A program made the position numbers and the translations under genes. The notes below the pieces were generated by a model. That model was not told the origin of the DNA and ran no database searches. It saw only the letters and a list, made by a program, of their open reading frames with translations. This document shows positions 1 to 64,000 of a stretch of 64,000 nucleotides of DNA, piece by piece. Positions within the stretch are counted from its first letter, which is position 1, and each line of letters starts with the position of its first letter. The DNA lies in the NCBI RefSeq assembly GCF_024623785.1, contig NZ_JANKBZ010000004.1, forward strand, positions 248,001 to 312,000. The letters are read 5' to 3'. This DNA comes from Archangium lipolyticum. GTDB taxonomy: Bacteria > Myxococcota > Myxococcia > Myxococcales > Myxococcaceae.

Positions 1-725
1 CGCCCCAGCAGCGAGGGCCTGGAGGCAATCTCTCCCCCCTGAGCGGGCGCCGCGCTCCCGTCCACGGTCATCGAGCCCGGCCGTTGCGTCCCACCCATCC
101 ACCAGGCCCGGAACCGGGTGAACAGCCGCGAGAAGAACCCCGGGCGGCGAACGGCGTGCACCGTGCTCGTCTCCGGTACGGCGCGGCCCGCCATCCTCGC
201 CTTCATCTCCTCGGCCTCGGGCGCGGGAGGACCGAGCCCGAAGCTGGCGCGCGTGGGGGCGGCAACGGGCGTGGGCTCGGCCACGGGCGGCGGTGGCGCG
301 CCCAGGCCTTCCACGTGCACCACATCCCAGCCGGACACGTCGAGCCACGCCGACACGTCCACCCGCATCGAGGGCTCGAGCGGATGCACCCGCGCCGTCC
401 CCGCGCGCACCAGCACGGCGGACCCGGGAGGTGGCGCGAGACGCTCGCGCTCGGAGGCGGACAGGGGCGCGGAGAGGAGGACGCCGTCCTCCAGGGTGAA
501 GGGTAGGCCCGGCACCCCGGCGCACGCCATGGAGCGCGGGGACGGGAGCCTCAACAGGAAGCCCCCGGCGAGCGCATACACGCTCACGCCCGGAGCCCAC
601 GCGGCCAGCACGCGCCGGCGCGCCTCCGCCTCGCCCAGGAGCGCGGGGTCGAACCAGAGCGCCACGCCCTCCACGGTGCCACGGTGCACATGGGCGCGAG
701 GCCCGGACCGGCGAGCGGCGCTCAT
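1..725 (-). CDS. bpX6-like protein of a MoxR-vWA-beta-propeller ternary system (5' part; continues past the left edge)
   Basis: The frame is open from an ATG at 725 to the window edge, giving about 241 residues with no stop. The protein starts MSAARRSGPRAHVHRGTVEG and contains a hydrophobic segment around residue 50, a Pro/Ala-rich linker near residue 150 and a basic aromatic stretch (FFSRLFTRFRAWW) near residue 205. Its ATG overlaps the stop of the upstream gene (ATGA, 722-725), so translation is probably coupled. The assignment to the bpX6 type rests on position (last gene after MoxR, bpX5-like and vWA-propeller genes) and on its general look; I recognise no catalytic motif. Family members are thought to be adaptor or target-recognition parts of an ATPase-driven conflict system. 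The C-terminus is missing here, so the domain composition is incomplete. Confidence 0.6.
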   Translation of the reverse strand, partial: MSAARRSGPRAHVHRGTVEGVALWFDPALLGEAEARRRVLAAWAPGVSVYALAGGFLLRLPSPRSMACAGVPGLPFTLEDGVLLSAPLSASERERLAPPPGSAVLVRAGTARVHPLEPSMRVDVSAWLDVSGWDVVHVEGLGAPPPPVAEPTPVAAPTRASFGLGPPAPEAEEMKARMAGRAVPETSTVHAVRRPGFFSRLFTRFRAWWMGGTQRPGSMTVDGSAAPAQGGEIASRPSLLG

Positions 726-2563
726 GGCGTTCCTCCTGGGGTGGAGCGGAAGACGAGGGCCTTGTACGGGAAGCTCCACACCCCCACCTCGCCGCTCTTC
801 GTCAACCAGGCCAGCATGGGGAGCGCGTGGCTGACGGACGCGCTGACGACTGGCGCGGAAGCCACCACCAGGGTCTCGGTGGTGCCGTTCCCGGTCACCA
901 GGGAGAAGGTGCGCTCATCCTTCGCGAGCACCACCAGCGCCGGTGTCGCCGGCGAGGGGTGGGAGCACACACCGACCACCCGCATCCCGATGGGAGGAGA
1001 GAGCTCCGTCCGCAGCACCTTGTGCGACTGCTTCTCCAACCAGGTCAGGTAGCGCAGCACGCTCCAGCCACCGGGCTGGTGGCGCACCGCGAGGGGGTCC
1101 GCCTCGTCGAAGCCGGCTTTCGTCGCGTGACCGAAAAACGCCATCCCATCCCCGGCGAACCCGAGCTCCAGCACGGAGGCGTTCGCGGGCATCCACCGCT
1201 CGAGTTGCAACATGGCCGCGGCCTGCGACCCCCCCGGACCCCGGGACACGAGGTAGAGCACGCCCTTGCGCTCGGCGAGCGCGCTCACGCCCCGGGAGAC
1301 GGGGACGACCCCGAGGCCGTGCTCCCGCTGCGTGAGCCGGTGCAGCACGCCCGCCGCATCCAGCACGTACACCGTCTCGATGTTCCGGCCCTGGTGTATC
1401 TGGGTCAGGGCCAGCAGGGGAGGCTCGCCCTTGCGAGGCAGCTGGAACGACTCGTCGCCCTCGGGCAGTGGGTAACCCGTGGCGCGGCCGGTGGAGGCGT
1501 TCTTCAACGTGCCGTGCACGTGCAGGGTGCGCCCGCGCAGCGTCACGGCGAGCAGTCCACCCTTGTGGCGCCAGCCCATGGCCACCACGGACTCGTCCCG
1601 CTGGGGCTGGAAGCGCTTGGGCCTGGGCGCGGTGGCGCGCGGGGACTGGGGGATGGACTGCGCCGCAACGCCGCCATCCGCGTACGCGAACAGCAGCCGC
1701 AGCCCATCCGCGGAGAAGCGCATGGTGCTCACGGAGCCCACGTGGGTGTCCAGCACGGGCGCGGCGGCGGCGGTGACGAACGGATCCCTCAGCAACCGCA
1801 CGCACTGGGGCACGGGCGGCAGGTCCAGCACCACCTGGCGCGACGCGCGCGACGCGGGCCGCACCTCCACCGCGAGCCGCCGGGCCCCGGGCGCGATGAC
1901 TTCCTCCACCGCCACGCGGGACAGGCGCTCGGTGCCCGGGAGCCGCGCGAGACGCGCGCCGCCCACCAGCCACACATCATCGGGAGCACGCCCGAGTTGG
2001 AGCACCTCGCTCCACGCGGCGAGCTGCGCGTCGGTGGGCGGAGAGGCACTGCCCGCCTTCAACCACTGGCCGACGGTGGCGGCATTGACGGTGGTGAAGG
2101 GCCCGTTCTGGACGGGGGACTGGAGCACGCCCCAGGCGAAGGCCGCGCCCGCCGCCTCGGCGCGCCGGGCGAGCACCACCAGCAGCGCCAGGTGCGCGAT
2201 GCGCGGCGGGCCGAACTGGTCCGGCCCCGCGTCCAGCAGGGCCACGGTGCGACGCCCGCCCTGCGGCTGGCGGAAGGCGGGCCGGAGGTAGGCCTGCTCA
2301 CCGAAGGCCGCGCGGCGCACGAACTCGTCCGGGGCCTCCAGGGCCATCAACCACTCGCTCACCAGCAGCCGCTCGGGCGAACCGCGCCGGGTGAGGCCGT
2401 CATAGCCGTGGAACTCGCCGCCCTCCGTCTCGGTGCGCGCGCGCATGGGGCCGATCGCCGCGGCCAGCCGCGCCACGTGGGTACCCAGGCTGAGCGCCAG
2501 GTCCTCGGGGAAGAGGGAGAGCTGGCCCGCCCAGGGACGCAGCGACTCGGGCAACTCGCTCAC
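722..2563 (-). CDS. vWA-like plus beta-propeller protein of the MoxR ternary system
   Basis: The GTG at 2563 is chosen because AGGAGG lies 7 bases upstream and the codon overlaps the preceding stop (GTGA); an upstream GTG at 2590 lacks a site. The 613-residue product has an N-terminal part (about 50-215) with the alternating layout of a von Willebrand A fold, and a C-terminal part (about 265 to the end) of repeated beta-blade segments such as STMRFSADGLRLLFAYADGG, which resemble WD40/propeller blades. The expected MIDAS motif DxSxS is replaced by DAGPD around residue 111, so metal binding is doubtful. Together with MoxR and the two bpX-type neighbours this matches the MoxR-vWA-beta-propeller ternary systems described in multicellular bacteria. 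By analogy with RavA-ViaA, the vWA protein would be the partner through which the ATPase acts on a client. Confidence 0.72.
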   Translation of the reverse strand: MSELPESLRPWAGQLSLFPEDLALSLGTHVARLAAAIGPMRARTETEGGEFHGYDGLTRRGSPERLLVSEWLMALEAPDEFVRRAAFGEQAYLRPAFRQPQGGRRTVALLDAGPDQFGPPRIAHLALLVVLARRAEAAGAAFAWGVLQSPVQNGPFTTVNAATVGQWLKAGSASPPTDAQLAAWSEVLQLGRAPDDVWLVGGARLARLPGTERLSRVAVEEVIAPGARRLAVEVRPASRASRQVVLDLPPVPQCVRLLRDPFVTAAAAPVLDTHVGSVSTMRFSADGLRLLFAYADGGVAAQSIPQSPRATAPRPKRFQPQRDESVVAMGWRHKGGLLAVTLRGRTLHVHGTLKNASTGRATGYPLPEGDESFQLPRKGEPPLLALTQIHQGRNIETVYVLDAAGVLHRLTQREHGLGVVPVSRGVSALAERKGVLYLVSRGPGGSQAAAMLQLERWMPANASVLELGFAGDGMAFFGHATKAGFDEADPLAVRHQPGGWSVLRYLTWLEKQSHKVLRTELSPPIGMRVVGVCSHPSPATPALVVLAKDERTFSLVTGNGTTETLVVASAPVVSASVSHALPMLAWLTKSGEVGVWSFPYKALVFRSTPGGTP

Positions 2564-3003
2564 GGAGTGGCCTCCTGCTTCGCCAACCACGCGCCGAGGG
2601 TCTCACGGGACACGGGACGCGCGGCGCCCACGGGCACGAGCTGTCCCGAGCGGGGAAGCACGGCGAGCGGAGTGCCCGCCCGGGCGCGGGCGACGAGCGC
2701 GCGGTCGAGCAGCGCGGGGGACACGTCCGGGGCGAGCGTGCACGGCAGCAGCAGCGAGGGCGCCGCCGCGTCGCGCCCGAGGTAGACGGCACCATCCACC
2801 CACGGGAGGGACTCCGTGTCGCCCAGCAGCACGAGCACGCCGGGCCCGGCCACGCCGCTCCACCGGGCGAGCGCCGTGTCCTCCACCGCCAGCACCCGCC
2901 GCGCGAGCGCGAGCGCCACCGGCCCCACGCCCGCAACCGCGAGCGCTTGCAGCGGCAGGGCCCGAGGGCTCCACTCCACCGGTTGTTGAATCCGAGGCTC
3001 CAT
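2560..3003 (-). CDS. bpX5-like small protein of the MoxR ternary system
   Basis: A 147-residue soluble protein with no signal peptide. It carries a VAGVGPVALALARRVL helix near residue 25, a buried-strand segment (VLVLLGDTESLPWVDGAVYLG) near residues 56-76, and a second hydrophobic strand TPLAVLP near residue 110. The WVDG..YLG signature and the position between MoxR and the vWA-propeller gene suggest the bpX5 type, a family known only from these operons and without known catalysis. The gene starts 12 bp after the MoxR stop and ends in a GTGA overlap with the next gene, so the four genes form one transcription unit. The exact bpX subfamily number is my best reading; membership in the operon is much firmer. 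Confidence 0.6.
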   Translation of the reverse strand: MEPRIQQPVEWSPRALPLQALAVAGVGPVALALARRVLAVEDTALARWSGVAGPGVLVLLGDTESLPWVDGAVYLGRDAAAPSLLLPCTLAPDVSPALLDRALVARARAGTPLAVLPRSGQLVPVGAARPVSRETLGAWLAKQEATP

Positions 3004-3015
3004 GTGAGAGCGCGC

Positions 3016-4176
3016 CTAGGCCGCCGCGGCCGGGGCCACCTGTGCCAGCGCGGCGCGGAGCTCCTCGCGCACGGTCTGGAGGTCCTCGGGCAGGGACTCG
3101 GGAGCGAAGCCCGCGTCCATCTCGCGCGCCACGCCCTCCAGCTTCAGCCGCCAGGAGGCGAGGGCCTCGGAGTCCGCGTCCGGAGGCCGCCCGGCGAGCA
3201 CACTCCGTCCGGACTGGGCGATGCGCTGCGCGCGCGCGAGGGGCCCGGCGCTGGCCTCGAGGGCGGCGGCGGCGAGGGCGGAGTTCTCCGAGTGGGCCAG
3301 CAGCTCGCGCAGCACGTCACGGGCGAGGGCCTGTCCCTCCTTGGAGGGCACCACGTAGATGAGGGTCCACAGGTCGGCCACGCTGGGGGTGGTGCGCCCG
3401 GCGAGCGCGGCGGCGGCGGACACCAGCCGCTGGGCCTTCACCATGCGGCGGTCGCTCAAGCCGATGCCGGCGGCGCGCAGGGTGCGCAGCGCGTGGGCCA
3501 GGTGGGGGCGCACCGGCCCGAGGTCCGCCTCGCGTGCCGCGCGGGCCAGCACGTCCACGGCCTCCCATGACGCGGTGCGTGCCTCCGCGAACCGGGCCAG
3601 CGAGGCGCCTCCGGCCAGCAGGTCCTCCAACCGCGTGTCGGGCACGGACTCCACGAAGGTGCGCGCGAGGAAGCGGTCGGCGAAGGCGGCGAGCGCCTCG
3701 TCCTCGGGCAGGGCGTTGGAGGCGCCCACGCACACGCGCAGGGGGCAGTGCATGCGGGTGTGGCCGCGGCGGAAGACGCGCTCGTTGAGCAGCCCCAGCA
3801 GCGTGTTGAGGATGGCGGTGGAGCCGAGGAACACCTCGTCGAGGAAGGCCACCTCGGCCTCGGGCAGCATGCCGGCCGTCTCCGTCTCCACCACGCCCTC
3901 GCGCAGCTTGCGCAGGTCCACGGGTCCGAAGATTTCGGAGGGCTCGGTGAAGCGACCCAGCAGGTACTCGAAACAACCACCGCCGAGCGCTCGCGCGGTG
4001 CGTCGAACGGCCTCGCTCTTGGCGGTGCCGGGAGGACCGATGACGAGCAGGTGCTCGCCGGCCACGGCGCACAGGGCCACCAACTCCACCATGGCCTCGC
4101 GCTCCACCAGGCCCTGTCCGGCATCGGTGAGGGCCTCGCGTACGGAGGAAGCAGCCGCTTGGAAAGAGAGAGACAT
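3016..4176 (-). CDS. MoxR-family AAA+ ATPase
   Basis: The start is set at the ATG at 4176 (MSLSFQAAAS); further upstream the same frame reads through the promoter and the divergent gene. The product is 386 residues, normal for MoxR/RavA-type ATPases. Walker A is GPPGTAKSE (about 47-55), Walker B is VAFLDEVFLG (about 109-118), followed by the family-typical LLGLLNERVFRRG stretch, a sensor-1-like GASN and the arginine-containing FADRFLART. MoxR ATPases are chaperone-like remodelling enzymes that act with vWA proteins. This is the first gene of the leftward operon and probably powers it. A 108-bp gap separates it from a divergent outer-membrane gene, so its promoter lies between 4177 and 4284. 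Confidence in the ATPase family is high; the substrate is unknown. Confidence 0.88.
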   Translation of the reverse strand: MSLSFQAAASSVREALTDAGQGLVEREAMVELVALCAVAGEHLLVIGPPGTAKSEAVRRTARALGGGCFEYLLGRFTEPSEIFGPVDLRKLREGVVETETAGMLPEAEVAFLDEVFLGSTAILNTLLGLLNERVFRRGHTRMHCPLRVCVGASNALPEDEALAAFADRFLARTFVESVPDTRLEDLLAGGASLARFAEARTASWEAVDVLARAAREADLGPVRPHLAHALRTLRAAGIGLSDRRMVKAQRLVSAAAALAGRTTPSVADLWTLIYVVPSKEGQALARDVLRELLAHSENSALAAAALEASAGPLARAQRIAQSGRSVLAGRPPDADSEALASWRLKLEGVAREMDAGFAPESLPEDLQTVREELRAALAQVAPAAAA

Positions 4177-4284
4177 GGGTGTGACTCTACCCGGCTCCGG
4201 CACCGTGCCGAATGCCCGCCGGGTAACGTACGCACGGTGCGGGTGGACCTGACGGGGAGGGTCTGGGCTAAGCTCCGCGGCCAC

Positions 4285-4869
4285 ATGCGACACGTTGCGA
4301 GTCTCGGAACCCTGGTGGCGGCGGCGTTGTGGGCGGGGACATCGGCAGCGGCGGAGTGGAGGGGCTACGCCGCGGCCACAACCGGCTTCGTCATCGACCA
4401 CACCTCCGGAGTGAGGGCCAAGGGAGGCGCGCTCCAGGCCTATGTGGGAGTGGAGGCGCCCTTCGGGCTGTCTCTCGGGGTGGTGGGTGAGGGCGTCGAG
4501 ACGTGGGGCGCACGATTCCAGGGGCAGCAGTTGCAACTGGACTACCGCTCCCTGGGGCTGGAGATGCGGCTGCGCTTCCTGCGGGATGGAGGGGTGAACC
4601 CGTGGGTGGGGCTGCGCGTGTCGCAGAGCCGCTCCACACCGCTGACGCTGGACGACCTGGGGACGCCGCGGCGGATGCTGCACGACGGGTTGAGCACGGC
4701 GCTGCGAGTGGGAATGGACACGTGGCTGGGCGAGCACCTGGGCATCACGGCGTCGACGGCCTGGCAGTGGTGCGATGTGCGAGTGGACGGCACCACGGAG
4801 ACGGGGCAGACCACCCAGTGTGCCAAGCCACTGCACACCATCCTGCTGGGCCCCACGCTGCGCTTCTAG
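4285..4869 (+). CDS. outer-membrane beta-barrel protein, function unknown
   Basis: A 194-residue exported protein. MRHVASLGTLVAAALWAGTSAAAE is a classical Sec signal peptide, which is why the ATG at 4285 is chosen over an in-frame GTG at 4237. The mature part consists of amphipathic strands with alternating hydrophobic residues (LGLEMRLRFLR, GVNPWVGLRVSQS, LGITASTAWQW) and ends in the C-terminal aromatic LRF expected of a BamA-recognised barrel. It resembles small 8-stranded barrels (OmpW/OmpX-like) in size, but I recognise no specific family. It is divergent from the MoxR operon and shares its promoter region. A hairpin repeat follows the stop by 11 bp. Confidence 0.7.
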   Translation: MRHVASLGTLVAAALWAGTSAAAEWRGYAAATTGFVIDHTSGVRAKGGALQAYVGVEAPFGLSLGVVGEGVETWGARFQGQQLQLDYRSLGLEMRLRFLRDGGVNPWVGLRVSQSRSTPLTLDDLGTPRRMLHDGLSTALRVGMDTWLGEHLGITASTAWQWCDVRVDGTTETGQTTQCAKPLHTILLGPTLRF

Positions 4870-4880
4870 GAGGAAAAACC

Positions 4881-4918
4881 CCCTCTCCCTCCGGGAGAGG
4901 GCCGGGGTGAGGGTATCC
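4881..4918 (+). repeat. dispersed stop-proximal hairpin repeat, copy 1
   Basis: The core CCCTCTCCC-TCC-GGGAGAGGG is a perfect 9-bp stem with a 3-base loop, followed by CCGGGGTGAGGGTATCC. It begins 11 bp after the stop at 4869, in the gene's direction. The sequence past the core (tccgcgccccgggctc) also resembles copy 4. It may act as a terminator or mRNA-stabilising hairpin; there is no T-tract. Confidence 0.85.
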
Positions 4919-5030
4919 GCGCCCCGGGCTCTCCCCTCCGAGCCCAACTGTTCACTGTCGCGCGACAGCACCGTCGCGAAAAACGGGAGTACGCCCGAGG
5001 CCCGTGAACGAGGGGTAAAGGAGAGGCCCT

Positions 5031-5744
5031 ATGAATCGCGAATACCATCGCTGGTACAGCGAGCGACTGGGCCGGGACATGGAGTTGCTGCTGTTCGGAC
5101 ACTCCGGGGAGCCGGTGCTGCTGCTACCCACGAGCAAGGGGCGCTTCTACCAGGCGGAGGACTTCGGCCTCATCGGGGCGATCGCGGACCGCATCAAGTC
5201 AGGGCGGTACGTGGTGGTGTGCGCGGACTCGGTGGACGAGGAGAGCTGGTTCAACACGTCCATCCATCCGCATGACCGGGTGGCGAGACACGCGGCGTAC
5301 GAGCAGTACCTGTTGCACGAGGTGGTGCCGCTGCTGATGTCGCGCAGCACGGCAGGCCGGCTGACGCTGGGAGGGTGCAGCTTCGGAGGCTTCCACACGT
5401 ACAACATCGGGTTGAGGAACCCGAACGTGTTCCGGCGGCTGGTGTCGATGGGGGGCAAGTTCGAGACGGAGGACTTCCTCGACGGCCACCACGACGAGAG
5501 CGTGTACTTCCATTCGAGCATGCAGTGGCTGCCGGGGGTGGGAGACTCGGCGCAGCTGGCGGCGCTGCGGCGGGTGGAGATGGTGCTGGCGGTGGGCGAG
5601 CACGACTTCTGCCGGCCGTCGAACGAGAACATGTCGAAGCTGCTGTGGTCGAAGGACATTCCCAACCACCTGGCCATCTGGAACGGAGGAACGCACGACT
5701 GGCCGGTGTGGCGGCAGATGATCCAGCACTACCTGCCGTGGTGA
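5031..5744 (+). CDS. alpha/beta-hydrolase, putative esterase family
   Basis: A 237-residue cytoplasmic protein with GGAGAGG upstream of the ATG. The nucleophile elbow is G-C-S-F-G (Ser117) in the segment LTLGGCSFGG; candidate acid Asp192 lies in AVGEHDF and candidate histidine His222 in NGGTHDW, in the order expected for an esterase-D-like alpha/beta hydrolase. An early segment, EPVLLLPTSKGRFYQ, replaces the usual HGGG oxyanion region. The family usually hydrolyses carboxyl esters (some are mycolyl or S-formylglutathione esterases); the substrate here cannot be read from sequence. It ends 3 bp from the converging stop of the 5748-6119 gene. The fold is confident, the reaction generic. Confidence 0.8.
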   Translation: MNREYHRWYSERLGRDMELLLFGHSGEPVLLLPTSKGRFYQAEDFGLIGAIADRIKSGRYVVVCADSVDEESWFNTSIHPHDRVARHAAYEQYLLHEVVPLLMSRSTAGRLTLGGCSFGGFHTYNIGLRNPNVFRRLVSMGGKFETEDFLDGHHDESVYFHSSMQWLPGVGDSAQLAALRRVEMVLAVGEHDFCRPSNENMSKLLWSKDIPNHLAIWNGGTHDWPVWRQMIQHYLPW

Positions 5745-5747
5745 GAC

Positions 5748-6119
5748 TCAGCCGCCCTGGCGCTCACGCTCGCGCAGGGCGACGAACTCGGCGACGAAGT
5801 CGAGGAACTTGCGGATGGCGCGCTCATGGTCGCCATCGCAGTCGCGCAGGTACTTCGCACCCCATCCCTCCGTGGGGAACTCGTGCTTCACATCCCGGAG
5901 CCAATCACGGAAAAGGCCGTACTCCTCATCCTCGATACCGTTGGCATTCTGGCAAGCGCGGTACCCATCGGTGAATGCCACCATCCGGATGATATCGATA
6001 TCACCCAGATACATTGCCACATGTCCTCTCACTACATCCCGCCGCATGCGCATCAGATAATCGAGCAGATACACATGGCGGCGAGAGGCCTGGCCATCCG
6101 GAGTGCTTTCTCCGTTCAT
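5748..6119 (-). CDS. probable immunity partner of the upstream papain-fold protein
   Basis: A 123-residue cytoplasmic protein with no signal or membrane segment. The ATG at 6119 overlaps the stop of the preceding gene (ATGA at 6116-6119), which decides the start over an in-frame ATG at 6140. It is mostly helical, with aromatic and acidic stretches (YGLFRDWLRDVKHEFP, then GWGAKYLRDCDGDHERAIRKF) that look like small SUKH-style or similar immunity proteins, although I cannot name the family. Base composition is visibly lower in GC than the neighbours. A short cytoplasmic protein translationally coupled after a secreted toxin-like protein is the usual effector-immunity arrangement. The function is inferred from context only. 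Confidence 0.6.
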   Translation of the reverse strand: MNGESTPDGQASRRHVYLLDYLMRMRRDVVRGHVAMYLGDIDIIRMVAFTDGYRACQNANGIEDEEYGLFRDWLRDVKHEFPTEGWGAKYLRDCDGDHERAIRKFLDFVAEFVALRERERQGG

Positions 6120-6673
6120 GGTTCCGATACTACCTTCCAAGCAAATCCCATCTCCGCATGAAGACGGGACAGGTAATCCGCTGATTTCATACCGAGCGGC
6201 CCTGTATAGGCGTCATAGACCATGTCCTCGACCCTGACGATGACATGATAGCCATTCTGCGTGATTCCTGGACTCTTGCCATTCGGCATGTCGAACACCA
6301 TGTACTCCCTCTTCTCCAGAGCCCTGATGGCGACATACTCCGGCTTCTGCCCGAGCCTGGTGAACGCGGTATGGAGGATGCGCGCCACCTGCTGGCACCT
6401 GCCCGCGGTCTGACTCGCGGCGCTGTAGGCCACCTCCAGGTTCCGCAGCCAGACCGGAGCCACACGTCCCGTCTCGGCCTCGTACATCGCGATGGCCCCC
6501 ACGATGTCTCCGCGAGCCAGACACGCCAGGAGCCGGGTCTGGATGGTGCTCGCGGAGAGCAGGCCGGGCTGAATCCACGAGACCGCCGTCGAGGGCGTTG
6601 CCGCCCTGGCCGGACCGGACACGAGGCCAATGACCAACAAGAGCCCTGACACCCACGCACACGGAATTCGCAT
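6116..6673 (-). CDS. secreted papain-fold (Tox-PL-2-like) protein, candidate toxin
   Basis: A 185-residue product with a Sec signal peptide (MRIPCAWVSGLLLVIGLVSGPARA). The C-terminal half has the layout of a papain-fold toxin: Cys93 at the start of a helix (GRCQQVARIL), a strand with YVAIRALE, then His143 in NGYHVIVRV and Asp154 in MVYDAYTGP, followed by GM..ADYL. This Cys-His-Asp order with H.aVrv....YD.....GM matches what I recall of the papain-fold toxin 2 family of polymorphic toxins. It is smaller than typical polymorphic toxins and has no delivery domain beyond the signal peptide. It overlaps the next gene by 4 bp, and both have lower GC than their neighbours. It could alternatively be a self-acting periplasmic protease or transglutaminase-like enzyme. 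Confidence 0.62.
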   Translation of the reverse strand: MRIPCAWVSGLLLVIGLVSGPARAATPSTAVSWIQPGLLSASTIQTRLLACLARGDIVGAIAMYEAETGRVAPVWLRNLEVAYSAASQTAGRCQQVARILHTAFTRLGQKPEYVAIRALEKREYMVFDMPNGKSPGITQNGYHVIVRVEDMVYDAYTGPLGMKSADYLSRLHAEMGFAWKVVSEP

Positions 6674-6698
6674 GCGTCGATGCTAGGACGTCCGCCGC

Positions 6699-8075
6699 TC
6701 ACGCCTCCAGCGGCCGGAGCGTTCCGGCGCTCTGGCGGTTGAAGCGCCAGAAGAGCGCGAGCGCCACGCAGGTGAGTCCCGCGCACAGGCCCCACCAGAT
6801 GCCCACCACGCCGAGCTTCATCCCGAAGCCCAGCAGCAGCGCCACCGGCAGGCCCACCACGTAGTGCCCCACCATGTTGGCGACGAACGTGAAGCGCGTC
6901 TCCCCCGCCCCGCGCAGCACGCCCGCGCCCACGCCCTGCACGCCGTCGGAGATCTGGAACACGGCGCACACCATCAGCATCGGCACCACCAGGGACATCA
7001 CCTCGGGCGGCGTGCCCATGAGGTGCGCCAGCGGCCGGGGGAAGAGCGCGAACATCAATCCGCTCACCGACATGAAGACCGCTCCCGAGGCGAAGGCCAT
7101 CAACCCGCTCAGCCGCGCCTGGGGCGTGTTGCGTGCCCCCACGGCCCAGCCCACCCTCACGCCTCCCGCGTTGCCGATGCCCAGGGCCACCGTGAAGGAG
7201 AGGCTGCCGTAGGAGATGGCGATCTGATGCGCGCTCATGCTCTCCGGGCCCAGCCACCGCGCCAGCACACCCGCCAGCGAGAAGACGCCCACTTCCGCCG
7301 CGATGTGCAGGCCGATGGGCAGACCCACCCGCAGCCCCTGGAGGATGTCGGCTCGCACCGGCCGCACCGAGGGCATGCCCCCGGGCACCGGCACCTTGCC
7401 CACCGCCCACGCGACGAGGCCCCACTGCAGGATGCAGCACAGCAACGTGGCGATGGCCGAGCCCTTCACCCCCAGGGCCGGAATCAGGCGCAGCGGCCCG
7501 CACCAGGCCGGCAGCACCTCGCCGCCGAAGACGAGCAGGATGTCCGCGCCCAGATTGAAGAGGTTGGCGACCACGGTGGCCATCACCAGCGGGCGGGTGA
7601 GCGCCGCCGCCTGGAGATAGGAGCGCGAGGTCATGAAGAGCAGCATCAGCGGCAGACTGGGAGCCCGCCAGGCGAGGTAGTCCCCCACCTCGGGCAGCTC
7701 CGCGAAGTCCACGCCGAACAGCGGCAGCATCCGAGGCACCACCGCCAGCGGCACCGCCAGGATGGAGCCCACGATGATGGCCAGGTAGCTGCCCTGCCAG
7801 TAGAGCGCCCGGGCACGGGGCGCGTTACCGGCACCGAAGGACTGCGACACCAGCGGATCCACCCCCATCATCAGCCCCATGGCGAAGCTGCTGACGGCGA
7901 AGAAGATCGCGGTGGACAGGCCCACCGCCGCGAGCGCCTGCGTGCCCGCCCGGCTCACCACCGCCGTGTCCACGAAGCTCATGAGAGACTGGCCCGCCTG
8001 GGCGATGGCGATGGGCAGGGCGAGCTTCCAGAGTTCCTTGAGCTCCTGGCGACGAGTAGGGAGTGCGGCGGACAT
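6699..8075 (-). CDS. MATE-family multidrug/sodium antiporter
   Basis: A 458-residue polytopic membrane protein with about 12 hydrophobic helices, the normal MATE length. The start ELWKLALPIAIAQAGQSLMSFVDTAVVSRAG is typical of the NorM/DinF superfamily, and the second half repeats the pattern (LPIGLHIAAEVGVFSLAGVLARWLG). The family exports cationic drugs or metabolites in exchange for sodium or protons across the inner membrane. No adjacent regulator suggests a substrate. It is preceded by a short intergenic region and followed 25 bp later by the divergently placed start of the papain-fold gene. The family call is secure; the substrate is unknown. Confidence 0.9.
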   Translation of the reverse strand: MSAALPTRRQELKELWKLALPIAIAQAGQSLMSFVDTAVVSRAGTQALAAVGLSTAIFFAVSSFAMGLMMGVDPLVSQSFGAGNAPRARALYWQGSYLAIIVGSILAVPLAVVPRMLPLFGVDFAELPEVGDYLAWRAPSLPLMLLFMTSRSYLQAAALTRPLVMATVVANLFNLGADILLVFGGEVLPAWCGPLRLIPALGVKGSAIATLLCCILQWGLVAWAVGKVPVPGGMPSVRPVRADILQGLRVGLPIGLHIAAEVGVFSLAGVLARWLGPESMSAHQIAISYGSLSFTVALGIGNAGGVRVGWAVGARNTPQARLSGLMAFASGAVFMSVSGLMFALFPRPLAHLMGTPPEVMSLVVPMLMVCAVFQISDGVQGVGAGVLRGAGETRFTFVANMVGHYVVGLPVALLLGFGMKLGVVGIWWGLCAGLTCVALALFWRFNRQSAGTLRPLEA

Positions 8076-8193
8076 GGGCGGGCTCGCCTATAGCGGGTTT
8101 CCACGGCGGATGCGCGGTGTCCTTTCTGGACGCCGCCCACCACGCTCGCCTGACCCATGAGCCCGCCGCATGCTCCCCCGACAACCGACCCGA

Positions 8194-8526
8194 CTATTTA
8201 CAGGTCCACTCCTTGGGAGGGCACTCCACGCACAGCCCCCGTTCGGGTTGGGGTCCGAGCATGCAGGCCCCGCCGCACGTGGCGACGATCCGGCCGGTGA
8301 GCCCTTCCACGTAGTAGTAGGGCCCATCCACCTCGGACCGGCAGTTCACGCCAACGAGGCCCGCGCAGCGCTTGTCGACCTCGCACTCCTCCGGCAGGGC
8401 GAGCAGGTTGAGGTATCCATCCTCCGCCTTCCCGCACCCGCCGCCCGCCAGGAGCAGGCCCAGCGAGGCGGCGAGCACGGTGGCCCGGCGAGAAGTGTGA
8501 TGAGAGGGAGTCGGTCGAGTCTTCAC
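8194..8526 (-). CDS. small Cys-rich exported protein
   Basis: A 110-residue product. The GTG at 8526 is preferred because GGAG lies about 10 bases upstream and it gives a compact signal peptide (VKTRPTPSHHTSRRATVLAA, then a hydrophobic run to LAGGGC). An in-frame ATG at 8562 overlaps the previous stop but has no binding site and would add a non-signal-like leader. The GGGC site may be a lipobox, though it is not canonical. The mature part has ten cysteines in a short, disulfide-suited domain (EECEVDKRCAGLVGVNC, CGGACML, GLCVECPPKEWTCK). It follows the propeller lipoprotein in the same operon. No family is recognised. Confidence 0.6.
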   Translation of the reverse strand: MKTRPTPSHHTSRRATVLAASLGLLLAGGGCGKAEDGYLNLLALPEECEVDKRCAGLVGVNCRSEVDGPYYYVEGLTGRIVATCGGACMLGPQPERGLCVECPPKEWTCK

Positions 8527-8558
8527 GGTGAGGACACTCCGGGTGTGGATTCGCGGCG

Positions 8559-10649
8559 TCATGGAGAGGTGGAGGAGCCAGGCGCGAAGCGCACGGTGGC
8601 CAGCGGCGTGGCGAGGTTGCTCACGTGGGACACGCGCACGCCCGCGTCGGAGATGGCGTACACATAGTCGTCCGCCATCACACTGCGGCGCACGGCGGGC
8701 GAGTACGTCCAGCTCCACAGGTGGGAGCTGTTCGTCTGATACACGTCCTTCATGGAGATCGCCCCCACCGGGGTGAAGCCGGTGGAGGGGTTCACGCGGA
8801 AGACGCGCAGGTCGCTCACGAAGCCGCCCCAGTAGTCACCGCCGTAGGACGGCCGCACCCAATCCGTGAAGGGGATGGCCAGCAGCCCCTTGGCCGGGAA
8901 GTAGTTGAAGGCCTTGTGGTTGTAGAGCGACTCGCTCCAGCCGGAGGCCGTGCCCACCAGTTGCGTGAAGGCCTCGCGCGGGTGTGCCGGGTCCGTCACG
9001 TCGAAGAGGGACAGCTTGACGGCGCGCGTACTCCAGTCGCCGTTCTCCGGCACGTTCATTCCCACCGTCAGCAGGTGCGTGGTGCCCAGTGGATGGATGT
9101 ACGTGGAGAAGCCCGGCACCTTCAGCTCGCCCACCTTGCGCGGGTGCGCCGGGTCGGACAGGTCGAAGGTGAAGAGCGGATCCACCTGCCGGAACGTCAC
9201 CACGTAGCCCTTGTCGCCCAGGAAGCGCGCGCTGAAGATGCGCTCGCCCTTGGCCAGCTCCTCGCTCTTGCCCAGGAGCCTCAGCTGGCCGCCCTCTTCC
9301 GCATAGGTGGCGACGCGGTTGGTCGTCTCGAGACGGCCCCAGGAGTTGCCGAGCTCCGACACCCGCGAGGAGATGGTGGTGGCCACGCGCAGCACACCCT
9401 CGTGCTCGTCCATGCTGAACTGGTCCAGCAGGTGTCCCTCCACGGTGCCGCTGGCCGCGTACCGCGTGCTGTGAGGCTGGCTCAGGTCGAGCTTGTGCAC
9501 GTAGGTGTGGTCCTTCTGTCCCGCCTCCGGCCACCACCACCAGTGCGGCGTGGCCATGTAGAGCGCGCTCTCGGTGGCGTACACCTCGCCCGGCTCGGCC
9601 ACCAGCGAGGTACGGCCCGGGGCACGCGCGGCCTCCGCGTCCAGGTCGATCGACGCCACGGTGACGATGCCCAGCCGGGTGGGCGCGTTCGTCTTGTGGA
9701 AGTCACCGCAGTCGTAGCCCACCGTCTCCACCGAGCCGTCCGGCCGCTTGAAGCGGCCCTCGGGCAGCCAGTCGGACAACGCGCGCTCGCGGATGAGCTG
9801 CTCGTTCTGTCCCTTCAGCTTGTCGATCTCCTTCTCCAGCCGGTCCTGGTCCTCCCAGAGCTCCTGGGAGTAGTCGGGCCACCAGCGGATTCCGGTGGGC
9901 CAGCGGAACTGGTCGCGCATCACCAGCCGCACCGAACTGCCCGCCATCCGCGCGTTGTGGTAGCCGCCCGGCAGGTACAGCTGCCCCGTCACCTGGGGCG
10001 CGTCCAGGTTGGACACGTCCACCGTCGTCACCTTGGTGTGCGTGGCCCCGTAGCCACCGCAGGGGCCCATGGGCGCGCACGAGGAGCCACTGCTCTTGCC
10101 TCCATTCATGTCCGGACGCGGCTCGTACACCTCGGAGAAGACGACCACCTTGTCTCCGCGCAGGAACATCTCCCGCGGCCAGCCCTCGAGCGTCAGCGCG
10201 GACGCCGCGTGCAGGGACTCGGCCGGCCAGGAGCGGTGCGCGTACAGCTTCTGCCCCGAGAGGACGAAGATGCGCGTGCCGTCGTTCTTCACGAAGTCCG
10301 CCTCGTCCACCCCGGCCACCTGGTTGTTGGTGCCGGTGTGGTTGTTCGGAGCGGATGGGGCACCACCCGGAGCGCCCGTGCTGGGAGCCGGAGCGCCCGC
10401 GGAGTCCTCCGCGCCACCGAACCAACCGCCCCGCGTCTTCCAATAGGACGGCTTGGACTGCTCCAGCGTGGTGCGCATGTCGAGAACCGCGGCGTCCTCG
10501 ATATAGGACTCGAGCGCCTCACAGCTCTGGAAGGACTCCAGCCTCGCCTTCATCTGTACCGGTTGGTTCCCGGGGATGTCCCCCTTGTCGCCGCACCCCA
10601 CGAGTCCCAACAACGCGAGTCCCAGCCAGCCTCGGTTCTTCCCATGCAT
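8559..10649 (-). CDS. lipoprotein with C-terminal beta-propeller domain (PF09826 type)
   Basis: Product of 696 residues from the ATG at 10649, with GAGGAG about 9 bases upstream and a lipoprotein signal ending LVGC (Cys19). The diagnostic segment GVDEADFVKNDGTRIFVLSG is characteristic of secreted proteins with a beta-propeller distantly related to WD40. Repeated blades follow (for example GEVYATESALYMATPHWWWW and GFSTYIHPLGTTHLLTVG). An acidic coiled segment (DRLEKEIDKLKGQNEQLIRE) interrupts the propeller in the middle. The protein should sit on the periplasmic or outer-surface side; the family has no established enzymatic role and is usually considered a scaffold or binding protein. The gene is divergent from the copper-oxidase gene, with 260 bp between. 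Confidence 0.82.
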   Translation of the reverse strand: MHGKNRGWLGLALLGLVGCGDKGDIPGNQPVQMKARLESFQSCEALESYIEDAAVLDMRTTLEQSKPSYWKTRGGWFGGAEDSAGAPAPSTGAPGGAPSAPNNHTGTNNQVAGVDEADFVKNDGTRIFVLSGQKLYAHRSWPAESLHAASALTLEGWPREMFLRGDKVVVFSEVYEPRPDMNGGKSSGSSCAPMGPCGGYGATHTKVTTVDVSNLDAPQVTGQLYLPGGYHNARMAGSSVRLVMRDQFRWPTGIRWWPDYSQELWEDQDRLEKEIDKLKGQNEQLIRERALSDWLPEGRFKRPDGSVETVGYDCGDFHKTNAPTRLGIVTVASIDLDAEAARAPGRTSLVAEPGEVYATESALYMATPHWWWWPEAGQKDHTYVHKLDLSQPHSTRYAASGTVEGHLLDQFSMDEHEGVLRVATTISSRVSELGNSWGRLETTNRVATYAEEGGQLRLLGKSEELAKGERIFSARFLGDKGYVVTFRQVDPLFTFDLSDPAHPRKVGELKVPGFSTYIHPLGTTHLLTVGMNVPENGDWSTRAVKLSLFDVTDPAHPREAFTQLVGTASGWSESLYNHKAFNYFPAKGLLAIPFTDWVRPSYGGDYWGGFVSDLRVFRVNPSTGFTPVGAISMKDVYQTNSSHLWSWTYSPAVRRSVMADDYVYAISDAGVRVSHVSNLATPLATVRFAPGSSTSP

Positions 10650-10909
10650 ATGTCGCCACTCCTCGGATCGTCTTCCGGCCGCGGGGACCACTGCCACCCG
10701 TGTGCCAGGGGCTGGACGGGTGACCGGGCACTCGGGATTCCAAGGAGTTGCGAGCACGTGACGCGGCGCGGGGTCTCGGAAAATCGAGGCCCCGTGGAGG
10801 AGGGCAGCCGGAAAACCATCACTCCCTCGGACCCTGGGGCCGATTGGCGGGCGAGCCCGCCCACTTAGGTTCTGCCTCTGGACTGACAAGAACCCTTTTG
10901 GAGGCGGAA

Positions 10910-12334
10910 ATGTCGATGAGACCCAGCCCCACCCGGGTGCGAGTGTTCGCGCTCTGGCTCGTCGCCTGTGCTGCGGCGCTAGCATTTCCCGCGAAGGCGC
11001 AGACGCCCGCGGAGGTGGGGCAGTGGTCGGGCATCATGTCCTGGCCCATCTCCGCCACCCACGTCCACCTGCTCCCCACCGGCAAGGTGATGTTCATCGG
11101 CGAGTTCGAAGAGGGAGATACACCCCCGCGGCTCTGGGATCCCGCCACCAACGGCATCAGCTCGCTGCCGTGGCCGGGCTACAACAGCTTCTGCGCCGGC
11201 CACTCCTACCTCGCCGACGGCCGGCTGCTCGTGACGGGCGGGCACGTGGAGAGCCACGTGGGCCTGGAGGACGCGAGCCTCTTCGATCCCTTCACCTCAC
11301 AGTGGACGCGCCTGCCGGACATGAACGACGGACGCTGGTACCCCACCAACATCACGCTCGCCAACGGAGACGTGGTGGTGATTTCCGGCGAGACCGTGGG
11401 CAGCGGCATCATGAACGAGCTGCCCCAGCGCTACCTGTCCGCTACCGGAACCTGGCGGGACCTGACCACCGCGCGGCTCAAGCTGCCGTACTACCCGCGG
11501 ATGTTCCTCGCGCCCGATGGCAGGCTCTTCCTGGCCGGCCCATCGCGAACCTGCCGCTACCTGAACCCGAGCGGCACGGGCACCTGGAGCGCCGCCCCCT
11601 CGAGGCTCTTCGGCGCCCGGAGCTACGGGCCCGCGGTCATCCTCGATGGCAAGGTGGTCATCATCGGCGGGGGAGATCCGCCCACCGCCACCGTCGAGCA
11701 GATCGACCTCACCACGCCCTCCCCCGTCTGGCGGTACATGGCATCCATGAGCATCCCCCGGCGCCAGCACAACGCGACGCTCCTGCCCGACGGCACGGTG
11801 CTCGTCATGGGCGGCAGCGCGGGCAGCGGCTTCGACAACAAGAGCACGCCCGTCTACGCGGCCGAGGTGTGGAACCCCGCCACCAACGTCTGGACGAAGC
11901 TCGCCAGCAACCGCGTCTATCGTGGCTACCACTCCACCTCGCTGCTGCTGCCGGACGGACGCGTGCTGAGCGCGGGTGGACGCAACGTGAGGAACGCCGA
12001 GGTCTTCTCTCCCCCCTACCTCTTCAAGGGCGCTCGCCCCACGGTGGGCTCGGCACCCGACGTGGTGACGCCCGGGACGACCTTCACCCTCTCGACTCCG
12101 GACGCGGGCCGGGTGACGAAGGTGACGTTGATCGCCCTCGGCTCGGTGACGCATGCCTTCGACCAGAACCAGCGGCTCGTCACCCTGGGCTTCACGCGTG
12201 GCGCCGGCAGCCTCACCGTCAGTGCCCCAGCGAACAACAACGTGGCCCCGCCGGGCTACTACCAGCTCTTCCTGGTGAACGACGCGGGAGTCCCCTCCGT
12301 CGGCCGCATGGTGCGCATCGCCAGGACACCGTGA
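10910..12334 (+). CDS. secreted galactose/glyoxal oxidase-like copper-radical oxidase
   Basis: A 474-residue protein with a Sec signal (cleavage near AKAQ, residue 30) and GGAGGCGGAA just before the ATG. Seven-bladed kelch-type repeats are followed by a C-terminal Ig-like (DUF1929) domain. The residues needed for a Cys-Tyr cofactor and copper site line up: Cys95 in NSFCAGHSY, Tyr144 in RWYPTNITL, Tyr340-His341 in YRGYHSTSLLLPDG, and His415 in THAFDQNQRL. Such enzymes oxidise primary alcohols or aldehydes with O2 to give H2O2. The bacterial substrate is unknown; members have been linked to exopolysaccharide and morphology. It is divergent from a propeller lipoprotein. The family is confident and activity is likely, since all ligands are present. 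Confidence 0.85.
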   Translation: MSMRPSPTRVRVFALWLVACAAALAFPAKAQTPAEVGQWSGIMSWPISATHVHLLPTGKVMFIGEFEEGDTPPRLWDPATNGISSLPWPGYNSFCAGHSYLADGRLLVTGGHVESHVGLEDASLFDPFTSQWTRLPDMNDGRWYPTNITLANGDVVVISGETVGSGIMNELPQRYLSATGTWRDLTTARLKLPYYPRMFLAPDGRLFLAGPSRTCRYLNPSGTGTWSAAPSRLFGARSYGPAVILDGKVVIIGGGDPPTATVEQIDLTTPSPVWRYMASMSIPRRQHNATLLPDGTVLVMGGSAGSGFDNKSTPVYAAEVWNPATNVWTKLASNRVYRGYHSTSLLLPDGRVLSAGGRNVRNAEVFSPPYLFKGARPTVGSAPDVVTPGTTFTLSTPDAGRVTKVTLIALGSVTHAFDQNQRLVTLGFTRGAGSLTVSAPANNNVAPPGYYQLFLVNDAGVPSVGRMVRIARTP

Positions 12335-12353
12335 GCCGGGCCAGCGGCCTTCC

Positions 12354-14168
12354 TCAGCGTCCCGACAAGAGCTGGGTGAGCTGACGCGCCACCTGGGCGC
12401 ACTGCTCGGCGTCTCCGGCCTCCAGGGCCGCACGGCCCGAATCCAGCAACGACTGCACGTGGGTGACTGCGGCCTCCGCCTGCTCGCCGGGGTTCTCCTT
12501 CGCGCTCTGCTGCAGCAGCTTCGCCAGCTTGTCCCCGCGCTCCAGCAGCTTGCGGAACTTGTCCTCGGACTTGTTCGCGTCCTCCCTCGCCTGCTTCTGC
12601 GCGTAGGCGGCCTGCTCCTTCACGAGTCGCTCGGCCTCCTGGCCCGGCAGGTGGGGGCGCGCCTCCAAGCGCACCGCCTCGGACAGGCCCGTCTTCAAAT
12701 CCGCGGCCCGCACCGAGAGGATGCCCTCGTTGGACAGCTCGAACGTCACCTCCAGCGGCGTGTCCGTGCGCGAGGTCCCCTGCAGGTTGCGCAGCACCAC
12801 CTCGCCCAGCTTGCGGTTCTCGTCCTGCAAATCACTCTCGCCCTGGTAGATGGAGATGCGCGCCTCCGTCTGCCCATGGGTGCCGGGATAGAAGAGCTCC
12901 TTGGCCACCACCGGCACCGAGCTGTTCTTGTTGATGAGGCGCCGCACCCGCCCGCCCAGCACGCCCACGCTCAGCGAGTTGCCCACCACGTCCAGCAGCA
13001 GCGCCGCGCCCGACTGGCGCGCCAGCTCGTCCGCGTGGATGGCCGCCCCCAGCGCCACCGCCTCGTCCGGGTTCACGTCCGTGGACGGCGCCTTGCCGAA
13101 GAAGTCCGCCACCAGCCGGCGAATCAATGGCACGCGCGTCATGCCGCCCACCAGCAGCACCGTGTCCACCGAGCGCGGATCCATCCGCGCTTCCTTCATC
13201 ACCGACGCGCACACGTCCAGGCAGCGCTTGGACAGCGGCGCGATGAGCTGCTCGAAGAAGTCGCGCGTGAGCGCCGTCTCCAGGCCCGTCAGCTTCCACC
13301 CACCCTGCGAGTGGTCCCCCAGGCCCGCCAGGGAGATGAGTGTCTCCTCGTAGTCCGTCAGCTCGCGCTTGGCCTGCTCCGCGGCCACCTTCAGCTTGCG
13401 CATGGACACCGCGTCGCGGTGCACCAGCTCGCGGTGGCTGTCCTCCACCTGCGCCAGCAGCCACTCCACGATCTTGAGGTCGAAGTCCTCGCCGCCCAGC
13501 GCCGGGTCTCCCCCGGTGGCCTTCACCTCATAGACGCCGTCCGTTATCTCCAGCACGGTGACATCGAACGTGCCACCGCCCAGGTCGAACACGAGCGCGT
13601 GGCCCTGGAAGCCGCGCGACAGCCCGTAGGCGAGCGCCGCGGCGGTGGGCTCGTTGATGAGGCGGATGGCGTCCAGCCCGGCGATGGTGGCCGCCTCGCG
13701 CGTGGCCTGGCGCTGGCCGTCGTCGAAGTTGGCCGGGACGGTGATGACGCACTTGTTCACCGCCCGTCCGAAGTGCGCCTCGGCGTCCAGCTTCAGCTCC
13801 CCCAGAATCATGGCCGACACCTGGGTGACCGGCACGGTGCGCCCGGCCATCTTCACGCGCACGTCCCCGGTGTTGCCGCCCACCAGCTGGTAGGGCACCA
13901 CCGCCTTCGCCGCCTGCAACAGCTCCGGGGTGAAGCGCCGGCCGATGAACCGTTTGGTGGCCCACACCACGCACTCGGGATGCTCCTCGGCCAGCGCCTG
14001 CGCCTTGGCGCCCACCACGCGCTCGGCCGTCTTGGGCGTGAGTCCCACGACGGATGGCGTCAGCCGCCCTCCCGCCCGCGAGGGGATGACCCGGGGCCGG
14101 CCCTCCTCCACGGAGGCCACGGCGCTGTTGGTGGTGCCCAGATCGATGCCGATGACGGGTTCGCGCAT
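12354..14168 (-). CDS. Hsp70/DnaK-family chaperone
   Basis: A 604-residue protein beginning MREPVIGIDLGTTNSAVAS, with the nucleotide-binding phosphate-1 motif at residues 7-15, phosphate-2 VFDLGGGTFDVTVLE, the adenosine motif LLVGGMTRVPLIRR, an NEPTAAALAYG segment, and the substrate-binding domain plus a helical lid. It is shorter than housekeeping DnaK (about 635-640) and lacks the EEVD-like tail, so it is probably one of the several Hsp70 paralogues myxobacteria carry. No dnaJ or grpE lies nearby. No Shine-Dalgarno sequence is visible before the ATG (the upstream bases are pyrimidine-rich), so it may be translated from a leaderless or unusual mRNA. It is divergent from atpH with a 194-bp gap. 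Confidence 0.93.
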   Translation of the reverse strand: MREPVIGIDLGTTNSAVASVEEGRPRVIPSRAGGRLTPSVVGLTPKTAERVVGAKAQALAEEHPECVVWATKRFIGRRFTPELLQAAKAVVPYQLVGGNTGDVRVKMAGRTVPVTQVSAMILGELKLDAEAHFGRAVNKCVITVPANFDDGQRQATREAATIAGLDAIRLINEPTAAALAYGLSRGFQGHALVFDLGGGTFDVTVLEITDGVYEVKATGGDPALGGEDFDLKIVEWLLAQVEDSHRELVHRDAVSMRKLKVAAEQAKRELTDYEETLISLAGLGDHSQGGWKLTGLETALTRDFFEQLIAPLSKRCLDVCASVMKEARMDPRSVDTVLLVGGMTRVPLIRRLVADFFGKAPSTDVNPDEAVALGAAIHADELARQSGAALLLDVVGNSLSVGVLGGRVRRLINKNSSVPVVAKELFYPGTHGQTEARISIYQGESDLQDENRKLGEVVLRNLQGTSRTDTPLEVTFELSNEGILSVRAADLKTGLSEAVRLEARPHLPGQEAERLVKEQAAYAQKQAREDANKSEDKFRKLLERGDKLAKLLQQSAKENPGEQAEAAVTHVQSLLDSGRAALEAGDAEQCAQVARQLTQLLSGR

Positions 14169-14362
14169 GGGAGGAGGAGCCGGTGGCCGGGGCCCGGGGC
14201 TGGGGCCGGTGTTGGCATGATACGCTGGAGATGCACGGTTCCGGAGGCCCCTTATCCCCCACCCGGTGGGTACAGGCACAGGGGAACTTATTGGAGCCTC
14301 CGGACGGGGCAGGCGCCCCGGCGTTGCCCGGGGCCCGGGGGCGTGCTAAGGGCGGCCGCGCC

Positions 14363-14908
14363 ATGGTGAACGTGTCAATCGCCCGCCGTTACGCCCGCGC
14401 GCTCCTCGACGTCGCGACCGAGGCTGCCCGCTCCGATGCCGTCTCCGAGCAGCTCTCGACCTTCTCCGGTGCGCTCGCGCAGAACCGCGAGCTGGCGGAC
14501 GTGCTCTTCAACCCGGCCTACTCCCGCGAGCAGCGCGCCCGCGTGGTGGAGGCGCTCCTCAAGGCGCTGGGCCCCGTGGAGCCCGTGCTGGCCAACACCC
14601 TGCGCCTGCTGGTGGATCGCAACCGGCTCATCTACCTGCCGGACATCGCCCGCCTCTACCGCGACATGGCCGATGCCCAGGCCGGACGCGTGCGCGGCCA
14701 CGTGACCAGCGCCGTCCCCCTCTCCCCGGAGACCCTCCAGAGCCTCTCCGGCACCCTCAAGACGCTCACCCAGCGCAACGTGGTGCTCGAGGCCAAGGTG
14801 GACCCCAAGGTCCTCGGCGGCGTCGCCGCCCAGGTGGGCAGCACCCTGTATGACGGCACGCTGCGCACCCAGCTCGAGCAGATGCGCCGCGAGCTCAAGC
14901 AGCGCTAG
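14363..14908 (+). CDS. atpH: F1Fo ATP synthase delta subunit
   Basis: A 181-residue protein of normal size for the F1 delta (OSCP) subunit: an N-terminal six-helix domain starting VSIARRYARALLDVA, then the typical C-terminal segment GGVAAQVGSTLYDGTLRTQLEQMRREL. It forms part of the peripheral stalk that joins the alpha/beta head to the b subunits at the cytoplasmic face. Normally it is followed at once by atpA, but here a 1.5-kb histidine kinase gene lies between them in the same direction. No other ATP synthase genes are upstream; an Hsp70 gene is divergent. The call is secure. Confidence 0.93.
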   Translation: MVNVSIARRYARALLDVATEAARSDAVSEQLSTFSGALAQNRELADVLFNPAYSREQRARVVEALLKALGPVEPVLANTLRLLVDRNRLIYLPDIARLYRDMADAQAGRVRGHVTSAVPLSPETLQSLSGTLKTLTQRNVVLEAKVDPKVLGGVAAQVGSTLYDGTLRTQLEQMRRELKQR

Positions 14909-15044
14909 CCCGCCCGCCAGCACCTCCAGCCGGCCGGACAGGTGTTGTCCGGTCCCCCGCACTTCCCGGCAAGCCCGGTATTCCCAGTTGGCCATGGAAA
15001 GGTTATGGTGACGGCGCGGGTCATCCCGCGTCTCCCTCCCTTCC

Positions 15045-16526
15045 ATGGCGCAGCCCGTTCTCAACCGCTCTCATGTCAGCACCCCGGCCCACTCGTTGCC
15101 CGAGGAGCTGCTGCCGTGCTTCGGAGCGCTGCTACAGGCACCGGGGTTGGGACTGGCCTTCCTGGACCGGGAGCTGCGCTTCCGTTTCGTCAGCACGGCC
15201 CTCATCACGCTCAGTGGAGTGCCCAACGCCCTGTACGAGGGGCGCACCACCGCGGAAGTCTGGCCGGGACTGGCCAAGGAGCTGGCACCGCTGCTCAAGA
15301 AGGCCCTGGCGGGTGACACGCAGGTGGGGGTGCGGGTGTCCGGCACGCTGGGCCCGCAGTCCTCGGGGAACCTCCGCCACCTGCGGCTCGCGTTGCTGCC
15401 CGCAATCTCGGGCGGCCTGTGCACCGGCGTGGGGGTGATGCTGGAGGACGACACGGCGCACGTGGAGGCGGAACAGGCGCTGCGCCAGAGCGAGGAGCGG
15501 CTGCGCGGCCTCGTCGACGTCTCCTGTGACGGCTACTTCCTGCATGACGGGGGCATCATCCTCGAGGCGAGCCGCTCGCTGGCCAACCTGTTCGGCACCA
15601 CGCCGGAGGAGATGATGGGCCAGTCCATGACGCGTTGGGTGGCCCCCGAGTCCCGCGAGGCGGTGCAGAGCGCGCTCTCCCGGAACGTGCAGTCTCCCTA
15701 CGAGCTGACGGGCCTGCGCACCGACGGCAAGCGCCTCTTCCTGGAGGTGCTGGGCCGTGAGGTGGAGCACGCCCACCGCACCGTGCGGATGACCGCCGTG
15801 TGGGACATCAGCGCACGTAAGGCCGCCGAGGAGGCCGCCGCCCGAGCCGACACCTTCCGCGAGCAGCTCCTGGGCGTGGTGGGGCATGATCTGCGCTCGC
15901 CCCTGTACGCCATTCAACTCAGCGTGGGGGCGCTCCAGCGCGCTGGCGGGTTGAACGAGACGCAGGAGCGGCAGGTGACGTACGTGGCCACCGCCACCCG
16001 GCGCATGGAGCGGATGATCCACGAGTTGCTGGACTTCACGCGCGCGCGGCTGGCCGGGGGCCTGCCCGTGCGCCCCACCCCCCTGTCCCTGGACAAGCTG
16101 CTCGCGCGGGCCGTGGAGGACTTCCAGGCCTCGCACCCCACCCGGCTGATCTCCCCGAAGGTGGAGGGGGATGTCCGGGGGAGCTGGGACGAGTCCCGGC
16201 TCGGCCAGCTGCTGGACAACCTGGTGGGCAACGCCCTGCAGCACAGTCCCGAGGACACCCCAATCGAGGTGAGGCTGTCGGGAGCACCGGACGGCGTCAA
16301 CCTCTGGGTGCGCAACGAGGGCCCGCCAGTTCCCCTGGAGGAGCGGGCTTCGATCTTCGAGCCCTTCAAGCGCGGCAAGCGCGCCAGTGGCGACGGGCTC
16401 GGCCTGGGCTTATACATCGCCCGGCAGATCGTGGTGGCCCATGGGGGCCGCATCTCGATCGAGTCCGGAGTGGGTATGGGGACGCGCTTCATGGTGTGGC
16501 TCCCCCGGCACGCGCCCGGCGCTTGA
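15045..16526 (+). CDS. PAS-domain sensor histidine kinase
   Basis: A 493-residue soluble kinase without a signal or membrane segment. Two PAS-like regions (about 20-140 and 150-260) precede HisKA with the H-box LLGVVGHDLRSPLYAI, then a HATPase domain with N-box DNLVGNALQHS, G1 WVRNEGPP and G2 GLGLGLYIARQIVVAHGG. The protein ends in LPRHAPGA, so no receiver domain is attached and the response regulator must be elsewhere. The unusual feature is its location, co-directional between atpH (137 bp upstream) and atpA (171 bp downstream). It is probably an orphan kinase, common in myxobacteria; whether it senses energy state is speculation. Confidence 0.9.
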   Translation: MAQPVLNRSHVSTPAHSLPEELLPCFGALLQAPGLGLAFLDRELRFRFVSTALITLSGVPNALYEGRTTAEVWPGLAKELAPLLKKALAGDTQVGVRVSGTLGPQSSGNLRHLRLALLPAISGGLCTGVGVMLEDDTAHVEAEQALRQSEERLRGLVDVSCDGYFLHDGGIILEASRSLANLFGTTPEEMMGQSMTRWVAPESREAVQSALSRNVQSPYELTGLRTDGKRLFLEVLGREVEHAHRTVRMTAVWDISARKAAEEAAARADTFREQLLGVVGHDLRSPLYAIQLSVGALQRAGGLNETQERQVTYVATATRRMERMIHELLDFTRARLAGGLPVRPTPLSLDKLLARAVEDFQASHPTRLISPKVEGDVRGSWDESRLGQLLDNLVGNALQHSPEDTPIEVRLSGAPDGVNLWVRNEGPPVPLEERASIFEPFKRGKRASGDGLGLGLYIARQIVVAHGGRISIESGVGMGTRFMVWLPRHAPGA

Positions 16527-16697
16527 GCCCGAGGCAATCCTCCCGCCCCCAGTGGCTCTTACAGAGTCGATGACAAGGTATGCCCGAGGGACCCCTTGCG
16601 CGTTGCGGTAGGGGGGTACGCGTGGTAAGGGGGCCCCGGCCATTTTCAGGTTTCTCTGGCGGCAGTCCCACCGGCCGCCCCTGTGCAAGGACGCAAG

Positions 16698-18245
16698 ATG
16701 GAAATCCGCGCCGACGAGATCAGCAGAATCATCCGGGAGCAGATCAAGGACTACGGCAAGAAGGTCACCGTCGCCGAGACCGGTACCGTGCTCTCCGTGG
16801 GCGACGGTATCGCCCGCATCTACGGGCTCGAGGGCGTGCTGGCCGGCGAGCTGGTGGAGTTCTCCAACGGGGTGAAGGGCCTGGTGCTCAACCTCGAGGA
16901 GGACAACGTGGGCGTCGCCATCATGGGCGACTTCAAGGACATCCGCGAGGGTGACCTGGTCAAGCGCACCGGGCAGATCGCCTCGGTTCCGGTGGGCAAG
17001 GGCCTGCTGGGCCGCGTGGTGAGCGCGCTGGGCGAGCCGCTGGATGGCAAGGGCCCCGTGGTGGGCGCCGAGCAGCGCAAGCTGGAGGTGAAGGCCCCCG
17101 GCATCGTGAAGCGCAAGAGCGTGCACGAGCCGCTGCAGACGGGCATCAAGGCCCTGGACGCGCTGGTTCCGATCGGCCGCGGTCAGCGCGAGCTGATCAT
17201 CGGAGACCGCCAGACGGGCAAGACGGCCGTCGCGGTGGACGCGATCATCAACCAGAAGGGCCTCAACGTTTACTGCATCTACGTGGCCATCGGTCAGAAG
17301 CAGTCCACGGTGGCCCAGGTGGTGGAGAAGCTGACCCGCCAGGGCGCCATGGAGTACACGACGGTGGTGGCGGCGAACGCGTCGGACCCCGCGCCGATGC
17401 AGTTCTTCGCGCCGTACGCCGGCGTCGCGATGGGCGAGTACTTCCGCGACAACAAGATGCACGCGCTCATCATCTACGACGACCTGTCCAAGCAGGCCGT
17501 GGCCTACCGCCAGCTGTCGCTGCTGCTGCGCCGGCCCCCCGGGCGCGAGGCCTACCCGGGCGACGTGTTCTTCATCCACAGCCGCCTGCTGGAGCGCGCC
17601 GCCAAGCTGTCCGACGAGGAGGGCGCTGGCTCCCTCACGGCGCTGCCCATCATCGAGACGCAGGCCGGTGACGTGTCGGCCTACATCCCGACGAACGTCA
17701 TCTCCATCACCGACGGGCAGATCTTCCTCGAGACGGACCTGTTCTTCTCGGGCGTGCGTCCGGCCATCAACGTCGGTCTCTCCGTGTCCCGCGTGGGTTC
17801 GGCGGCGCAGATCAAGGCCATGAAGCAGGTGGCCGGTACGCTGAAGCTGGACCTGGCGCAGTACCGCGAGCTGGCGGCGTTCGCGCAGTTCGGCTCGGAC
17901 CTCGACAAGGCGACCCAGGAGACGCTGGCGCGCGGCGCCCGTCTGGTGGAGGTGCTGAAGCAGGGCCAGTACGAGCCGATGCCGGTCGAGAAGCAGGTCA
18001 TGCAGCTGTACGCGGCGACCAACCGTGACGACGCGAACAAGCGCGGGTGGATCCGCCAGGTGCCGGTGAGCGACGTGGTGCGGTGGATGCGCGAGTTCAT
18101 CGAGTTCGCGGACGGCCGCTACCCGCAGGTCGCCAAGGACATCGCGACGAAGCGCGAGCTGACGAACGAGATCAAGGCGGCGCTGAACAAGGCGCTGGCC
18201 GAGTTCAACGAGGTGTTCCAGCCGACGCAGGGCGCGAAGGTCTGA
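16698..18245 (+). CDS. atpA: F1Fo ATP synthase alpha subunit
   Basis: A 515-residue protein with the start [19 protein letters not shown], the nucleotide-binding P-loop [10 protein letters not shown], the alpha-signature region around [17 protein letters not shown], and [24 protein letters not shown]. Together with beta subunits it forms the catalytic head of the cytoplasmic F1 sector. The ATG at 16698 follows an AAGGACG stretch. Its usual partners atpG, atpD and atpC do not follow; instead the gene ends in its own terminator and a convergent gene. The F1 genes are therefore split in this genome. The call is certain. Confidence 0.97.
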
Positions 18246-18276
18246 TCAGCGCCAGCGAGAGCTGAAGCCTCACCCG

Positions 18277-18315
18277 AGCCCCGTGTTCCCAAGAGGAACG
18301 CGGGGCTTCGTGTTT
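18277..18315 (+). terminator. intrinsic terminator of atpA
   Basis: The 13-bp stem AGCCCCGTGTTCC / GGAACGCGGGGCT (one T-G wobble) with loop CAAGA is followed by TCGTGTTT. It starts 32 bp after the atpA stop. Confidence 0.85.
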
Positions 18316-18330
18316 CCGCCCGTGTATGCC

Positions 18331-18369
18331 CCCTCTCCCCCTGGGAGAGGGCTGGGGTGAGGGTCATCC
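18331..18369 (+). repeat. dispersed stop-proximal hairpin repeat, copy 2
   Basis: CCCTCTCCC-CCT-GGGAGAGGG plus CTGGGGTGAGGGTCATCC. It lies between the atpA terminator and the converging stop at 18374, ending 4 bp from that stop, so it could serve either gene. Confidence 0.85.
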
Positions 18370-18373
18370 CCAC

Positions 18374-18700
18374 CTACGAGACGACCCGTCCGGCCACCCT
18401 GAGAGCCTTGTCCAGATAACCGGCGAGCTCGCCCAACCGGCCCACCACCTGGACCACGGCGTTCATGTCATCCGCGGCCTGGGAGAGGGCGGCATTGGTC
18501 TCGTGCATGGCGGAGGTGGCCTGCTTGAGCTCGACGGAGTCGGAGGAGAACCGGGCTCCGAGCAGATGCATCATCTGTTCGCGCAGCTTCTTGCCGTGGG
18601 CGAGGTACTCGGCGCGGGCCTCCTGGGGCAGGCTGCCATCCATCGACAGGTCGAAGCTGCGCTCGATGATGCGGGCCAACGTCTGCGTGTCGAAGATCAT
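18374..18700 (-). CDS. conserved hypothetical protein (methyl-accepting-like helix)
   Basis: A 108-residue soluble protein that is almost entirely helical: an N-terminal MIFDTQTLARIIERSFDLSM, then a long heptad-like region (LKQATSAMHETNAALSQAADDMNAVVQVVGRLGELAGYLDKAL). The Ala/Ser-rich heptads recall a short chemotaxis-receptor-like coiled coil, but no HAMP or signalling hairpin is present. It starts 3 bp after the stop of the lipoprotein gene upstream, so they form one operon. No known domain is recognised. Confidence 0.65.
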   Translation of the reverse strand: MIFDTQTLARIIERSFDLSMDGSLPQEARAEYLAHGKKLREQMMHLLGARFSSDSVELKQATSAMHETNAALSQAADDMNAVVQVVGRLGELAGYLDKALRVAGRVVS

Positions 18701-18703
18701 GGC

Positions 18704-19651
18704 TCACTCCGTCTTGGGAGGGTGGATGCGCTGCACGGCGGCGGCGGCGGTCTCCACGCGGCCCTGGAAGGCGCGCATGGCGGCGGAGAGCTCCTCGAAG
18801 GACTCCAGCTGGCGGTCGGTGAGGGCGAAGCGGCGGAGGGCCTCGTGGGCGTCGCGCAGGGCGCGGGCCATCTCCACGGGGTTGGCCACGACGAGGGCCT
18901 CATAGTCCTCGGCGGCCTGGCGGATGTCGGCGAGCACGGCGCGGCGCTCGGCGAGCGAGAGCTTCTCGCGGTGGGTGTTGTAGAACATGACCCGGGAGGC
19001 CAGGGCCTGCCTGGCGCCCGTGAGCCGCTGGGGCCCGAGCACGCCGATCATGTCCGCCTCCAGCAGGTCGATGATGGCGTTCACCCGGGGAGTGCCCTCC
19101 TCGATGCCCTTCTGAAGGGCGGCGCCCTGCTTGTTCTCCAGGTAGAGCGAGGTCACCACGCCCACCAGGGTCGTCAACGGCTCCACGTAGCGGCTGGCGG
19201 TGGTGTCGCCCTTGCCGGCCAGCGTCTGCATCTGCTCGCCGAGCGAGCCGAGCTGGGTGCCCAGGACCTTCGCGCCCTCGGGAAACCGACCCGGCTCCTC
19301 GGAGCCGGCGAGCGTGGCCAGCCGCCCGGCGTAGACGCCCAGCAGCGCGATGGCGTCCATGCGCGCCTGGATGGACTCGGGCGAGAACACCTTGCCCAGC
19401 AGCGGCGTGGGGCCGGCCGCGTCGGTGGCGAGCACCTCCAGGGACGAATCGTACAGACGGTCGTCGAGGTAGAGGTCCCTCTCGAAGCGGTTCATCTGCG
19501 CGTAGTACTGGCCCAGGGCGGCGCTGGCCTGGGAGGAGCCCTGCTGGAAGCGGGCGATGGGCTCCCGGAAGCTGCCGGGCGTCTTGCACCCTGGCAGCAG
19601 CGCCAGCACGAGCGCCAGAGCTGCGCCCGGAACGACTCGCGTCCACGTCAT
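18704..19651 (-). CDS. lipoprotein, helical, function unknown
   Basis: A 315-residue protein from the ATG at 19651 with GGGGAG just upstream. The signal peptide MTWTRVVPGAALALVLALLPGC ends in lipobox LPGC (Cys22). The mature part is helical and rich in Ala, Leu and Glu, with repeated short amphipathic segments and no cysteines or metal-binding motifs visible. It is followed 3 bp later by a small coiled-coil gene, suggesting a two-component envelope unit. Nothing in the neighbourhood indicates a pathway. Confidence 0.7.
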   Translation of the reverse strand: MTWTRVVPGAALALVLALLPGCKTPGSFREPIARFQQGSSQASAALGQYYAQMNRFERDLYLDDRLYDSSLEVLATDAAGPTPLLGKVFSPESIQARMDAIALLGVYAGRLATLAGSEEPGRFPEGAKVLGTQLGSLGEQMQTLAGKGDTTASRYVEPLTTLVGVVTSLYLENKQGAALQKGIEEGTPRVNAIIDLLEADMIGVLGPQRLTGARQALASRVMFYNTHREKLSLAERRAVLADIRQAAEDYEALVVANPVEMARALRDAHEALRRFALTDRQLESFEELSAAMRAFQGRVETAAAAVQRIHPPKTE

Positions 19652-19810
19652 CGGCTCCCCCTGCGGCTGTGAGACGTACGTCCTCCCCCAGCCTACCGCT
19701 TCGGGCAGACAGCCGAGCACATCGGCCCCGGGTGCTCACCGCTAGCCAACAGGACGCGAGACGTGGCCGGGTCCGATTTCCAACGCTCTCCCGGCCACCA
19801 CCACGACCGC

Positions 19811-20665
19811 TCAGCCGCGCAGGCGGGGGAGGATGGCGCGCAGGCTCGTGTCCATGCCGCCCCGGGCCCCGAGCGCCGTGATGGCCCGGCGCTCGTACTC
19901 GAGCACATTGGCGCGGGCCACCAGCTGCACGCTGGCGCCGAGCGCCGCGGGCAGCGCCAGGTCCAGCTCGAAGATGTCCCCGGCCACCAGCGTCGTCTCC
20001 GGCGAGGTGTCCGTCTCGCTCCAGATGCGGCGCAGTGCCTCGTAGTAGCGGCCCCGGCGCAGGTAGATGGGACGCACCAGCGCGCCCTCCACCCGCATCG
20101 TGTCGGGCACGGCATCGAAGACGGCGTCGGACGTGGCGGGAGACTCGATGAGGAACTTGCGCGCGTCACCGGACACGCGCAGACGCTCGCGGCCACGCGG
20201 GGCCAGCTTCGTCAGCTTGGCCTCCACCGCGTCCGTGTGCGCGTTGGTGACGACGTGCACGGGCAGCCCGGTGTCCAGCAGCGCCTCCAGCACCTCCTTG
20301 GCCTCGGGCTTGAAGGCCATGGCCGTGCGCGCGTAGGCCTCGCGGTAGAGGTCGTCCAGCAGCTTCGCGCGCTCGGCCTTGTCGGGCAGCACCCCCAGCT
20401 TGTCGCACAGCCGGCGCGCCACGAAGTTGGACAGCAGGTACGGGTCCGCCACGGCCGGCGCCACGATGCGGCCGCCCACATCCCAGCCGTGCTCCTCGGA
20501 GCTGCTCACCACCTCCGCCTCCACCCCGGCCCAGCCCGCCTCCATCACATCGCGGCCGAGCACCTCGGACAGGCGGCGGCGGAAGTGCTCGACGAAGGGG
20601 GCACCCTCCGCCACCACGTCCGTGAAGGTTCCGTCGAAATCCAACACCACGCATCGAATCGCCAT
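19811..20665 (-). CDS. HAD-superfamily hydrolase
   Basis: A 284-residue cytoplasmic protein from the ATG at 20665. Motif I is VVLDFDGTFTDV (Asp9, Asp11), motif II lies at VTNAHTD, and the motif IV acidic pair is in VAGDIFELDLALPAALG, all in HAD order, with a large cap domain between motifs I and II. HAD enzymes usually hydrolyse phosphate esters; the substrate cannot be predicted. It is larger than simple phosphoglycolate phosphatases. The gene is divergent from the structured gene-free stretch at 20.7-21.1 kb and its promoter should lie there. Confidence 0.85.
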   Translation of the reverse strand: MAIRCVVLDFDGTFTDVVAEGAPFVEHFRRRLSEVLGRDVMEAGWAGVEAEVVSSSEEHGWDVGGRIVAPAVADPYLLSNFVARRLCDKLGVLPDKAERAKLLDDLYREAYARTAMAFKPEAKEVLEALLDTGLPVHVVTNAHTDAVEAKLTKLAPRGRERLRVSGDARKFLIESPATSDAVFDAVPDTMRVEGALVRPIYLRRGRYYEALRRIWSETDTSPETTLVAGDIFELDLALPAALGASVQLVARANVLEYERRAITALGARGGMDTSLRAILPRLRG

Positions 20666-20764
20666 CGTCCTGAGTCCTCGCGCTGTCGCAGGAAGTGGGA
20701 AATAGGCGCCCTTTCCCCCTGGAATCAAGCCGGGGCGCGTCAGGGAGGCGAGGGAACCACCTGC

Positions 20765-21050
20765 CGGGCAGACGTGTCAGACCCTCCGTGTAGAACGAGT
20801 CCATGGTCGGTGGAGGAACCGTGGGCCCTGGCTCTGGGGAGATGCCGGGGCCCACGGGGATGTCAGACCCTCCATGTAGACCCACGAATGTCGGCGCAGT
20901 TCAGGCGCCGCGTGCTTCGGCGGTCCCCTGGGAAGGCCGCTGGAGCAGCATGGCAGTAAGGCTGCACTTCCGCCGGGCACCTCTTGGGTGCGAAGGCGGC
21001 GGGGGCGGCGCGTCCGGATCCCCTCCCCGGGCGCGCCGCCTCATCTTTTT
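20765..21050 (+). other. structured gene-free stretch, candidate small RNA or mobile repeat
   Basis: This 286-bp stretch holds no convincing reading frame but much symmetry. A 20-bp sequence, TGTCAGACCCTCC(G/A)TGTAGA, occurs twice (20775-20794 and 20861-20880, one mismatch). Between the copies lies a perfect 10-bp inverted repeat CCGTGGGCCC / GGGCCCACGG (20819-20828 and 20848-20857). A further hairpin, GCACC-TCTTG-GGTGC, sits inside CCGCC/GGCGG around 20970-21000. A strong intrinsic terminator closes the region on the + strand. No + strand protein gene exists upstream for that terminator to serve, which is why a small RNA is proposed; a repeat element is the alternative. Confidence 0.45.
21004..21050 (+). 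terminator. strong intrinsic terminator without an upstream gene
   Basis: Stem GGCGGCGCG / CGCGCCGCC, extended inward by T-G, C-G, C-G, G-C and G-C pairs to 14 bp, loop ATCCCCTCC (21018-21026), followed by TCATCTTTTT. It reads in the + direction 115 bp before the TetR gene. Confidence 0.75.
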
Positions 21051-21149
21051 CGAATCAGGACAAGCCAGGGTCGAGCCCTCTCCGGGGGGCCGCTGAGCCC
21101 TTCCCACCCCTGCCTTCCAGGACGAATGGGTTGCGCCGCGCCCAAAAAC

Positions 21150-21177
21150 TGAGCATGCTCACAAATGAGCATGGTCA
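21150..21177 (+). promoter_or_regulatory. palindromic operator overlapping the TetR start codon
   Basis: TGAGCATGCTCA (21150-21161) is a perfect 12-bp palindrome. TGAGCATGGTCA (21166-21177) repeats it with one change and contains the start codons at 21165 and 21171. The centres are 16 bp apart, suiting two dimers of a TetR-type repressor. The placement suggests autoregulation of the operon. Confidence 0.6.
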
Positions 21178-21857
21178 CTTCTCGAAAAGGAAGCTCCCCC
21201 GGAGAGGACGCCGAGGCGCCCGGACTGAGGGAGCGAAACAAGCAGGAGAAGCTGGAGCGCATCCGGGAGGCGGCGCGGGAGCTCTTCCAGGAGAAGGGCT
21301 TCGCGGAGACGACGACGCGGGAGATCGCCCAGCGGGCGGGCGTGGGGACGGGGACGCTGTTCCTCTACGCGCGGACGAAGGAGGAGCTGCTGATGCTGGT
21401 GCTCGCGGAGCGGGTGGAGGCGGTGCAGGAGGAGCGCTTCCGCACGCTGCCCCGGGAGGCCCCGCTGCTCGAGCAGTTGCTGCACGTCTTCGAGGGCTTC
21501 TTCAGCTTCTACGCGAAGGAGCCGGGGCTGGCGCGCACGTTCATCCGGGAGCTGCTCTTCCTGGAGCCGGGGCCGGCGGGTGAGCGCATGCAATTGGAGC
21601 GGACCTTCGCGGCGAGGCTGGCGGAGCTGGTGGTGGCGGCACGCGAGCGCGGCGAGGTGGCGCCGGAGGTGGACCTGGAGGTGGCTGGCTTCAATCTCTT
21701 CTCGCTGTACATCACGACGTTGATCGCCTGGCTGTCCGGGGCATTGGGCCCTGGGGAGAGCTGGCGGCCAATGCTCGAACGCACGCTCGCGCTCCAGCTC
21801 CGGGGCTTCGGGCCGGGCGCGGACACCTCTCCCCGGAAGAAGCGGAGACAGTCATGA
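21165..21857 (+). CDS. TetR-family transcriptional regulator
   Basis: A 230-residue protein. The N-terminal helix-turn-helix (about 25-75) reads IREAARELFQEKGFAETTTREIAQRAGVGTGTLFLYARTKEELL, a textbook TetR DNA-binding domain; the C-terminal half is a helical ligand-binding domain. No Shine-Dalgarno site precedes ATG 21165 or 21171, so the mRNA may be leaderless. The start overlaps a double palindrome, suggesting self-repression. The stop overlaps the ATG of the Coq4-like gene (ATGA), so both are controlled together. The C-terminus is basic (PRKKRRQS). The ligand is unknown. Confidence 0.9.
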   Translation: MSMVTSRKGSSPGEDAEAPGLRERNKQEKLERIREAARELFQEKGFAETTTREIAQRAGVGTGTLFLYARTKEELLMLVLAERVEAVQEERFRTLPREAPLLEQLLHVFEGFFSFYAKEPGLARTFIRELLFLEPGPAGERMQLERTFAARLAELVVAARERGEVAPEVDLEVAGFNLFSLYITTLIAWLSGALGPGESWRPMLERTLALQLRGFGPGADTSPRKKRRQS

Positions 21858-22441
21858 GCCAGGAGGCGGCCCTCACGTTGAGGCAGGCGCGCGAGCAGTA
21901 TTTCGAGGAGAACGGCTTCGGCCAGGGGGGCAACTACGACGAGCGCTGGGTGCGGGTGGACGTAGGACCATTGCCGGTGTGGTTCCCCAACTCGGCGGAG
22001 CGGGTGCGGGCGCTGCGCTTCCATGATCTGCACCACGTGCTGACGGGCTATCGCACGGACTTCCCGGGGGAGTGCGAGATCTCCGCCTGGGAGATCGGTG
22101 GCGGGTGCACGGACCATTGGGCGGCCTGGGGGCTGAACCTGGCGGGGATGGGGGCGGGACTGTTCTTCATGCCGCGCCGGGTGGCGAGGGCCTTCCAGCG
22201 GGGCCGGCACACGGGCAACCTCTACCGGACCGAGTACGGCGACGTGCTGCTGGGGAAGACGGTGGAGGAGCTGCGGCGGGAGCGAGGGCTCGAGGGGCCG
22301 GTACCCGCGCCGACGACGAAGGACCAACTGGCCTTCGCGGGCTGGTCGTGCGCGGCCCTGCTCGTATCGGCACTGGCAGCGATGGTGACACTGACACCGC
22401 TGGTGCTGGGAGCCTGGCTGCTGGCCCACCTGCTGCGCTGA
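21854..22441 (+). CDS. Coq4-like protein with C-terminal membrane segments
   Basis: A 195-residue protein containing the Coq4 signature HDxxHx11E exactly: His57, Asp58, His61 and Glu73 (HDLHHVLTGYR.......E), which binds a metal in Coq4. In eukaryotes Coq4 acts in the ubiquinone biosynthesis complex; bacterial relatives are poorly characterised. The C-terminal 40 residues form one long hydrophobic region (CAALLVSALAAMVTLTPLVLGAWLLAHLL), probably two short helices anchoring it in the inner membrane, which ordinary Coq4 lacks. Translation is coupled to the TetR gene by ATGA. Whether it works in quinone or lipid metabolism is unresolved. Confidence 0.72.
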   Translation: MSQEAALTLRQAREQYFEENGFGQGGNYDERWVRVDVGPLPVWFPNSAERVRALRFHDLHHVLTGYRTDFPGECEISAWEIGGGCTDHWAAWGLNLAGMGAGLFFMPRRVARAFQRGRHTGNLYRTEYGDVLLGKTVEELRRERGLEGPVPAPTTKDQLAFAGWSCAALLVSALAAMVTLTPLVLGAWLLAHLLR

Positions 22442-22498
22442 AGCGGCACGAGGGAGTAGACTCGGAGCTCCAACCCCGAGCGCCGAGGAGGCCCCTGG

Positions 22499-23338
22499 AT
22501 GGAGCGGACAGCGAGCGACACGGAGAAGCGCCGCCGCGCGCGGCGACCGTGGTGGCTGCTGGCGGGCTCGCTGGGGGTGTTGGGAGTGGGTGGATGGCTG
22601 GCGTCGCGCTCCATTTCCTCGCTGGTGACGCGGGTGGAGCAACTGGAGCGCGAGGCGGCCGACTCCGAGGCACGGGTGGCGGAGCTGCAGGTGCTGCGGG
22701 ACAGCATGGCGCGGCGGCTGCGGGTGATGGAGCAGCAGCAGCAGCAGGGACTCACCGCGGCGCTCGGCAAGAAGGCGGTGGAACCGGGGACGCAGCTCGC
22801 GAAGCGGGAGGCGGCGCGAGCGGAGCTGGAGCCGCTGCTGAAGACGGAGCTCGAGAAGGGCGAGGCCTTCCTGGAGGAGGCCGAGGGCCGGCTGCGGGTG
22901 GAGCTGGCGGAACATCTGCTCTTCGAGCCACGCAAGACGGCCCTGACCTCCGGGGGTGTGGAGCTGCTGACGCGGGTGGGAGCGAAGCTGGGAGGCGTGG
23001 AGGGGCACCTGGTGCAGGTGGCGGTGCACACGGACGCGGAGTGGGAGACACCGGAGCCGGCGGCCCTACCGACGAGCTGGGGGCTATCAGCGGCGCGCGC
23101 GGTGACGGTGGTGCACTTCCTCGGGGACAAGGTGAAGCTGCCGCCGGAGAAGCTGGTAGCGGCGGGTTACGGACAATACCACCCGGTGGTGCCGGATGAT
23201 GGACCGCAGGCGCGGGAGCGGAACCGGAGACTGGAGCTCCAGTTGATGCCCGCACCGCCGCCGCGCCAACCCGCACCGCCGCCGCCAGCGCCGGCGGACC
23301 TGCGCATGGCGAAAAAACGAACCTCTCCGAAACGGTGA
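22499..23338 (+). CDS. OmpA/MotB-domain protein with N-terminal membrane anchor
   Basis: A 279-residue protein. A basic N-terminus (EKRRRARRPWWLL) precedes one transmembrane helix (about 19-40), then a coiled coil (VEQLEREAADSEARVAELQ) with a glutamine run coded by CAG repeats (about 22,733-22,747). The C-terminal OmpA-like domain (about 145-250) carries the peptidoglycan-binding pattern SAARAVTVVHFL...KLVAAGYGQYHPV....ERNRRLEL. Topology suggests an inner-membrane protein binding the cell wall from the periplasm. The tail is proline-rich then basic. It follows the Coq4-like gene by 57 bp. A hairpin repeat follows the stop by 11 bp. Confidence 0.85.
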   Translation: MERTASDTEKRRRARRPWWLLAGSLGVLGVGGWLASRSISSLVTRVEQLEREAADSEARVAELQVLRDSMARRLRVMEQQQQQGLTAALGKKAVEPGTQLAKREAARAELEPLLKTELEKGEAFLEEAEGRLRVELAEHLLFEPRKTALTSGGVELLTRVGAKLGGVEGHLVQVAVHTDAEWETPEPAALPTSWGLSAARAVTVVHFLGDKVKLPPEKLVAAGYGQYHPVVPDDGPQARERNRRLELQLMPAPPPRQPAPPPPAPADLRMAKKRTSPKR

Positions 23339-23349
23339 CCCCCATCATC

Positions 23350-23387
23350 CCCTCTCCCTCCGGGAGAGGGACGGGGTGAGGGTATCC
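23350..23387 (+). repeat. dispersed stop-proximal hairpin repeat, copy 3
   Basis: CCCTCTCCC-TCC-GGGAGAGGG plus ACGGGGTGAGGGTATCC, beginning 11 bp after the stop at 23338, in the direction of that gene. Confidence 0.85.
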
Positions 23388-23454
23388 GAGGAACCCGGGC
23401 AGCACCGAGGCACTCGCCGTACCGGGGAAGTGTCCACGCTAGAGTTCCGCTCCC

Positions 23455-24941
<1,487 letters not shown>

Positions 24942-25024
24942 GGAAAATGCCCTGAATAAATAGGGCAGGCGGACGTCCGAGCCCCAGGTCACCCACTTCC
25001 ATCCCCATCCCTGGAGGGCGCTCC

Positions 25025-25930
25025 GTGCCCCACCTCCGGCAATTGCTGTGCGCGGCCCTGACGACGGGCCTGATCCTCTCCTCTGGCACGGCGGAGGCCC
25101 GCTTCGGCAAGCGCTCGTCCGACGACGGAGACTCCAAGTCAGACAAGGTCCACGACGCCACCCCGGTGGGCCAGAGCGGTGGCGGTAGCGATGGGGGGAG
25201 CGGGGGGTCGTACAACTCCGGCTCCAACGACTCGAACACCCGCTCGGACATCGATACGGCCCTGTCCGTGCTCTCCTTCCTCGTCGACGTCGCCCACGTG
25301 GCCAGCGAGGTCCATGAGGCGACGTACTACCCGCCGCCCGCGCCGCCCCCGCCCGTGACGGTGCAGCAGGAGGTGGTCGAGCAACGGCAGCCCCAGGAGA
25401 CACGCTCGCGCAACCTGTTGCTGTTCCGGACGGGGGTCGAGGGCCAGGCGCTGGGAGGCGGCGCCGCGGTGGCGCTGAACCTGGGCCTCGAGGGGCTGCA
25501 CTGGGGCGTGGGTGGAGCGATGACGTCGCTGGAGCTGCCCACGGATGACGGAACGGCGGGGACGGACAAGCTGGAGCTGTACGCGGTGCACCTGACGTAC
25601 GCGCTGCTCACCAGCGACAAGGGCCGGCTGCGCGCCGAGGCGGGCGTGGCCGGAGCGAGGGCACCGGACGTGTCCCTGGTGGGCCCGAGCATCGCCCTGT
25701 CCTTCGAGAAGTGCCTGTTCGGCGCGATGGACCTGGAAGGCCGCGCGCAGCTCGTCCCCGTGCCGTACATGCAGCTGGACGCCCAGGCGGGGCTCGGGCT
25801 GCACATGGGCATCCTGACGCTGCGGGGTGGCTGGCGCTGGATGCTGCTGAATGACCGGGGCCTGGCGGGTGGAGACGCCAACCAGGACGTCCTCAGTGGT
25901 CCCTACGTAGGCCTCGGTCTGAACATCTGA
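25025..25930 (+). CDS. exported outer-membrane beta-barrel-like protein
   Basis: A 301-residue protein starting at GTG 25025, with GGAGGG about 8 bases upstream. A Sec signal (ending near TAEA) is followed by a Gly/Ser/Asp-rich low-complexity region (GSDGGSGGSYNSGSNDSNT), a hydrophobic helix (ALSVLSFLVDVAHVASEV), a proline run (PPPAPPPP), and a C-terminal domain of amphipathic strands (LNLGLEGLHWGVGGAM, LRAEAGVAGARA, GLGLHMGILTLRGGW) ending YVGLGLNI. The pattern fits a small outer-membrane barrel with a periplasmic N-terminal extension. No known family is recognised. The following stop-proximal hairpin separates it from the convergent nucleotidyltransferase gene. Confidence 0.65.
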   Translation: MPHLRQLLCAALTTGLILSSGTAEARFGKRSSDDGDSKSDKVHDATPVGQSGGGSDGGSGGSYNSGSNDSNTRSDIDTALSVLSFLVDVAHVASEVHEATYYPPPAPPPPVTVQQEVVEQRQPQETRSRNLLLFRTGVEGQALGGGAAVALNLGLEGLHWGVGGAMTSLELPTDDGTAGTDKLELYAVHLTYALLTSDKGRLRAEAGVAGARAPDVSLVGPSIALSFEKCLFGAMDLEGRAQLVPVPYMQLDAQAGLGLHMGILTLRGGWRWMLLNDRGLAGGDANQDVLSGPYVGLGLNI

Positions 25931-25937
25931 CGTCTCC

Positions 25938-25976
25938 CCCTCTCCCTCTGGGAGAGGGAAAGGGTGAGGGTCTTCC
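25938..25976 (+). repeat. dispersed stop-proximal hairpin repeat, copy 4
   Basis: CCCTCTCCC-TCT-GGGAGAGGG plus AAAGGGTGAGGGTCTTCC, starting 7 bp after the stop at 25930 and ending 12 bp before the converging stop at 25988. The flank (cgcgtcccgggctc) matches the flank of copy 1. Confidence 0.85.
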
Positions 25977-25987
25977 GCGTCCCGGGC

Positions 25988-26680
25988 TCACTTTCCAGAC
26001 AGTCCCTCGGAAGAGGCCTCCATGGGAGCGGAGGCCCCCGAGCCCGCGCTCGCCCCCGCGGAGGACTCGCTCTTCTTGCCCCGGCGCTTGGGCGGCGGAG
26101 CGAGCTTCGGCGCGGAGCCGAACAGGCGCTCGTAGGTCTCCGGGGTGTTGATGTTGACGACGACGCCCGGGTCCTTCACGGGGATGCGGCGCAGCTGCAC
26201 GCCGCGTAGCGCGCCCTCGAGCTGTGTCTCGCCCGAGTCCCGCAGCCGCTCGGCGGCGGCCCGCGACAGGACGATGGGGTAGCCGGAGGCTCCCTCGTAC
26301 TCGGGACGCAACCCCTCCACGGAGTCACCGAGCGCCTTGATGAGCGACTTGAGGGTGGAGGCCCGAAGGGCGGGCATGTCCACGGGGTGGAGGAGCACCA
26401 TGTCCGCGCCTTCCTCGAAGGCCTCCTCCAACCCGGCCTTCACCGAGGCGAGCTGACCGTCCTGCCACTGCTCACTCTCCACCAGATGAACGGCGGGGTG
26501 CTGGTCCCTGACGGCATCGGCGTCCTTGCCAATGACGCCGAGGACCGTACAGCCCGCCTTGCCAAACGTCGACGCGAGCGATTGGAGGAAGCTTCTGCCC
26601 CCCTCGTGCTCGATGAGCGCCTTGGGATAGCCCATCTTCCTGGACTCGCCCGCGGCGAGGATGATTGCCACAGCCTTCAT
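25988..26680 (-). CDS. MobA-like NTP transferase domain protein
   Basis: A 230-residue protein from the ATG at 26680, with GGAGG about 6 bases upstream. The N-terminal sequence MKAVAIILAAGESRKMGYPKALIEHEG is the nucleotide-binding signature (LAAGxSxRMGxxK) of MobA/MocA nucleotidyltransferases, with the metal-binding HPVDMP near residue 100 and NINTPETYERLFG near residue 190. Relatives transfer CMP or GMP to molybdopterin or cap sugar phosphates; no molybdenum cofactor genes lie nearby, so the substrate is open. The last 35 residues are a basic and Ser/Ala-rich tail (PKRRGKKSESSAGASAGSG) not found in the core enzyme. Confidence 0.82.
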   Translation of the reverse strand: MKAVAIILAAGESRKMGYPKALIEHEGGRSFLQSLASTFGKAGCTVLGVIGKDADAVRDQHPAVHLVESEQWQDGQLASVKAGLEEAFEEGADMVLLHPVDMPALRASTLKSLIKALGDSVEGLRPEYEGASGYPIVLSRAAAERLRDSGETQLEGALRGVQLRRIPVKDPGVVVNINTPETYERLFGSAPKLAPPPKRRGKKSESSAGASAGSGASAPMEASSEGLSGK

Positions 26681-27133
26681 GCCACGCCTCCTCAAGCCCC
26701 GCCGTTCAGGCGCGGGGACGACCACCCACACCCTGGCAAGCGTGGAGCGATCTGGCCGCGACCCCAGGGGCAGGTCGTTGGGAAGACGGCATTCGGAGAG
26801 CCCCAGATGTTAGCCATACGTGGAAGTGATTGGTGATTCCGCCCATGAGCGAACTTCCCGCTCTCATCACCCCATGGGAGGTGACGCCGGCTCTCATGGG
26901 ATGGGCTCTGAGCGGCGGCGAGCCGCTCCTGAGAATTCGTACAGGAACCGTCACGGGAGAGACATCGTCCTCGTTCCGAGGGACGGGGGTGGGCGCCACT
27001 GGCGCTGACGCGCGGGGCTCTCGACCACCCGGAGCATCCCCGGTGGCGGAGCTCACCGGAGGCAAGGCGTGGGCGTGAGGGACCCCTCCTGGGCAGGGCC
27101 CCGCACCGCCATTCGTCGTGTAACGGACGCGCG
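26681..27133. other. gene-free stretch
   Basis: I see no supported gene in these 453 bases. A short + frame at 26845-27078 would encode 77 residues, but it has mixed third-position composition and no binding site. Two near-identical bits (ctctcat...atggga/ggatgg) occur around 26870-26910. It should hold the promoter of the nucleotidyltransferase gene. Confidence 0.4.
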
Positions 27134-27460
27134 CTAGTGCAGCCAGGAGGAGCGCGAGCCCTGCCCGCCCGGAACGAGGACGAGCCGCGAGGGCCGCTCG
27201 CCTGCAATTCCTTCCGAGGCAATGGCCGCGCGGGCAGTCAGAATTTCAGACATGCGGGCCAGTGGGAGCGTGGACCAGATGCGGTGCAGCTCCTCCTCGG
27301 AGACGTGGCCGAGCACCTCGCCGTGTCGCTCATCCACCACTGGCAACAGGTGCACGCCGTAACGGTGCATCACTTCGAGCGCACGCATCACCGTGTCGCG
27401 CGGATAGAGGATGATGTCTGGCATTGCAACAATCTGCGTTTCGACGTTTCTGCGCGACAC
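27134..27460 (-). CDS. CBS-domain protein
   Basis: A 108-residue protein. The GTG at 27460 is chosen because GGAGG lies 5 bases before it; an earlier GTG at 27466 overlaps that site. The first CBS motif is clear (DTVMRALEVMHRYGVHLLPVVDERHGEVLGHVSEEELHR); the second half (MSEILTARAAIA..) is short and may be only a partial motif, so dimerisation would be needed for a full nucleotide-binding cleft. CBS pairs sense adenine nucleotides. It stands alone, with no obvious catalytic partner. Confidence 0.75.
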   Translation of the reverse strand: MSRRNVETQIVAMPDIILYPRDTVMRALEVMHRYGVHLLPVVDERHGEVLGHVSEEELHRIWSTLPLARMSEILTARAAIASEGIAGERPSRLVLVPGGQGSRSSWLH

Positions 27461-27608
27461 GGGCACCTCCAGGAAGGAAGCCGCTCAGGTTCTCCCGGGC
27501 CTGTAGCAATCCCCCTGCCGCTCCCCTGGCACCCTCCTCACCAGGCGCGGCCTCAGAGGGAGGGGCATACGGCCCGTACGCGCCATTCCACTGTCCGCTG
27601 GAAAGGCG

Positions 27609-27647
27609 GAGGGGCCGCGCCGGTAGAAATGACCGGGGCGGCCCCTC
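27609..27647 (-). terminator. intrinsic terminator of Hint lipoprotein 1
   Basis: A 16-bp stem GAGGGGCCGCGCCGGT / ACCGGGGCGGCCCCTC (one mismatch) with a 7-base loop, 37 bp after the stop at 27684; on the minus strand it is followed by CGCCTTTCC. Confidence 0.75.
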
Positions 27648-27683
27648 GAGGAGTTCAGGGACTCGGGCGGGAAGGACGCGTGC

Positions 27684-29693
27684 TCATCGCCTCGCCTGAC
27701 GCGCCTGGTGCCGCCGGTAGTCCTCGTGCCAGGCGCCGTTCAGCTTCGCCAGCACCGAGCGCGCGTCCACCTTGCGCTGCTGCTCCAACCGGGACTGCAT
27801 GGAGCTGTCACCCACCAGATACCCATTGGCGTACAACGTCCGCGCCTCGGGACCCACCGAGGCCAGCTCCTCCGGAGTGCCCAGCGCGAAGTTGAATACC
27901 TGGCCGGTGTAGGGCACGCGCTCCACCCCGACCAGCTTCGCGGTGCCGGTGCGCGTCAGCAGGCTCTCGCCCACCTTCAGCTCCCCGGCCTGCACCACCC
28001 CGCGCGCCGCCGTCACCATCGGGTGCGTCTGCGTCACCAGCACCTCACCGCCCCGGTCGTCGCGCAGCTTCACCATGGGCTTGCTCTCACCGCCGCGAGA
28101 CACCGTCGTCACCGTCAGCGCCACGCCCTTGCCGTTGGTCAGCAGCTTGTCGCCCTGCTTCACGTGCTCCACCGCCACCAGCGAGCCATCCGCCTTCGTC
28201 ACCTTCGTGCCCTCGGCGAGGCAGGCATTGCGGAAGTCGAGGTTGAAGATCTCCTTGGTGCTGGTGCGGATGACCCTCTGGCCCGCCGTGGTCATGCCAA
28301 TCTGGAGACAGGTGGCCTTCACCGTGGAGCGCACGACGAGGCGGACGTTCTGCATGTGGTCCAGGCAGTCCGTCCCGAAGTCCGCCAACCCGTCGAAGGG
28401 CAGCACCAGGGTCCTCGGGTAATAGTCATGCCAGGAGTGGGGCTTGAAGGGCAGGCCACCGTTCAACACCTTGGTGCCAATGTCCTTGCCCGCGGTGCAC
28501 CGCCCGCCCCGCTCCAGGAGGAAGACGGACACGTCGCTGTCGCGCTCGTCGATGGTACACAGGTTGGTGGGCAACGTGGTCTGGTGGGTGCCACGCATGG
28601 CGACATAGAGGTGGGTGGGCTCGTAGACACCATTGGCCGGCTCCCAATAGGCGCCCCGCTTGGGCAGCCAGGAGCCATAGGGCGGTTTGGTGGTCTCGTT
28701 ATCCACCGCGGAGATACCCGTGAAGGGCTTGCCGAACGGCAGGAAGGCGCCCGTGGCGGCATCCCTGCGGCCCGTCGTGTAATCACAGTCCAGGTAGCCC
28801 ACGGTGGCACCGCGCTCCAGACAGGTCCGGATGGCATTGTCCGGCTGGAAGGCGCCGATCAGCTCGGTCGGGTGCTCGAAATACATGGTGTTGATGCCCG
28901 GCTCTCCGTGAACGCCCAGCGCCACGATGGACGACTCGGCCACGGTGTAGGACAGGTGCGACTCGCCCGTCGTCTCGTTGAAGGCCAGGGAGAGCGAGTC
29001 CACGACCAGCAACTCGTCCTCGCCGACCTTCAGCTTGAGATCCAAGGGCTGCGTCTCGACGGTGGCGCCCGCGTACTGCTCCTCGGCCCGGGTGTCGAGC
29101 ACGCGGAAGCGGGTGCTCGCGGCATCGGTGGCGAAGGCGGTGACGTCCACGTAGGTGTAGTCGGCGCCGTTGAAGCAGGTGACGAGGCCGGTGGCCTCGA
29201 ACTTCGCCACCTGGGAGTCGGCATCCTGCGCGTCATTGAGCGGCAGCACGTGGCCGCACCACGGGTTCTCCTTCGGCCCGGTGGCCGACGCGGTGAGCCG
29301 GTCCTTCCGGGTCATCGTGTCCGGGATGCCGTCCTTCCTCTCCTTGCGCAGCTTCTCGATGCGGCGGAAGAGGTGCGGCGAGTTGTCCGGGGTGCTGCCA
29401 GCGGCGAGGAGCCGGTTCTTCAAGAAGCGGTACTGGGTGTCATCGGCGAGGTCGATGGACATCCGCCCGCGCTCTCCCGCGAACCCCGCCCCCTGGGCCC
29501 GGGCGGCCTGGTCCCACTTCGCGTAGAGCCGGGCCATGTAGAGCGAGTCCGTCTCGAGGGCCTGCTTGTCCACCTCCCGCAGGGAGGGAGGCACCTTCTG
29601 CTGGCTGCAGCCAGCGCCGAGCATCACCAGGGCCACCAGGGCCAGGACGAGGCGCGAGAGCATCCGGGATGATGCGGTCGAAGACACGTTCAT
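27684..29693 (-). CDS. Hint-domain lipoprotein 1 (tandem paralogue)
   Basis: A 669-residue protein from the ATG at 29693, with lipoprotein signal ending LGAGC. A large mature region of unknown type carries shared landmarks with the neighbour (WCGH..PL, TCFNGADYTYVD, SLALAFNETTG, IRTCLERGA, LDCDY). Near the C-terminus is a Hint (hedgehog/intein) fold: Cys491 in ACLAEGTKV, the TxxH block TQTHPMV (His557), and the closing LYANGYLVGD. About 40 residues follow, ending NGAWHEDYRRHQ. Hint domains cleave or transfer the preceding polypeptide from the Cys; here the classical terminal HN is not evident, so only N-terminal Cys chemistry is expected. No nearby gene is a clear partner. Confidence 0.75.
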   Translation of the reverse strand: MNVSSTASSRMLSRLVLALVALVMLGAGCSQQKVPPSLREVDKQALETDSLYMARLYAKWDQAARAQGAGFAGERGRMSIDLADDTQYRFLKNRLLAAGSTPDNSPHLFRRIEKLRKERKDGIPDTMTRKDRLTASATGPKENPWCGHVLPLNDAQDADSQVAKFEATGLVTCFNGADYTYVDVTAFATDAASTRFRVLDTRAEEQYAGATVETQPLDLKLKVGEDELLVVDSLSLAFNETTGESHLSYTVAESSIVALGVHGEPGINTMYFEHPTELIGAFQPDNAIRTCLERGATVGYLDCDYTTGRRDAATGAFLPFGKPFTGISAVDNETTKPPYGSWLPKRGAYWEPANGVYEPTHLYVAMRGTHQTTLPTNLCTIDERDSDVSVFLLERGGRCTAGKDIGTKVLNGGLPFKPHSWHDYYPRTLVLPFDGLADFGTDCLDHMQNVRLVVRSTVKATCLQIGMTTAGQRVIRTSTKEIFNLDFRNACLAEGTKVTKADGSLVAVEHVKQGDKLLTNGKGVALTVTTVSRGGESKPMVKLRDDRGGEVLVTQTHPMVTAARGVVQAGELKVGESLLTRTGTAKLVGVERVPYTGQVFNFALGTPEELASVGPEARTLYANGYLVGDSSMQSRLEQQRKVDARSVLAKLNGAWHEDYRRHQARQARR

Positions 29694-30011
29694 GGGGTTC
29701 ACCTCAGGGGACGAAAACGACACGCCACTCCTCCCAGGCCGCCGGGAAGAGGAACGCGGGGGCAGGTGCGTGCGGGGTGCTGGCGGAATGAAGGGCCAAC
29801 CACTCACCTGTCCGGTTCGCCCAGCAACGTGGGGATGCCCCGCCGGATGTGAAGACAGGCTGGGAAAAGCTTTTCCCTTCTTGTCCAAACACAGACATCC
29901 CCCAGAATGACCCCGCGAGCAGAAGACAATCACATACGCCTGACGGGGAGGGCACCCGGCCGGGCGAGCGGCTCCCCCTGACCTCCCGTCTGGTGTCTGT
30001 GAAAAGCAGAA
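29694..30011. other. intergenic stretch with 16-bp perfect palindrome
   Basis: No gene is seen here. GGGAAAAGCTTTTCCC (29862-29877) is a perfect 16-bp palindrome, about 170 bp upstream of the Hint lipoprotein 1 start and on an A/T-rich background unusual for this genome, so a regulator site is possible. The promoter of Hint lipoprotein 1 should lie in this stretch. Confidence 0.45.
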
Positions 30012-30040
30012 GGGCCGCTCCGGTACGTCCGGAGCGGCCC
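30012..30040 (-). terminator. intrinsic terminator of Hint lipoprotein 2
   Basis: A perfect 12-bp stem GGGCCGCTCCGG / CCGGAGCGGCCC with a 5-base loop, 45 bp after the stop at 30085; the minus strand continues TTCTGCTTTTC, a partial T-tract. Confidence 0.85.
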
Positions 30041-30084
30041 CTCGATGACTCAGTGGTTCCAGGCAGGCGGCCAGGGCCGCGCGC

Positions 30085-32058
30085 TCATCTCCTCGCGTGC
30101 CCGCGAGCCTGGGACAGCTGGTAGTCCTGGTGCCAGGCGCCGTTCAGCCGCGCCAGCACCGCGCGCGCGTCCACCCGCTTCTGCTTCTCCAACGCCTGCT
30201 GCGACTCGCTGTCGCCCACCAGGAAGCCATTGGCGTACAGCATGTTCGCCCCGCTGCCGGCGCGGGCCAGTTCCTCCGGAGTGCCCAGCGCGAAGTTGTA
30301 GACGCGCCCGTCATAGGGGACGCGCTCCACGGCCACCAGCCTGCTCGCCCCGGTGCGCGTCAGCACGGCCTCGCCCACGCTCAGCTCCCGGGCCTGCACC
30401 AGCCCGCGCGCCACCGTCATCATCGGGTGCGTCTCCGTCACCCGCACCTCGCGCCCCGCTTCGTCGCGCAGCTTCACCAGGGGCTTGCTCTCCCCTCCGC
30501 GGTGCACCGTCGTCACCGTCAACGCCAACCCGTCACCGTTGGCCAGCAGCTTGTCCCCCACCTTCACCCGCTCCACCGGCACCCGCGTGCCGTCCGGCTT
30601 CGACACCTGCGTCCCCTCCGCCATGCACACCCGCGTGTAGTCCACGGGCTTCACCTCCTTCTTCGAGGGGCAGCGGAAGTACTCGGGCTCGCCACCGTAC
30701 GGGTCGGGGCAGTGGCCCTCGGCGTAGACCCACATCTCCAGCCGGACGCCCTGCGCGTTCTCCAGGCAGTTGCCCTTGCCGAAGTCCAGGATGCCGTCGA
30801 AGGGGTAGTTCCCCGGTGAGGTGCTCGGCTTCCAGGGCAGCTCGCCCTTGCCCACCAGGGTGCCGGAGGACGAGCCCGCCTCGCACCACCCGCCGGACTC
30901 CGTCAGCACGGCGACCACCTTGCTGGTCACCTTCTCCACCTGGCACTCCGGCAACACGTGGGGCACGAACTTGCCGCGCATGGGCACCTGGAAGCGCGCC
31001 GGATCGAAGGGCTTCACCGCGGGCTCCCAGAACGCGCTCTTGTCCGGAGTCCACGTCGTCGAACCATCCGGCCTGGTGGAGGCCCGCGTGGCCGCGACGT
31101 CCACCGCGGCGATCCCCACCGCCCCCGAGCCCGGGAACGGCTGCCACTCGCCATCCGGCCGGATGTAGATGGACCCGTAATCACAGTCCAGGGAGCCACT
31201 GATGGCGCCGCGCTCCAGACAGAGGCGGATGGACTTGTCCCACGGGTGCCCCTCGAGCAGCTCCCGCGGGTGCTCGACGACGAGGTCGCCCTCCATCGGC
31301 GTGTTCCCATGGAGCGAGGCGCTCACCGACGTATAGGTGAAGTGATCCTGGCCCGTCTCCTCGTTGAAGGCCAGGGCCAGCGAGTCGACGACCAGCTCCC
31401 TACCGGACTGGCGCGGCAGCGTGACGGAGACGGGCGCCGTCTCCAGCACCTTGCCGGCGTACTCCTCATGAGACTCGGTGGCGAGCAGCTCGAAGGTCGT
31501 CCGCGCCTTGTCCGTGGCGTAGGCCGTGGCGTCCACGTAGCCGTAGTCCGAGCCGTTGAAGCACGAGGCGAGCGCGGTGCCCTGGAAGTGGACCCGCGTC
31601 TCGTCCCCTCCCGCGCCACCGAGCGGAATCATGTGCCCGCACCACGCCTCCCCGGCACCCGTCGCCGCCGCGGCCCGCACCGGGGCCACCGAGGGCCGCG
31701 CGGGCAGACGCACCACGCTGTGGAGCTCCTCCAGGCGGGAGAAGAGCCGCGGAGCGTTCAGGGGGTTCAGCCCCGAGGCCTTCAGCCGGTTCTTCACGAA
31801 GCGGTACTGCGCCTCGTCGACGAGATCGAGGGGCATCTGCTCGTTGGCGCCCCTCTTCACCGACTGCGATTGGAGCGAATGCTGCCACTCCTCATAGAGC
31901 CGGGCCATGGCAAGCGAGTCATTGGCGAGCGCCTGCCTGTCCACCTGCTCGGCGGGCGGTGGCTGTCTTTGCTGCGTACACGCACCGAGCGGGACCAACA
32001 ACAACACGGAGATGAGGCTCGAGGGCAACCATGGACATGTCTTCGTGGGCCTTCTCAT
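30085..32058 (-). CDS. Hint-domain lipoprotein 2 (tandem paralogue)
   Basis: A 657-residue protein. The ATG at 32058 has GGAG about 3 bases upstream and gives a clean lipoprotein signal ending PLGAC; an ATG at 32070 would only add four residues. It is colinear with the downstream paralogue: Q.QPPP..QVDRQALANDSL, AWCGHMIPL, SCFNGSDYGYVD, RLCLERGA, LDCDY. The Hint domain has Cys478 in VCMAEGTQV, His544 in TETHPMM, and the closing LYANGFLVGD, then NGAWHQDYQ. The Hint region is much more similar between the two than the N-terminal region, suggesting duplication followed by divergence of the exported part. Each copy has its own terminator. Confidence 0.75.
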   Translation of the reverse strand: MRRPTKTCPWLPSSLISVLLLVPLGACTQQRQPPPAEQVDRQALANDSLAMARLYEEWQHSLQSQSVKRGANEQMPLDLVDEAQYRFVKNRLKASGLNPLNAPRLFSRLEELHSVVRLPARPSVAPVRAAAATGAGEAWCGHMIPLGGAGGDETRVHFQGTALASCFNGSDYGYVDATAYATDKARTTFELLATESHEEYAGKVLETAPVSVTLPRQSGRELVVDSLALAFNEETGQDHFTYTSVSASLHGNTPMEGDLVVEHPRELLEGHPWDKSIRLCLERGAISGSLDCDYGSIYIRPDGEWQPFPGSGAVGIAAVDVAATRASTRPDGSTTWTPDKSAFWEPAVKPFDPARFQVPMRGKFVPHVLPECQVEKVTSKVVAVLTESGGWCEAGSSSGTLVGKGELPWKPSTSPGNYPFDGILDFGKGNCLENAQGVRLEMWVYAEGHCPDPYGGEPEYFRCPSKKEVKPVDYTRVCMAEGTQVSKPDGTRVPVERVKVGDKLLANGDGLALTVTTVHRGGESKPLVKLRDEAGREVRVTETHPMMTVARGLVQARELSVGEAVLTRTGASRLVAVERVPYDGRVYNFALGTPEELARAGSGANMLYANGFLVGDSESQQALEKQKRVDARAVLARLNGAWHQDYQLSQARGHARR

Positions 32059-32306
32059 GGCTCCATCCATTCAACGCAAGGGGGTAATGGCGCACCTCCC
32101 CTATCCAGGGAGGAGGAGTCCCGGTGACGCGTTCACTCGCATTGGGGTGGCGCAGTGGAGGGTCGGAGTGCACACGCCCCGGCTCACCCCCAACGTGTGT
32201 CCGCCCGGAGCGCCGTGCAGTGGGAACGAGATTGCGTGTAAATCCAAGGACACCCGAGCAGGACCGGCGTCCGCCGTCCGACGCTCAAGGGTGACTTCGG
32301 ATGGAT

Positions 32307-32335
32307 GCGGCCCTCTGGAGACGATGGAGGGCCGC
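32307..32335. terminator. hairpin downstream of the 32378-32989 gene
   Basis: A perfect 9-bp stem GCGGCCCTC / GAGGGCCGC with an 11-base loop, 43 bp past the stop at 32378. It lacks a convincing T-tract on either strand, so termination is only likely. The rest of 32059-32377 contains no gene I can support. Confidence 0.5.
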
Positions 32336-32377
32336 AATCCCTCTCAAGATTCAGGGTCCGAGTGGGAAAACTTTTTC

Positions 32378-32989
32378 CTACTTCTTCTTCACCGACTCCA
32401 ACAGCTTGCGGAAGCCCTTCTCACCGCTGGCGACGGTGCGCTCGGGGCCGGTGAGCTTGAAGAAGACGGGGCCCTGGGGACCCTCGATGATGGCGCCCAT
32501 CAAACGGTAGCCGGGCTTGGGGGTGGAGGGCCCCATCATGGGTCCGCCACCGGTATAGGTGCCCTTCACGTCCACGGTGGTGAGGGGCAGGCCGTTGACG
32601 GTCTCCTTCTTGGTGCGCGCGTCCTTGTCCGTCACCGGGGAGCCATCCGCCTTCTGGAACTGGCCCAGCCAGCGCGCCACGTTGGCGTCCACCGCGCCGC
32701 CCTGGCCGGCACCGAAGTAGAAGATGGCCAGCTCCGCGGCGTCACTGTCTCCCTTGGCGGGAGCGATCTTGTAGGTGGCCACGCGCATCGGCCGCGCGGG
32801 CTGCGCCTCCCAGACGGGAGGAGCCGTCCAGGTGAGCCCGCCCGCCTCCGGAGCACCCTGCGGAGCCGGCGCTCCCTGCTGCGCCTGGGGAGCCGGAGCA
32901 CCCTGGGGGGCCGGCGGGGTCTGCTGCGTCTGGGCCTGGGCAACGCCCACGGCCGCCACCACCATCATCGCACCGAGCAGTCGTTTCAT
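32378..32989 (-). CDS. exported protein with Pro/Gln/Ala-rich linker
   Basis: A 203-residue protein with Sec signal MKRLLGAMMVVAAVGVAQA. Residues 20-50 are a low-complexity Pro-Gln-Ala-Gly linker (repeats of APxPQGAPAP), followed by a globular domain with W53/W60 (LTWTAPPVWEAQPARPMRVATYKI), FYFGAGQGGAVDANVARWLGQF, and FFKLTGPERTVASGEKGFRKLLESV. The layout is a short periplasmic domain on a flexible stalk. I do not recognise the family. It stands alone between the Hint pair and the esterase gene. Confidence 0.7.
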   Translation of the reverse strand: MKRLLGAMMVVAAVGVAQAQTQQTPPAPQGAPAPQAQQGAPAPQGAPEAGGLTWTAPPVWEAQPARPMRVATYKIAPAKGDSDAAELAIFYFGAGQGGAVDANVARWLGQFQKADGSPVTDKDARTKKETVNGLPLTTVDVKGTYTGGGPMMGPSTPKPGYRLMGAIIEGPQGPVFFKLTGPERTVASGEKGFRKLLESVKKK

Positions 32990-33260
32990 GGATTCAACCT
33001 ATACCCCGGAGCGCCCCCCCGCACTGTCCAAATCCACCCAACTCGACGGGTTGCTCCCATGAGCAGGAACCTGTCCCCTCACGTCCCGAGCCCACGTGTC
33101 TTTGTCCGGAAATACACTCCACCCGGCCCGCGCGGCGGGGGATGCACGTCATTGTGCGGAGTCTTACCTTCGGGCCGGATGACTCGACGCGTCACGTTCT
33201 GTCTGCCTTCTGGCCATGCTACGCCCCGCGAGTCGTTCCGCCAGCGAAGAGGTCTCATCC

Positions 33261-36164
33261 ATGAGGAAGCTGTGGGTAGCCGGTGTGCTCGCCCTGGGCG
33301 CTGTCGCGTGTGAGAAAGAGATCCAACCCGCGACGGGCATCTCCGATGTGGTGGTCGCCGAGTTCGATCCGGCCGCCGAGCCCCCCATCGTCCCGACACC
33401 GAACGACGTGGCCATCAACCCGGAGACGGGGCTGGTGGAAGCACCGGTGGACCCGAATGCCTCCGCGGCCCAGCAGGAGTTCACGCGCGACTATCTGAAC
33501 ACGCTCGATGGCTTCCCCACGACGGCCGTGGCCTCCACGCCCATCAGGGACCTGGACCCCGCCACGGTGAAGGCCACCAGCGTGCTGTTCATCGACCTGA
33601 ACCCCGAGGCGGGCCTGCCCATCGTCGAGCCCGCGCTGAGCTATGACGCGGACAGGGGACTGCTCACCGTCTCACCTCCGCGCACGGGCTGGCCCAAGGG
33701 CGGCCACTACGCGGTGGCGCTCATCGGCGGCGCCGACGGGCTGAAGGGCACCGAGGGCAGGCCGCTGGTGGGCTCGCCCACGTGGACGCTGCTGCGTGTC
33801 AACAAGCCGCTCGTCGAGTGCCAGGAGGACGTGCCGCGGACGCCGGACACCTGCCGCTCCGTCACCAACATCATCCCCTCCACCGAGACGGACCCGGCCG
33901 CCCGCCTGAAGGACCAGGCGCGCAAGGCGCTGGGCCTGGAGGCGCTGCGGCTCCGTTACGCGCCGGTGCTCGAGCAATTGGAGAACCGCGGCATCCCCCG
34001 CCAGGACGTGGCCCTCGTGTGGACCTTCACCGTGATGAGCCTGCCGGAGGTGACGTTCGACCCGGAGCACGGCGTCATCCCCTTCCCCAATGATCTGCTG
34101 CGCTCCCAGGACGGCACCCACCTGGACATGCCGGTGCCCCCGGGTGCCTCGGCCCAACAGAAGGCGCTCATCGAGGAGCTGAACAAGCTGGATGGTTTCT
34201 CCACCACCGCGCCCGTCGTGTCCGAGAACAGCGACACGCGGGGAGCCATCGACCTGGGCAGGCTGGATGCCTCGCGGCTCTCCTCGGCCACGCGCTTTCT
34301 CGAGCTCTCCGCCACCGGCGCCACGCCCTGGCCCGACGTGCGGGTGTGCCTGGACTGCGCGAGCAGCAAGAAGGCCGACGGCACCATGGCCAACAATCCC
34401 TCCCAGCTCCAGTTCGTCCCCCGTCTGCCCCTGGAGGAGCGGCGCACCTACGCGGTGGTGCTGACCTCGGGCCTGACGAACGAGCAGGGCAAGCGCGTGG
34501 TGGCTCCGGGCGCCTTCGCCCTGCTGCGCCTGAGCGCGCCGCTGGTGGACGCGAGCGGCAACAGCCTGGTGTCCGGCGTGTCGAATGCCCAGGCCCAGCA
34601 GCTGGAGCCCGGGCGCGCGAAGCTCTCGCGTCTCATGGAGGGGCTGGTGGCCGGCGGCCTCGCGCGCAAGGACATCGCCCTGGCGTGGACCTTCACCACG
34701 CAGAGCACGGTGAGCGGGTTGAGGAAGCTGCACGCGCTGCCCTCGGAGATCGCCACCCACAGTCCCGAGCTGCTCCCCGATGCGCCCACCGCCCTGCGCA
34801 ATGCCAACTCCCGCTACTTCCCCGTCATGGACACACGGGGAATTCCTCGCAATCACATCGAGCAGGTCATCGAGGGGCGGCTCGTGGTGCCCTTCACCCT
34901 CACGGGCTCCAACGGCGTGATGGAGACCGGACGGCGGCGGTACGATCGCATCCCCTTCCTGCTCATCCTCCCCGCCACCGCCGCTCCGCCCGAGGGCTAC
35001 CCGGTGGCCCTCTTCGGGCATGGGCTGACGGGCAACCACCAGCACGTGCTGGGCCTCGCCAACACGCTGGCCGGCACCGGGCACGCGGTCCTCGCCATCG
35101 ACACCGTGAAGCACGGAGACCGCAGCCAGTGTCTGGGCTCCGCGGCCGTGCTCCGCGAGGTGCTCCAGAATCCCGCCGCCACCGATGACTGGGCCTGCGC
35201 CGACCCCGTCAACCAGCGCTGCGACAACGAGCCCGCAAGCCCCACCTTCGGCCGCTGCATCGCCCGGCCCAACAAGCCGCGCCAGGACTGCGCCTTCAGC
35301 AAAGCCGACGCCGACTTCACCTGCTTCGACGCGGGCCAGGGCCGCTGCATGGACGTGGACCCCACGGGGGACAACGACAAGTGCGAGGGCGGTACCTTCC
35401 GCACCCATGGTGACCCCTCCAAGGGCGAGCTGAAGGAGGTCTACATCTCCGGCTGGAACATGCTGGACCCGCAGAACTTCTTCGTCATGCGCGACAACTT
35501 CCGCCACCAGGTCATCGACCTCGCCCAGGTCGTCCGCGTCCTCCGGGGCACCGGTGACGACAGCCTCGACACCCGGTTGGCGGCCCTCGGCGCCTCCGGG
35601 CTGGACGGCACCCGGATCGACTACGTGGGACAGAGCCTCGGCGGGCTCCTCGGTACCCTGTATGGCGCGGCGTCTCCGGACGCGCACCACGTGGTGCTCA
35701 ACGCCCCGGGCGGGCGCCTCACCCAGGTGCTCGACGAGGCCACCGACAAGAACCTCGCGGCGCTGCGCGACAGGCTCTACGCCACGCTCGCCAGCCAGCA
35801 GATGCCGCAAGGCAGCCCGGCGTTCGACACCTACGTGCGCACCGCCCAGTGGATCCTCGACCCGGCCGACCCCGTCAACTCCGCCTGGTACGTGAGCAAC
35901 GGCCCCGGCGTGCCCGCCAACCGCCGCGCCCTGGTGCAGTACATCACCCGGGACCAGGTCATCCCCAACTCCACCACCCAGGCGCTCATCGACGCCGCCA
36001 ACGCACGCGGGGGCTCCTCACGGACCATGAGCGTCTCCAGATTCGACCCCGCCGATACCGAGCTTCCCGGGGAAGCCCGCCATGTCTTCCTGACCAGCGG
36101 CAACCCCACCGTGACGCAGCAAGCACAGTCAGACGTGGTGAAGTTCCTCAACGACATCCCGTAG
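33261..36164 (+). CDS. large lipoprotein with C-terminal alpha/beta-hydrolase (esterase) domain
   Basis: A 967-residue protein from the ATG at 33261 (GAAGAGG upstream), with signal peptide MRKLWVAGVLALGAVAC that looks like a lipoprotein. The N-terminal two thirds carry two repeats of a Pro/Asp-rich module (EFDPAAEPPIVPTPNDVAINPETG and FDPEHGVIPFPNDLLRSQDGT). The C-terminal third is a hydrolase: the oxyanion segment VALFGHGLTGNHQH and the nucleophile YVGQSLGG (about Ser792). A Cys-rich insertion (CADPVNQRCDNEPA..CIARPNKPRQDC) interrupts it. The FadL gene follows at 24 bp, so released fatty acids could be taken up; this pairing is an inference. The likely location is the outer membrane or cell surface. 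Confidence 0.75.
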   Translation: MRKLWVAGVLALGAVACEKEIQPATGISDVVVAEFDPAAEPPIVPTPNDVAINPETGLVEAPVDPNASAAQQEFTRDYLNTLDGFPTTAVASTPIRDLDPATVKATSVLFIDLNPEAGLPIVEPALSYDADRGLLTVSPPRTGWPKGGHYAVALIGGADGLKGTEGRPLVGSPTWTLLRVNKPLVECQEDVPRTPDTCRSVTNIIPSTETDPAARLKDQARKALGLEALRLRYAPVLEQLENRGIPRQDVALVWTFTVMSLPEVTFDPEHGVIPFPNDLLRSQDGTHLDMPVPPGASAQQKALIEELNKLDGFSTTAPVVSENSDTRGAIDLGRLDASRLSSATRFLELSATGATPWPDVRVCLDCASSKKADGTMANNPSQLQFVPRLPLEERRTYAVVLTSGLTNEQGKRVVAPGAFALLRLSAPLVDASGNSLVSGVSNAQAQQLEPGRAKLSRLMEGLVAGGLARKDIALAWTFTTQSTVSGLRKLHALPSEIATHSPELLPDAPTALRNANSRYFPVMDTRGIPRNHIEQVIEGRLVVPFTLTGSNGVMETGRRRYDRIPFLLILPATAAPPEGYPVALFGHGLTGNHQHVLGLANTLAGTGHAVLAIDTVKHGDRSQCLGSAAVLREVLQNPAATDDWACADPVNQRCDNEPASPTFGRCIARPNKPRQDCAFSKADADFTCFDAGQGRCMDVDPTGDNDKCEGGTFRTHGDPSKGELKEVYISGWNMLDPQNFFVMRDNFRHQVIDLAQVVRVLRGTGDDSLDTRLAALGASGLDGTRIDYVGQSLGGLLGTLYGAASPDAHHVVLNAPGGRLTQVLDEATDKNLAALRDRLYATLASQQMPQGSPAFDTYVRTAQWILDPADPVNSAWYVSNGPGVPANRRALVQYITRDQVIPNSTTQALIDAANARGGSSRTMSVSRFDPADTELPGEARHVFLTSGNPTVTQQAQSDVVKFLNDIP

Positions 36165-36188
36165 TCCGCTTCGCGACGAAGGACCCGT

Positions 36189-37379
36189 ATGAAGAAGACA
36201 CTCCTGGTCGTGACCCTGCTCGCCGCCGGCACCAGCCAGGCGGCCGGCCTCGCCATCGATACCCAGAACGCCCGGGCCACCGGCATGGGCTCCGTGGGCG
36301 TGGCGAGCTCGCAAGACGCCTCGGCCATCTACTACAACCCCGCGGGCATCCTCGGAGTCACCAAACTGGACGCGCAGCTCGGCGACTCCCTCATCCTCCT
36401 CGGCCTGGGCTTCACCCGCGAGGGCGGCTCCAAGCAGACACAGAACACGGTATCCCCTCCACCCCACGCCTACTTCGTCTACAAGTTCGACGAGAAGGTG
36501 GCGGCGGGCGTGGGTGTCTTCACCCCCTTCGGGGCCAACAGCAACTGGCCGGATGACTTCGTGGGGCGCTTCCTCGCCAAGAGCTCCAAGGTCGCCACCT
36601 ACGACATCAACCCGACCGTGGCCTTCGCCCCCATGCCGTGGCTGCGGTTCGGCGCCGGCTTCCAGGCGGTGTATGGCACCGTCGACGTCAGCCGCCAGCT
36701 CAACCTCATCACCACCGAGGGTACCGCGACGCTGTCGGGCAACGACTGGGGCATTGGTTTCAACGCCGGCGTCCAGGCGGACGTGGTGCCGCAATTCCTC
36801 ACCCTCGGCGTCCAGTACCGCAGTCAGGTGGACATGCGCTTCAAGGGTGACGCGGACTTCAACACGCCTCCCGAGTTCGCCCCGGTGACGCCCCCGGATC
36901 AGCCCTTCACCCTGGACGTGACGATGCCCGCCTCGCTCGGGCTGGGCGTGGCCATCGTTCCCCTGCCGAAGCTGCTGGTGTCCGCCGACGTGAACTGGGT
37001 CCAGTGGTCCACCGTCGAGCAGCTCTACTTCCAGCTCCAGGACACCCCCCAGGCCAATCCCCCCGTCCCCAAGAACTGGGAGGACCGGTGGAACGTCCAC
37101 GTGGGCGCGGAGTACGGCCTGACGAGCAGTCTGGCCGTGCGCGCGGGCTTCGTCTACGACCCGACCCCCTCTCCCGAGGAGACCCTCTCGCCGGACCTGC
37201 CCGACGCCGACCGCATGCGCATCACCGTGGGCGCTGGTTATTCCTTCTCCTCCTTCCGCGTGGACGCCGGCTACCAGCTCGTCCTCCTCTCGGACCAGGA
37301 GAGCACCTTCCAGCCCCTGCCCGGCACCTACAGCGGCTCGGCCCACGTGGTGGGCCTGACACTCGGTTACTCGCAGTGA
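36189..37379 (+). CDS. FadL/OmpP1-family outer-membrane transporter
   Basis: A 396-residue protein with signal peptide MKKTLLVVTLLAAGTSQA, then the FadL-type N-terminal plug region GLAIDTQNARATGMGSVGVASSQDASAIYYNPAGI, and amphipathic strands throughout (FGAGFQAVYGTVDV, ITVGAGYSFSSFRVDAGYQLVL), ending VVGLTLGYSQ. These channels admit long-chain fatty acids or other hydrophobic compounds. It is 24 bp after the esterase lipoprotein and probably co-transcribed. Its length is slightly under E. coli FadL but normal for the family. Confidence 0.88.
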   Translation: MKKTLLVVTLLAAGTSQAAGLAIDTQNARATGMGSVGVASSQDASAIYYNPAGILGVTKLDAQLGDSLILLGLGFTREGGSKQTQNTVSPPPHAYFVYKFDEKVAAGVGVFTPFGANSNWPDDFVGRFLAKSSKVATYDINPTVAFAPMPWLRFGAGFQAVYGTVDVSRQLNLITTEGTATLSGNDWGIGFNAGVQADVVPQFLTLGVQYRSQVDMRFKGDADFNTPPEFAPVTPPDQPFTLDVTMPASLGLGVAIVPLPKLLVSADVNWVQWSTVEQLYFQLQDTPQANPPVPKNWEDRWNVHVGAEYGLTSSLAVRAGFVYDPTPSPEETLSPDLPDADRMRITVGAGYSFSSFRVDAGYQLVLLSDQESTFQPLPGTYSGSAHVVGLTLGYSQ

Positions 37380-37384
37380 CCCGT

Positions 37385-37450
37385 CCTCCCTGTTAGGGAG
37401 GAATCCGGGTGACCCGGGCCCGGCCCCTCCGTGGGTGCCGGGCCTCGTCA
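37385..37450 (+). terminator. terminator region of the FadL operon
   Basis: Two hairpins lie after the stop at 37379: CCTCCC-TGTTA-GGGAGG (37385-37401) and GGCCCGGC / GCCGGGCC (37417-37444), the latter followed by TCGTCATTTCTCC. The SEC-C gene starts shortly after, so termination may be partial. Confidence 0.6.
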
Positions 37451-37474
37451 TTTCTCCAGGAGAGGTACAGCACC

Positions 37475-38749
37475 GTGAGCAGCCAAAAGCCCGGACGCAA
37501 CGACCCCTGCCCCTGCGGCAGTGGCAAGAAGTACAAGGCCTGTCACGCCGCCGAGGACCGCGCCCGCGAGGTGTCCGCCGCGCCCGCCGCACCCCAGCAC
37601 CCCATCGCCAGGGACCTCGAGGCCGCCATGGGCATGCTCGGCGACTCGGACATGTCGCGCGTCTCGGAGGCCCTGGAGCGACTCGGTTCGTTGCTCGCCG
37701 GGTGGGGCCCCGCCCCGGGTCTGCGCTTCGACGCCACGGCCTTCGACACGCACGTGTCCCGTGAGTTCGAACGCATGGAGGACGCCATCGAGCGCGACGC
37801 CGCCCAGGCCAAGAACGCCCTGCGGCTCGGTACCCTTCGTGAGCTGGGCACGCGCTCGTTCCTCGAGAAGCTGCGCTCCACCCTGCTCGCGCGCGCCACC
37901 ACCGCCGGCCTCTCCTCCGAGGACCGTCAGGCCCTGTGTCTGGGCGCCCTGCTCTCCTCCACCCCCAAGGGCGGCCGCTTCCAGCCCGAGGACCGCCCCG
38001 TGCTGGACGTCGTCTTCGACGTGCAGTTCCGCGAGTGGGCCTCCCGTCAGAGCCGCGAGCTGGCCTCCAGAATGGAGACGCTCCAGGCGGGAGGCGCCCT
38101 CTCCGAGGAGGCCGTCGACGCCCTCCGCAAGGCCGGAGAAGGCGAGATGGAGCCCCTGGTGAAGTACGTGGAGGCCGACCCGAAGCTCGCCTCGCGCATC
38201 GCCCAGGAAGGCCGCGAGCGCGCCACCCGCGTCGAGTCCGCCATGCGTCTGGGCGCCATGCCCTCCGTCTTCACCCCCGACGAGCAGGTCTGGCTCACCA
38301 CCGTCCTCTGGGAGCCCTTGAATGCCTTGAAGACGGGCTCCAGCGACAAGGACCGCACCGCCACCGTCTCCGCCTTCCTCGCCGCCGTCAGGACCGCCCT
38401 CGACTCGGACAAGGAGTTCCTCGCCGGCATGCTCGACCGTCTGCGCATCCGCTCCAAGGACGCCACCCTCGACGAGGCCACCTGCGCCTTCCTCTCCGAC
38501 GCCGCCGTCGCCTTCGAGGCCGAGCCCGTCCGCATGGTGCTCGCCGCCATCCTCACCTCCCGCAACGAGCCCCAGGCCCGCTCCGCCGAGGAGCAGGTCG
38601 TCCGCGCCGACCTCGAGGCCAAGACCCGCTGGACCGCCGAGGACCTCGAGCCCTACCGCGAGCTCCTCGCCAGCATGAACCTCCCCGCCCCCGCCGAGCG
38701 CATCCGCCGCGCCCAGGAGTGGCTCCGCTCCCACCCCATCGCGATGTGA
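37475..38749 (+). CDS. SEC-C motif protein
   Basis: A 424-residue soluble protein from the GTG at 37475, with AGGAGAGG about 8 bases upstream. The N-terminus carries the SEC-C zinc motif NDPCPCGSGKKYKACH (Cys12, Cys14, Cys23, His24), known from SecA tails and many other bacterial proteins. The remaining 400 residues are helical with no known domain; many Arg/Glu pairs and an Ala-rich composition suggest a repeat-like scaffold. SEC-C binds zinc and mediates protein or ribosome contacts. A function beyond zinc binding cannot be assigned. Confidence 0.82.
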   Translation: MSSQKPGRNDPCPCGSGKKYKACHAAEDRAREVSAAPAAPQHPIARDLEAAMGMLGDSDMSRVSEALERLGSLLAGWGPAPGLRFDATAFDTHVSREFERMEDAIERDAAQAKNALRLGTLRELGTRSFLEKLRSTLLARATTAGLSSEDRQALCLGALLSSTPKGGRFQPEDRPVLDVVFDVQFREWASRQSRELASRMETLQAGGALSEEAVDALRKAGEGEMEPLVKYVEADPKLASRIAQEGRERATRVESAMRLGAMPSVFTPDEQVWLTTVLWEPLNALKTGSSDKDRTATVSAFLAAVRTALDSDKEFLAGMLDRLRIRSKDATLDEATCAFLSDAAVAFEAEPVRMVLAAILTSRNEPQARSAEEQVVRADLEAKTRWTAEDLEPYRELLASMNLPAPAERIRRAQEWLRSHPIAM

Positions 38750-38752
38750 CCC

Positions 38753-39454
38753 TCAGCCCCGCTCGAACACCAGGAAGTACTGGTCCGGCAGGAAGTCGTG
38801 CGTCCCGACCTGCCGGAACCCCACTGACTCCAGCTCCCCTCGCACCTGCTCGGGCGGCAGCTTGTGCTCCGCCGGTGGGCCCCTCGGCGACTCCTTCCGG
38901 TAGTCGATGATGACCACGCGCCCCCCCGGTCTCAGCGACTCATGGACCCGCCGCATGTAGCCGGCCCGGTCTCCGAAGTGGTGGTACGTGTCCACGATGA
39001 TCGCCACGTCCACCAGCTCCGGCAGTCTTGGGTCTTCCGCTCCGCCCAGCACCGGCTCCAGGTTGCCCAGGTTCTCGCGCTTCGCCCTCTCGCCCAGGTA
39101 GCGCGCCATGTCCGGCTCGATGTCCACCCCGTACACCCGCCCCCTCGGCACCGCCCTCGCCAGCCTCACCGCGAAGTACCCCGTCCCCGCTCCGATGTCC
39201 GCGACCTTCGCGTCCTCCGGGAGCGCGAGCGCCTTCACCACCTCGTCCGGCTTCTGCCACGTGTCCCGCTCTGGATCGTCGAATCGCTTCGCCCACTCCT
39301 CCGCGTTCTCGAAGCGGTGCGGCATCCCTCCGTGATGTTGGCCTTGGTGTTGGCCAGGGTGTTGGCCGTGTTTGCACCCCGTGGCCGACAGCAGCATCAC
39401 TGTTGCGAGGACGTACAGGACTCGGGGACTCGGAAATCGCTGGTTGGCGCTCAT
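38753..39454 (-). CDS. class I SAM-dependent methyltransferase with lipoprotein signal
   Basis: A 233-residue protein with GGAGAA before the ATG at 39454. The N-terminus is a lipoprotein signal (VLYVLATVMLLSATGC, Cys27), followed by a His-rich linker HGQHPGQHQGQHHGGMPH (29-46), then a methyltransferase domain with motif I VADIGAGTGYFAVRLA (from about residue 84), acidic GVDIEPDMA, and motif IV-like VDVAIIVDTYHHF. The core looks like cytoplasmic methyltransferases but is predicted to be exported, where SAM is not known to be available. Homologues with such signals occur in other proteobacteria. The substrate is unknown. Confidence 0.75.
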   Translation of the reverse strand: MSANQRFPSPRVLYVLATVMLLSATGCKHGQHPGQHQGQHHGGMPHRFENAEEWAKRFDDPERDTWQKPDEVVKALALPEDAKVADIGAGTGYFAVRLARAVPRGRVYGVDIEPDMARYLGERAKRENLGNLEPVLGGAEDPRLPELVDVAIIVDTYHHFGDRAGYMRRVHESLRPGGRVVIIDYRKESPRGPPAEHKLPPEQVRGELESVGFRQVGTHDFLPDQYFLVFERG

Positions 39455-39495
39455 GGGCTTCTCCTTTACACGGATCTCACTGCCACGGGTTCTCT

Positions 39496-39530
39496 TACCC
39501 TCACCCCGTCCCTCTCCCAGAGGGAGAGGG
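39496..39530 (-). repeat. dispersed stop-proximal hairpin repeat, copy 5 (reverse orientation)
   Basis: On the minus strand it reads CCCTCTCCC-TCT-GGGAGAGGG then ACGGGGTGAGGGTA. It starts 1 bp after the stop of the LVIVD gene at 39532, in that gene's direction. Confidence 0.85.
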
Positions 39531-39531
39531 T

Positions 39532-41094
39532 CTAACCCTCGGGCAGGATGAGTAGACCTCTCGCCGTGTCAATCACATACAGGTACCCGTCCCCTGGCAC
39601 CCTCATCCCGATCGCCCCATCGTAGAAGCTCCCCCCTCTCCCCTCATCCGTCTCCCGGTACGTGTTGAAGTACCCCACCTCCCTCGGCTTCTCCGGCTCC
39701 GATACGTCCAACACCCTCACCCCGTGTTGGTAATGCGCGATGTACAGCCTCTCCCCCTTCAACACCATGTTGTGGATCGACGCGCTCGGCCCCAACTCGT
39801 ACTCGCCTATCCGGTGCGGATTCGTTGGCTCCGTCACGTCCAGCACCCTCAGGTGCGCCCCCCAGTTCTCCCCTCCCTCGAATGCAATGAGCCGCTCCCC
39901 GAACCTCCCCACCGCGTTCGCGTGGCTCGTCGCGTACGGATATGTGTACGTGCTCAGTTTCCTCGGCTGCTCCGGATCCCCCACGTCCACGATCAGGTAA
40001 CCCCCAGACCAATGGTTGATGTACAGCCTTCCCTCGTACGCCAACGCGTCGTGCGGATAGCCCACCTGCGCATTCGTCGTCGCCCCCGGCTCCGCGTACA
40101 TCCCCCTCAGCACCGGCGCCGTGGGCGTGCCGATATCGAAGATGAGCGTCTGTGGTTGCGGGCCCGGTGACATCGCGTACAGGCGATCCCCTTCCACGAA
40201 GACCGTATGCACGTCGATCCGGCCCCCCGGATAGCTCCGCAGCAATCGCGGCTCCTCCGGCTTCGAGATGTCGAAGACGATCACTCCCGAGCTCGCGCTC
40301 GCCACGTAGAGCGCGTTCCCCTTCGACCACACCCCGTTCCAGTAGTTGTCCGTCGGCAGGGCGATCGTCTTCTTCAGCACCGGCGCCCTCTTGTCGCTCA
40401 CGTCGAAGACCGTGAGCCCTCCACCCTCACCCCCATCCGGCACCGACACCACGTAGGCGTGCCCCTGCGTGACGTAGACGTCCACTGGCATCCCCTGGTC
40501 CACGAATGATTCGGATTCGAGCCGCAGCCCCGAGGCCTCCGCCTCCCCCGCGCGCCGCTCCCACTTCTCCGCCAGGAAGGTGCCCGAGACGGAGGGCCTG
40601 CCACCGCGGCAACTGACGAAGCAGCCGTACAGCCGGTTGCCCTCGGCCCGGCAGCCCACCAGTGAATCGCGCTGGGTCGACCTCACGCTCGACAGGAAGA
40701 AGCTCTCCGCGTCCACCCGCCGCTGCGTCGGCGTCATCCCTTGATAGGAATCGAGACTCCCGTCCGCCGACACACGGAAGGCGTCCGGGTCGATGCGCGG
40801 TAGCGGGGCGTCGATCCGGTACACCAGCGTGAAGACTCCGTCCCGTGGCAGGCCGCCCAGCGAGGCCCGGTCACACCCCGCCAGGTCGAAGGACTCGAAG
40901 TCCCCACACGCCGCACCGCTGGTGGACAGTCCGCAGGTGGCGTAGCGGCCCATGTCTTCCCAATCCCCCCGTGCATCGGTGGTGGTGGGAGACGGAGGAG
41001 GCGCCGGCTCCTCGGGACGGCAACCCGCCAGGCACAGTCCTCCCATGGTCAGGAGTGCACTCGCTCGGCTCATCCATCTCAGCAGTGTGAACAT
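39532..41094 (-). CDS. LVIVD-repeat lipoprotein
   Basis: A 520-residue protein from the ATG at 41094, with GAGGAG about 8 bases upstream. The lipoprotein signal ends LAGC (about Cys25). Seven to eight repeats of the LVIVD type form a propeller: GLTVFDVSDKRAPV, GVIVFDISKPEEPRLL, TLIFDIGTPTAPVL, YLIVDVGDPEQPRKL, LRVLDVTEPTNPHR, VRVLDVSEPEKPREV. A Cys-containing region precedes them (TCGLSTSGAACGDF, VGCRAEGNRLYGCFVSC). Such proteins are exposed on the outer or periplasmic surface and have no known enzymatic activity. It is divergent from the MYXO-CTERM operon; the shared promoter is only 83 bp. Confidence 0.82.
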   Translation of the reverse strand: MFTLLRWMSRASALLTMGGLCLAGCRPEEPAPPPSPTTTDARGDWEDMGRYATCGLSTSGAACGDFESFDLAGCDRASLGGLPRDGVFTLVYRIDAPLPRIDPDAFRVSADGSLDSYQGMTPTQRRVDAESFFLSSVRSTQRDSLVGCRAEGNRLYGCFVSCRGGRPSVSGTFLAEKWERRAGEAEASGLRLESESFVDQGMPVDVYVTQGHAYVVSVPDGGEGGGLTVFDVSDKRAPVLKKTIALPTDNYWNGVWSKGNALYVASASSGVIVFDISKPEEPRLLRSYPGGRIDVHTVFVEGDRLYAMSPGPQPQTLIFDIGTPTAPVLRGMYAEPGATTNAQVGYPHDALAYEGRLYINHWSGGYLIVDVGDPEQPRKLSTYTYPYATSHANAVGRFGERLIAFEGGENWGAHLRVLDVTEPTNPHRIGEYELGPSASIHNMVLKGERLYIAHYQHGVRVLDVSEPEKPREVGYFNTYRETDEGRGGSFYDGAIGMRVPGDGYLYVIDTARGLLILPEG

Positions 41095-41177
41095 ATCGGT
41101 CACTCCTCGGACTCGTCGGTATACCGCATGCCCCACGACGTCTATCGTCGGGCCCTGTCCCCTCCGGAGTGTCGCCC

Positions 41178-42503
41178 ATGAGACTCCCGCTCTCCGTCCT
41201 CTGCTGGTTGGTGCTGGCTTCACTCGCGCTGCGTGCACCTCCCGCCCTCGCGCACGCGGGCCTCCCCGAGACCTCCAACGTCACCGTCCGCCGCGGCCAC
41301 CCCGAGGATCTCTTCGCTGGCGCCACCTTCGGCGCCGTGGTCTCCCGCGACAGCGGGAAGACCTGGCGGTGGATCTGCCCCGAGTCCATGCTCTACGGCG
41401 GCTGGCGCCCCGAGTCCTTCCTCTGGCAGGCCAATGGCGACCTGCTCGCCGCCACCGGCGCCTCCCTCATCCGCTCGCGCGACGGCGGCTGCACCTGGCA
41501 GGCCCACCCCTTCTTCTCCTCCAACAACCTGTGGCCCTCGGGCCTCGAGGCGCCTCCCTCCACTCCCTCGCGCCTCTGGGTGACGACGGCCCGCGCCTCC
41601 TCCCCCAATGGCCTCTTCCGCAGCGATGATGGTGGCGAGACGTTCACCGCCATCGACGCACTGCGGAGCACGACCCACGTCTACTCCTCCGTGAAGGTCG
41701 CTCCGTCCGACACGCGGCGCATCTACGTCTCCGCCGATACGCCCCAGGGACTGCGCATCTTCCGCAGCGACGACGAGGGCTCCACCTGGGAGGAGATTCC
41801 CCATCCCTTCCCGGAATACTCGGTCGACTCGCGGCCGTATGACCTGCTCGTCCTCCGGGTGGCGGAGAACGACCCGGACCACCTCTGGGCCCGCGTCACC
41901 GCCCAGGGCTGGACCTATCTGCTGGAGAGCAAGGACGGAGGCCACTCCTTCCAGTCCATCCTCCATCCCCCCAACCAGGAGCATGATGGTCTCGACGAGT
42001 ACCTCGTCGGCATCGAGGTCTCCGCCGACGGGCGCACCGTCTGGGCCGCCACGTACACCCGCTTCTTCCGCATCCGCGAGGGTGGGCCCACCACCCTCCT
42101 GTCACTCCCCGAGGGCAATGCCTGCGCGGACCGCCAGGGCGACACCCTCCTCGTCTGCGGCTCCACCTGGGTGCATGACTGGGCCCTGGCTCGCACCCGC
42201 GACGAGGGCGACACCTTCGAGCCCCTCTTCTCGCTCCCCCACATCCTGCCCCCCGCGTGCCCCGCCAGAACCCCCACCCAGGACATCTGCCGGCCCCGCT
42301 GGCCGCAGTTCGCCCCCTCCATCGGCGCGGACCCCACCCTGCCGCCAGAAGAGCCCGTCACGGTGGAGCCCGGAACGCCGGAGCCTCCCCCCAAGAAGGG
42401 CGGGTGCTCGTCCGCCGGGGGACTCGTGCCCGCCGCATGCCTCCTCACCCTCACCCCGCTCCTCCGCTCGCGACGGCGCGATCCGGAGTCCTCACGGAGA
42501 TGA
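41178..42503 (+). CDS. exported BNR/sialidase-type propeller with MYXO-CTERM tail
   Basis: A 441-residue protein from the ATG at 41178 (GGAG 8 bases upstream; an in-frame GTG at 41169 lacks the spacing). A Sec signal precedes Asp-box-like repeats (SRDSGKTWRW, SRDGGCTWQA, SDDGGETFTA, SDDEGSTWEE, SKDGGHSFQS), the pattern of BNR propellers. The C-terminus is a Pro/Glu linker, then GGCSSAGGLVPAACLLTLTPLLRSRRR: a Cys, a hydrophobic helix and an Arg cluster, the MYXO-CTERM sorting signal processed by myxosortase to yield a surface protein. It is the first gene of a four-gene operon. The role is unknown; no sialidase catalytic residues were sought beyond the Asp-boxes. Confidence 0.82.
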   Translation: MRLPLSVLCWLVLASLALRAPPALAHAGLPETSNVTVRRGHPEDLFAGATFGAVVSRDSGKTWRWICPESMLYGGWRPESFLWQANGDLLAATGASLIRSRDGGCTWQAHPFFSSNNLWPSGLEAPPSTPSRLWVTTARASSPNGLFRSDDGGETFTAIDALRSTTHVYSSVKVAPSDTRRIYVSADTPQGLRIFRSDDEGSTWEEIPHPFPEYSVDSRPYDLLVLRVAENDPDHLWARVTAQGWTYLLESKDGGHSFQSILHPPNQEHDGLDEYLVGIEVSADGRTVWAATYTRFFRIREGGPTTLLSLPEGNACADRQGDTLLVCGSTWVHDWALARTRDEGDTFEPLFSLPHILPPACPARTPTQDICRPRWPQFAPSIGADPTLPPEEPVTVEPGTPEPPPKKGGCSSAGGLVPAACLLTLTPLLRSRRRDPESSRR

Positions 42504-42505
42504 AC

Positions 42506-43099
42506 ATGAGACACCCGAGCACCGCCTGCATCACCGCCCTGGCCCTCACCCTCTCCGCCTGCGACCCGGAGACCTCCGAGTCCGAGTGCGGTGAGCCCCT
42601 CTACGCCGGCAAGGCCACCGACGAGGCCTGGCGCGCCATGGTGGACGCGCGCAAGAAGCCCCGCGACTCCTCCAGGGCCGTCACCCTCCACTCCCCCACC
42701 GAGGGCGAGGTGTACTCGGCCGACGCCACTCCGCCCGTCTGGCAATGGAGCTCCCTGAGCGCCTCGCTCTTCCGTCCCCAACCCCCCCGCGCTCCCCGTT
42801 CCCTCGCCTCGTGGTTGGGCGAGCTGCTCGTCCCCTCCGCCCACGCGCACCTGCCTCCCTACACGGGGGACCTCTACTGGGTGGAGGTCTCCACCCCCGG
42901 CGGCAAGTGCCCCGTGGTCCAGGTGCTGACCTCGGAAGTGTCTTGGCAGCTCGACGCCAACTCCTGGGCCGAGCTGGGCAAGAACGCGGGCAAGGACCTC
43001 ACCGTGCAGGTGACGAGCGCCCACCTCCTGCAGAACACCGTCACCGAAGGCCCCTACTCGCTCGCCACGCCCCGCACCTTCCGCAGGGGTGCGCCATGA
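42506..43099 (+). CDS. lipoprotein, middle gene of the exported operon
   Basis: A 197-residue product. The ATG at 42506 has GGAG 6 bases upstream; an ATG at 42500 overlaps the previous stop (ATGA) and is the alternative. The lipoprotein signal ends LSAC. The mature part is about 170 residues with two early cysteines (CDPETSESECGEPLYAGKATDEAW), a His-Ala-His (PSAHAHLPPY) motif near the middle and strands TGDLYWVEVSTPGGKCPVVQVLTSEVSW. The HAHLP segment could bind metal, but no known family is recognised. It overlaps the next gene by ATGA. Confidence 0.7.
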   Translation: MRHPSTACITALALTLSACDPETSESECGEPLYAGKATDEAWRAMVDARKKPRDSSRAVTLHSPTEGEVYSADATPPVWQWSSLSASLFRPQPPRAPRSLASWLGELLVPSAHAHLPPYTGDLYWVEVSTPGGKCPVVQVLTSEVSWQLDANSWAELGKNAGKDLTVQVTSAHLLQNTVTEGPYSLATPRTFRRGAP

Positions 43100-44325
43100 G
43101 GCTCCTCGTGCCCGCCCTGCTCGCGCCACTCGCGCTCGGAGCCTGCTCCAACGACAAGGTGCCGGAGCTCGACTACTCCATCGACTCCCCCTGGCCCTCT
43201 GCGCGGGAGCTGCCCCCGCTCGGGAGCGGGCGCATCGTCGTCACCAACAGCATGGACGACACCGTGAGCCTGCTCGACCTGGACTCGTTGGGCTCGCCGG
43301 GCTGGGGAGAGCTCGCCCGCGTCCCCGTGGGGCTCAACCCCGTGGAGTTGGAAGGCCCCCACCACGCCGCCTTCTCGCCACGCGGGGACTTCTACTATGT
43401 GGGCCTCTCCTACTCCGTGCCTGGCGCCGGCTCCGGCCCTCACGGGGCGCACGGCACCGGCACCGCCGACGGCTACTGCCTCAAGCTGGACGCGAAGGAC
43501 AACCACCTCGTGGGCTCGGTGCGCGTGGACCGCAACCCGGGCGACCTCATCGCCAGCGCCGACGGCCGCACGCTCTTCCAGACCCACTTCGACCTGCTGA
43601 GGATCACCGACGTGGCGCGCCGTGGCGGGCCCGAGAGCGACATGGACGCGCGGCTGGCCATCCTCGACGCGGACACGATGACACGCAGGGCGATGGTCAC
43701 GGTGTGCCCCGCTCCCCACGCGGTGCGCCTCTCCCCGGACGAGAAGCGGGCCTATGTCACCTGCATCTCGGACGAGGTGGCCGTGGTGCAACTGGACGCC
43801 GAGGGCTACCCCGTCACCCGCCTCAAGGTGGCCACCAACGCGGGCACCGCCGTGGCGCCCCGGCACGAGCCCTATGCGCTCACCGTGTCGCCCATCGATG
43901 GCTCGGTCTGGGTGAGCTCGCTCACGAGCGGCGTCGTGCAGGTCCTGGACCCGGAGTCGCTGACCATGCGTCCCGAGCGCGCCGTACACGTGGCTCACAG
44001 TGGCTCGCCCATGTTCGGCGCCTTCAGCACGGACGGCCGCACGCTCTACATGCCCTACAGCAAGCAGGACGTGGTGGCAGTCATCGACACGGCCGTCACC
44101 CCGCCCGTGGTGACCCGGGAGATTCCGCTCGCGCCCTCCGGCTGCGTCAACGCACATCAGGTGACGCTGACGCCAGATGGCCAGCACGGGCTCGTGGTGT
44201 GCGAGGGTGGCCACCAGGGCCCGGGCACACTGCATGTGCTCGACCTGGCGGCGGGCACGGTGACGAAGACCGTGACGCTGGGAATCTATCCGGACTCGGT
44301 GGGCATCCTGCGGGGGTCGCCATGA
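43096..44325 (+). CDS. YVTN-type beta-propeller lipoprotein
   Basis: A 409-residue lipoprotein (signal ending LGAC). It contains propeller blades typical of YVTN/cytochrome-cd1-like proteins: GRIVVTNSMDDTVSLLDLDSL, HHAAFSPRGDFYYVGLSYS, PHAVRLSPDEKRAYVTCISDEVAVVQLD, TVSPIDGSVWVSSLTSGVVQVLDPESL, GAFSTDGRTLYMPYSKQDVVAVID. No haem ligands are evident, so it is more likely a binding or scaffold partner of the following cytochrome. The ATG overlaps the preceding stop and its stop overlaps the cytochrome start. Confidence 0.82.
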   Translation: MRLLVPALLAPLALGACSNDKVPELDYSIDSPWPSARELPPLGSGRIVVTNSMDDTVSLLDLDSLGSPGWGELARVPVGLNPVELEGPHHAAFSPRGDFYYVGLSYSVPGAGSGPHGAHGTGTADGYCLKLDAKDNHLVGSVRVDRNPGDLIASADGRTLFQTHFDLLRITDVARRGGPESDMDARLAILDADTMTRRAMVTVCPAPHAVRLSPDEKRAYVTCISDEVAVVQLDAEGYPVTRLKVATNAGTAVAPRHEPYALTVSPIDGSVWVSSLTSGVVQVLDPESLTMRPERAVHVAHSGSPMFGAFSTDGRTLYMPYSKQDVVAVIDTAVTPPVVTREIPLAPSGCVNAHQVTLTPDGQHGLVVCEGGHQGPGTLHVLDLAAGTVTKTVTLGIYPDSVGILRGSP

Positions 44326-45017
44326 GGTGGCCGTGGCTGGGAGCGGTGCTGCTCGCGGTGGGCTGTGGCCCCGTGCCCGCGGCGGAATACGGCGAGGAGC
44401 TCTTCAGCGACCCGAAGCTGTCGGGCAGCCAATACAACACCTTCTCGTGCGCCACGTGCCACGCGACGACCGCCACTCCCCCGAAGGACGAGGTGTACGC
44501 GGGACTGTCCCTCTATAATGTGGCGTCCCGCCCCCACTGGTGGGGCGGCTACGAGACGCGCCTGCTGGACGCGGTGAACTTCTGCTACACGGCCTTCATG
44601 CGCGGCGTCACCCCGCTCGCGCCGGACGACCCGAGGAGCCGCGCCCTCTACGAGTATCTGGTCCGCATCAGCCCGGACGAGACCGCGCCCGCCCAGCCCT
44701 TCACCCTCATCAAGGACATCACCGACGTGCCGCGAGGCAACGCCAGGCGGGGCGCCGACGTCTACGAGGCCGCCTGTCGGGAATGCCACGGTGAGGCGCA
44801 CACCGGGAAGGGCCGGCTGACACAGCTCGCGCCCGTGCTCCCCGAGGTCTCCCAGGAGTACGGCTCCCTCTTCCCTGGCGTGGCTCCCGGTCTCATCTTC
44901 ATCGAGAAGGTCCGGCATGGCCGCTTCTTCGGCGTGGGGGGAAACATGCCGCCGTACAGCCGCGAATCCCTGTCCGATGAGGACCTGGGAGCACTGCTCA
45001 CCCATCTCGGCCTCTAG
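44322..45017 (+). CDS. di-haem cytochrome c lipoprotein
   Basis: A 231-residue protein with lipoprotein signal ending AVGC (Cys15). Two haem-binding motifs are clear: CATCH (43-47) and CRECH (152-156), each in a cytochrome-c-like domain with distal methionines possible (GGNMPPYS at the C-terminal end). It belongs to the exported di-haem cytochrome class that passes electrons between periplasmic partners or to a terminal acceptor. It is the last gene of the coupled operon and would give the propeller proteins a redox function. The redox partner is unknown. Confidence 0.85.
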   Translation: MRWPWLGAVLLAVGCGPVPAAEYGEELFSDPKLSGSQYNTFSCATCHATTATPPKDEVYAGLSLYNVASRPHWWGGYETRLLDAVNFCYTAFMRGVTPLAPDDPRSRALYEYLVRISPDETAPAQPFTLIKDITDVPRGNARRGADVYEAACRECHGEAHTGKGRLTQLAPVLPEVSQEYGSLFPGVAPGLIFIEKVRHGRFFGVGGNMPPYSRESLSDEDLGALLTHLGL

Positions 45018-45086
45018 GACCATGCCGCGAGTGGGAATCGTCCCTAACTTCCGGGACAGCCCGGATACACACGCAGGGAGACATTC

Positions 45087-45608
45087 ATGGGTAGGACCTA
45101 CAGTTTCGAACCTTTCCTTTCGCAACAGCCCGCGCAGACCTTCAAGGGTTCGGGCCCACGACTCGGCAACGACGAGTCCAAGGTCACGCTGGCCAAGGAC
45201 ATGGAGAAGGACACCCTGCCCAAGTCCTCCACCAGCTATGGACAGGCCCACTCGGAGACCGTGAAGCGCTATCGCACACGGGCCCAGGCACGTAAGCGCG
45301 CGGCGAAGACGGCCACGCCCCAGGCCAGGCCCGCGGCGAAGAAGGCCGCGACCCAGGCCCGCCCCGCGGAGCCGAAGCGGACCTCCACCCGCAAGCAGGC
45401 CACCGAGACGGCGGTCTCCAAAGCCCCCGCCCGTCAGGCCAAGGCCACGACGGCCTCGAAGACTCCCGCGAAGAAGAGCGAGCCCGCCATCCCCTCGCTC
45501 CGCACCATCGGCCGCAAGGTGGTGACGCGCGCCGCCGCCGCCGCGAAGAAGACCGTGGCTCGCGCCGTGAAGACCGCCACCGCGCGCAAGCCGGCGAAGA
45601 AGCGCTAA
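45087..45608 (+). CDS. RTYSF-start protein with basic histone H1-like tail
   Basis: A 173-residue protein with AGGGAG upstream. The first 15 residues (MGRTYSFEPFLSQQP) and the SYGQAHSETVKRY segment resemble the paralogue at 46208-46807 (MRTYSFDHF, HYGRQHAQTAELY). From about residue 65 on the sequence is a low-complexity Lys/Ala/Arg/Thr chain (AKKAATQARPAEPKRTSTRKQ... RAVKTATARKPAKKR), like bacterial histone H1-type DNA-binding tails. This suggests nucleoid or nucleic-acid binding, probably under stress or in development; that is inference from composition. Confidence 0.68.
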   Translation: MGRTYSFEPFLSQQPAQTFKGSGPRLGNDESKVTLAKDMEKDTLPKSSTSYGQAHSETVKRYRTRAQARKRAAKTATPQARPAAKKAATQARPAEPKRTSTRKQATETAVSKAPARQAKATTASKTPAKKSEPAIPSLRTIGRKVVTRAAAAAKKTVARAVKTATARKPAKKR

Positions 45609-45659
45609 GAACACGATCGGCACGCACGCGTGGAGCCCGGGCGATATGCTCGGGCAGCC

Positions 45660-46067
45660 ATGCGCTATTTCGGAGTGGAAGAGGCCAACCGTCTCATCCC
45701 GCTGCTCACCCGCACCTTCGAGCGGGTGCGCCCGTGGGTGGCGCGCGTGCAAGCCATCGTCCGCGAGCTGGAGTCACTCCAGGACTCCGGGGCAGGGCCG
45801 GAGCGCACCGCGCCCGTCCGCGCCGAGCGCGATGCCCTCTTCGAGCGCATCCGTGCCGAGTTGGAGCAGTTCCAGGATCTGGGCGTGGAGATCAAGGCCG
45901 CGGATGGTCTGGTGGACTTCCACTCCCTCAAGAGCGGACGTCCGGTGTACCTCTGCTGGCGGTACGGTGAGTCGGCGGTGACGCACTGGCACGAGCTGGA
46001 CGGCGGTTTCGCCGGACGGCAGCTCATCGTCCACCCCAACGACTTCTCTCCCTCGTACCTGAGCTGA
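45660..46067 (+). CDS. DUF2203 family protein
   Basis: A 135-residue soluble protein starting MRYFGVEEANRLIPLLTRTFERV, with the family-typical LGVEIKAADGLVDFHSLKSGRPVYLCWRYGESAVTHWHELDGGFAGRQ near residues 75-120. The ATG at 45660 is used because the conserved start follows it. DUF2203 is a widespread family of unknown function, probably two helices and a beta sheet. It sits between the two RTYSF paralogues, which suggests a common theme. Confidence 0.85.
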   Translation: MRYFGVEEANRLIPLLTRTFERVRPWVARVQAIVRELESLQDSGAGPERTAPVRAERDALFERIRAELEQFQDLGVEIKAADGLVDFHSLKSGRPVYLCWRYGESAVTHWHELDGGFAGRQLIVHPNDFSPSYLS

Positions 46068-46207
46068 AACCCGGAGCACCGCAATGGGGCGTCCTGGCGA
46101 TGGGGGACTTGCTCCCCCGCCCGCCCCCGACTGCGGTTCCATGCCCTGGAGGGGCTCCCTAACTTCCGACGAGTGACGCCAACAGCCTACTCTCCAAGGA
46201 GGCAGGG

Positions 46208-46807
46208 ATGCGGACGTATAGCTTCGACCATTTCCGTGCGGACAAGCCGGAGCCCAGCGTGACCAATCCGGGCGGCGCCCGGCAGACCCCTCCGGCCGAG
46301 GAAGCCAGGCCCACGGTGCCGCCCTCGGCGGAGACGCCCATCCACTACGGCCGCCAGCACGCGCAGACGGCGGAGCTGTACCAGAAGCACCGCGAGGAGC
46401 GTGAGCTCCAGGAGCGCCTGCGTGCCTCCGAGGAGGTGCGGCAGGAGCCCGCCGAGGTGCGGCAGGAGCCCGCGGGCGCGGAGGCCCCGCCCCTCGAGGC
46501 CCGTGAGCAGGAGTCCACGCCGCCCGGGGAGCCCGAGGCCGTCCAGCCGCTCGAGCTCCAGCCCGAGAACCTGAAGGAACTGGCCCGGGAAGCGGTGGCG
46601 AGTGTTCTCCGGGCGGCGAAGGAAGCCGCCAAGGGCAATCCGTTCGAGGGCGCGAAGCATCTGGCCGGCGACGCCATGTCCGGTGCGCTCCGGGTGGCAC
46701 GCGGCGTGTCCGCCCGCCGCGCGGCCAAGAGCGAGCAGAACAGCGAGAAGAAGGCTCCCCAGAAGCGGGGCGCCGCGAAGGCGAAGGGACCAGGCAAGAA
46801 GCGGTAG
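46208..46807 (+). CDS. RTYSF-start protein with repeat and basic C-terminus
   Basis: A 199-residue protein with AAGGAGG upstream. It starts MRTYSFDHFRADKPEP and carries HYGRQHAQTAELYQKH near residue 45, both matching the 45087-45608 protein. The middle is acidic and contains a 7-residue tandem (EVRQEPA, twice), then a helix ELAREAVASVLRAAKEAAKGNPFEGAKHLA, and the basic end RRAAKSEQNSEKKAPQKRGAAKAKGPGKKR. No known domain. The shared start motif marks the pair as paralogues with divergent lengths and tails. Confidence 0.68.
   Translation: MRTYSFDHFRADKPEPSVTNPGGARQTPPAEEARPTVPPSAETPIHYGRQHAQTAELYQKHREERELQERLRASEEVRQEPAEVRQEPAGAEAPPLEAREQESTPPGEPEAVQPLELQPENLKELAREAVASVLRAAKEAAKGNPFEGAKHLAGDAMSGALRVARGVSARRAAKSEQNSEKKAPQKRGAAKAKGPGKKR
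46433..46474 (+). repeat. 21-bp tandem repeat in the 46208 gene
   Basis: GAGGTGCGGCAGGAGCCCGC(C/G) occurs twice in tandem (46433-46453 and 46454-46474) and encodes EVRQEPA twice, giving an in-frame length-variable site. Confidence 0.85.
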
Positions 46808-46880
46808 GCCCTGGCCCACGCCCCTCGCCTCGCGCGCCACCCGTCCCCACCTTGAGACAGGTTCTCTCCGGAGGAATCGC

Positions 46881-47804
46881 ATGTTCCGACCCCTGACCGT
46901 GTTGGTGACCGGTGCCACCGGAAAGCAGGGTGGCGCGCTCGCCCGCCTGCTCCTCAAGCGGGGACATCGCGTCCACGCCTTCGTTCGCACCCCGGACTCG
47001 CCCGCGGCGAAAGATCTGGAGCAACGGGGCGCGGAGCTCGTCACCGGCGACTTCGATGATCCAGACAGCCTCGAGCAGGCCATGCGCCGCGACGTGGACG
47101 CCGTGTTCGCCATGGCCACCCCCTTCGACGCCGGAGGCCTCGAGGGCGAGGTGCGCCATGGCCGCCATCTCATCGATGCCGCCAAGCTCGCCCACGTGCG
47201 GCACTTCCTCTATTCCTCGGTGGCTGGCGCGGACCAGAACACCGGCGTCCCCCACTTCGAGACGAAGTTCGTGGTGGAGGAGCACCTGCGTCAGAGCGGC
47301 CTGCCCTACACCATCGTGGCCCCCGTCTTCTTCATGGAGAATTTCCTGGGGCCCACCTTCGCCCAGCGGCTGCACGAGGGCGTGCTGAGCATGGCCCTGC
47401 CGCCCCACCGCGGGCTGCAGATGGTTCCCACGGCGGACCTCGCCGCCTTCTGCGCCCGGGTGCTGGAATGGCCCGAGGATCTCTTCGGCCGGCGCATCGA
47501 GGTGGCCTCCGACGAGGTGACGGGTGAGCAGGCCGCCGCCCTCATCTCCTACGTCAGCGGGCACAAGCTGCGCTACGAGGAGGTCCCCCTGGAGATCGTC
47601 CGCTCCTTCAGCGAGGACATGGGCCGCATGTTCGAGTGGTTCCAGCGCGACGGCTACCACGCCAACATCGCCCTGCTGCGCCGGGACTTCCCGGAGGTGG
47701 GCTGGCACACCTTCGAGGACTGGGCCCGCGTGCAGGACTGGGACACGCTGCTGGGCACCACCTGGCGCGGCACCACCGCCGCGGAGCCCTCGCACACGCC
47801 CTAG
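46881..47804 (+). CDS. NmrA-family NAD(P)-binding protein
   Basis: A 307-residue soluble protein with GGAGG about 7 bases upstream. The N-terminal Rossmann motif is VLVTGATGKQGGALARLLL, followed by RGAELVTGDFDDPDSLEQAM and the family signature VRHFLYSSVAGADQNTGVPHFETKF...EEHLRQSGLPYTIVAPVFFMEN. NmrA/HSCARG-type proteins sense NADP redox state or act as atypical reductases; they generally lack the YxxxK dyad, and none is seen here. It follows the small basic-protein genes; operon status is unclear (73-bp gap). Confidence 0.88.
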   Translation: MFRPLTVLVTGATGKQGGALARLLLKRGHRVHAFVRTPDSPAAKDLEQRGAELVTGDFDDPDSLEQAMRRDVDAVFAMATPFDAGGLEGEVRHGRHLIDAAKLAHVRHFLYSSVAGADQNTGVPHFETKFVVEEHLRQSGLPYTIVAPVFFMENFLGPTFAQRLHEGVLSMALPPHRGLQMVPTADLAAFCARVLEWPEDLFGRRIEVASDEVTGEQAAALISYVSGHKLRYEEVPLEIVRSFSEDMGRMFEWFQRDGYHANIALLRRDFPEVGWHTFEDWARVQDWDTLLGTTWRGTTAAEPSHTP

Positions 47805-47897
47805 TGCGCGGCTCCCGTCCGCACACCGGGCGGCCTCGCCACGACCTCGCGCACGCGCTCGGGTCCACTCCTAATTTTTCCCAGAGGAGACCCCCCC

Positions 47898-48629
47898 ATG
47901 CGCATGCGCGCTCCCTGGCTCTTGCTCGCGGCCTCGCTGCTCGCCGCGGGCTGCGTGACCGAGACGAAGTTGCAGCCCCTGCCCTCCGCCGAAACCACCC
48001 GGGGCGGCGCGGCCGTGAGCGAAACCCAAGGTGTGCGCCTGGTGGCGGACGGAGACGCCTGGCGTGGCACCCCCTCCACCCTCGAGCGCATCGTCACCCC
48101 GGTGCAGGTCCGCATCGAGAACCAGAGCGGCCGGCCCCTGCGCATCCGCTACGAGGAGTTCACCCTGCTGGGCGACTCCCGCTTCCAGTACTCCGCGCTC
48201 TCCCCCTTCGAGCTGGCCGATGAGGGCCGCGCCGCGTACGGCGGCTCCGGCCCTGGCGGCTCGGGCGGCAGCGTCCGCATGTCCGTGGGCCTGGGTTTCG
48301 GCTGGTACACGGGCTGGGCCAACCCGCCGTTCTACACCTGGCGACACCGGGGCCGGGGCATCTACAACCCCTGGTACGATCCCTGGTACGACCCCTTCTA
48401 CCGGCCCTATGCCTATTGGGACCCTCCGGAGCCACTGCCCACGCGGGACATGCTCAGGGAGGCCCTGCCCGAGGGCACGCTGGACACCGGCGGCACCATC
48501 ACCGGCTTCCTCTTCTTCCAGGGCGTGAGCGAGCGCGAGGGCCGCGTCACCCTCCAGGCGCGCCTGGTGGATGCACGCACCGGCGAGCAGTTCGGCACCC
48601 TCTCCATCCCCTTCGACGTGCGCTCCTAG
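47898..48629 (+). CDS. lipoprotein with Tyr/Trp-rich segment
   Basis: A 243-residue protein with signal ending AAGC and GAGGAGA before the ATG. The mature domain contains strands (VRLVADGDAWRGTP, TPVQVRIENQSGRPLRIRYEEFTLLG) and an aromatic stretch NPWYDPWYDPFYRPYAYWDP near residues 158-175, followed by LREALPEGTLDTGGTITGFLFFQGVSER. It ends with a conserved-looking GEQFGTLSIPFDVRS. A beta-sandwich lipoprotein is plausible. I do not recognise the family. Confidence 0.7.
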   Translation: MRMRAPWLLLAASLLAAGCVTETKLQPLPSAETTRGGAAVSETQGVRLVADGDAWRGTPSTLERIVTPVQVRIENQSGRPLRIRYEEFTLLGDSRFQYSALSPFELADEGRAAYGGSGPGGSGGSVRMSVGLGFGWYTGWANPPFYTWRHRGRGIYNPWYDPWYDPFYRPYAYWDPPEPLPTRDMLREALPEGTLDTGGTITGFLFFQGVSEREGRVTLQARLVDARTGEQFGTLSIPFDVRS

Positions 48630-48632
48630 CCG

Positions 48633-48923
48633 CTAGTGCAGCAGCGTGGGGCGCTCCGTCATCGGCATGGGCGGGTGGGGCAGCAGCGAGTCCTCGCCGA
48701 TGAGCCCCACCTTGCGGCGGATGGCCTCGCCCTTCACGGGCAGGCCGAAGAACGGGCCGAAGAGGCACAGGTCGAACGCCCCCGCGAGCAGCGGCACCAG
48801 CCCCACCACGGCCAACATCTTCCCCTTCACGGAGTCCGTGGACAGGCCGCCCACCACCAGGCTCGCGCCCGCCAGCATGCGCATCCAACGCCCCGTCCTC
48901 GAAGCCAGAAACCCCACCATCAT
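48633..48923 (-). CDS. DUF2892 family membrane protein
   Basis: A 96-residue protein from the ATG at 48923, with GGGAGG 6 bases upstream. Residues 1-60 (MMVGFLASRTGRWMRMLAGASLVVGGL...GKMLAVVGLVPLLAGAFDLCLFGPFFGLP) are the two-helix DUF2892 (YgaP-like) domain with a Cys in the second helix. A cytoplasmic tail of about 35 residues follows. Such proteins are small inner-membrane proteins, sometimes fused to rhodanese. It converges on the preceding lipoprotein gene with a 3-bp gap. Confidence 0.78.
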   Translation of the reverse strand: MMVGFLASRTGRWMRMLAGASLVVGGLSTDSVKGKMLAVVGLVPLLAGAFDLCLFGPFFGLPVKGEAIRRKVGLIGEDSLLPHPPMPMTERPTLLH

Positions 48924-49093
48924 CGAGCACCTCCCAGGCCCGATGAAGATGGGCATGCACGTGCCGACCCGTGTACCGGCCAACCCTTGGGACGTGCCCG
49001 GCCGCATGCCCGGTGCCGTCCCGGTTCCTCGTCCCTAGCTTGAAATCCGGGACTGCCGCTCGCTGCCCCTGCCCGGGGAGGAGGAAAGGGTAC

Positions 49094-49351
49094 ATGGTGG
49101 AACGTTCGGAGCTGCACGAGGGGATGCCAGTGTTCACCCACCGTGGCGAGAAGCTCGGCCATGTCGTCGAGGTGACGGACGAGGAGCTCATCGTCGAGAA
49201 GGGGCTGCTCGTCTGGCGCAAGGACTACGCCGTGCCACTCGACGACGTGCGGGAGGTCATCGCCGACGAGGTGCACCTCCACCACGGCCCGGACAGCCTG
49301 CTGTCGGGCCCGAGGGAGATCGACCGCGCGAGTCGCCGGACCACGCACTGA
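49094..49351 (+). CDS. DUF2171/PRC-barrel-like small protein
   Basis: An 85-residue protein with a strong GGAGGAGG upstream. The sequence VERSELHEGMPVFTHRGEKLGHVVEVTDEELIVEKGLLVWRKDYAVPLDDVREVIADEVHL has the PRC-barrel/DUF2171 character (a beta-barrel of short strands around GekLG.V.ev..). The family is often induced by general stress and binds RNA or quinones in some members. No partner gene is adjacent. Confidence 0.8.
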   Translation: MVERSELHEGMPVFTHRGEKLGHVVEVTDEELIVEKGLLVWRKDYAVPLDDVREVIADEVHLHHGPDSLLSGPREIDRASRRTTH

Positions 49352-49462
49352 GCACGGCTCATCACATCCCCCGAGCTCCTATTCCATCCGGGAGAAGGCC
49401 ACTGTCCGCCACCAGCCACGAGGCCCCGGCGGGCGGGTACGGCCACCACCTGGAGGGTCGTC

Positions 49463-50116
49463 GTGGCCGAGTCCCGAAAAAGATGGGTCCTGGACCTCCC
49501 CGTCATCCGAGCTGGGGGGGTCCTCTCCTTTCCGAAGGACTCCGCCCCGCCACGCGACGCGGACCAGGAGAACGGGCTCCTCGCGGTCGCCGACCTCGAT
49601 GCGCTGCGCGAGCAGGCCCGTGTGTCGGAGGAGTTGCTCGCGGCGACCCTGCCCCGCTCCGACGAGTGGATCGCGCTCCTTCGCTGGAAGATCACCTGGT
49701 CCCGGCACTTCCTCTTCACCGGACAGCTCCTCCCGCTCGTCGGCGGAGCCGCGGCCCTGACCCAGCTCACCGAGGCCAGCGGACTCATGCGCAACCTGAT
49801 GGGGATGTTGACGATCCTGGGCTCCGTCGTGGGGCTCCTCGCCCAGCACGTCGAGAGGACGCTGCTGCCGGGGCACACCGCCAGCGAGTTCCTCCCCCAG
49901 CTCGTCGAGGCGCGGGCGCGCGGGGAGCGGCTGCTTCACGAGCTCCAACTCCTGCGGAACAAGGGACAGGATCTGGAGGCCGGCAGGGAGCTCATCCAGC
50001 AGGCCCACCGCGTGGCGTACACCCTCCAGACCCTGGGCCCGATAATCGGTGGCGGCCCCTGGCGCGGACTGGTCCTCCGGCTGGGCACCCGCCTCCTGGG
50101 TGCCGGGCACGCCTGA
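49463..50116 (+). CDS. inner-membrane protein of unknown function
   Basis: A 217-residue protein from the GTG at 49463 with GGAGGG about 7 bases upstream. There are two hydrophobic helices near residues 82-105 and 108-130 (FLFTGQLLPLVGGAAALTQL..., LMGMLTILGSVVGLLAQHV), with cytoplasmic helical arms on both sides; the C-terminal arm (LVEARARGERLLHELQLLRNKGQDLEAGRELIQQAHRV) is coiled-coil-like. No known domain. It ends 3 bp from the converging gene. Confidence 0.7.
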   Translation: MAESRKRWVLDLPVIRAGGVLSFPKDSAPPRDADQENGLLAVADLDALREQARVSEELLAATLPRSDEWIALLRWKITWSRHFLFTGQLLPLVGGAAALTQLTEASGLMRNLMGMLTILGSVVGLLAQHVERTLLPGHTASEFLPQLVEARARGERLLHELQLLRNKGQDLEAGRELIQQAHRVAYTLQTLGPIIGGGPWRGLVLRLGTRLLGAGHA

Positions 50117-50119
50117 GCC

Positions 50120-51082
50120 TCAGCCCTGGAAGTCCACGCGCTGCACCGAGTCGTCCGTGCGCGCGCCCTGGTAGACGTGCCAGGCCGCCACCAGGTCCTG
50201 GAAGGGCAGCCCCACCGCGCCGAAGATGGTGACCTGCCCCGCGTCGGTGCGCCCCGGCTTCCTGCCGGCCAGCACCTCGCCGAGCTCCGCGTGGATGCAC
50301 TCCTCGCCGAGCCCCGCGCCGGCCGGTGCGCCCATGGCCACGTTGAGCGCCCGGTTGTCGCAGAAGAAGGTGGACTGGCGCAGCAGCCCGGCGGAGACCT
50401 CGGCCTTCCCCGGTTCGTCCGCGCCCAGCGTGGTGACGTGCGTGCCCGCGCGCAGCATGCCCGGGTAGAGGAAGGGCTCTCGTGACGGGGTGGCGGTGAC
50501 GATGATGTCCGCGTCCTCCACCGCCTCCTCCACCGACATGGCCGGCCGCACCGGCAGGTTCAGCGCCTTGTACATGCGGGCGGCGAACTCCACCGCGCGC
50601 GCCACCTCCACGTCATAGACACGCACGTGCGAGAGGCTGCGCACCAGCCGCAGGCTCTTGAGCTGCATGGAGGCCTGGGCCCCCGCGCCGATGAGCGCCA
50701 CCCGGGCGGCGTCCTGCCGGGCGAGCACGTCCGAGGCCAGCGCGCCCACCACCCCCGTGCGCAGCGCCGTGAGGTGCCCCGAGTCCATCACCGCCAGCAA
50801 CGCCCCCGTCTCCAGGTCATGGAGTTGCACCACGCCCTGGATGGCCGGAGAGCGGCCGGGGAACTTCGCGTGCACCTTCACGGTGTAGGCGGGGATGCCG
50901 GTCAGGATGCCGGGGAAGACCACCAGCGAGGACCCCTGGGCGTGCAGCGGAGCCCGGGCGCGCTGGGGCTCCACCGTACGGCCCTCGGCATCCGCGCGAA
51001 AGGCCTCGCGCATCTCCGAGAGCAACGTGAGGGCCTCCATGTGGCGGACGACATCGGTGCGGGTCAGCAGGAGCGTGCTCAT
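50120..51082 (-). CDS. ornithine cyclodeaminase/mu-crystallin family protein
   Basis: A 320-residue protein. The Rossmann NAD motif is VALIGAGAQASMQLKSLRLVR, and the family signatures include DSGHLTALRTGVVGALA, ATPSREPFLYPGMLRAGTHVTTLGADEPGKAEVS and the C-terminal VTIFGAVGLPFQDLVAAWHVYQGA. Members convert ornithine to proline with loss of ammonia, or reduce ketimines, or make alanine; the exact reaction cannot be chosen. It stands alone and is divergent from a histidine kinase gene. Confidence 0.9.
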   Translation of the reverse strand: MSTLLLTRTDVVRHMEALTLLSEMREAFRADAEGRTVEPQRARAPLHAQGSSLVVFPGILTGIPAYTVKVHAKFPGRSPAIQGVVQLHDLETGALLAVMDSGHLTALRTGVVGALASDVLARQDAARVALIGAGAQASMQLKSLRLVRSLSHVRVYDVEVARAVEFAARMYKALNLPVRPAMSVEEAVEDADIIVTATPSREPFLYPGMLRAGTHVTTLGADEPGKAEVSAGLLRQSTFFCDNRALNVAMGAPAGAGLGEECIHAELGEVLAGRKPGRTDAGQVTIFGAVGLPFQDLVAAWHVYQGARTDDSVQRVDFQG

Positions 51083-51327
51083 CTTGCCCCCAACCTAACC
51101 CTTCCCCTCCACTCCGGTGGGGTCTCGTTTCATCCAGGAGGCACGAGCCTGCCCACCGGGGCTGGACGGCCGGGCCCCGGAGCCCCAGGACGTCCCGAAG
51201 CGTGGCGAGGGAAGTGGCGGACCCCTCCCGGGTCCCTCCTCCTGGTTCTCTGGTACGAGGCCGGGGTCTCCCTACATGAGCAGACTCAAGGCTGGCGGCG
51301 GGGAGGCAGCCTTCGGGGAGCGCTCTC

Positions 51328-53394
51328 ATGAGGGATCAGGATCCACCTCAACCGCTCCGGCCATCCGGTCCGGAGCCTGGTGAATCCCATCGGCTGGCGG
51401 ACTTCCTCCGGAAGCACCGGGAGGACATCCTCTCGGACTGGGAGCACGCCCTGCATGCGCGGCACCCGGAGCAGCGGCCGGACGACTCCCCCCTGCGAGA
51501 CCACATCCCCGAGTTGCTGGACAGACTCGCGGACGCGGCGGAGCACGTCCACGACGCGCAGCGCCCCCCCATGTCCCAGCTTCTCGGCGACGAGCACGAC
51601 CTGGAACGGCTGGTGCTGGGGTGCGAACCGGGAGAAGTCGCCTTCGAGTACGGACTGCTGCGCACGTGCATCCTCCGCACCCTGGAGCGGAAGGGCCACT
51701 GGCCGGACTTCGCCGAGCTGGAGCTGCTCGACGAAGCCATCGACCACGGCATCACACGCGCCGTCAACAACTACGCACGGGTGCGCGAGCGGATGCTGCA
51801 GGCGCTGGAGCGTGTCTCCCATGCGGCGCTGGAGAGCGAGGACGTGGACTCCTTCCTGCGCAAGCTGCTGAAGGTGCTGATGGAGGCGGCGGTGGCGGTG
51901 GACGCGTCCTCCATCCTCCTGAGGGAAGGAGACCGGCTGCGGGTGCGCGCGGCCGAGGGGCTGGGCGCCCAGGAGGGGTTGGCCATCGACTACACCATCG
52001 CCATTGGCGAGGGCATCAGCGGCAAGGTCGCCGCCGAGCGCCGTCCCTTCTCCTCGCGCTCGGTGTCCAGCGATCCGCGGCTGGCGTACGACGTCATCCG
52101 GCGGCTCGGCGTTCGCGCCAGCTACAGCATCCCCCTGCTGCACGGGGAGGACCTGGTGGGCGTGGCGCACATGAGCTCACGGACCCTCTTCGACTTCAGT
52201 GAAGCCGACAAGCTGCTCTTCCGCACGATGATGACCCGCGCCACCGGCTTCATCGTCCAGGCGGAGCTGGCCGAGCGCGAGCGGGCCGCGCGGGACGAGG
52301 TGCGGCGAGCGCTGGCGCAGCTCAACACACTGCTGGAGGCCGCTCCGGTGGGCATCAGCCTCATGGACCGGGAGCTGCGCTTCCTCCGCATCAACGAGAC
52401 GCTGGCGGAGCTGCACGGCAGGCCCGTGGACTTCCACCTGGGAAAGACCGTGCGGGAGGTGCTTCCCAGCCGGGTCGCCGACATCTGCGAGCCCATCTTC
52501 CGCCGCGTCGTCGACACGGGTCAGCCGGTGTCCAACCACGAGTTCAGCAGCTGGCCTCGCGGGAACACCTCCGCCCGTCACTGGCTGGGCAACTACTACC
52601 CGGTGCGGACCGAGAGCGGCGAGGTGGTGGGCCTGGGCTGCGTGGTGGTGGACATCACGAAGCAGAAGGAGGTGGAGACGGAGCTGCGCCGCTCCGGCGA
52701 GATGCGCGAGCAGCTCATCGCGGTGGTGGGGCATGACCTGCGCAACCCGCTCAACGCCATCACCGCCTCGGCCTTCCTGCTGCGCAGGACGGAGGAGCTG
52801 AGCGAGGGAGGAGTGCGGGCGGTGGAGCGCATCCGCAACAGCGCGGCGAGGATGGCGCGGATGCTCACCGACATCCTCGACTTCGCGCGCAGCAGCATCG
52901 GAGGCGGGCTGCCCGTGCACCGCGAGCGGGTGAACCTGCACGACATCTGCCGGAGCACGGTGGAGGAGTTGCAGGTGGCCAACACGGACCGGAGGTTGGA
53001 GCTGGACGTGGAGGGAGACGGGTGGGGGTACTGGGACCCGGACCGGCTGGCGCAGGTGGTGGGCAACCTGGTGAGCAATGCGCTGCAGCACGGAAGGCCG
53101 GACACGCCCGTGCGCGTGAAGGTGCGCGACGCCGGCCCCGAGGTGCTCCTGTCCGTCCACAACGAGGGAGAGCCCATTGGCCCCGAGATTCAGGCGGTGC
53201 TGTTCCAACCCTTCCGGCGAGGCACCACCGGCAAGGCGGCCACCCGCAGCGTGGGACTGGGGCTGTACATCGTCCAGCAGGTGGCGCACGCGCACAGGGG
53301 AGAGGTGAAGGTGCACTCCACCCAGGAGCACGGCACCACCTTCACCGTGCGCCTGCCGCGCGGCCTCCCCGAGCCGGGCAAGGACCCGGGTTGA
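51328..53394 (+). CDS. RsbRD-GAF-PAS sensor histidine kinase
   Basis: A 688-residue soluble kinase. The N-terminus (about 20-155) looks like an RsbRD-type N-terminal domain (LADFLRKHREDILSDWEHAL). A GAF domain follows (about 170-310), then PAS (about 335-455), HisKA with H-box QLIAVVGHDLRNPLNAI, and a HATPase domain with VGNLVSNALQHG and SVGLGLYIVQQVAHAHRG. No membrane helices and no receiver domain are present. RsbRD domains occur in stressosome-type signalling, so this kinase may integrate stress inputs; that link is inferred from the domain alone. Confidence 0.88.
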   Translation: MRDQDPPQPLRPSGPEPGESHRLADFLRKHREDILSDWEHALHARHPEQRPDDSPLRDHIPELLDRLADAAEHVHDAQRPPMSQLLGDEHDLERLVLGCEPGEVAFEYGLLRTCILRTLERKGHWPDFAELELLDEAIDHGITRAVNNYARVRERMLQALERVSHAALESEDVDSFLRKLLKVLMEAAVAVDASSILLREGDRLRVRAAEGLGAQEGLAIDYTIAIGEGISGKVAAERRPFSSRSVSSDPRLAYDVIRRLGVRASYSIPLLHGEDLVGVAHMSSRTLFDFSEADKLLFRTMMTRATGFIVQAELAERERAARDEVRRALAQLNTLLEAAPVGISLMDRELRFLRINETLAELHGRPVDFHLGKTVREVLPSRVADICEPIFRRVVDTGQPVSNHEFSSWPRGNTSARHWLGNYYPVRTESGEVVGLGCVVVDITKQKEVETELRRSGEMREQLIAVVGHDLRNPLNAITASAFLLRRTEELSEGGVRAVERIRNSAARMARMLTDILDFARSSIGGGLPVHRERVNLHDICRSTVEELQVANTDRRLELDVEGDGWGYWDPDRLAQVVGNLVSNALQHGRPDTPVRVKVRDAGPEVLLSVHNEGEPIGPEIQAVLFQPFRRGTTGKAATRSVGLGLYIVQQVAHAHRGEVKVHSTQEHGTTFTVRLPRGLPEPGKDPG

Positions 53395-53412
53395 GGAGGA
53401 CGCGCCCGGGCC

Positions 53413-55044
53413 TTACTTCGCGGGCGGCGTGAGAGCCAGCGTGTGGAGGGCCTCGGCGACCATGCGGGTGGTGGCGTCGAGGTTGTCGAGCGAGATGGAC
53501 TCGTCCGGGGCGTGGCCCGTGTAGAGGTCCCCGGGGAAGGCGGGCCCGAAGTCGACGGAGCGCGGGAAGAGGCGCGCGTAGGTGCCACCGCGCACCGACT
53601 GGGGCTTCGCGTCCGGCTCGTTGCGGTGCCGCTTGTAGATGTCGAGCAGCGTGGTGACGAGCGGCCCCGAGGTGTCCGCCACGTGCGGCTCTCCCACGTA
53701 GCGGCCGCCCTCGCCCGGCTTCCCACCCTTCACCTCCTTCACCCGGCCACCGGTGTCCTGGGAGAGCCGCTCCGCGGCGGCATCGAGCGAGGCGTTGAAG
53801 GCGGCGGCGTCCTTGCCCCGAGGCCGGCGCATGTTGATGCCCAGGCCCACCTTGCCGTCCTTCACGCGCAGCACCGTGGGCGCGACGAGGAGCCGGCCCA
53901 TCAGCTCGTCCTGGTAGGCCACGCCCAGCTTCTCGCCCCAGTGGTCCCCATCGAAGCGCAGCGTCACCGCCTTCAACATCGCCCCGATGCCGTTGGTCTC
54001 CAGCGGCAGCTTCGCGGCCACGGCGGCCAGGTCCCAGAGGGCGTTGTTGCCCTCCTCCGCCACCGAGGCGTGCACGGCCTTGCCGTGAGTCATGAGGATG
54101 ACCCGGGTGCCCTCCTGCTTCACCTCGGCCCGCAGCGTGGGGCGCTCCTGGCTCACCGCGGCCACGGCCTCCCGCACGGCGGCGAGCGCCTTCTCCGGTT
54201 CCAGGCCCGCCGACTCCAGCTTCAGCGTGGCGGCCCCGGGCACCTGGGTGAGGAACTCGCCCGCGGTGACGTCCACGGCGCGCAGCCGGCCCGCCGTTGG
54301 CTTCTCCGGTGCGACCCCCAACTCGGCCTCGAGCTGCCAGGCGACGAAGCCACACTGCGCCGCGATGACCGGGAAGTTCGAATCCACCGAGATGACGTGC
54401 GTGGGGTGCGGCTTCTGCGTCTCCGCGTACTGCTGCATGCCCGTCCAGTCGCTCTCCTCGCCGTTGCCGACGATGACGAGCACCTTGCCCTGTTGCGGCG
54501 ACAGGCCCAGTTCCTTCGCCATCGCGAGCGCCACGAGCGCGGAGGCCAGCGGCCCCTTGTCGTCCTCGACGCCCCGTCCGTGGAGGCGGCCCTTCTCGAC
54601 GTACGGCTCGAACGGAGGCTTCTTCCACTCGTGCGCGGGCGCGGGCACCACGTCTCCGTGGAAGACGAGCCCCAGCCGCGGCTCCCCCTCGCCCCAGGAC
54701 AGCTCGAACACCTCGTTGCCGCCCACCGCGCGGAAGCCGAGGCCCCGGCCGCGCGCCCACTTCTCCAGGAAGCGCCCCATGGCGGCGATCTCCGGGCTCT
54801 TCGCCGCGGGCTGCTCGCTGCTCACCGTCTTGAAGCGGACGAGCGACTTCGTGAGCGCCACCACCTCGTCGAGGGCGCAGGCGCGGACGTACTCGGCGTA
54901 GCGCTCGGCGGGGGATTTGCCCTTCAGCGCCTTCTCGGAGAAGCGGGCGGCGCGGGCCTGGGGCGTGCCCTTGCAGCGGGCATCACCGGCGAGGGCGAGG
55001 GAGGGCAGCAGCAGACACAGGGGGACGAGGAGTCGGGAGCGCAT
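53413..55044 (-). CDS. exported M20-family dipeptidase
   Basis: A 543-residue protein with Sec signal MRSRLLVPLCLLLPSLALAGD. The zinc ligands of family M20 are in place: GLVFHGDVVPA, the bridging Asp in GRGVEDDKGPLASALVAL, the catalytic GEESDW, VDSNFP, and a C-terminal YTGHAPDESIS histidine. Residues between are a dimerisation lid with an extra 100-residue insertion versus PepV. The enzyme would cleave dipeptides or N-acylated amino acids in the periplasm or medium, consistent with a predatory lifestyle. It is the downstream neighbour of a kinase on the other strand, with no shared operon. Confidence 0.87.
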   Translation of the reverse strand: MRSRLLVPLCLLLPSLALAGDARCKGTPQARAARFSEKALKGKSPAERYAEYVRACALDEVVALTKSLVRFKTVSSEQPAAKSPEIAAMGRFLEKWARGRGLGFRAVGGNEVFELSWGEGEPRLGLVFHGDVVPAPAHEWKKPPFEPYVEKGRLHGRGVEDDKGPLASALVALAMAKELGLSPQQGKVLVIVGNGEESDWTGMQQYAETQKPHPTHVISVDSNFPVIAAQCGFVAWQLEAELGVAPEKPTAGRLRAVDVTAGEFLTQVPGAATLKLESAGLEPEKALAAVREAVAAVSQERPTLRAEVKQEGTRVILMTHGKAVHASVAEEGNNALWDLAAVAAKLPLETNGIGAMLKAVTLRFDGDHWGEKLGVAYQDELMGRLLVAPTVLRVKDGKVGLGINMRRPRGKDAAAFNASLDAAAERLSQDTGGRVKEVKGGKPGEGGRYVGEPHVADTSGPLVTTLLDIYKRHRNEPDAKPQSVRGGTYARLFPRSVDFGPAFPGDLYTGHAPDESISLDNLDATTRMVAEALHTLALTPPAK

Positions 55045-55069
55045 CGCCCCCCCACCTGTACACCAGGGC

Positions 55070-56824
55070 CTACGGCGTGTCCCGGGCCACGTCCGCCGTC
55101 ACCGGCTCCCGCGCGAGCGCCTCGCGGAAGGGCCCCTGGGCCTCGCTGGACACACAGACGAGCACCCCTTCCAACCTGCCGCAGGAGGCGTGTCCGGCGG
55201 TGCTCGCCAGGAAGCCCGCGGCCACCTGGTCATGCACCACGTAGACGGTGTCCGGCGACAGGCGGCCGGCCTGGATGTCCTCCTGTTCCCCCTCGCAGGT
55301 GGCCAGCGCGGAGGGCCCATCCAGCCGGGCGACATACCCGCTGTTGAACGTCATCCCGTTCAGCCAGGCCTGCCAGGCGTAGGGGGGCAGCTCGTTGTTG
55401 GTGAACAGGCCCGGGCAGCCGCGCCCGGCACCGTCCACGCGCGTGGCGGGGTAGAGGGCGAGGTGCTGGTACGTGCCCCTGGCCAGGGCCCACGTGGCGT
55501 CGCCTCCGGGCGCCGGCCGCACGTGCGGGGTGAAGCGGGCACGGCAGCCGTCGGCGGGCACCTCGACGGCCTGGAGCACCACGGCGAGGCCCAGGGCGGC
55601 GGCGGCCCAGGCCGGGCGGTTGCGTAGCACGCGCAGCAGGCCCGCGATGGCACCGAGGATGAACAGGTAGTGCATGGGCCAGATGAAGCGCCCGGACGAG
55701 CGGAAGACGCGGGCGAGCGGCGCGAGCACCGCCTCGGAGACGCGCTGGTAGCTGAAGACGGTCCACCCGGCGAGTTGCATGCGGGCCGAGAAGGCGAAGA
55801 GCGCCATGAGCCCGCACACGGTCAACAGCGGCCAGAGGCCCGGGGGCAGCAGCGGCCCGAACCGCTCGCGCTTCGCCAGCAGCACCCCCAGCGACGCGAA
55901 GCCCAGCAGCAGCACGCCGATCCCGAGGTACGCGGCGCCCTCGTACTGCCCTCCGCCGACGGGAATCTCCGGCACGAAGCGCGACATGCCGCCCTGGTTG
56001 AAGAAGGTGAGGAGGTTGGCCGAGTAGTGGTTGAAGCCCGTGGCGGACGTGGTGGAGAGGGAGAAGTAGCCGAACAGCACCATCACCCCGAGCGCCGAGC
56101 CGGAGAGGCCGGCGGCCCACGCCCCAGCCCTCGCGCCGGAGAAGAGGCCCTGCACGCGCCACAGGCGCAGCACGAGCCCGAGCGCCAGGGCCAGCGCCAT
56201 GGTGGCCAGGTAGACGTGGACGCCCGCGGCCAGCACGACGAAGAAGGCGGCGAGGCCCAGCGTGCGCGAGGCGGCGCGCGCATCGGGGGAGGGCCGCAGG
56301 TGGAGCCACAGCGACGCGAGCACCAGCCAGTGCGCGCACAGCGAGAGGTGGCCCAGGCGCATGGCCAGGGCCGGGGACATCACGAAGAGCAGGCCCCCGA
56401 GCACCTGGTGCAGCGGGCGCGGGGAGAGCCGCGAGACGAGGAGCGCGCCGAAGAGGCCCTGCAACGAGAAGCACAGCGCCACCCACGGCCCATGAATCTG
56501 GAAGGCCAGGGGCAGCAGCGAGGTCAGCGGCTTGAAGAGGGTGCTCCACCACGGCGTGGCATCCGTGTAGGCCAGCGAGGTGCCGACGGGGTGGAGGAAG
56601 CCCGCGGCGTCTCCCAGGGGGAGGCCCCAGGGGCTGGTGCGCGAGTAGAGCCAGCCGAACAGGATGGGCGACCAATCGTCCTGCAGCATCCAGTCGACGT
56701 TGCCGGGCAGCAGGGCCCCGGGGCCGACGATGTACGCGCTCCAGGCGAGGCCCGCCAGCGTGCACAACACAGGGGCCCACCAGCGCGGAAGGGTGCTCTG
56801 GGACGACTCGGCGAGGGGCTGCAT
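55070..56824 (-). CDS. large polytopic membrane protein (DUF6311-like)
   Basis: A 584-residue protein with about 10-12 hydrophobic helices and a C-terminal soluble domain of roughly 170 residues. The start WSAYIVGPGALLPGNVDWMLQDDWSPILFGWLYSRTSPW, with PVGTSLAYTDATPWWSTLFKPL and LPLAFQIHGPWVALCFSLQG, resembles the membrane family DUF6311 and, in layout, GT-C glycosyltransferases with an acidic residue in the first loop (DW..QDD). A sugar-transferase role is plausible but unproved. The soluble tail has cysteines (GCRARF, GCPGLF, CGRLEGVLVC) suited to a periplasmic disulfide-bonded domain. Confidence 0.72.
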   Translation of the reverse strand: MQPLAESSQSTLPRWWAPVLCTLAGLAWSAYIVGPGALLPGNVDWMLQDDWSPILFGWLYSRTSPWGLPLGDAAGFLHPVGTSLAYTDATPWWSTLFKPLTSLLPLAFQIHGPWVALCFSLQGLFGALLVSRLSPRPLHQVLGGLLFVMSPALAMRLGHLSLCAHWLVLASLWLHLRPSPDARAASRTLGLAAFFVVLAAGVHVYLATMALALALGLVLRLWRVQGLFSGARAGAWAAGLSGSALGVMVLFGYFSLSTTSATGFNHYSANLLTFFNQGGMSRFVPEIPVGGGQYEGAAYLGIGVLLLGFASLGVLLAKRERFGPLLPPGLWPLLTVCGLMALFAFSARMQLAGWTVFSYQRVSEAVLAPLARVFRSSGRFIWPMHYLFILGAIAGLLRVLRNRPAWAAAALGLAVVLQAVEVPADGCRARFTPHVRPAPGGDATWALARGTYQHLALYPATRVDGAGRGCPGLFTNNELPPYAWQAWLNGMTFNSGYVARLDGPSALATCEGEQEDIQAGRLSPDTVYVVHDQVAAGFLASTAGHASCGRLEGVLVCVSSEAQGPFREALAREPVTADVARDTP

Positions 56825-56934
56825 GGAGCGTGCAAGGTAGACCAGTGGAGGGGCGGCGAGGAAAGAACCCGCGCGCCCTGGCTGCCCGCCTGCTCCCTCG
56901 AACCGGGGAGTGGTCCCCGGTCAGGCCCCGAGAC

Positions 56935-57336
56935 TCAGCGCCCGTTGCGGCGCGAGCGGACGGGCACGGGAATCGGGCGGAGGTGGCCGCCGGACTGGTC
57001 GTCCTCGTCACGCACGCCCGCGCGGGCGAGGTGCTTGGAGAGCCGGCCGACCAGCATCAGGCCCGCCATGCGGAAGTCGGAGAAGAGCGACCACAGGGGG
57101 TACTTGAAGGTCGCCGGCCGGTTCTTCTCGAGGGTGAAGTGGCTCACCCAGGCGAAGCCGTAGCCCGCCACGAACATGGCCGGAACCAGATCCGCCCTGC
57201 CCGTCAGCGCGGCGGTGATGCCCAGACCCACCGCCACCGAGGTGCCCACGAAGTGCAACCAGCGTGTGATGGGTAGCGAGTGCTCACGGAGGTAGTACGG
57301 CCAGAACTCGGCGTAGGTCGGGATGCGCTCGTTCAT
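56935..57336 (-). CDS. Mpo1-like (DUF962) membrane protein
   Basis: A 133-residue protein from the ATG at 57336, matching the DUF962/YGL010w family: FWPYYLREHSLPITRWLHFVGT near residue 10 and GYGFAWVSHFTLEKNRPATFKYPLWSLFSDFRM near residues 60-90. The conserved histidines (His20, His29, His69) are those expected of the iron site in yeast Mpo1, a dioxygenase that alpha-oxidises 2-hydroxy fatty acids. Two transmembrane helices flank them. The C-terminal 35 residues are basic and low-complexity. The catalytic role in this bacterium is inferred. Confidence 0.85.
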   Translation of the reverse strand: MNERIPTYAEFWPYYLREHSLPITRWLHFVGTSVAVGLGITAALTGRADLVPAMFVAGYGFAWVSHFTLEKNRPATFKYPLWSLFSDFRMAGLMLVGRLSKHLARAGVRDEDDQSGGHLRPIPVPVRSRRNGR

Positions 57337-57443
57337 AGGTGAATTGTGCTGCCGGAGCCTCCCCATTCGTCAACCCTCCGCCACACCTCTTTGGCGCTTC
57401 TGTGTCATTCGTCTAGGCTCGAGGGTCTCCGGGGAGACGGATC

Positions 57444-58472
57444 GTGAACGACTGGACGCCCAAGCCCATTCCCTCGGCCGCCGTGGCGAAGCTCCCCCTC
57501 TCCCCCGAGGAGGGCTTCGTCCTGTCCCGTCTGGACGGCGCCACGCCCGTGAAGCACCTCACCGCCCTCACCGGACTCCCTCCCGAGCGCATCCAGGCCA
57601 TCCTGACGCGCCTGGTCGAGCACGGCGCCGTCCTACCCGCGCCCACCTCAGCACCGCCGCCGTCCACCGGGGCCCGGGCCGCCGCTCCGCCCGAGGAGGA
57701 CACACCGGCCGAGGCCGAGGAGCCGCTGGCCGCCGAGGAGGAGGCGCCCGAGGACGCCACGGTCGAGGCCGCCGCGGGCAACTGGAGACAGATCTTCGAG
57801 CGGCAGTTGCACCCGCTCCCCGAGGACGAGCGCGCCCGCAGGGCCCGGGGCGCGGAGGATCCGGAGCTGTCCGCGTTCTGTTTCGACCCGGTGCCCGCGG
57901 TCATCAAGTCGGTGCTGGAGAACACGCGGGTGGGACTGGGGCACGCGCGGCTCATCGCGCGCCACCATCACAACCCGGTGGGACTGGAGGCCCTGTGTGG
58001 CCGGGCGGCCTTCGTGGCGGACACGGGGGTGAGGCGCTGGCTGGTGCGCAACCCGCAGCTGCCCGCGGGCCTCTACCGGCGCCTGTGGAGCGGCCGCCGG
58101 TTGCTGGAGCAGTACAAGGTGGCGATGGACCGGGACGTGCCCGAGGGCACCCGCCGGACCGCGCGCGAGGTGATGCGGACGCGCTTCAACACCGCGCCCG
58201 CCGAGGAGCGGGTGGAGCTCATCCTCAACACCGAGGGCCGGGTGCTGGCCTCGCTGGTGGGGCTGGCGGTGGACGGGAAGACGGCGGCGCTGCTGTGCGG
58301 GCGCACGTACCGCTCGCCCATGCTCATCCAGAACATCGCGCGGTGGAGCGCGGCGCCGCCGGCCCTCATCGCGCACCTGCTCAAGCAGGAGGCCGTCCGG
58401 AGGCAGCCGCAGTTGCGCATGCTGCTCCAGCGCCACCCCAACGCCCCCGCGGACGCGCGCCGCGGAGGGTAG
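57444..58472 (+). CDS. winged-helix-like N-terminus with HEAT-like C-terminal region
   Basis: A 342-residue protein from the GTG at 57444, with GGGGAG about 7 bases upstream. Residues 14-64 (AVAKLPLSPEEGFVLSRLDGATPVKHLTALTGLPPERIQAILTRLVEHGAV) resemble the winged-helix PatA/DUF4388-associated region found in many myxobacterial regulatory proteins. An acidic Ala/Glu/Pro-rich linker follows (PPEEDTPAEAEEPLAAEEEA). The C-terminal 220 residues are helical repeats (RLIARHHHNPVGLEALCG, RWLVRNPQLPAGLYRRLW). The function is unknown; the layout suggests a regulator or adaptor. Confidence 0.7.
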   Translation: MNDWTPKPIPSAAVAKLPLSPEEGFVLSRLDGATPVKHLTALTGLPPERIQAILTRLVEHGAVLPAPTSAPPPSTGARAAAPPEEDTPAEAEEPLAAEEEAPEDATVEAAAGNWRQIFERQLHPLPEDERARRARGAEDPELSAFCFDPVPAVIKSVLENTRVGLGHARLIARHHHNPVGLEALCGRAAFVADTGVRRWLVRNPQLPAGLYRRLWSGRRLLEQYKVAMDRDVPEGTRRTAREVMRTRFNTAPAEERVELILNTEGRVLASLVGLAVDGKTAALLCGRTYRSPMLIQNIARWSAAPPALIAHLLKQEAVRRQPQLRMLLQRHPNAPADARRGG

Positions 58473-58537
58473 CGCCTGCCCTCACCACCGGCGGATGCCA
58501 CGCGGTGCTAACGTTGGGCCACCACGTGGGGGGCGAC

Positions 58538-58789
58538 ATGGCAAGACGGATCCTGCTGCTGGCGCTGCTGCTCGCCGTCGAGACCGCATGCCCGCATGCC
58601 TGGGGTCGAGGAGGCACGATCGACCGGACCGCGGAGCGCGACATGATCGAGTACCAATCGAGAAAGGACTGTCCTCTCGACGAAGAAGACTGGATGGACT
58701 TCTGCGCGGACTTCCATGCGCGCAAGAACGACCCCAAGGCACAGCGACTCTGTCCCCTGGAGTGTCGCCCGAACGGTGGAAGACCGTGA
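58538..58789 (+). CDS. small exported Cys-containing protein, probable lipoprotein
   Basis: An 83-residue protein from the ATG at 58538. The hydrophobic start MARRILLLALLLAVETAC could be a lipoprotein signal with a poor lipobox. The mature part has four more cysteines in pairs (KDCPLDEEDWMDFCADFHARKNDPKAQRLCPLEC), suggesting a small disulfide-bonded domain. It precedes the Cys-rich protein gene by 13 bp, so the two are probably co-expressed. Confidence 0.65.
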   Translation: MARRILLLALLLAVETACPHAWGRGGTIDRTAERDMIEYQSRKDCPLDEEDWMDFCADFHARKNDPKAQRLCPLECRPNGGRP

Positions 58790-58802
58790 GCCCGGAGCCC
58801 CC

Positions 58803-59720
58803 ATGAAATGGCGCATGCTCCCGGCCATCCTGCTCGGCCTGATCCTCGTTCTGCCGCTGGCGTGGCTATCCCGCACCGCCCTGTTCGGAAGCGGAACGAA
58901 CACGTCGACCCCCCAGGGAAAGACCCTCGTTCCCATGCTCTCGCCCGAGGAACGCCAGCGCCTCCTCACCTACGAGCGCGACTGCGAAACGGACGCCGAC
59001 TGCGAGCCGCCCCTCCGCTGCTTCTTCAGCACCCGCTCGATGAGCCGCTATTGCTCGGACAGCAGGTGCGTGACGGACCTGCAATGCAAGGAGGGATTCG
59101 CCTGCCGCACCCAGACCACCACCCAGGGCGAGGCTCCGCTCCGTGTCTGCTCGCTGGTGGGCGCTCGCAAGGAGGGAGAGGAGTGTCTGGAGCATGCCTC
59201 CACGACCGATTACGCATGCGAGAAGGATCTGCTCTGCCAGGGCCGGTGTGGCCGTCCGTGCCAGTTGGAGGACCCCTCCTCCTGCCCCGAGGGCTTCTTC
59301 TGCCACGGAGGATCCGAAGGGCCTTCCTGCCTGCCCACGTGCGAGGGCCGCACCTGCCCTGATGGCCAGCGATGCGTCGCCCTGGAAAGACCCAGGCTCC
59401 AGGGCAGGCACGTCTCCCTCTGTGCCAGGGTGTACGGCCAGGATTGTGGGCGGAACCCCTGTCCCCAGGGACAGAGCTGCGTCCAGCGCGATTACCCGGA
59501 GCACCCGGGCTCGGTGTGGATGGAGTGCATCTCACCTTGCGGCGAGGACGCGCCTGCCTGCCCCGAGGGTACCGTCTGCGCCATGCACCAATGCCTCGCG
59601 TCCTGTACTCCCGAGGACCCCTCGGACTGCGCGCCGGGCTTCACCTGTCATCGCAAGACAGCCCAGGAGCCCTGGAGGTGCGTGCCAACCCCCCGCGCCT
59701 CCAGCAGGCCCTCGCCGTAG
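58803..59720 (+). CDS. Cys-rich exported repeat protein (EB/Dickkopf-like modules)
   Basis: A 305-residue protein from the ATG at 58803. The N-terminus has a signal anchor (ILLGLILVLPLAWLSRTALF). The mature part contains about 35 cysteines in repeated modules: CETDADCEPPLRCFFS, CVTDLQCKEGFACRTQ, CLEHASTTDYACEKDLLCQGRCGRPC, CPEGFFCHGG, CEGRTCPDGQRC, CPQGQSCVQR, CPEGTVCAMHQCLASC. Such C-x(5-7)-C-xx-G-x-x-C modules occur in many secreted myxobacterial and eukaryotic proteins and bind proteins or carbohydrates. Cleavage versus membrane retention is unclear; no MYXO-CTERM tail is present. Confidence 0.78.
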   Translation: MKWRMLPAILLGLILVLPLAWLSRTALFGSGTNTSTPQGKTLVPMLSPEERQRLLTYERDCETDADCEPPLRCFFSTRSMSRYCSDSRCVTDLQCKEGFACRTQTTTQGEAPLRVCSLVGARKEGEECLEHASTTDYACEKDLLCQGRCGRPCQLEDPSSCPEGFFCHGGSEGPSCLPTCEGRTCPDGQRCVALERPRLQGRHVSLCARVYGQDCGRNPCPQGQSCVQRDYPEHPGSVWMECISPCGEDAPACPEGTVCAMHQCLASCTPEDPSDCAPGFTCHRKTAQEPWRCVPTPRASSRPSP

Positions 59721-59736
59721 CCCCGACGCTCCCACC

Positions 59737-60171
59737 TCACTCGAAGATGCGGCCCTCGAGCGCCTCGATGGCGGCGCGGATCTCCGGAGGCACGGCCACC
59801 TTCTGGTAGGTGGGGTACTGCAGGGTGACGAGCACCGCGCCGCCGCGCGCATAGCGCACCCCGGTGTGCGCATCGTCCACCGCGTACTCCATGGTGATGC
59901 TGGTGGTGCCGAGGCGCGAGACACGTGCCCCCACCACCAGATCCGCCGGGAAGACGACGGGGCGCAGGTACTCCGCGTTCGTCGCGGCGACGATGGGACC
60001 CACGCCCCCGTCGGGCTTCTGCATCTCGGTGCTCACCAGACCCACCCGCGCCATGTAGGCGATGCGGGCCGACTCGAACCAGGTGAAATAACGCGCGTTG
60101 TTCACGTGGCCGTACGCGTCCATCTCGCTCCAGTGAACGGGGAAACGAACGGTGATGGGGAAGTCGTTCAT
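59737..60171 (-). CDS. hotdog-fold acyl-CoA thioesterase
   Basis: A 144-residue protein from the ATG at 60171. The 4-HBT thioesterase signature is WSEMDAYGHVNNARYFTWFESAR, with the catalytic Asp in MDAYGHVNN. The rest matches the single-domain hotdog length (about 140 residues). It hydrolyses acyl-CoA thioesters; chain-length preference cannot be read. It is an isolated gene convergent on the Cys-rich protein gene. Confidence 0.88.
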   Translation of the reverse strand: MNDFPITVRFPVHWSEMDAYGHVNNARYFTWFESARIAYMARVGLVSTEMQKPDGGVGPIVAATNAEYLRPVVFPADLVVGARVSRLGTTSITMEYAVDDAHTGVRYARGGAVLVTLQYPTYQKVAVPPEIRAAIEALEGRIFE

Positions 60172-60302
60172 GGACGGGCCATGCATCACGCCCGGCGGCC
60201 CGGGGCAACCGGAATCATCCGATTGGATGCCCGGAGGGCAGGAAGAGGAGCGCTCGCCAGGGCTCCAACGGCGCCACCCGACGGGGAGTTGACCCGGACA
60301 CG

Positions 60303-62165
60303 GTGCTGGGGGACCGTGCCTCGGTGACACCGCACGAGCCCGGCACCGCGAAGCAACAGCACGCCGAGGGGACGCACGAAGCGCCTCCCCGCGACCCCCA
60401 CCTCCACGAGACCCGCCCTCCTCGGACTGGCACCGCGACGAAGCCCGAGCAGCACGCGGACATGGTGCGCTGGCTCCACCCCGCAATGCTCGTGCGCACC
60501 GGGTTGGACGCGCTGGTGGCCGCCGCGTTCGGCGCTCGCGCGGACCACCGCCTCATCGAGGCCGTGGTGCGCCCGCAGCCCCCCTTCTTCGACTACTCGG
60601 AGGAGTCCCCCGATGGGGACTTCTGGCTGGACTACGCGGCCGACAGCGGCGACGGGTGGAACTCCACCTATACGGTGGCGCGGTTGATGGCGCTGCCCTC
60701 CCTGGAGCTCAAGGACGCCACGGGCCAGGCGCACGCCACCGAGCGCGGACGCATCCTCGTGCTCGGCGGCGACCAGGTGTACCCGGGCGCCAGCCGCGAG
60801 ACGTACGAGGAGCGACTGGTGCTTCCCTACGAGGAGGCCATGGCGCGCACGAAGCAGCCCAGCCCGGACCTGTTCGCCATCCCCGGCAACCACGACTGGT
60901 ACGACGGGCTGTCCGCCTTCATGCGGCTGTTCTGCGCCAACCGCTGGCTGGCCGGTCGGCGCACGCGCCAGAGCCGCAGCTACTTCGCCCTCAAGCTGCC
61001 GCGCGGCTGGTGGCTCATCGGCACGGACGTGCAGCTCAACAGCGACATCGACGTGCCCCAGGTGGAGTACTTCCACCAGGTGGCCGCGCACATGAAGCCG
61101 GACGACCGCGTCATCCTCTGCAACGCGGAGCCCGCGTGGATTCTCGCCGCCACCAGCCAGCGCCGCGGCTACCTGGAGAACAACCTCGAGTACCTCCAGG
61201 AGAAGGTGTTCGGCCGGCGCATCAGCCTCTTCCTCGCGGGAGATCTGCACCACTACAAACGGCACGAGGACCCCGAGGGCCGGCAGAAGATAACGGCCGG
61301 CGGCGCCGGGGCCTTCATGCACCCCACGCACACGCCGTCGGCGCACCGGCTGCGCGACGGGTACGTCCAGAAGGAGTGCTTCCCGGATGAGCGGACGTCC
61401 CGGAAGCTGGCTCGCGGGAACCTGATGCTCATCCGCTCCAGCCCCCTCTTCGGGTTGATGACGGGCGCGCTCTACCTGCTGCTCGCGCTGGCGACGTATA
61501 CGGAGATTGGCATCTTCGGGCTCTCGCACATGCTGGAGGCGCTCTCCGCGGTGGCCTCCTCGGTGGTGACGCGCCCGTGGTCGCTGACGCTGGGGCTGGC
61601 CACCATCGGTGGGCTCATCGGGTTCGCGGACGTGGCCTTCGGGCGCTGGCGCGTGCTGGCCGGCACACTGCATGGCCTGGCGCACATCACCACCGCCTTC
61701 TTCGTGGCCTGGGGCTCGGTGTACCTCACCGTCAGCGTGCTGGGCATCTGCCCGGAGGTCATCTCCGGCAACACGGCCCTGGTGCCCGGGGTGGCCCTGT
61801 GCGCCGCCGGGTGGACACACGTGTGGGCCAAGTTCCTGCTGGGCGCCCTCTTCACCTTCGCGGGTGGCTTCCTGGTGGGCCCCTTCATCATGGGCCTCTA
61901 CCTGACGGTGAGCGTCAACGCCTTCGGGGCCCACTACAACGAGGCCTTCATCTCGCTCGCCATCGAGGACTGGAAGAACTTCCTGCGGCTGCGCATCGAC
62001 AAGGAGGGGCAGCTCACCGTGTTCCCGGTGGGCATCCAGCGAGTGCCCCGCAAGTGGAAGGCGACACACGCCGGTCCCTACGCACCCGCCTACGACCCGG
62101 ACGACCCGAAGGCCACCGAGCCCGTCCTCATCGAGCCTCCGGTGCGCGTGCGACCCCGCCCCTGA
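60303..62165 (+). CDS. metallophosphoesterase fused to membrane domain
   Basis: A 620-residue protein. A GTG at 60303 is the first in-frame start, but without a binding site; alternatives are the GTG at 60324 and the ATG at 60462 (MVRWLHPAM). The calcineurin-like phosphoesterase domain (about 140-370) has the ligand motifs GGDQVYPG, GNHDWYDG and AGDLHHYKRH; the usual first GD.H motif seems displaced or absent. The C-terminal 230 residues hold about six helices (LMTGALYLLLALATYTEIG, TLGLATIGGLIGFADVAF, LAHITTAFFVAWGSVYLTVSVLG). A periplasm- or cytoplasm-facing phosphatase tethered in the inner membrane is likely; the substrate is unknown. Confidence 0.8.
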   Translation: MLGDRASVTPHEPGTAKQQHAEGTHEAPPRDPHLHETRPPRTGTATKPEQHADMVRWLHPAMLVRTGLDALVAAAFGARADHRLIEAVVRPQPPFFDYSEESPDGDFWLDYAADSGDGWNSTYTVARLMALPSLELKDATGQAHATERGRILVLGGDQVYPGASRETYEERLVLPYEEAMARTKQPSPDLFAIPGNHDWYDGLSAFMRLFCANRWLAGRRTRQSRSYFALKLPRGWWLIGTDVQLNSDIDVPQVEYFHQVAAHMKPDDRVILCNAEPAWILAATSQRRGYLENNLEYLQEKVFGRRISLFLAGDLHHYKRHEDPEGRQKITAGGAGAFMHPTHTPSAHRLRDGYVQKECFPDERTSRKLARGNLMLIRSSPLFGLMTGALYLLLALATYTEIGIFGLSHMLEALSAVASSVVTRPWSLTLGLATIGGLIGFADVAFGRWRVLAGTLHGLAHITTAFFVAWGSVYLTVSVLGICPEVISGNTALVPGVALCAAGWTHVWAKFLLGALFTFAGGFLVGPFIMGLYLTVSVNAFGAHYNEAFISLAIEDWKNFLRLRIDKEGQLTVFPVGIQRVPRKWKATHAGPYAPAYDPDDPKATEPVLIEPPVRVRPRP

Positions 62166-62222
62166 GACATGGGGCAGCACGGATTTCTCGGTGGGCCCGC
62201 ACCACTTCAGCCGTTTTTGGTG

Positions 62223-62234
62223 TAAAATTACGGC
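62223..62234 (+). promoter_or_regulatory. possible -10 box of a leaderless TonB-like mRNA
   Basis: TAAAAT at 62223-62228, inside gtgTAAAATtacggcATG, ends 6 bases before the ATG at 62235, so transcription would start at or near the start codon. No clear -35 element is visible, and no Shine-Dalgarno site precedes the gene. Confidence 0.35.
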
Positions 62235-62867
62235 ATGACTGGCGCTTCCTTCTCCCTTCAGCCTCGCCTTGCCCTTGCCGTCCTGCTGACCGCGTGCGTG
62301 GCCTTGGGTGGTACAGGGTGTGCCACCACCTCACGAGCTACCACCTCCGCACTTCCCGCGCCCGAGCCCGTGGCCCAGCCCACCTCGGCCCCCGCGCCCG
62401 AACCAGCTCCGGCTCCGGCTCCGGCCCCCACCAAGGCGGAGCGCCCGAAGGCCGTGGCGAAGCGCTCCACCCCCAAGGCCGCCGCCGCGCCGGCTCCAGA
62501 GGTGAGGACGTCCGTCGCGGCGAGGACGCTCGAGCCCAGGCGGCCCCAGCCGGAAGGGTTCGGCGCCGCGCCGTCCGAGCCCGTTCCGTTCGAGCCCTCG
62601 GCCATGACGCGCCCGCAGCGGGTCAGCGGCAGGGAGCCCCGGCTCACCGAGGAGGCCCGCGCCGCGCGTGTGCGAGGCACCGCGCTGGTGCGCTGCGTGG
62701 TGACGCGCGAGGGACAGGTGAAGGGCTGCAAGATGCTCAATGGCCTGCCCTACATGGATCAGGAGCTGCTCGAGACGGTGTCCACCTGGCGCGTCACGCC
62801 CGTCACCCAGCAGGGCAGGCCGGTGGACGTGGAGTACACCTTCGTCGTGCGCATCCCCGCGAGTTGA
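62235..62867 (+). CDS. lipoprotein-type TonB-domain protein
   Basis: A 210-residue protein with a lipoprotein-like signal (hydrophobic run ending GGTGC). A Pro/Ala-rich linker with PAP repeats (coded by CCGGCT-type repeats near 62410-62430) is followed by a C-terminal TonB-like domain of about 80 residues: PRLTEEARAARVRGTALVRCVVTREGQVKGCKMLNGLPYMDQELLETVSTWRVTPVTQQGRPVDVEYTFVVRI. Classical TonB has an inner-membrane anchor; this one is predicted to be lipid-anchored, so coupling to ExbB/ExbD is doubtful, and it may be a partner of outer-membrane receptors or a separate use of the domain. No exbB/exbD genes lie nearby. Confidence 0.78.
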   Translation: MTGASFSLQPRLALAVLLTACVALGGTGCATTSRATTSALPAPEPVAQPTSAPAPEPAPAPAPAPTKAERPKAVAKRSTPKAAAAPAPEVRTSVAARTLEPRRPQPEGFGAAPSEPVPFEPSAMTRPQRVSGREPRLTEEARAARVRGTALVRCVVTREGQVKGCKMLNGLPYMDQELLETVSTWRVTPVTQQGRPVDVEYTFVVRIPAS

Positions 62868-62898
62868 GGCCAGGAGGGTCCGGCGTTAAACCCACCCC

Positions 62899-63957
62899 AT
62901 GCCCAAGGGTTCCGTCTTCGGTGGGAAGGCCCAAGGCCTCCGCCTCGAGCGCATGCGCGCCTCTCCCCGTTTCCTCGAGGGGATCTTCAAGAACACCGCG
63001 GGGGTGGGCCCCGGGCTCAAGCCTGGCACCGCGCTCTCGACGATGGGCGAGTTCCTCCTCGGAGGACAGAACCGGACGCCGCCCGGGCCGCTGCCGCTCG
63101 AGAGCCCGCTCGCGACGTGGGCCCGGCCGGCGGACACCGGGCTGCGCGCGACGTGGCTCGGGCACTCGACGGTGCTGCTGGAGCTCGACGGACTGCGCGT
63201 CCTCACGGACCCCGTCTGGGGCGAGCGCGTGTCACCCTCGTCCTTCGCCGGGCCGAAGCGCTTCCATCCGGTGCCGGTGACGCTCGCGCAGCTGCCGCCG
63301 CTGGACGCGGTCATCGTCTCGCACGACCACTACGACCACCTCGACTACCCCACCATCCTCGAGCTGGCGCGCACGGACGTGCCCTTCTACACGTCGCTCG
63401 GCGTGGGCGCGCACCTGGAGGCCTGGGGGGTGCCGCCGGAGCGGATCACCGAGCTGGACTGGTGGGAGTCCGCCACCCTCCCCCGCGGCGAGCTGCGCAT
63501 CACCGCCGCGCCGTCGCAGCACTTCTCCGGCCGGGGCATGGGAGACCGCAACCGCACGCTCTGGTCGTCATTCGTCGTCGAGAGCCCCCGGCACAAGGTC
63601 TTCTTCAGCGGCGACACGGGGCTCACGCCGGAGTACGGAGAAATCCGCCAGCGGCTCGGTCCGTTCGACCTGGTGATGCTGGAGGTCGGCGCGTACCACC
63701 CGGCCTGGGGCGACATCCACCTGGGGCCGGAGAACGCGCTGAAGGCGCTAGAGCTGCTCGGTGGCGGCGCGTTCCTGCCCGTGCACTGGGGCACGTTCAA
63801 CCTCGCCATCCACGCGTGGGATGATCCGGCGGAGACGCTCCTGCGGCTCGGACAGGAGCAGCGGGTGCGGCTGGTGATGCCGAAGCCGGGCATGCCCGTG
63901 GAGCCGTCGCGGGTAGAGGGCGTGGAGCCCTGGTGGAAGCTGAAGCTGGCGGCCTGA
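62899..63957 (+). CDS. MBL-fold metallohydrolase (NAPE-PLD/UlaG-like)
   Basis: A 352-residue protein. The metal-binding HxHxDH motif is SHDHYDHLD, preceded by ATWLGHSTVLLELDGLRVLTDPVWGERVSP and followed by GDTGLTPEYGEI and PVHWGTFNLAIH, as in the NAPE-PLD/UlaG branch of the metallo-beta-lactamase fold. Members hydrolyse phosphodiesters (for example N-acyl phosphatidylethanolamine) or lactones. The protein has no signal peptide, so it is cytoplasmic or loosely membrane-associated. It stands alone near the right edge. Confidence 0.88.
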   Translation: MPKGSVFGGKAQGLRLERMRASPRFLEGIFKNTAGVGPGLKPGTALSTMGEFLLGGQNRTPPGPLPLESPLATWARPADTGLRATWLGHSTVLLELDGLRVLTDPVWGERVSPSSFAGPKRFHPVPVTLAQLPPLDAVIVSHDHYDHLDYPTILELARTDVPFYTSLGVGAHLEAWGVPPERITELDWWESATLPRGELRITAAPSQHFSGRGMGDRNRTLWSSFVVESPRHKVFFSGDTGLTPEYGEIRQRLGPFDLVMLEVGAYHPAWGDIHLGPENALKALELLGGGAFLPVHWGTFNLAIHAWDDPAETLLRLGQEQRVRLVMPKPGMPVEPSRVEGVEPWWKLKLAA

Positions 63958-63966
63958 GCCCGGCCT

Positions 63967-64000
63967 TCAATCCGGAGGCAGCGGCTTGTACGTGCCGCCC
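63967..64000 (-). CDS. possible 3' end of a leftward gene (continues past the right edge)
   Basis: Read on the minus strand, the last bases end in GGC GGC ACG TAC AAG CCG CTG CCT CCG GAT TGA, coding GGTYKPLPPD then a stop at 63967. The codon choice (mostly G/C third base) fits the genome, but only 11 codons are visible, so this is weak. Without the rest nothing more can be said. Confidence 0.3.
   Translation of the reverse strand, partial: GGTYKPLPPD

Follow-up and report, generated by a model that had tools for sequence, protein, structure and literature searches.

The operon at the left edge of the window (the whole 64,000-nucleotide stretch of Archangium lipolyticum DNA that was analysed, G000:C4:248001-312000) is a real copy of the beta-propeller ternary system, which was predicted from comparative genomics by Kaur, Burroughs, Iyer and Aravind in 2020 (eLife 9:e52696), who also proposed for these systems a role in conflict. 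The beta-propeller ternary systems have been called enigmatic because they have no recognizable effector, and the literature searched, which does not cover most subscription journals, yielded no experimental work on bpX systems. Four elements are new here: the order of the four genes is kept in 36 distant loci; a distinct motif occupies the place of the MIDAS in the vWA-like protein; the linker of the third protein bears an array of short helices in one family as against a transmembrane (TM) helix in several other phyla; and the operon follows an apparently vertical, single-copy pattern with one loss.

Organization of the operon

The operon consists of four co-directional minus-strand genes in the order bpMoxR → bpX5 → vWA-like/propeller → bpX6, running from position 4176 to position 1 of the window and continuing in the left extension L004; it is complete and tightly coupled. 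The gene of the bpMoxR AAA+ ATPase (3016..4176, 386 amino acids, ATG at 4176) is separated by 12 bp, stop to start, from that of bpX5 (2560..3003, 147 amino acids, ATG at 3003), whose stop codon is overlapped, as GTGA, by the GTG start codon of the gene encoding the vWA-like/propeller protein (722..2563, 613 amino acids). The latter start, at 2563, is conserved in the orthologues, whereas the frame given in the first-pass annotation began at 2590. The end of this gene overlaps in turn, as ATGA, the ATG at 725 of the bpX6 gene, of which the 5′ part (1..725) lies in the window; cut by the window edge, this gene continues leftward, where no unrelated operon is encountered, and ends at L004:9897, its product having 942 amino acids overall.

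On the other side of the operon, an intergenic region (4177..4281) which, from its sequence, presumably contains the promoter region, is followed by a divergent plus-strand gene (4282..4869), whose product is presumed, by reading of the sequence and not by a profile match, to be an outer-membrane beta-barrel. In the core genera this gene has a conserved place upstream of MoxR, and G046, a same-genus relative, retains the gene in spite of the loss of the operon; it lies outside the system and is not counted as part of it.

The Pfam search places three of the four products in their families, all far above cut-off: MoxR in PF20030 (bpMoxR) at 2.2e-84, bpX5 in PF19921 at 2.5e-27 and bpX6 in PF19922 at 2.1e-44. 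These matches, the GXXXTAKS P-loop and the TPR-like and propeller parts of the third component bear out the first-pass assignment to a MoxR–vWA–beta-propeller ternary system with bpX5 and bpX6; a chance or unrelated operon is ruled out by the three Pfam matches and by the gene order kept in 36 distant loci. The accompanying label “conflict system”, on the other hand, denotes a proposed role.

The MoxR ATPase, bpX5 and their relatives

All the motifs of MoxR are intact, namely Walker A (GPPGTAKS, which corresponds to the diagnostic GXXXTAKS P-loop signature), Walker B (VAFLDEV), the sensor (GASNA) and the DRF arginine region, and the catalytic motifs are invariant or nearly so among 75 orthologues. 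In bpX5, an alignment of 21 sequences leaves R14, L66-P-W68, G71, Y74 and G76 invariant. Like the ternary system of Kaur et al., the operon joins in a single unit a bpMoxR with GXXXTAKS, the extra gene bpX5, a vWA-like protein with a C-terminal propeller and without the standard MIDAS residues, and a third protein in which a globular N-terminal domain is combined with TPR-like repeats and a propeller.

The nearest characterized MoxR protein is RavA, which is partially matched at 2.9e-44; the RavA equivalog NF010054 is nevertheless missed, with 152 bits against a cut-off of 681. RavA and ViaA of Escherichia coli, likewise a MoxR protein with a vWA partner, bind phospholipids and are located at the inner membrane (PMC9489729). 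The RavA–ViaA system differs in having no bpX5/bpX6 third component. ViaA is not known to bear a propeller. With the FtsH ternary system (Kaur et al. 2020) the operon shares the GXXXTAKS P-loop and a divergent vWA, but neither an FtsH component nor ubiquitin-like/ligase genes adjoin it. The CoxD–CoxE and NorQ–NorD chaperones have the same MoxR–vWA pairing, unlike which the standard MIDAS is absent here; similarity of the vWA-like domain to the CoxE-type vWA domains of relatives is not significant (hhalign probability 0.1, a weak test with 11 recovered sequences).

The vWA-like/propeller protein

This protein, which has no Pfam or NCBIfam match, is predicted to consist of a helical region (residues 1–100), a vWA-like domain (101–262) and a propeller (266–610; AlphaFold2 pLDDT 82). 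The propeller is confirmed by structure, through matches to propellers in the PDB with Z about 13, and weakly by sequence, and propellers are all that Foldseek and VIA-align return with the whole-protein models; a vWA-like nature of residues 101–262 is suggested by the predicted order of strands and helices, the conserved Asp of the first strand and the position in the operon. At the place of the MIDAS, D-x-G-P-x-Q-x-G-x-x-R is found almost without exception in 80 sequences across phyla, which indicates that the domain is not simply decayed and that a different motif probably substitutes for the MIDAS. Thus, of the “degenerate vWA” fused to a propeller described in the first-pass annotation, the propeller holds and the word “degenerate” calls for another description.

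The bpX6 protein and its linker

The bpX6 protein is made up of the bpX6 domain (17–127), a disordered, G/S/P-rich linker (128–281), an alpha-solenoid (295–623) and a propeller (643–939; AlphaFold2 pLDDT 78). Its family departs from the description of Kaur et al. in that the bpX6 domain is conserved, the variability being in the linker and propellers, and in that the propeller looks larger than the described “about four blades”. The third departure concerns the linker, which lacks a TM helix and instead carries 0–10 copies of a cationic helix motif, G-phi-phi-x-R-L-x-x-phi-phi, occurring 136 times in 36 linkers as against 1.3 in shuffles. In the present protein motif 1 is PGFFSRLFTRFRAWW (residues about 197–209), encoded in the part of the low-complexity linker that falls within approximately 1..140 on the minus strand, as located by the motif scan and low-confidence model helices, whereas motifs 2 and 3 (240–250 and 282–293) are at or past the window edge, in L004. 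Isolated helices appear at the motif sites in the AlphaFold2 model, at low confidence, and the mean helical hydrophobic moment of the motif is only modestly higher than that of shuffles (0.386 vs 0.329).

Taking as TM-like a 19-residue hydropathy above 1.9, such a segment is present in 13 of 44 distant linkers and in none of the 41 from Myxococcaceae/Archangiaceae, the highest value in this linker being 1.25; the helix motif occurs in 34 of the 41 family linkers, and the two are never found together (0/85), an exclusivity which is confounded by phylogeny. Most of the distant linkers have neither. The third component here contains no membrane-spanning segment, a feature described for the variable region of the ternary systems and not stated to be strictly required; membership rests on the Pfam domains, the P-loop signature and the operon, and the TM segment is not treated as defining.

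A recent tandem duplication, with a 72-bp unit at 98% identity, is found in the array of L082; in L062 no tandem DNA repeat is detected although the protein has six motifs, which suggests that old copies have diverged. Used as a query, the L082 array matched no other protein in 5 genomes. Judging from sequence, the helices appear to stand in for the TM anchor, with membrane binding as their predicted property; binding to proteins would fit as well. The linker helices might instead of anchoring serve for docking, as multivalent peptides that bind, for example, the protomers of a MoxR or vWA ring, with copy number tuning avidity; a short motif repeated in a disordered linker, its last copy before the solenoid being the most constant, and its modest amphipathicity speak for this, while a copy number of 0–10 fits no fixed ring stoichiometry and a TM-like helix lies at the same place in several other phyla, so that we consider such docking doubtful. 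Rather tentatively, the array may be viewed as a membrane-binding module that would be tunable and under the control of a MoxR–vWA ATPase with a non-MIDAS vWA-like site, its short cationic amphipathic helices, which would rapidly grow and shrink in number through tandem duplication, taking the place of a TM anchor.

Distribution, inheritance and the question of conflict

The four genes keep the same order and strand in 36/36 complete distant loci (from Actinomycetota, Acidobacteriota, Pseudomonadota and others), and beyond the main range given by Kaur et al. the system is carried by Actinomycetota, Acidobacteriota, Armatimonadota and Eremiobacterota. In G046 a clean 6.4-kb loss has removed the MoxR, vWA/propeller and bpX6 genes jointly; taken with the order kept in the distant loci, this joint absence argues for one functional unit. 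In Myxococcaceae/Archangiaceae the operon is single-copy and syntenic, is flanked by ordinary genes and has a tree that follows the genera, so that its inheritance there looks vertical, and the distribution in this family agrees better with a resident module than with a mobile one serving defence.

This pattern must be squared with the hypothesis of Kaur et al. that the operon is an anti-phage or anti-invader system in which an effector in the N-terminal/linker part of bpX6, perhaps acting on membranes, would be freed when a MoxR–vWA threshold switch senses the invader. Besides the published proposal, accessory behaviour speaks in its favour: to the clean loss in G046 is added the absence from 3/4 genomes of g6, and the Pseudomonas syringae copy is located in an island or region of genome plasticity (PMC9677677). 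The propellers change fast, their mean identities (39% and 49%) being, with that of the linker (42%), the lowest, compared to 82% for MoxR, and the cationic helix array varies in copy number. Against the hypothesis are the single copy, synteny, genus-congruent tree and ordinary flanking genes, a Ka/Ks < 1 throughout, a bpX6 domain that is itself conserved and not hypervariable, the fact that none of the four proteins matches PADLOC and, for the bpX6 protein, no match in phage records and only two partial ones in plasmids. A conflict role is unproven and seems to us rather unlikely.

The interval between MoxR and bpX5 is 12 bp here; in genus g5 it measures 0.6–3.4 kb and in four sister genomes about 3.3 kb, and in one sister genome it contains PDC-M20A, a PADLOC phage-defence candidate that can be counted in favour of conflict. 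An effector cargo in these intervals was considered and rejected; the genes found there (one SRPBCC-like by reading) lie on both strands and show no relationship from one genus to another, and therefore look like insertions and not like parts of the system.

A possible mechanism

The intact AAA+ motifs of MoxR and its regular co-encoding with bpX5, the vWA-like/propeller protein and the bpX6/solenoid/propeller protein, both read from sequence, are best explained by a four-protein, ATP-driven remodelling machine at the cytoplasmic membrane, similar to RavA–ViaA, a scheme to which we give an even chance. In this machine MoxR would assemble into a hexamer, and clients, offered to it by the vWA-like protein through the D-x-G-P-x-Q-x-G-x-x-R site and not through a metal MIDAS, would be pulled or released; bpX5 would be a small adaptor; and the bpX6 protein would act as scaffold and membrane tether, the part of the tether being played in several other phyla by a transmembrane helix and in Myxococcaceae/Archangiaceae by the short, cationic, amphipathic helices of the array. 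The solenoid and propeller of bpX6 would dock onto the vWA/propeller protein, the fast-changing propellers being the likely recognition faces, and the client may be foreign (from a phage or a rival) or native, in the latter case the envelope or a respiratory complex of the cell itself.

If the client is the cell's own, the operon would encode a resident chaperone for the assembly or homeostasis of the envelope or of a respiratory complex, of the RavA–ViaA or NorQ–NorD type, with no immune role and with variable propellers tracking a variable client. Vertical inheritance and synteny, the RavA–ViaA precedent with RavA as the nearest characterized MoxR, and the conserved divergent neighbour with its presumed outer-membrane barrel all agree with this; yet many genera lack the operon, a genome of the same genus has lost it cleanly while keeping the barrel gene, and the four genes that travel together in distant loci include no dedicated client gene. 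We regard a resident chaperone as a serious candidate whose probability falls somewhat short of even.

The remodelling machine offers points of attack in the D-x-G-P-x-Q-x-G-x-x-R site of the vWA-like protein and, in the third protein, in the linker array as opposed to the TM helix, both of which are testable, and G046 represents a natural knock-out at the syntenic site of a close relative.

Composition of the operon and its substituted vWA-like domain

The four genes at the left edge of the window (G000:C4:248001-312000, in a 12.6-Mb genome whose nearest named relatives in the scan were Archangium species) belong to an already known, predicted system, the MoxR-vWA-beta-propeller ternary system. 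All are read leftward: MoxR (4176-3016) is followed by bpX5 (3003-2560), the vWA/propeller gene (2563-722) and the bpX6 gene, which begins at 725 and runs past the window edge to position 9897 of the left extension L004 (L004 position = window position + 12000), encoding 942 aa; the successive junctions are 12 bp, GTGA and ATGA. Pfam matches were obtained to bpMoxR (2.2e-84), bpX5 (2.5e-27) and bpX6 (2.1e-44), and MoxR has an intact Walker A (GPPGTAKS), Walker B, sensor 1 and DRF arginine region, these ATPase motifs being invariant or nearly so among 75 orthologues compared. A further, weaker bpMoxR match (5.2e-43) is present in the same genome at G000:C18:999-1535 (L036, L189).

The vWA/propeller protein, like three distant homologues, gave no match in family-profile searches. 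Its predicted structure (pLDDT 82) has helices in residues 1-100 and a propeller in 266-610, with a mixed alpha/beta domain between them (101-262); this mixed domain is likely a vWA, though its sequence does not reveal it. A standard MIDAS is formed by D-x-S-x-S and a later Asp. The first-strand motif found here in 80 sequences is D-x-G-P-x-Q-x-G-x-x-R, with D111, G113, G118 and R121 each conserved in 80/80, as is W198 on a later strand, Q116 in 78/80 and P114 in 76/80; the standard MIDAS is therefore absent, and its substitute is under strong constraint.

Just downstream of the operon lies a small RelE-like frame (L004:9514-9786, minus strand; assigned by reading), without match in Pfam and PADLOC searches, which is conserved at this position in genus g1 and also kept in the same-genus genome G046; beyond it come a helix-turn-helix gene and two genes assigned by reading, for a TonB-type receptor and a histidine kinase. 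On the other side, a presumed outer-membrane beta-barrel gene (window 4282-4869, plus strand), divergent from the operon, adjoins MoxR in the core genera within a conserved neighbourhood; it is still present in G046, where the operon is gone.

The linker array of the bpX6 protein

In the bpX6 protein, structure prediction (pLDDT 78) places a bpX6 domain at residues 17-127, a disordered linker at 128-281, an alpha-solenoid at 295-623 and a propeller at 643-939. Isolated helices are predicted around the linker at 197-209, 240-250 and 282-293, and copies of the motif G-phi-phi-x-R-L-x-x-phi-phi (phi, hydrophobic) fall on all three. A matrix built from 20 copies detected 136 copies across 36 distinct linkers (0 to 10 each) as against a mean of 1.3 (maximum 4) in 50 shuffles; since the matrix seeds were drawn from those same linkers, the shuffles are a control for composition only. 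The copies carry a mean net charge of +2, and their helical hydrophobic moment is in modest excess over shuffles (0.386 vs 0.329). The linker of locus L082 contains tandem copies of a 72-bp unit with 98% identity, so that tandem duplication can enlarge arrays; querying five genomes with an L082 array found no other protein that bears it.

The motif occurs in 34/41 sequences of the family (Myxococcaceae/Archangiaceae), whereas a transmembrane-like segment occurs in none of these 41 and in 13/44 sequences from other phyla, the latter set including a few public copies of family members. No linker among these 44 and 41 sequences has both, a pattern confounded by shared descent. We infer that the array takes the place of a membrane anchor.

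Every part of the operon has Ka/Ks < 1 between the window genome and G047 (MoxR 0.20, bpX5 0.48, vWA/propeller protein 0.44, bpX6 protein 0.58), single-domain values being noisy. Mean identities over the core genera are 82% for MoxR and 64% for bpX5; 75, 64 and 39% for the helical part, vWA-like part and propeller of the vWA/propeller protein; and 62, 49 and 42% for the solenoid, propeller and linker of the bpX6 protein, whose bpX6-domain identity is distorted by misassigned starts. The variability thus resides in the propellers and the linker.

Distribution, inheritance and a natural empty site

The bpX6 gene is found, always in single copy, in 60 of the 145 genomes of the order, mostly from genera g1, g4, g5, g7 and g19, and a phylum-level search added three occurrences. 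In the concatenated operon tree g4, g5, g7, g19 and g26 are each grouped together and g1 forms a clade whose sister is the single g6 member; this grouping by genus, judged from the operon tree alone, would be as expected for vertical inheritance. Outside the family, gene order is kept in 36/36 complete loci, which come from Myxococcota, Acidobacteriota, Armatimonadota, Pseudomonadota, Actinomycetota and Eremiobacterota. Phage records gave no match to the bpX6 protein, and plasmid records gave two partial ones. Clade 2b-a of P. syringae carries, grouped in a region of genome plasticity, a ravA-annotated ATPase, bpX5 and bpX6 genes, and one further gene with a structural match only (PMC9677677).

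In G046 the flanks of the operon are contiguous: homology to L004 ends at 9809 and restarts at 16192, the missing stretch being almost exactly the operon (L004 9897-16176), and no homologue of MoxR, the vWA/propeller protein or the bpX6 protein was found in that genome.

Possible function

Intact ATPase motifs, a regular gene association and the domain layout are demonstrated for the operon. The vWA-like protein would present a client for MoxR to remodel, and the bpX6 protein would act as a scaffold linked to the membrane. The nearest precedent from experiment is RavA-ViaA, which binds phospholipids and is located at the inner membrane (PMC9489729); the conflict role that Kaur et al. proposed for MoxR-vWA-beta-propeller systems (PMC7159879) may or may not apply here. 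As far as the literature searched shows, four details of the system are new: a linker array instead of a transmembrane segment, a vWA-like domain whose MIDAS is uniformly replaced by another motif, the wider range of phyla, and an empty site that occurs naturally.

Variant loci in other genomes

Four same-genus genomes have a divergent gene pair inserted between MoxR and bpX5 (L046:4031-6428; equivalents in L043-L045); in L046 one product, lipoprotein-like by reading, matches the PADLOC phage-defence candidate PDC-M20A (4.3e-51), while neither Pfam nor PADLOC gave a match for its partner. In the Kitasatospora loci L145 and L147 the bpX6 coding region is divided between two frames, which may reflect a frameshift, an assembly error or two genes. 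In G083 about 14 kb separate MoxR from the bpX6 gene, and MoxR (L056; G083:C10:61115-62269; 82% identity) lies several kb from the bpX5-vWA-bpX6 genes on the same contig and strand.

Follow-up and report, generated by a model that had tools for sequence, protein, structure and literature searches.

The locus raises the question of what four exported proteins, one of them a di-haem cytochrome c, may do together at the cell envelope. In the window, which is the whole 64,000-nucleotide stretch of Archangium lipolyticum DNA analysed here, their genes are four consecutive, tightly coupled open reading frames on the plus strand (41178-45017), designated A to D:

41178..42503, plus strand: gene A, BNR/Asp-box propeller protein with a Sec signal peptide and a MYXO-CTERM surface anchor (441 aa)
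42500..43099, plus strand: gene B, small lipoprotein with a conserved A-H-L-P-P-x-T-G segment (199 aa)
43096..44325, plus strand: gene C, predicted seven-bladed beta-propeller lipoprotein, candidate metal-dependent subunit (409 aa)
44322..45017, plus strand: gene D, predicted di-haem cytochrome c lipoprotein of the TsdA/SoxA type (231 aa)

The B-C and C-D junctions are ATGA overlaps of 4 bases each. At the A-B junction, a B start at 42500 gives an ATGA overlap, and the alternative ATG at 42506 leaves a gap of 2 bases. The 2-bp gap of the original prediction arose from this alternative start; its claim of four adjacent coupled genes was confirmed. The scan for promoters and terminators found none and was uninformative for this genome. 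Lipobox-like signal peptides with the Cys of type II lipoproteins were read in the sequences of B (LSAC21), C (LGAC17) and D (AVGC15), and C17 was present in all 59 C proteins having that column. Together with the Sec signal and the MYXO-CTERM tail of A, these signals agree with the earlier view that all four are envelope proteins. The descriptions of A as a BNR protein with a MYXO-CTERM tail (BNR/Asp-box repeats; GC, hydrophobic stretch and RRR tail), of C as a propeller lipoprotein (seven blades predicted) and of D as a di-haem cytochrome c (two CXXCH motifs) were likewise borne out.

The four genes are a conserved module of the Myxococcota. B was present in 70 of the 71 genomes with a strong D match, and in 67 of the 70 genomes having both, B and D were located on one strand and at most 6 kb apart. 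The propeller gene C was detected in 80 of the 195 Myxococcota genomes searched, and the gene content was kept across the Myxococcaceae and several other families. Junction gaps across the collected loci were measured with a home-made gene caller and were at most 30 bases in 37 of 39 loci for A-B (exactly -4 in 15), 47 of 50 for B-C (-4 in 40) and 54 of 58 for C-D (-4 in 45); because the junctions recur across loci, the coupling is not a matter of chance. B, C and D were kept together in family f29. In the remote loci L130, L133, L135, L136, L137 and L139 the order was shuffled, and the same parts remained neighbours despite changed order and strand. A was absent from several loci and B from a few. 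D is single-copy in its own genome, where a search with C gave one further match, a weak one. No copper chaperone gene was found within the operon, and no recognisable metal transporter or regulator gene in its conserved form. A phage origin was dismissed, no D relative being found among viral contigs, as was a plasmid origin, since plasmids held only partial propellers with 28-31% identity. A Rieske protein gene adjoins D in some remote loci.

The gene-order check proposed with the original prediction was thus answered by conserved content and linkage, with parts that stay together even where they are shuffled, and this conservation supports one functional module of exported proteins with a redox part; the single complex put forward in that prediction is putative. 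It had also stated that the set matched no described system. This holds for the whole operon, for which literature searches found no described system corresponding to the whole gene set, and for B, which had no known family or recognised relative in Pfam, NCBIfam and further searches; D and C, however, could be placed by prediction, D as TsdA/SoxA type and C as a seven-bladed propeller. A third part of the claim, that B carries a HAHLP motif, stood for the motif region, which is conserved, but only the second His of HAHLP is kept.

Gene A matched the Pfam BNR family at 4.5e-10 and NCBIfam F510_1955 at 6.8e-22, the latter yet under the cut-off of that model. Three features of A and B are conserved:

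41253..41255, plus strand: A His26, predicted first mature residue (AxA/H), conserved in distinct A proteins
42405..42503, plus strand: A MYXO-CTERM tail from Cys410 as read from sequence (Cys, hydrophobic helix, Arg-rich end)
42848..42850, plus strand: B His117, conserved His of the HAHLP segment in B alignments

AxAH was found in 39 of 48 distinct A proteins, and 4 further ones had the His behind an imperfect AxA; the predicted mature N-terminal His was missing in 5, two of which were truncated gene calls. The MYXO-CTERM tag has a tripartite architecture according to PMC11980579. Correspondingly, A has an invariant Cys410, a transmembrane stretch and an Arg-rich end (KKGGC410...LLRSRRR), and the tag is predicted to carry it to the cell surface. 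In B, the core motif [AMS]-H-[LICG]..[ST] was present in 57 of 58 distinct proteins. AxAH was discarded as a possible second cleavage site of B, the remote B proteins of L133 and L139 having TMH and TSH in its place.

The AlphaFold2 model of C (pLDDT 87, pTM 0.85) is that of a seven-bladed propeller, with these conserved histidines (counts for the main family):

43360..43365, plus strand: C His89-His90, HH motif, 68 of 68 each
43441..43452, plus strand: C His116-x-x-His119, HxxH within a glycine-rich loop modelled at low pLDDT, 68 of 68 each
43585..43587, plus strand: C His164, 68 of 68
43717..43719, plus strand: C His208, next to the likely disulfide Cys204-Cys223, 68 of 68
44155..44157, plus strand: C His354, next to the likely disulfide Cys350-Cys369, 66 of 66
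44212..44214, plus strand: C His373, mostly conserved, 56 of 66

Seven histidines thus occur without exception in the main family (66-68 of 66-68 copies), as do E86, D166, E370, D400 and Y260 and all cysteines but one of the four, Cys204, which is kept in 67 of 68. The C protein of the window has 7 invariant residues among its 14 His, versus 41 of 387 residues overall. On the predicted strand map the invariant residues are located at inner-strand starts and second-strand ends, that is, on one face or edge; loop 108-116 has a pLDDT below 50. Because the seven invariant His share one propeller edge, they probably form a metal site in the modelled fold, with copper as the putative metal. Among the matches listed, C came closest in fold and sequence to an S-layer YVTN propeller with no known active site, and the high Z scores to NosZ (up to 36.0) and thiocyanate dehydrogenase (33.7) were equally seen with metal-free propellers (1l0q, 39.2; 6-phosphogluconolactonase, 36.6).

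PMC6504805 describes thiocyanate dehydrogenase as a copper propeller with HH135/136 and five further His, and an active site of K103, H135, H136, Q156, H206, E288, D314, H381, H437, H482, H528, D529 and R544. This enzyme, with trinuclear copper and seven blades, resembles C in the fold, the HH pair, the His-rich channel and the cytochrome c partner. It differs in that, by structural-alignment ends, only part of its seven His positions are His in C, and in that the HxxH loop is extra in C; a sequence comparison with an E limit of 0.1 gave no match. By the same alignment ends, D150, Y260, M306 and D400 of C stand where NosZ and thiocyanate dehydrogenase have several of their inner-strand His, so the ligand set of C would differ from theirs. 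Weak local profile alignments place C His208 on the His of NosZ SPHG/NPHG, whereas the structural-alignment ends imply another register. NosZ and clade III L-NosZ share with C the propeller fold and a weak local sequence match, but the C chain stops with the final strand of the propeller and has no CuA cupredoxin domain. Its L-NosZ score of 19.2 bits is far from the 700 required by that model, and NCBIfam listed no classical NosZ model for it up to an E of 1, so that C falls outside the nitrous-oxide reductase family as modelled.

SBP56 is a Pfam family. Its members, with SELENBP1 and MtoX, are seven-bladed propellers with HH and HxxH motifs, as in C, where both motifs are without exception in the main family; neither Pfam nor NCBIfam listed a match of C to models of this family up to an E of 1. 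Like thiocyanate dehydrogenase, SELENBP1 and MtoX are copper propellers, and the invariant His set of C recalls those of these enzymes. PMC10362175 gives HH73/74 and HxxH137/140 for SELENBP1, a spacing of 64 versus 27 in C. MtoX has H89, H90, H140 and H412, and MauG homologues accompany the propeller gene in its operons (PMC5739008), an arrangement of di-haem proteins comparable to D beside C; a SCO1 gene is absent from the operon of C, unlike theirs. Hydrazine synthase beta/gamma also pairs a propeller with a di-haem cytochrome. Its beta model matched C at 6.8e-12, but with 45 of 560 bits, far under the cut-off, and among the matches listed its gamma fold matched D with Z 7.4, TsdA being closer to D.

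The haem-related residues of D are as follows:

44448..44462, plus strand: D haem 1 site C43-A-T-C-H47, 56 of 56 distinct D proteins with that column
44583..44585, plus strand: D Cys88, predicted haem 1 sulfur ligand, 58 of 58, aligned with TsdA Cys96 and PaCCP Met275
44775..44789, plus strand: D haem 2 site C152-R-E-C-H156, 60 of 60
44946..44948, plus strand: D Met209, probable second haem 2 ligand, 58 of 58

An HMM profile of nine D proteins matched TsdA (4wq7/4wqc) with an E of 2e-5 over profile positions 6-126 and both haems. The nine best Foldseek matches were all TsdA entries, and the structural matches listed included TsdA (Z 9.4) and SoxA (Z 9.0), for a D model of only moderate quality (pLDDT 71, pTM 0.53). 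Judged by these alignments, D is a two-haem relative of TsdA, of the TsdA/SoxA type: the two c-type haems, the aligned His/Cys haem 1 and the Met of haem 2 are shared, and both domains are homologous. D differs from TsdA as a lipoprotein in a propeller operon, and its score with the NCBIfam SoxA model was 15.2 bits for a cut-off of 110. The N-terminal 30 or so residues of D matched Pfam CCP_MauG (7.5e-7, 31 residues) and PaCCP (2.2e-6), and the MbnH model gave 15.2 of 362.85 bits. D thus has neither the two-domain CCP architecture nor the family score of the CCP/MauG/MbnH di-haem peroxidases, the match being limited to 31 residues; Cys occupies the position of the axial ligand PaCCP Met275.

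Cys88 of D aligned, in position only, with Cys96 of TsdA (chain index 96), whose sulfur ligates the catalytic haem there. PMC6879331 reports that this Cys is essential, that Arg119 is the substrate arginine, and that TsdA Met209 and CjTsdA Met255 are precedents for a Met ligand of haem 2. Arg119 (precursor numbering; chain index 92, the offset of 27 being derived by comparing the 4v2k and 4wqc ranges) aligned gap-free to Ala84 of D, and Arg109 (chain index 82) fell in an alignment gap. Since Ala84 replaces the substrate arginine, thiosulfate oxidation by D is unlikely, and D was rejected as a simple thiosulfate dehydrogenase. Family f6 links the two proteins. In its divergent C, E replaces H90 and H116 and M replaces H119, all together, so that these copies do without HH and HxxH; at the two f6 loci with C beside a di-haem cytochrome, that cytochrome is without the Cys ligand. 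This joint loss suggests that the C and D sites are coupled.

We tentatively favour, at somewhat less than an even chance, an envelope redox module in which C oxidises a small molecule at a metal centre and D accepts the electrons. B, C and D would be lipoproteins, and A would reach the cell surface through its tag. C would be the substrate-converting subunit, its metal, most likely copper, sitting where the central channel opens, with HH (89/90), His208 and His354 on inner strands, His164 (mostly His373 too) on neighbouring strands, and the HxxH loop (116/119) as ligands. The substrate may be a thiol or some different compound of reduced sulfur or nitrogen. C would hand its electrons to D, with haem 1 ligated by His/Cys as in TsdA and haem 2 by His/Met, and D would feed them to further cytochromes or into the respiratory chain; the transfer of electrons from propeller dehydrogenases to cytochromes c is established (PMC9456337). 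A and B would be accessory, docking or surface-binding parts. In favour of this reading are the linkage of the genes, the invariant residues of C, the TsdA homology of D, the paired changes in f6 and the Rieske genes beside D in some remote loci; against it stand the Z scores shared with metal-free propellers, the differing ligand set, the lack of a copper chaperone gene in the operon, the moderate D model, the Ala84 of D and the f6 copies of C that do without HH and HxxH. It is more doubtful that C represents a new class of metal, probably copper, propeller oxidoreductases and D a new His/Cys-haem cytochrome subfamily without thiosulfate binding, forming a joint cell-surface dehydrogenase whose substrate is unrecognised, in bacteria that are social and for the most part predators. 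The site concerned would have seven to eight His (HH, HxxH, His164, His208, His354 and mostly His373), and the two sites would have changed together in f6.

C could also be a non-catalytic scaffold or sensor, with D as the sole redox centre; the metal bound by its His would have a structural role or be in transit, as in copper or zinc uptake at the outer membrane, and D would change the redox state of that metal. The S-layer propeller as best listed match of C is consistent with this, and the conserved His at the predicted mature N-terminus of A and the one in B fit a metal hand-over between envelope proteins, but seven or eight conserved His and acidic residues on one face are needless for a pure scaffold and the conserved operon has no recognisable metal transporter or regulator, so we consider this explanation unlikely. 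Somewhat less probable still, the His/Cys haem of D would itself be where a sulfur compound is converted, in the manner of TsdA and SoxA, and C, B and A would only bind or present the substrate. The loss of the substrate arginine and the large invariant polar set of C itself speak against this, despite the TsdA/SoxA homology with a catalytic Cys that is kept and, in TsdA, essential (PMC6879331).

A maturation enzyme like MauG or MbnH is suggested by the N-terminal match of D and by the MauG homologues beside MtoX propeller genes (PMC5739008); D would oxidise residues of B or C to a protein-derived cofactor, and the mature partner would be an enzyme or a metal carrier. This is improbable, as every D has a Cys where CCP has its axial Met, the full-length match is TsdA, with a bound Cys at haem 1 in place of an open peroxidase site, and D has 231 aa versus at least 300 for CCP/MauG. 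Myxobacterial genomes encode dozens of MYXO-CTERM proteins each (PMC11980579), and the genes might be merely co-expressed surface proteins with no joint biochemical role, in line with the loci lacking A or B. That B, C and D stay together through order shuffles and strand changes makes this very improbable.

Haems with His/Cys ligation and His-rich copper propellers are rare, and the known cases carry out unusual reactions, namely thiosulfate coupling, thiocyanate and methanethiol oxidation, and N2O reduction. A conserved operon uniting both types is a candidate for a new envelope metabolism of myxobacteria. The gene set as a whole is undescribed, and its products would probably act jointly in the oxidation of a small molecule at the surface of these soil-dwelling bacteria.

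The open reading frames, all on the plus strand, confirmed at the stated position the original prediction of four adjoining genes, comprising a BNR protein with a MYXO-CTERM tail, two lipoproteins and a di-haem cytochrome c:

41178-42503, plus strand: gene A, BNR/Asp-box protein (Pfam match) with a MYXO-CTERM tail
42500-43099, plus strand: gene B, protein with a lipobox-like leader
43096-44325, plus strand: gene C, protein with a lipobox-like leader
44322-45017, plus strand: gene D, protein with a lipobox-like leader and two CXXCH motifs

The predicted coupling by ATGA overlaps or 2-bp gaps was also found. An ATGA overlap is possible at all three junctions (A-B, B-C and C-D), and an alternative start of B at 42506 turns the first into a 2-base gap. 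The same close junctions recur in relatives, with gaps of at most 30 bases between 37 of 39 A-B, 47 of 50 B-C and 54 of 58 C-D neighbours. The tail of A has an architecture described in PMC11980579. For B, searches of Pfam and NCBIfam gave no match at E up to 1, and none among PDB sequences was significant. Divergently transcribed from the operon is a gene for an LVIVD / choice_anch_B propeller lipoprotein (39532-41094, minus strand), which is also its neighbour in several related genera.

An order-wide search of 145 genomes found any match to D in 92 and B in 71. When D matches were limited to the strong ones (E below 1e-48), D was present in 71 genomes, B in 71 and both in 70; in 67 of the 70 the two genes lay no more than 6 kb apart on the same strand, and in the remaining three they were on different contigs. 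C was present in 80 of 195 Myxococcota genomes (E up to 1e-25) and in 44 named loci of a species-level collection, 39 labelled as Myxococcota taxa and five as Proteobacteria, Deltaproteobacteria (two), Betaproteobacteria and Comamonas. The record named Comamonas sp. KCTC 72670 (L128) carries a full A-B-C-D operon with a 65% identical C, and its label is probably wrong. Among 73 distinct C proteins, 37 were found in the order A-B-C-D and 10 in B-C-D, the others lying in partial loci (often at contig ends), in loci without A or B, or in rearranged ones.

The rearranged loci had the orders A-C-B-D (L136 and L137, both with a Rieske protein next, L137 also with an LVIVD protein beside A), B-D-C-A (L139) and C-D-B (L130). 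In L133 and L135, C was opposite to a run in which B and D flank a barrel-like and a Cys-rich protein. Genes accompanying the operon in relatives, and its additional copies, were as follows:

L137 11413-11856 and L136 3039-3488: Rieske [2Fe-2S] protein of the A-C-B-D operons, immediately after D
L133 2593-3883 and L135 10723-12016: barrel-like envelope protein and Cys-rich lipoprotein between B and D
L065 10259-12099, and L066 (genus g6): AHH-nuclease toxin-like gene and probable immunity gene directly after B
L074 5959-10204, and L093 (genus g5): second copies A-C-D without B

The L135 barrel-like protein has the mature start CASCGCGD, and neither it nor its Cys-rich neighbour matched Pfam. 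The g6 insert splits B from C, with B, C and D all retained. Among four species of family f29, B was in front of C in three and C and D overlapped by 4 bases in three; in the fourth (L162), the called D has a shortened start and is 245 bases away from C. That the parts stay together in other orders argues for a joint function more strongly than conservation of the operon would by itself. A was the least faithful member, absent from several loci; in L079 D is overlapped by 4 bases by the gene of another protein, which has a MYXO-CTERM-like Cys motif and whose predicted mature start also has His. The g5 second copies follow a large gene judged PKS/NRPS-like by eye and the gene of a 307-aa lipoprotein, which contains GHFDLHFF and gave no Pfam hits. 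A decayed copy (L165, genome G153) has C in pieces and a damaged D haem-1 motif.

C was modelled as a seven-bladed propeller (AlphaFold2, 24 orthologues; pLDDT 87, pTM 0.85). Among its structural matches a YVTN S-layer protein scored Z 39.2, 6-phosphogluconolactonase 36.6, nitrous-oxide reductase 36.0 at best and thiocyanate dehydrogenase (TcDH) 33.7, so the function is not readable from the fold alone and the residues are informative. The main family comprised 68 proteins, the most distant 35% identical to the window protein, with L165 and four f6 copies counted apart. In it H89, H90, H116, H119, H164 and H208 were invariant, H354 was found in 66 of 66 and H373 in 56 of 66. E86, D166, E370, D400, Y260 and two Cys pairs were likewise invariant, apart from a single change at Cys204. 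The strand map of the model places inner-strand starts at about 399, 88, 148, 207, 259, 305 and 353, with H89/H90, H208 and H354 at or next to such starts, H164 and H373 where second strands end or just beyond, and H116/H119 in a loop after a second strand; all these histidines are predicted on one propeller face.

TcDH has seven propeller blades, three copper ions in its central tunnel and cytochrome c as acceptor (PMC9456337), its active site including H135, H136, H206, H381, H437, H482 and H528 (PMC6504805); copper-dependent thiol oxidation by human SELENBP1 requires HH73/74, HxxH137/140, D189 and E252 (PMC10362175); and for MtoX, whose operons carry SCO1 and MauG genes, use of H89, H90, H140 and H412 is proposed (PMC5739008). 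C shares the HH and HxxH motifs reported there for SELENBP1. C matched neither the MtoX nor the SBP56 model and reached only 19.2 of 700 bits against L-NosZ, and several NosZ and TcDH histidine positions appear to be Asp, Tyr or Met in C, judged by the ends of the structural alignments. On these grounds C is, in our reading, a candidate metal propeller whose ligand set would be its own, outside the MtoX, SBP56, NosZ and TcDH families.

A first-domain profile of D matched bacterial cytochrome c peroxidases at the N-terminus, Cys88 falling on Met275 of PaCCP, and a weak alignment (E 0.36) paired VNFCYTAFMRG of D with VNACVTERMG of SoxA. A profile of nine, mostly divergent, D proteins picked up thiosulfate dehydrogenase (TsdA) with E 2e-5, the alignment taking in both haems and pairing Cys88 with TsdA chain index 96 and haem-1 His47 with 53; His53/Cys96 is the pair of the catalytic haem given in PMC6879331. 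With a D model of moderate quality, the nine best Foldseek matches were all TsdA entries, and VIA-align ranked TsdA (Z 9.4) and SoxA (9.0) ahead of the next match (7.4). Cys88 was present in all 58 proteins having that column; in a wider set of 64 one failed the joint pattern, having kept Cys88 and lost a haem-1 Cys. Haem 2 has His156 and the invariant Met209, the haem-2 Met being preceded by Asn both in the D protein of the window and in C. jejuni TsdA. The thiosulfate site of TsdA appears not to be kept, since its Arg119 (chain index 92) aligns with Ala84 of D. In L089, L090, L091 and L092 an N-terminal domain, which we take to be YceI-like, is fused to a TsdA-like di-haem domain keeping the Cys position; the L090 fusion gene shares its operon with genes that, by eye, encode a truncated-haemoglobin-like protein and a Ser/Thr kinase.

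Family f6 (L157, L158, L159 and L160) has a divergent C subfamily (31-35% identity), in which Glu, Glu and Met replace H90, H116 and H119 and Cys replaces H164 in three of four. In two f6 loci a di-haem cytochrome adjoins C, and it belongs to a different type that lacks the Cys ligand. This is the sequence pattern that coupled C and D sites would show, two loci being few.

The literature searched on the operon described no equivalent of the four-gene combination, in agreement with the original prediction, and the individual parts relate to known chemistry. The proposal of one extracytoplasmic redox or binding complex was sound in outline, with parts closer to that chemistry than was thought. 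C and D would form a dehydrogenase facing the surface or periplasm, in which the putative metal centre of C would oxidise a substrate and electrons would pass to the haems of D and onward. A would reach the cell surface via myxosortase and the type II system, as outlined in PMC11980579. By analogy, the most natural guess is a sulfur-containing substrate, since the nearest analogues of C (MtoX and TcDH) and of D (TsdA and SoxA) act on sulfur compounds.
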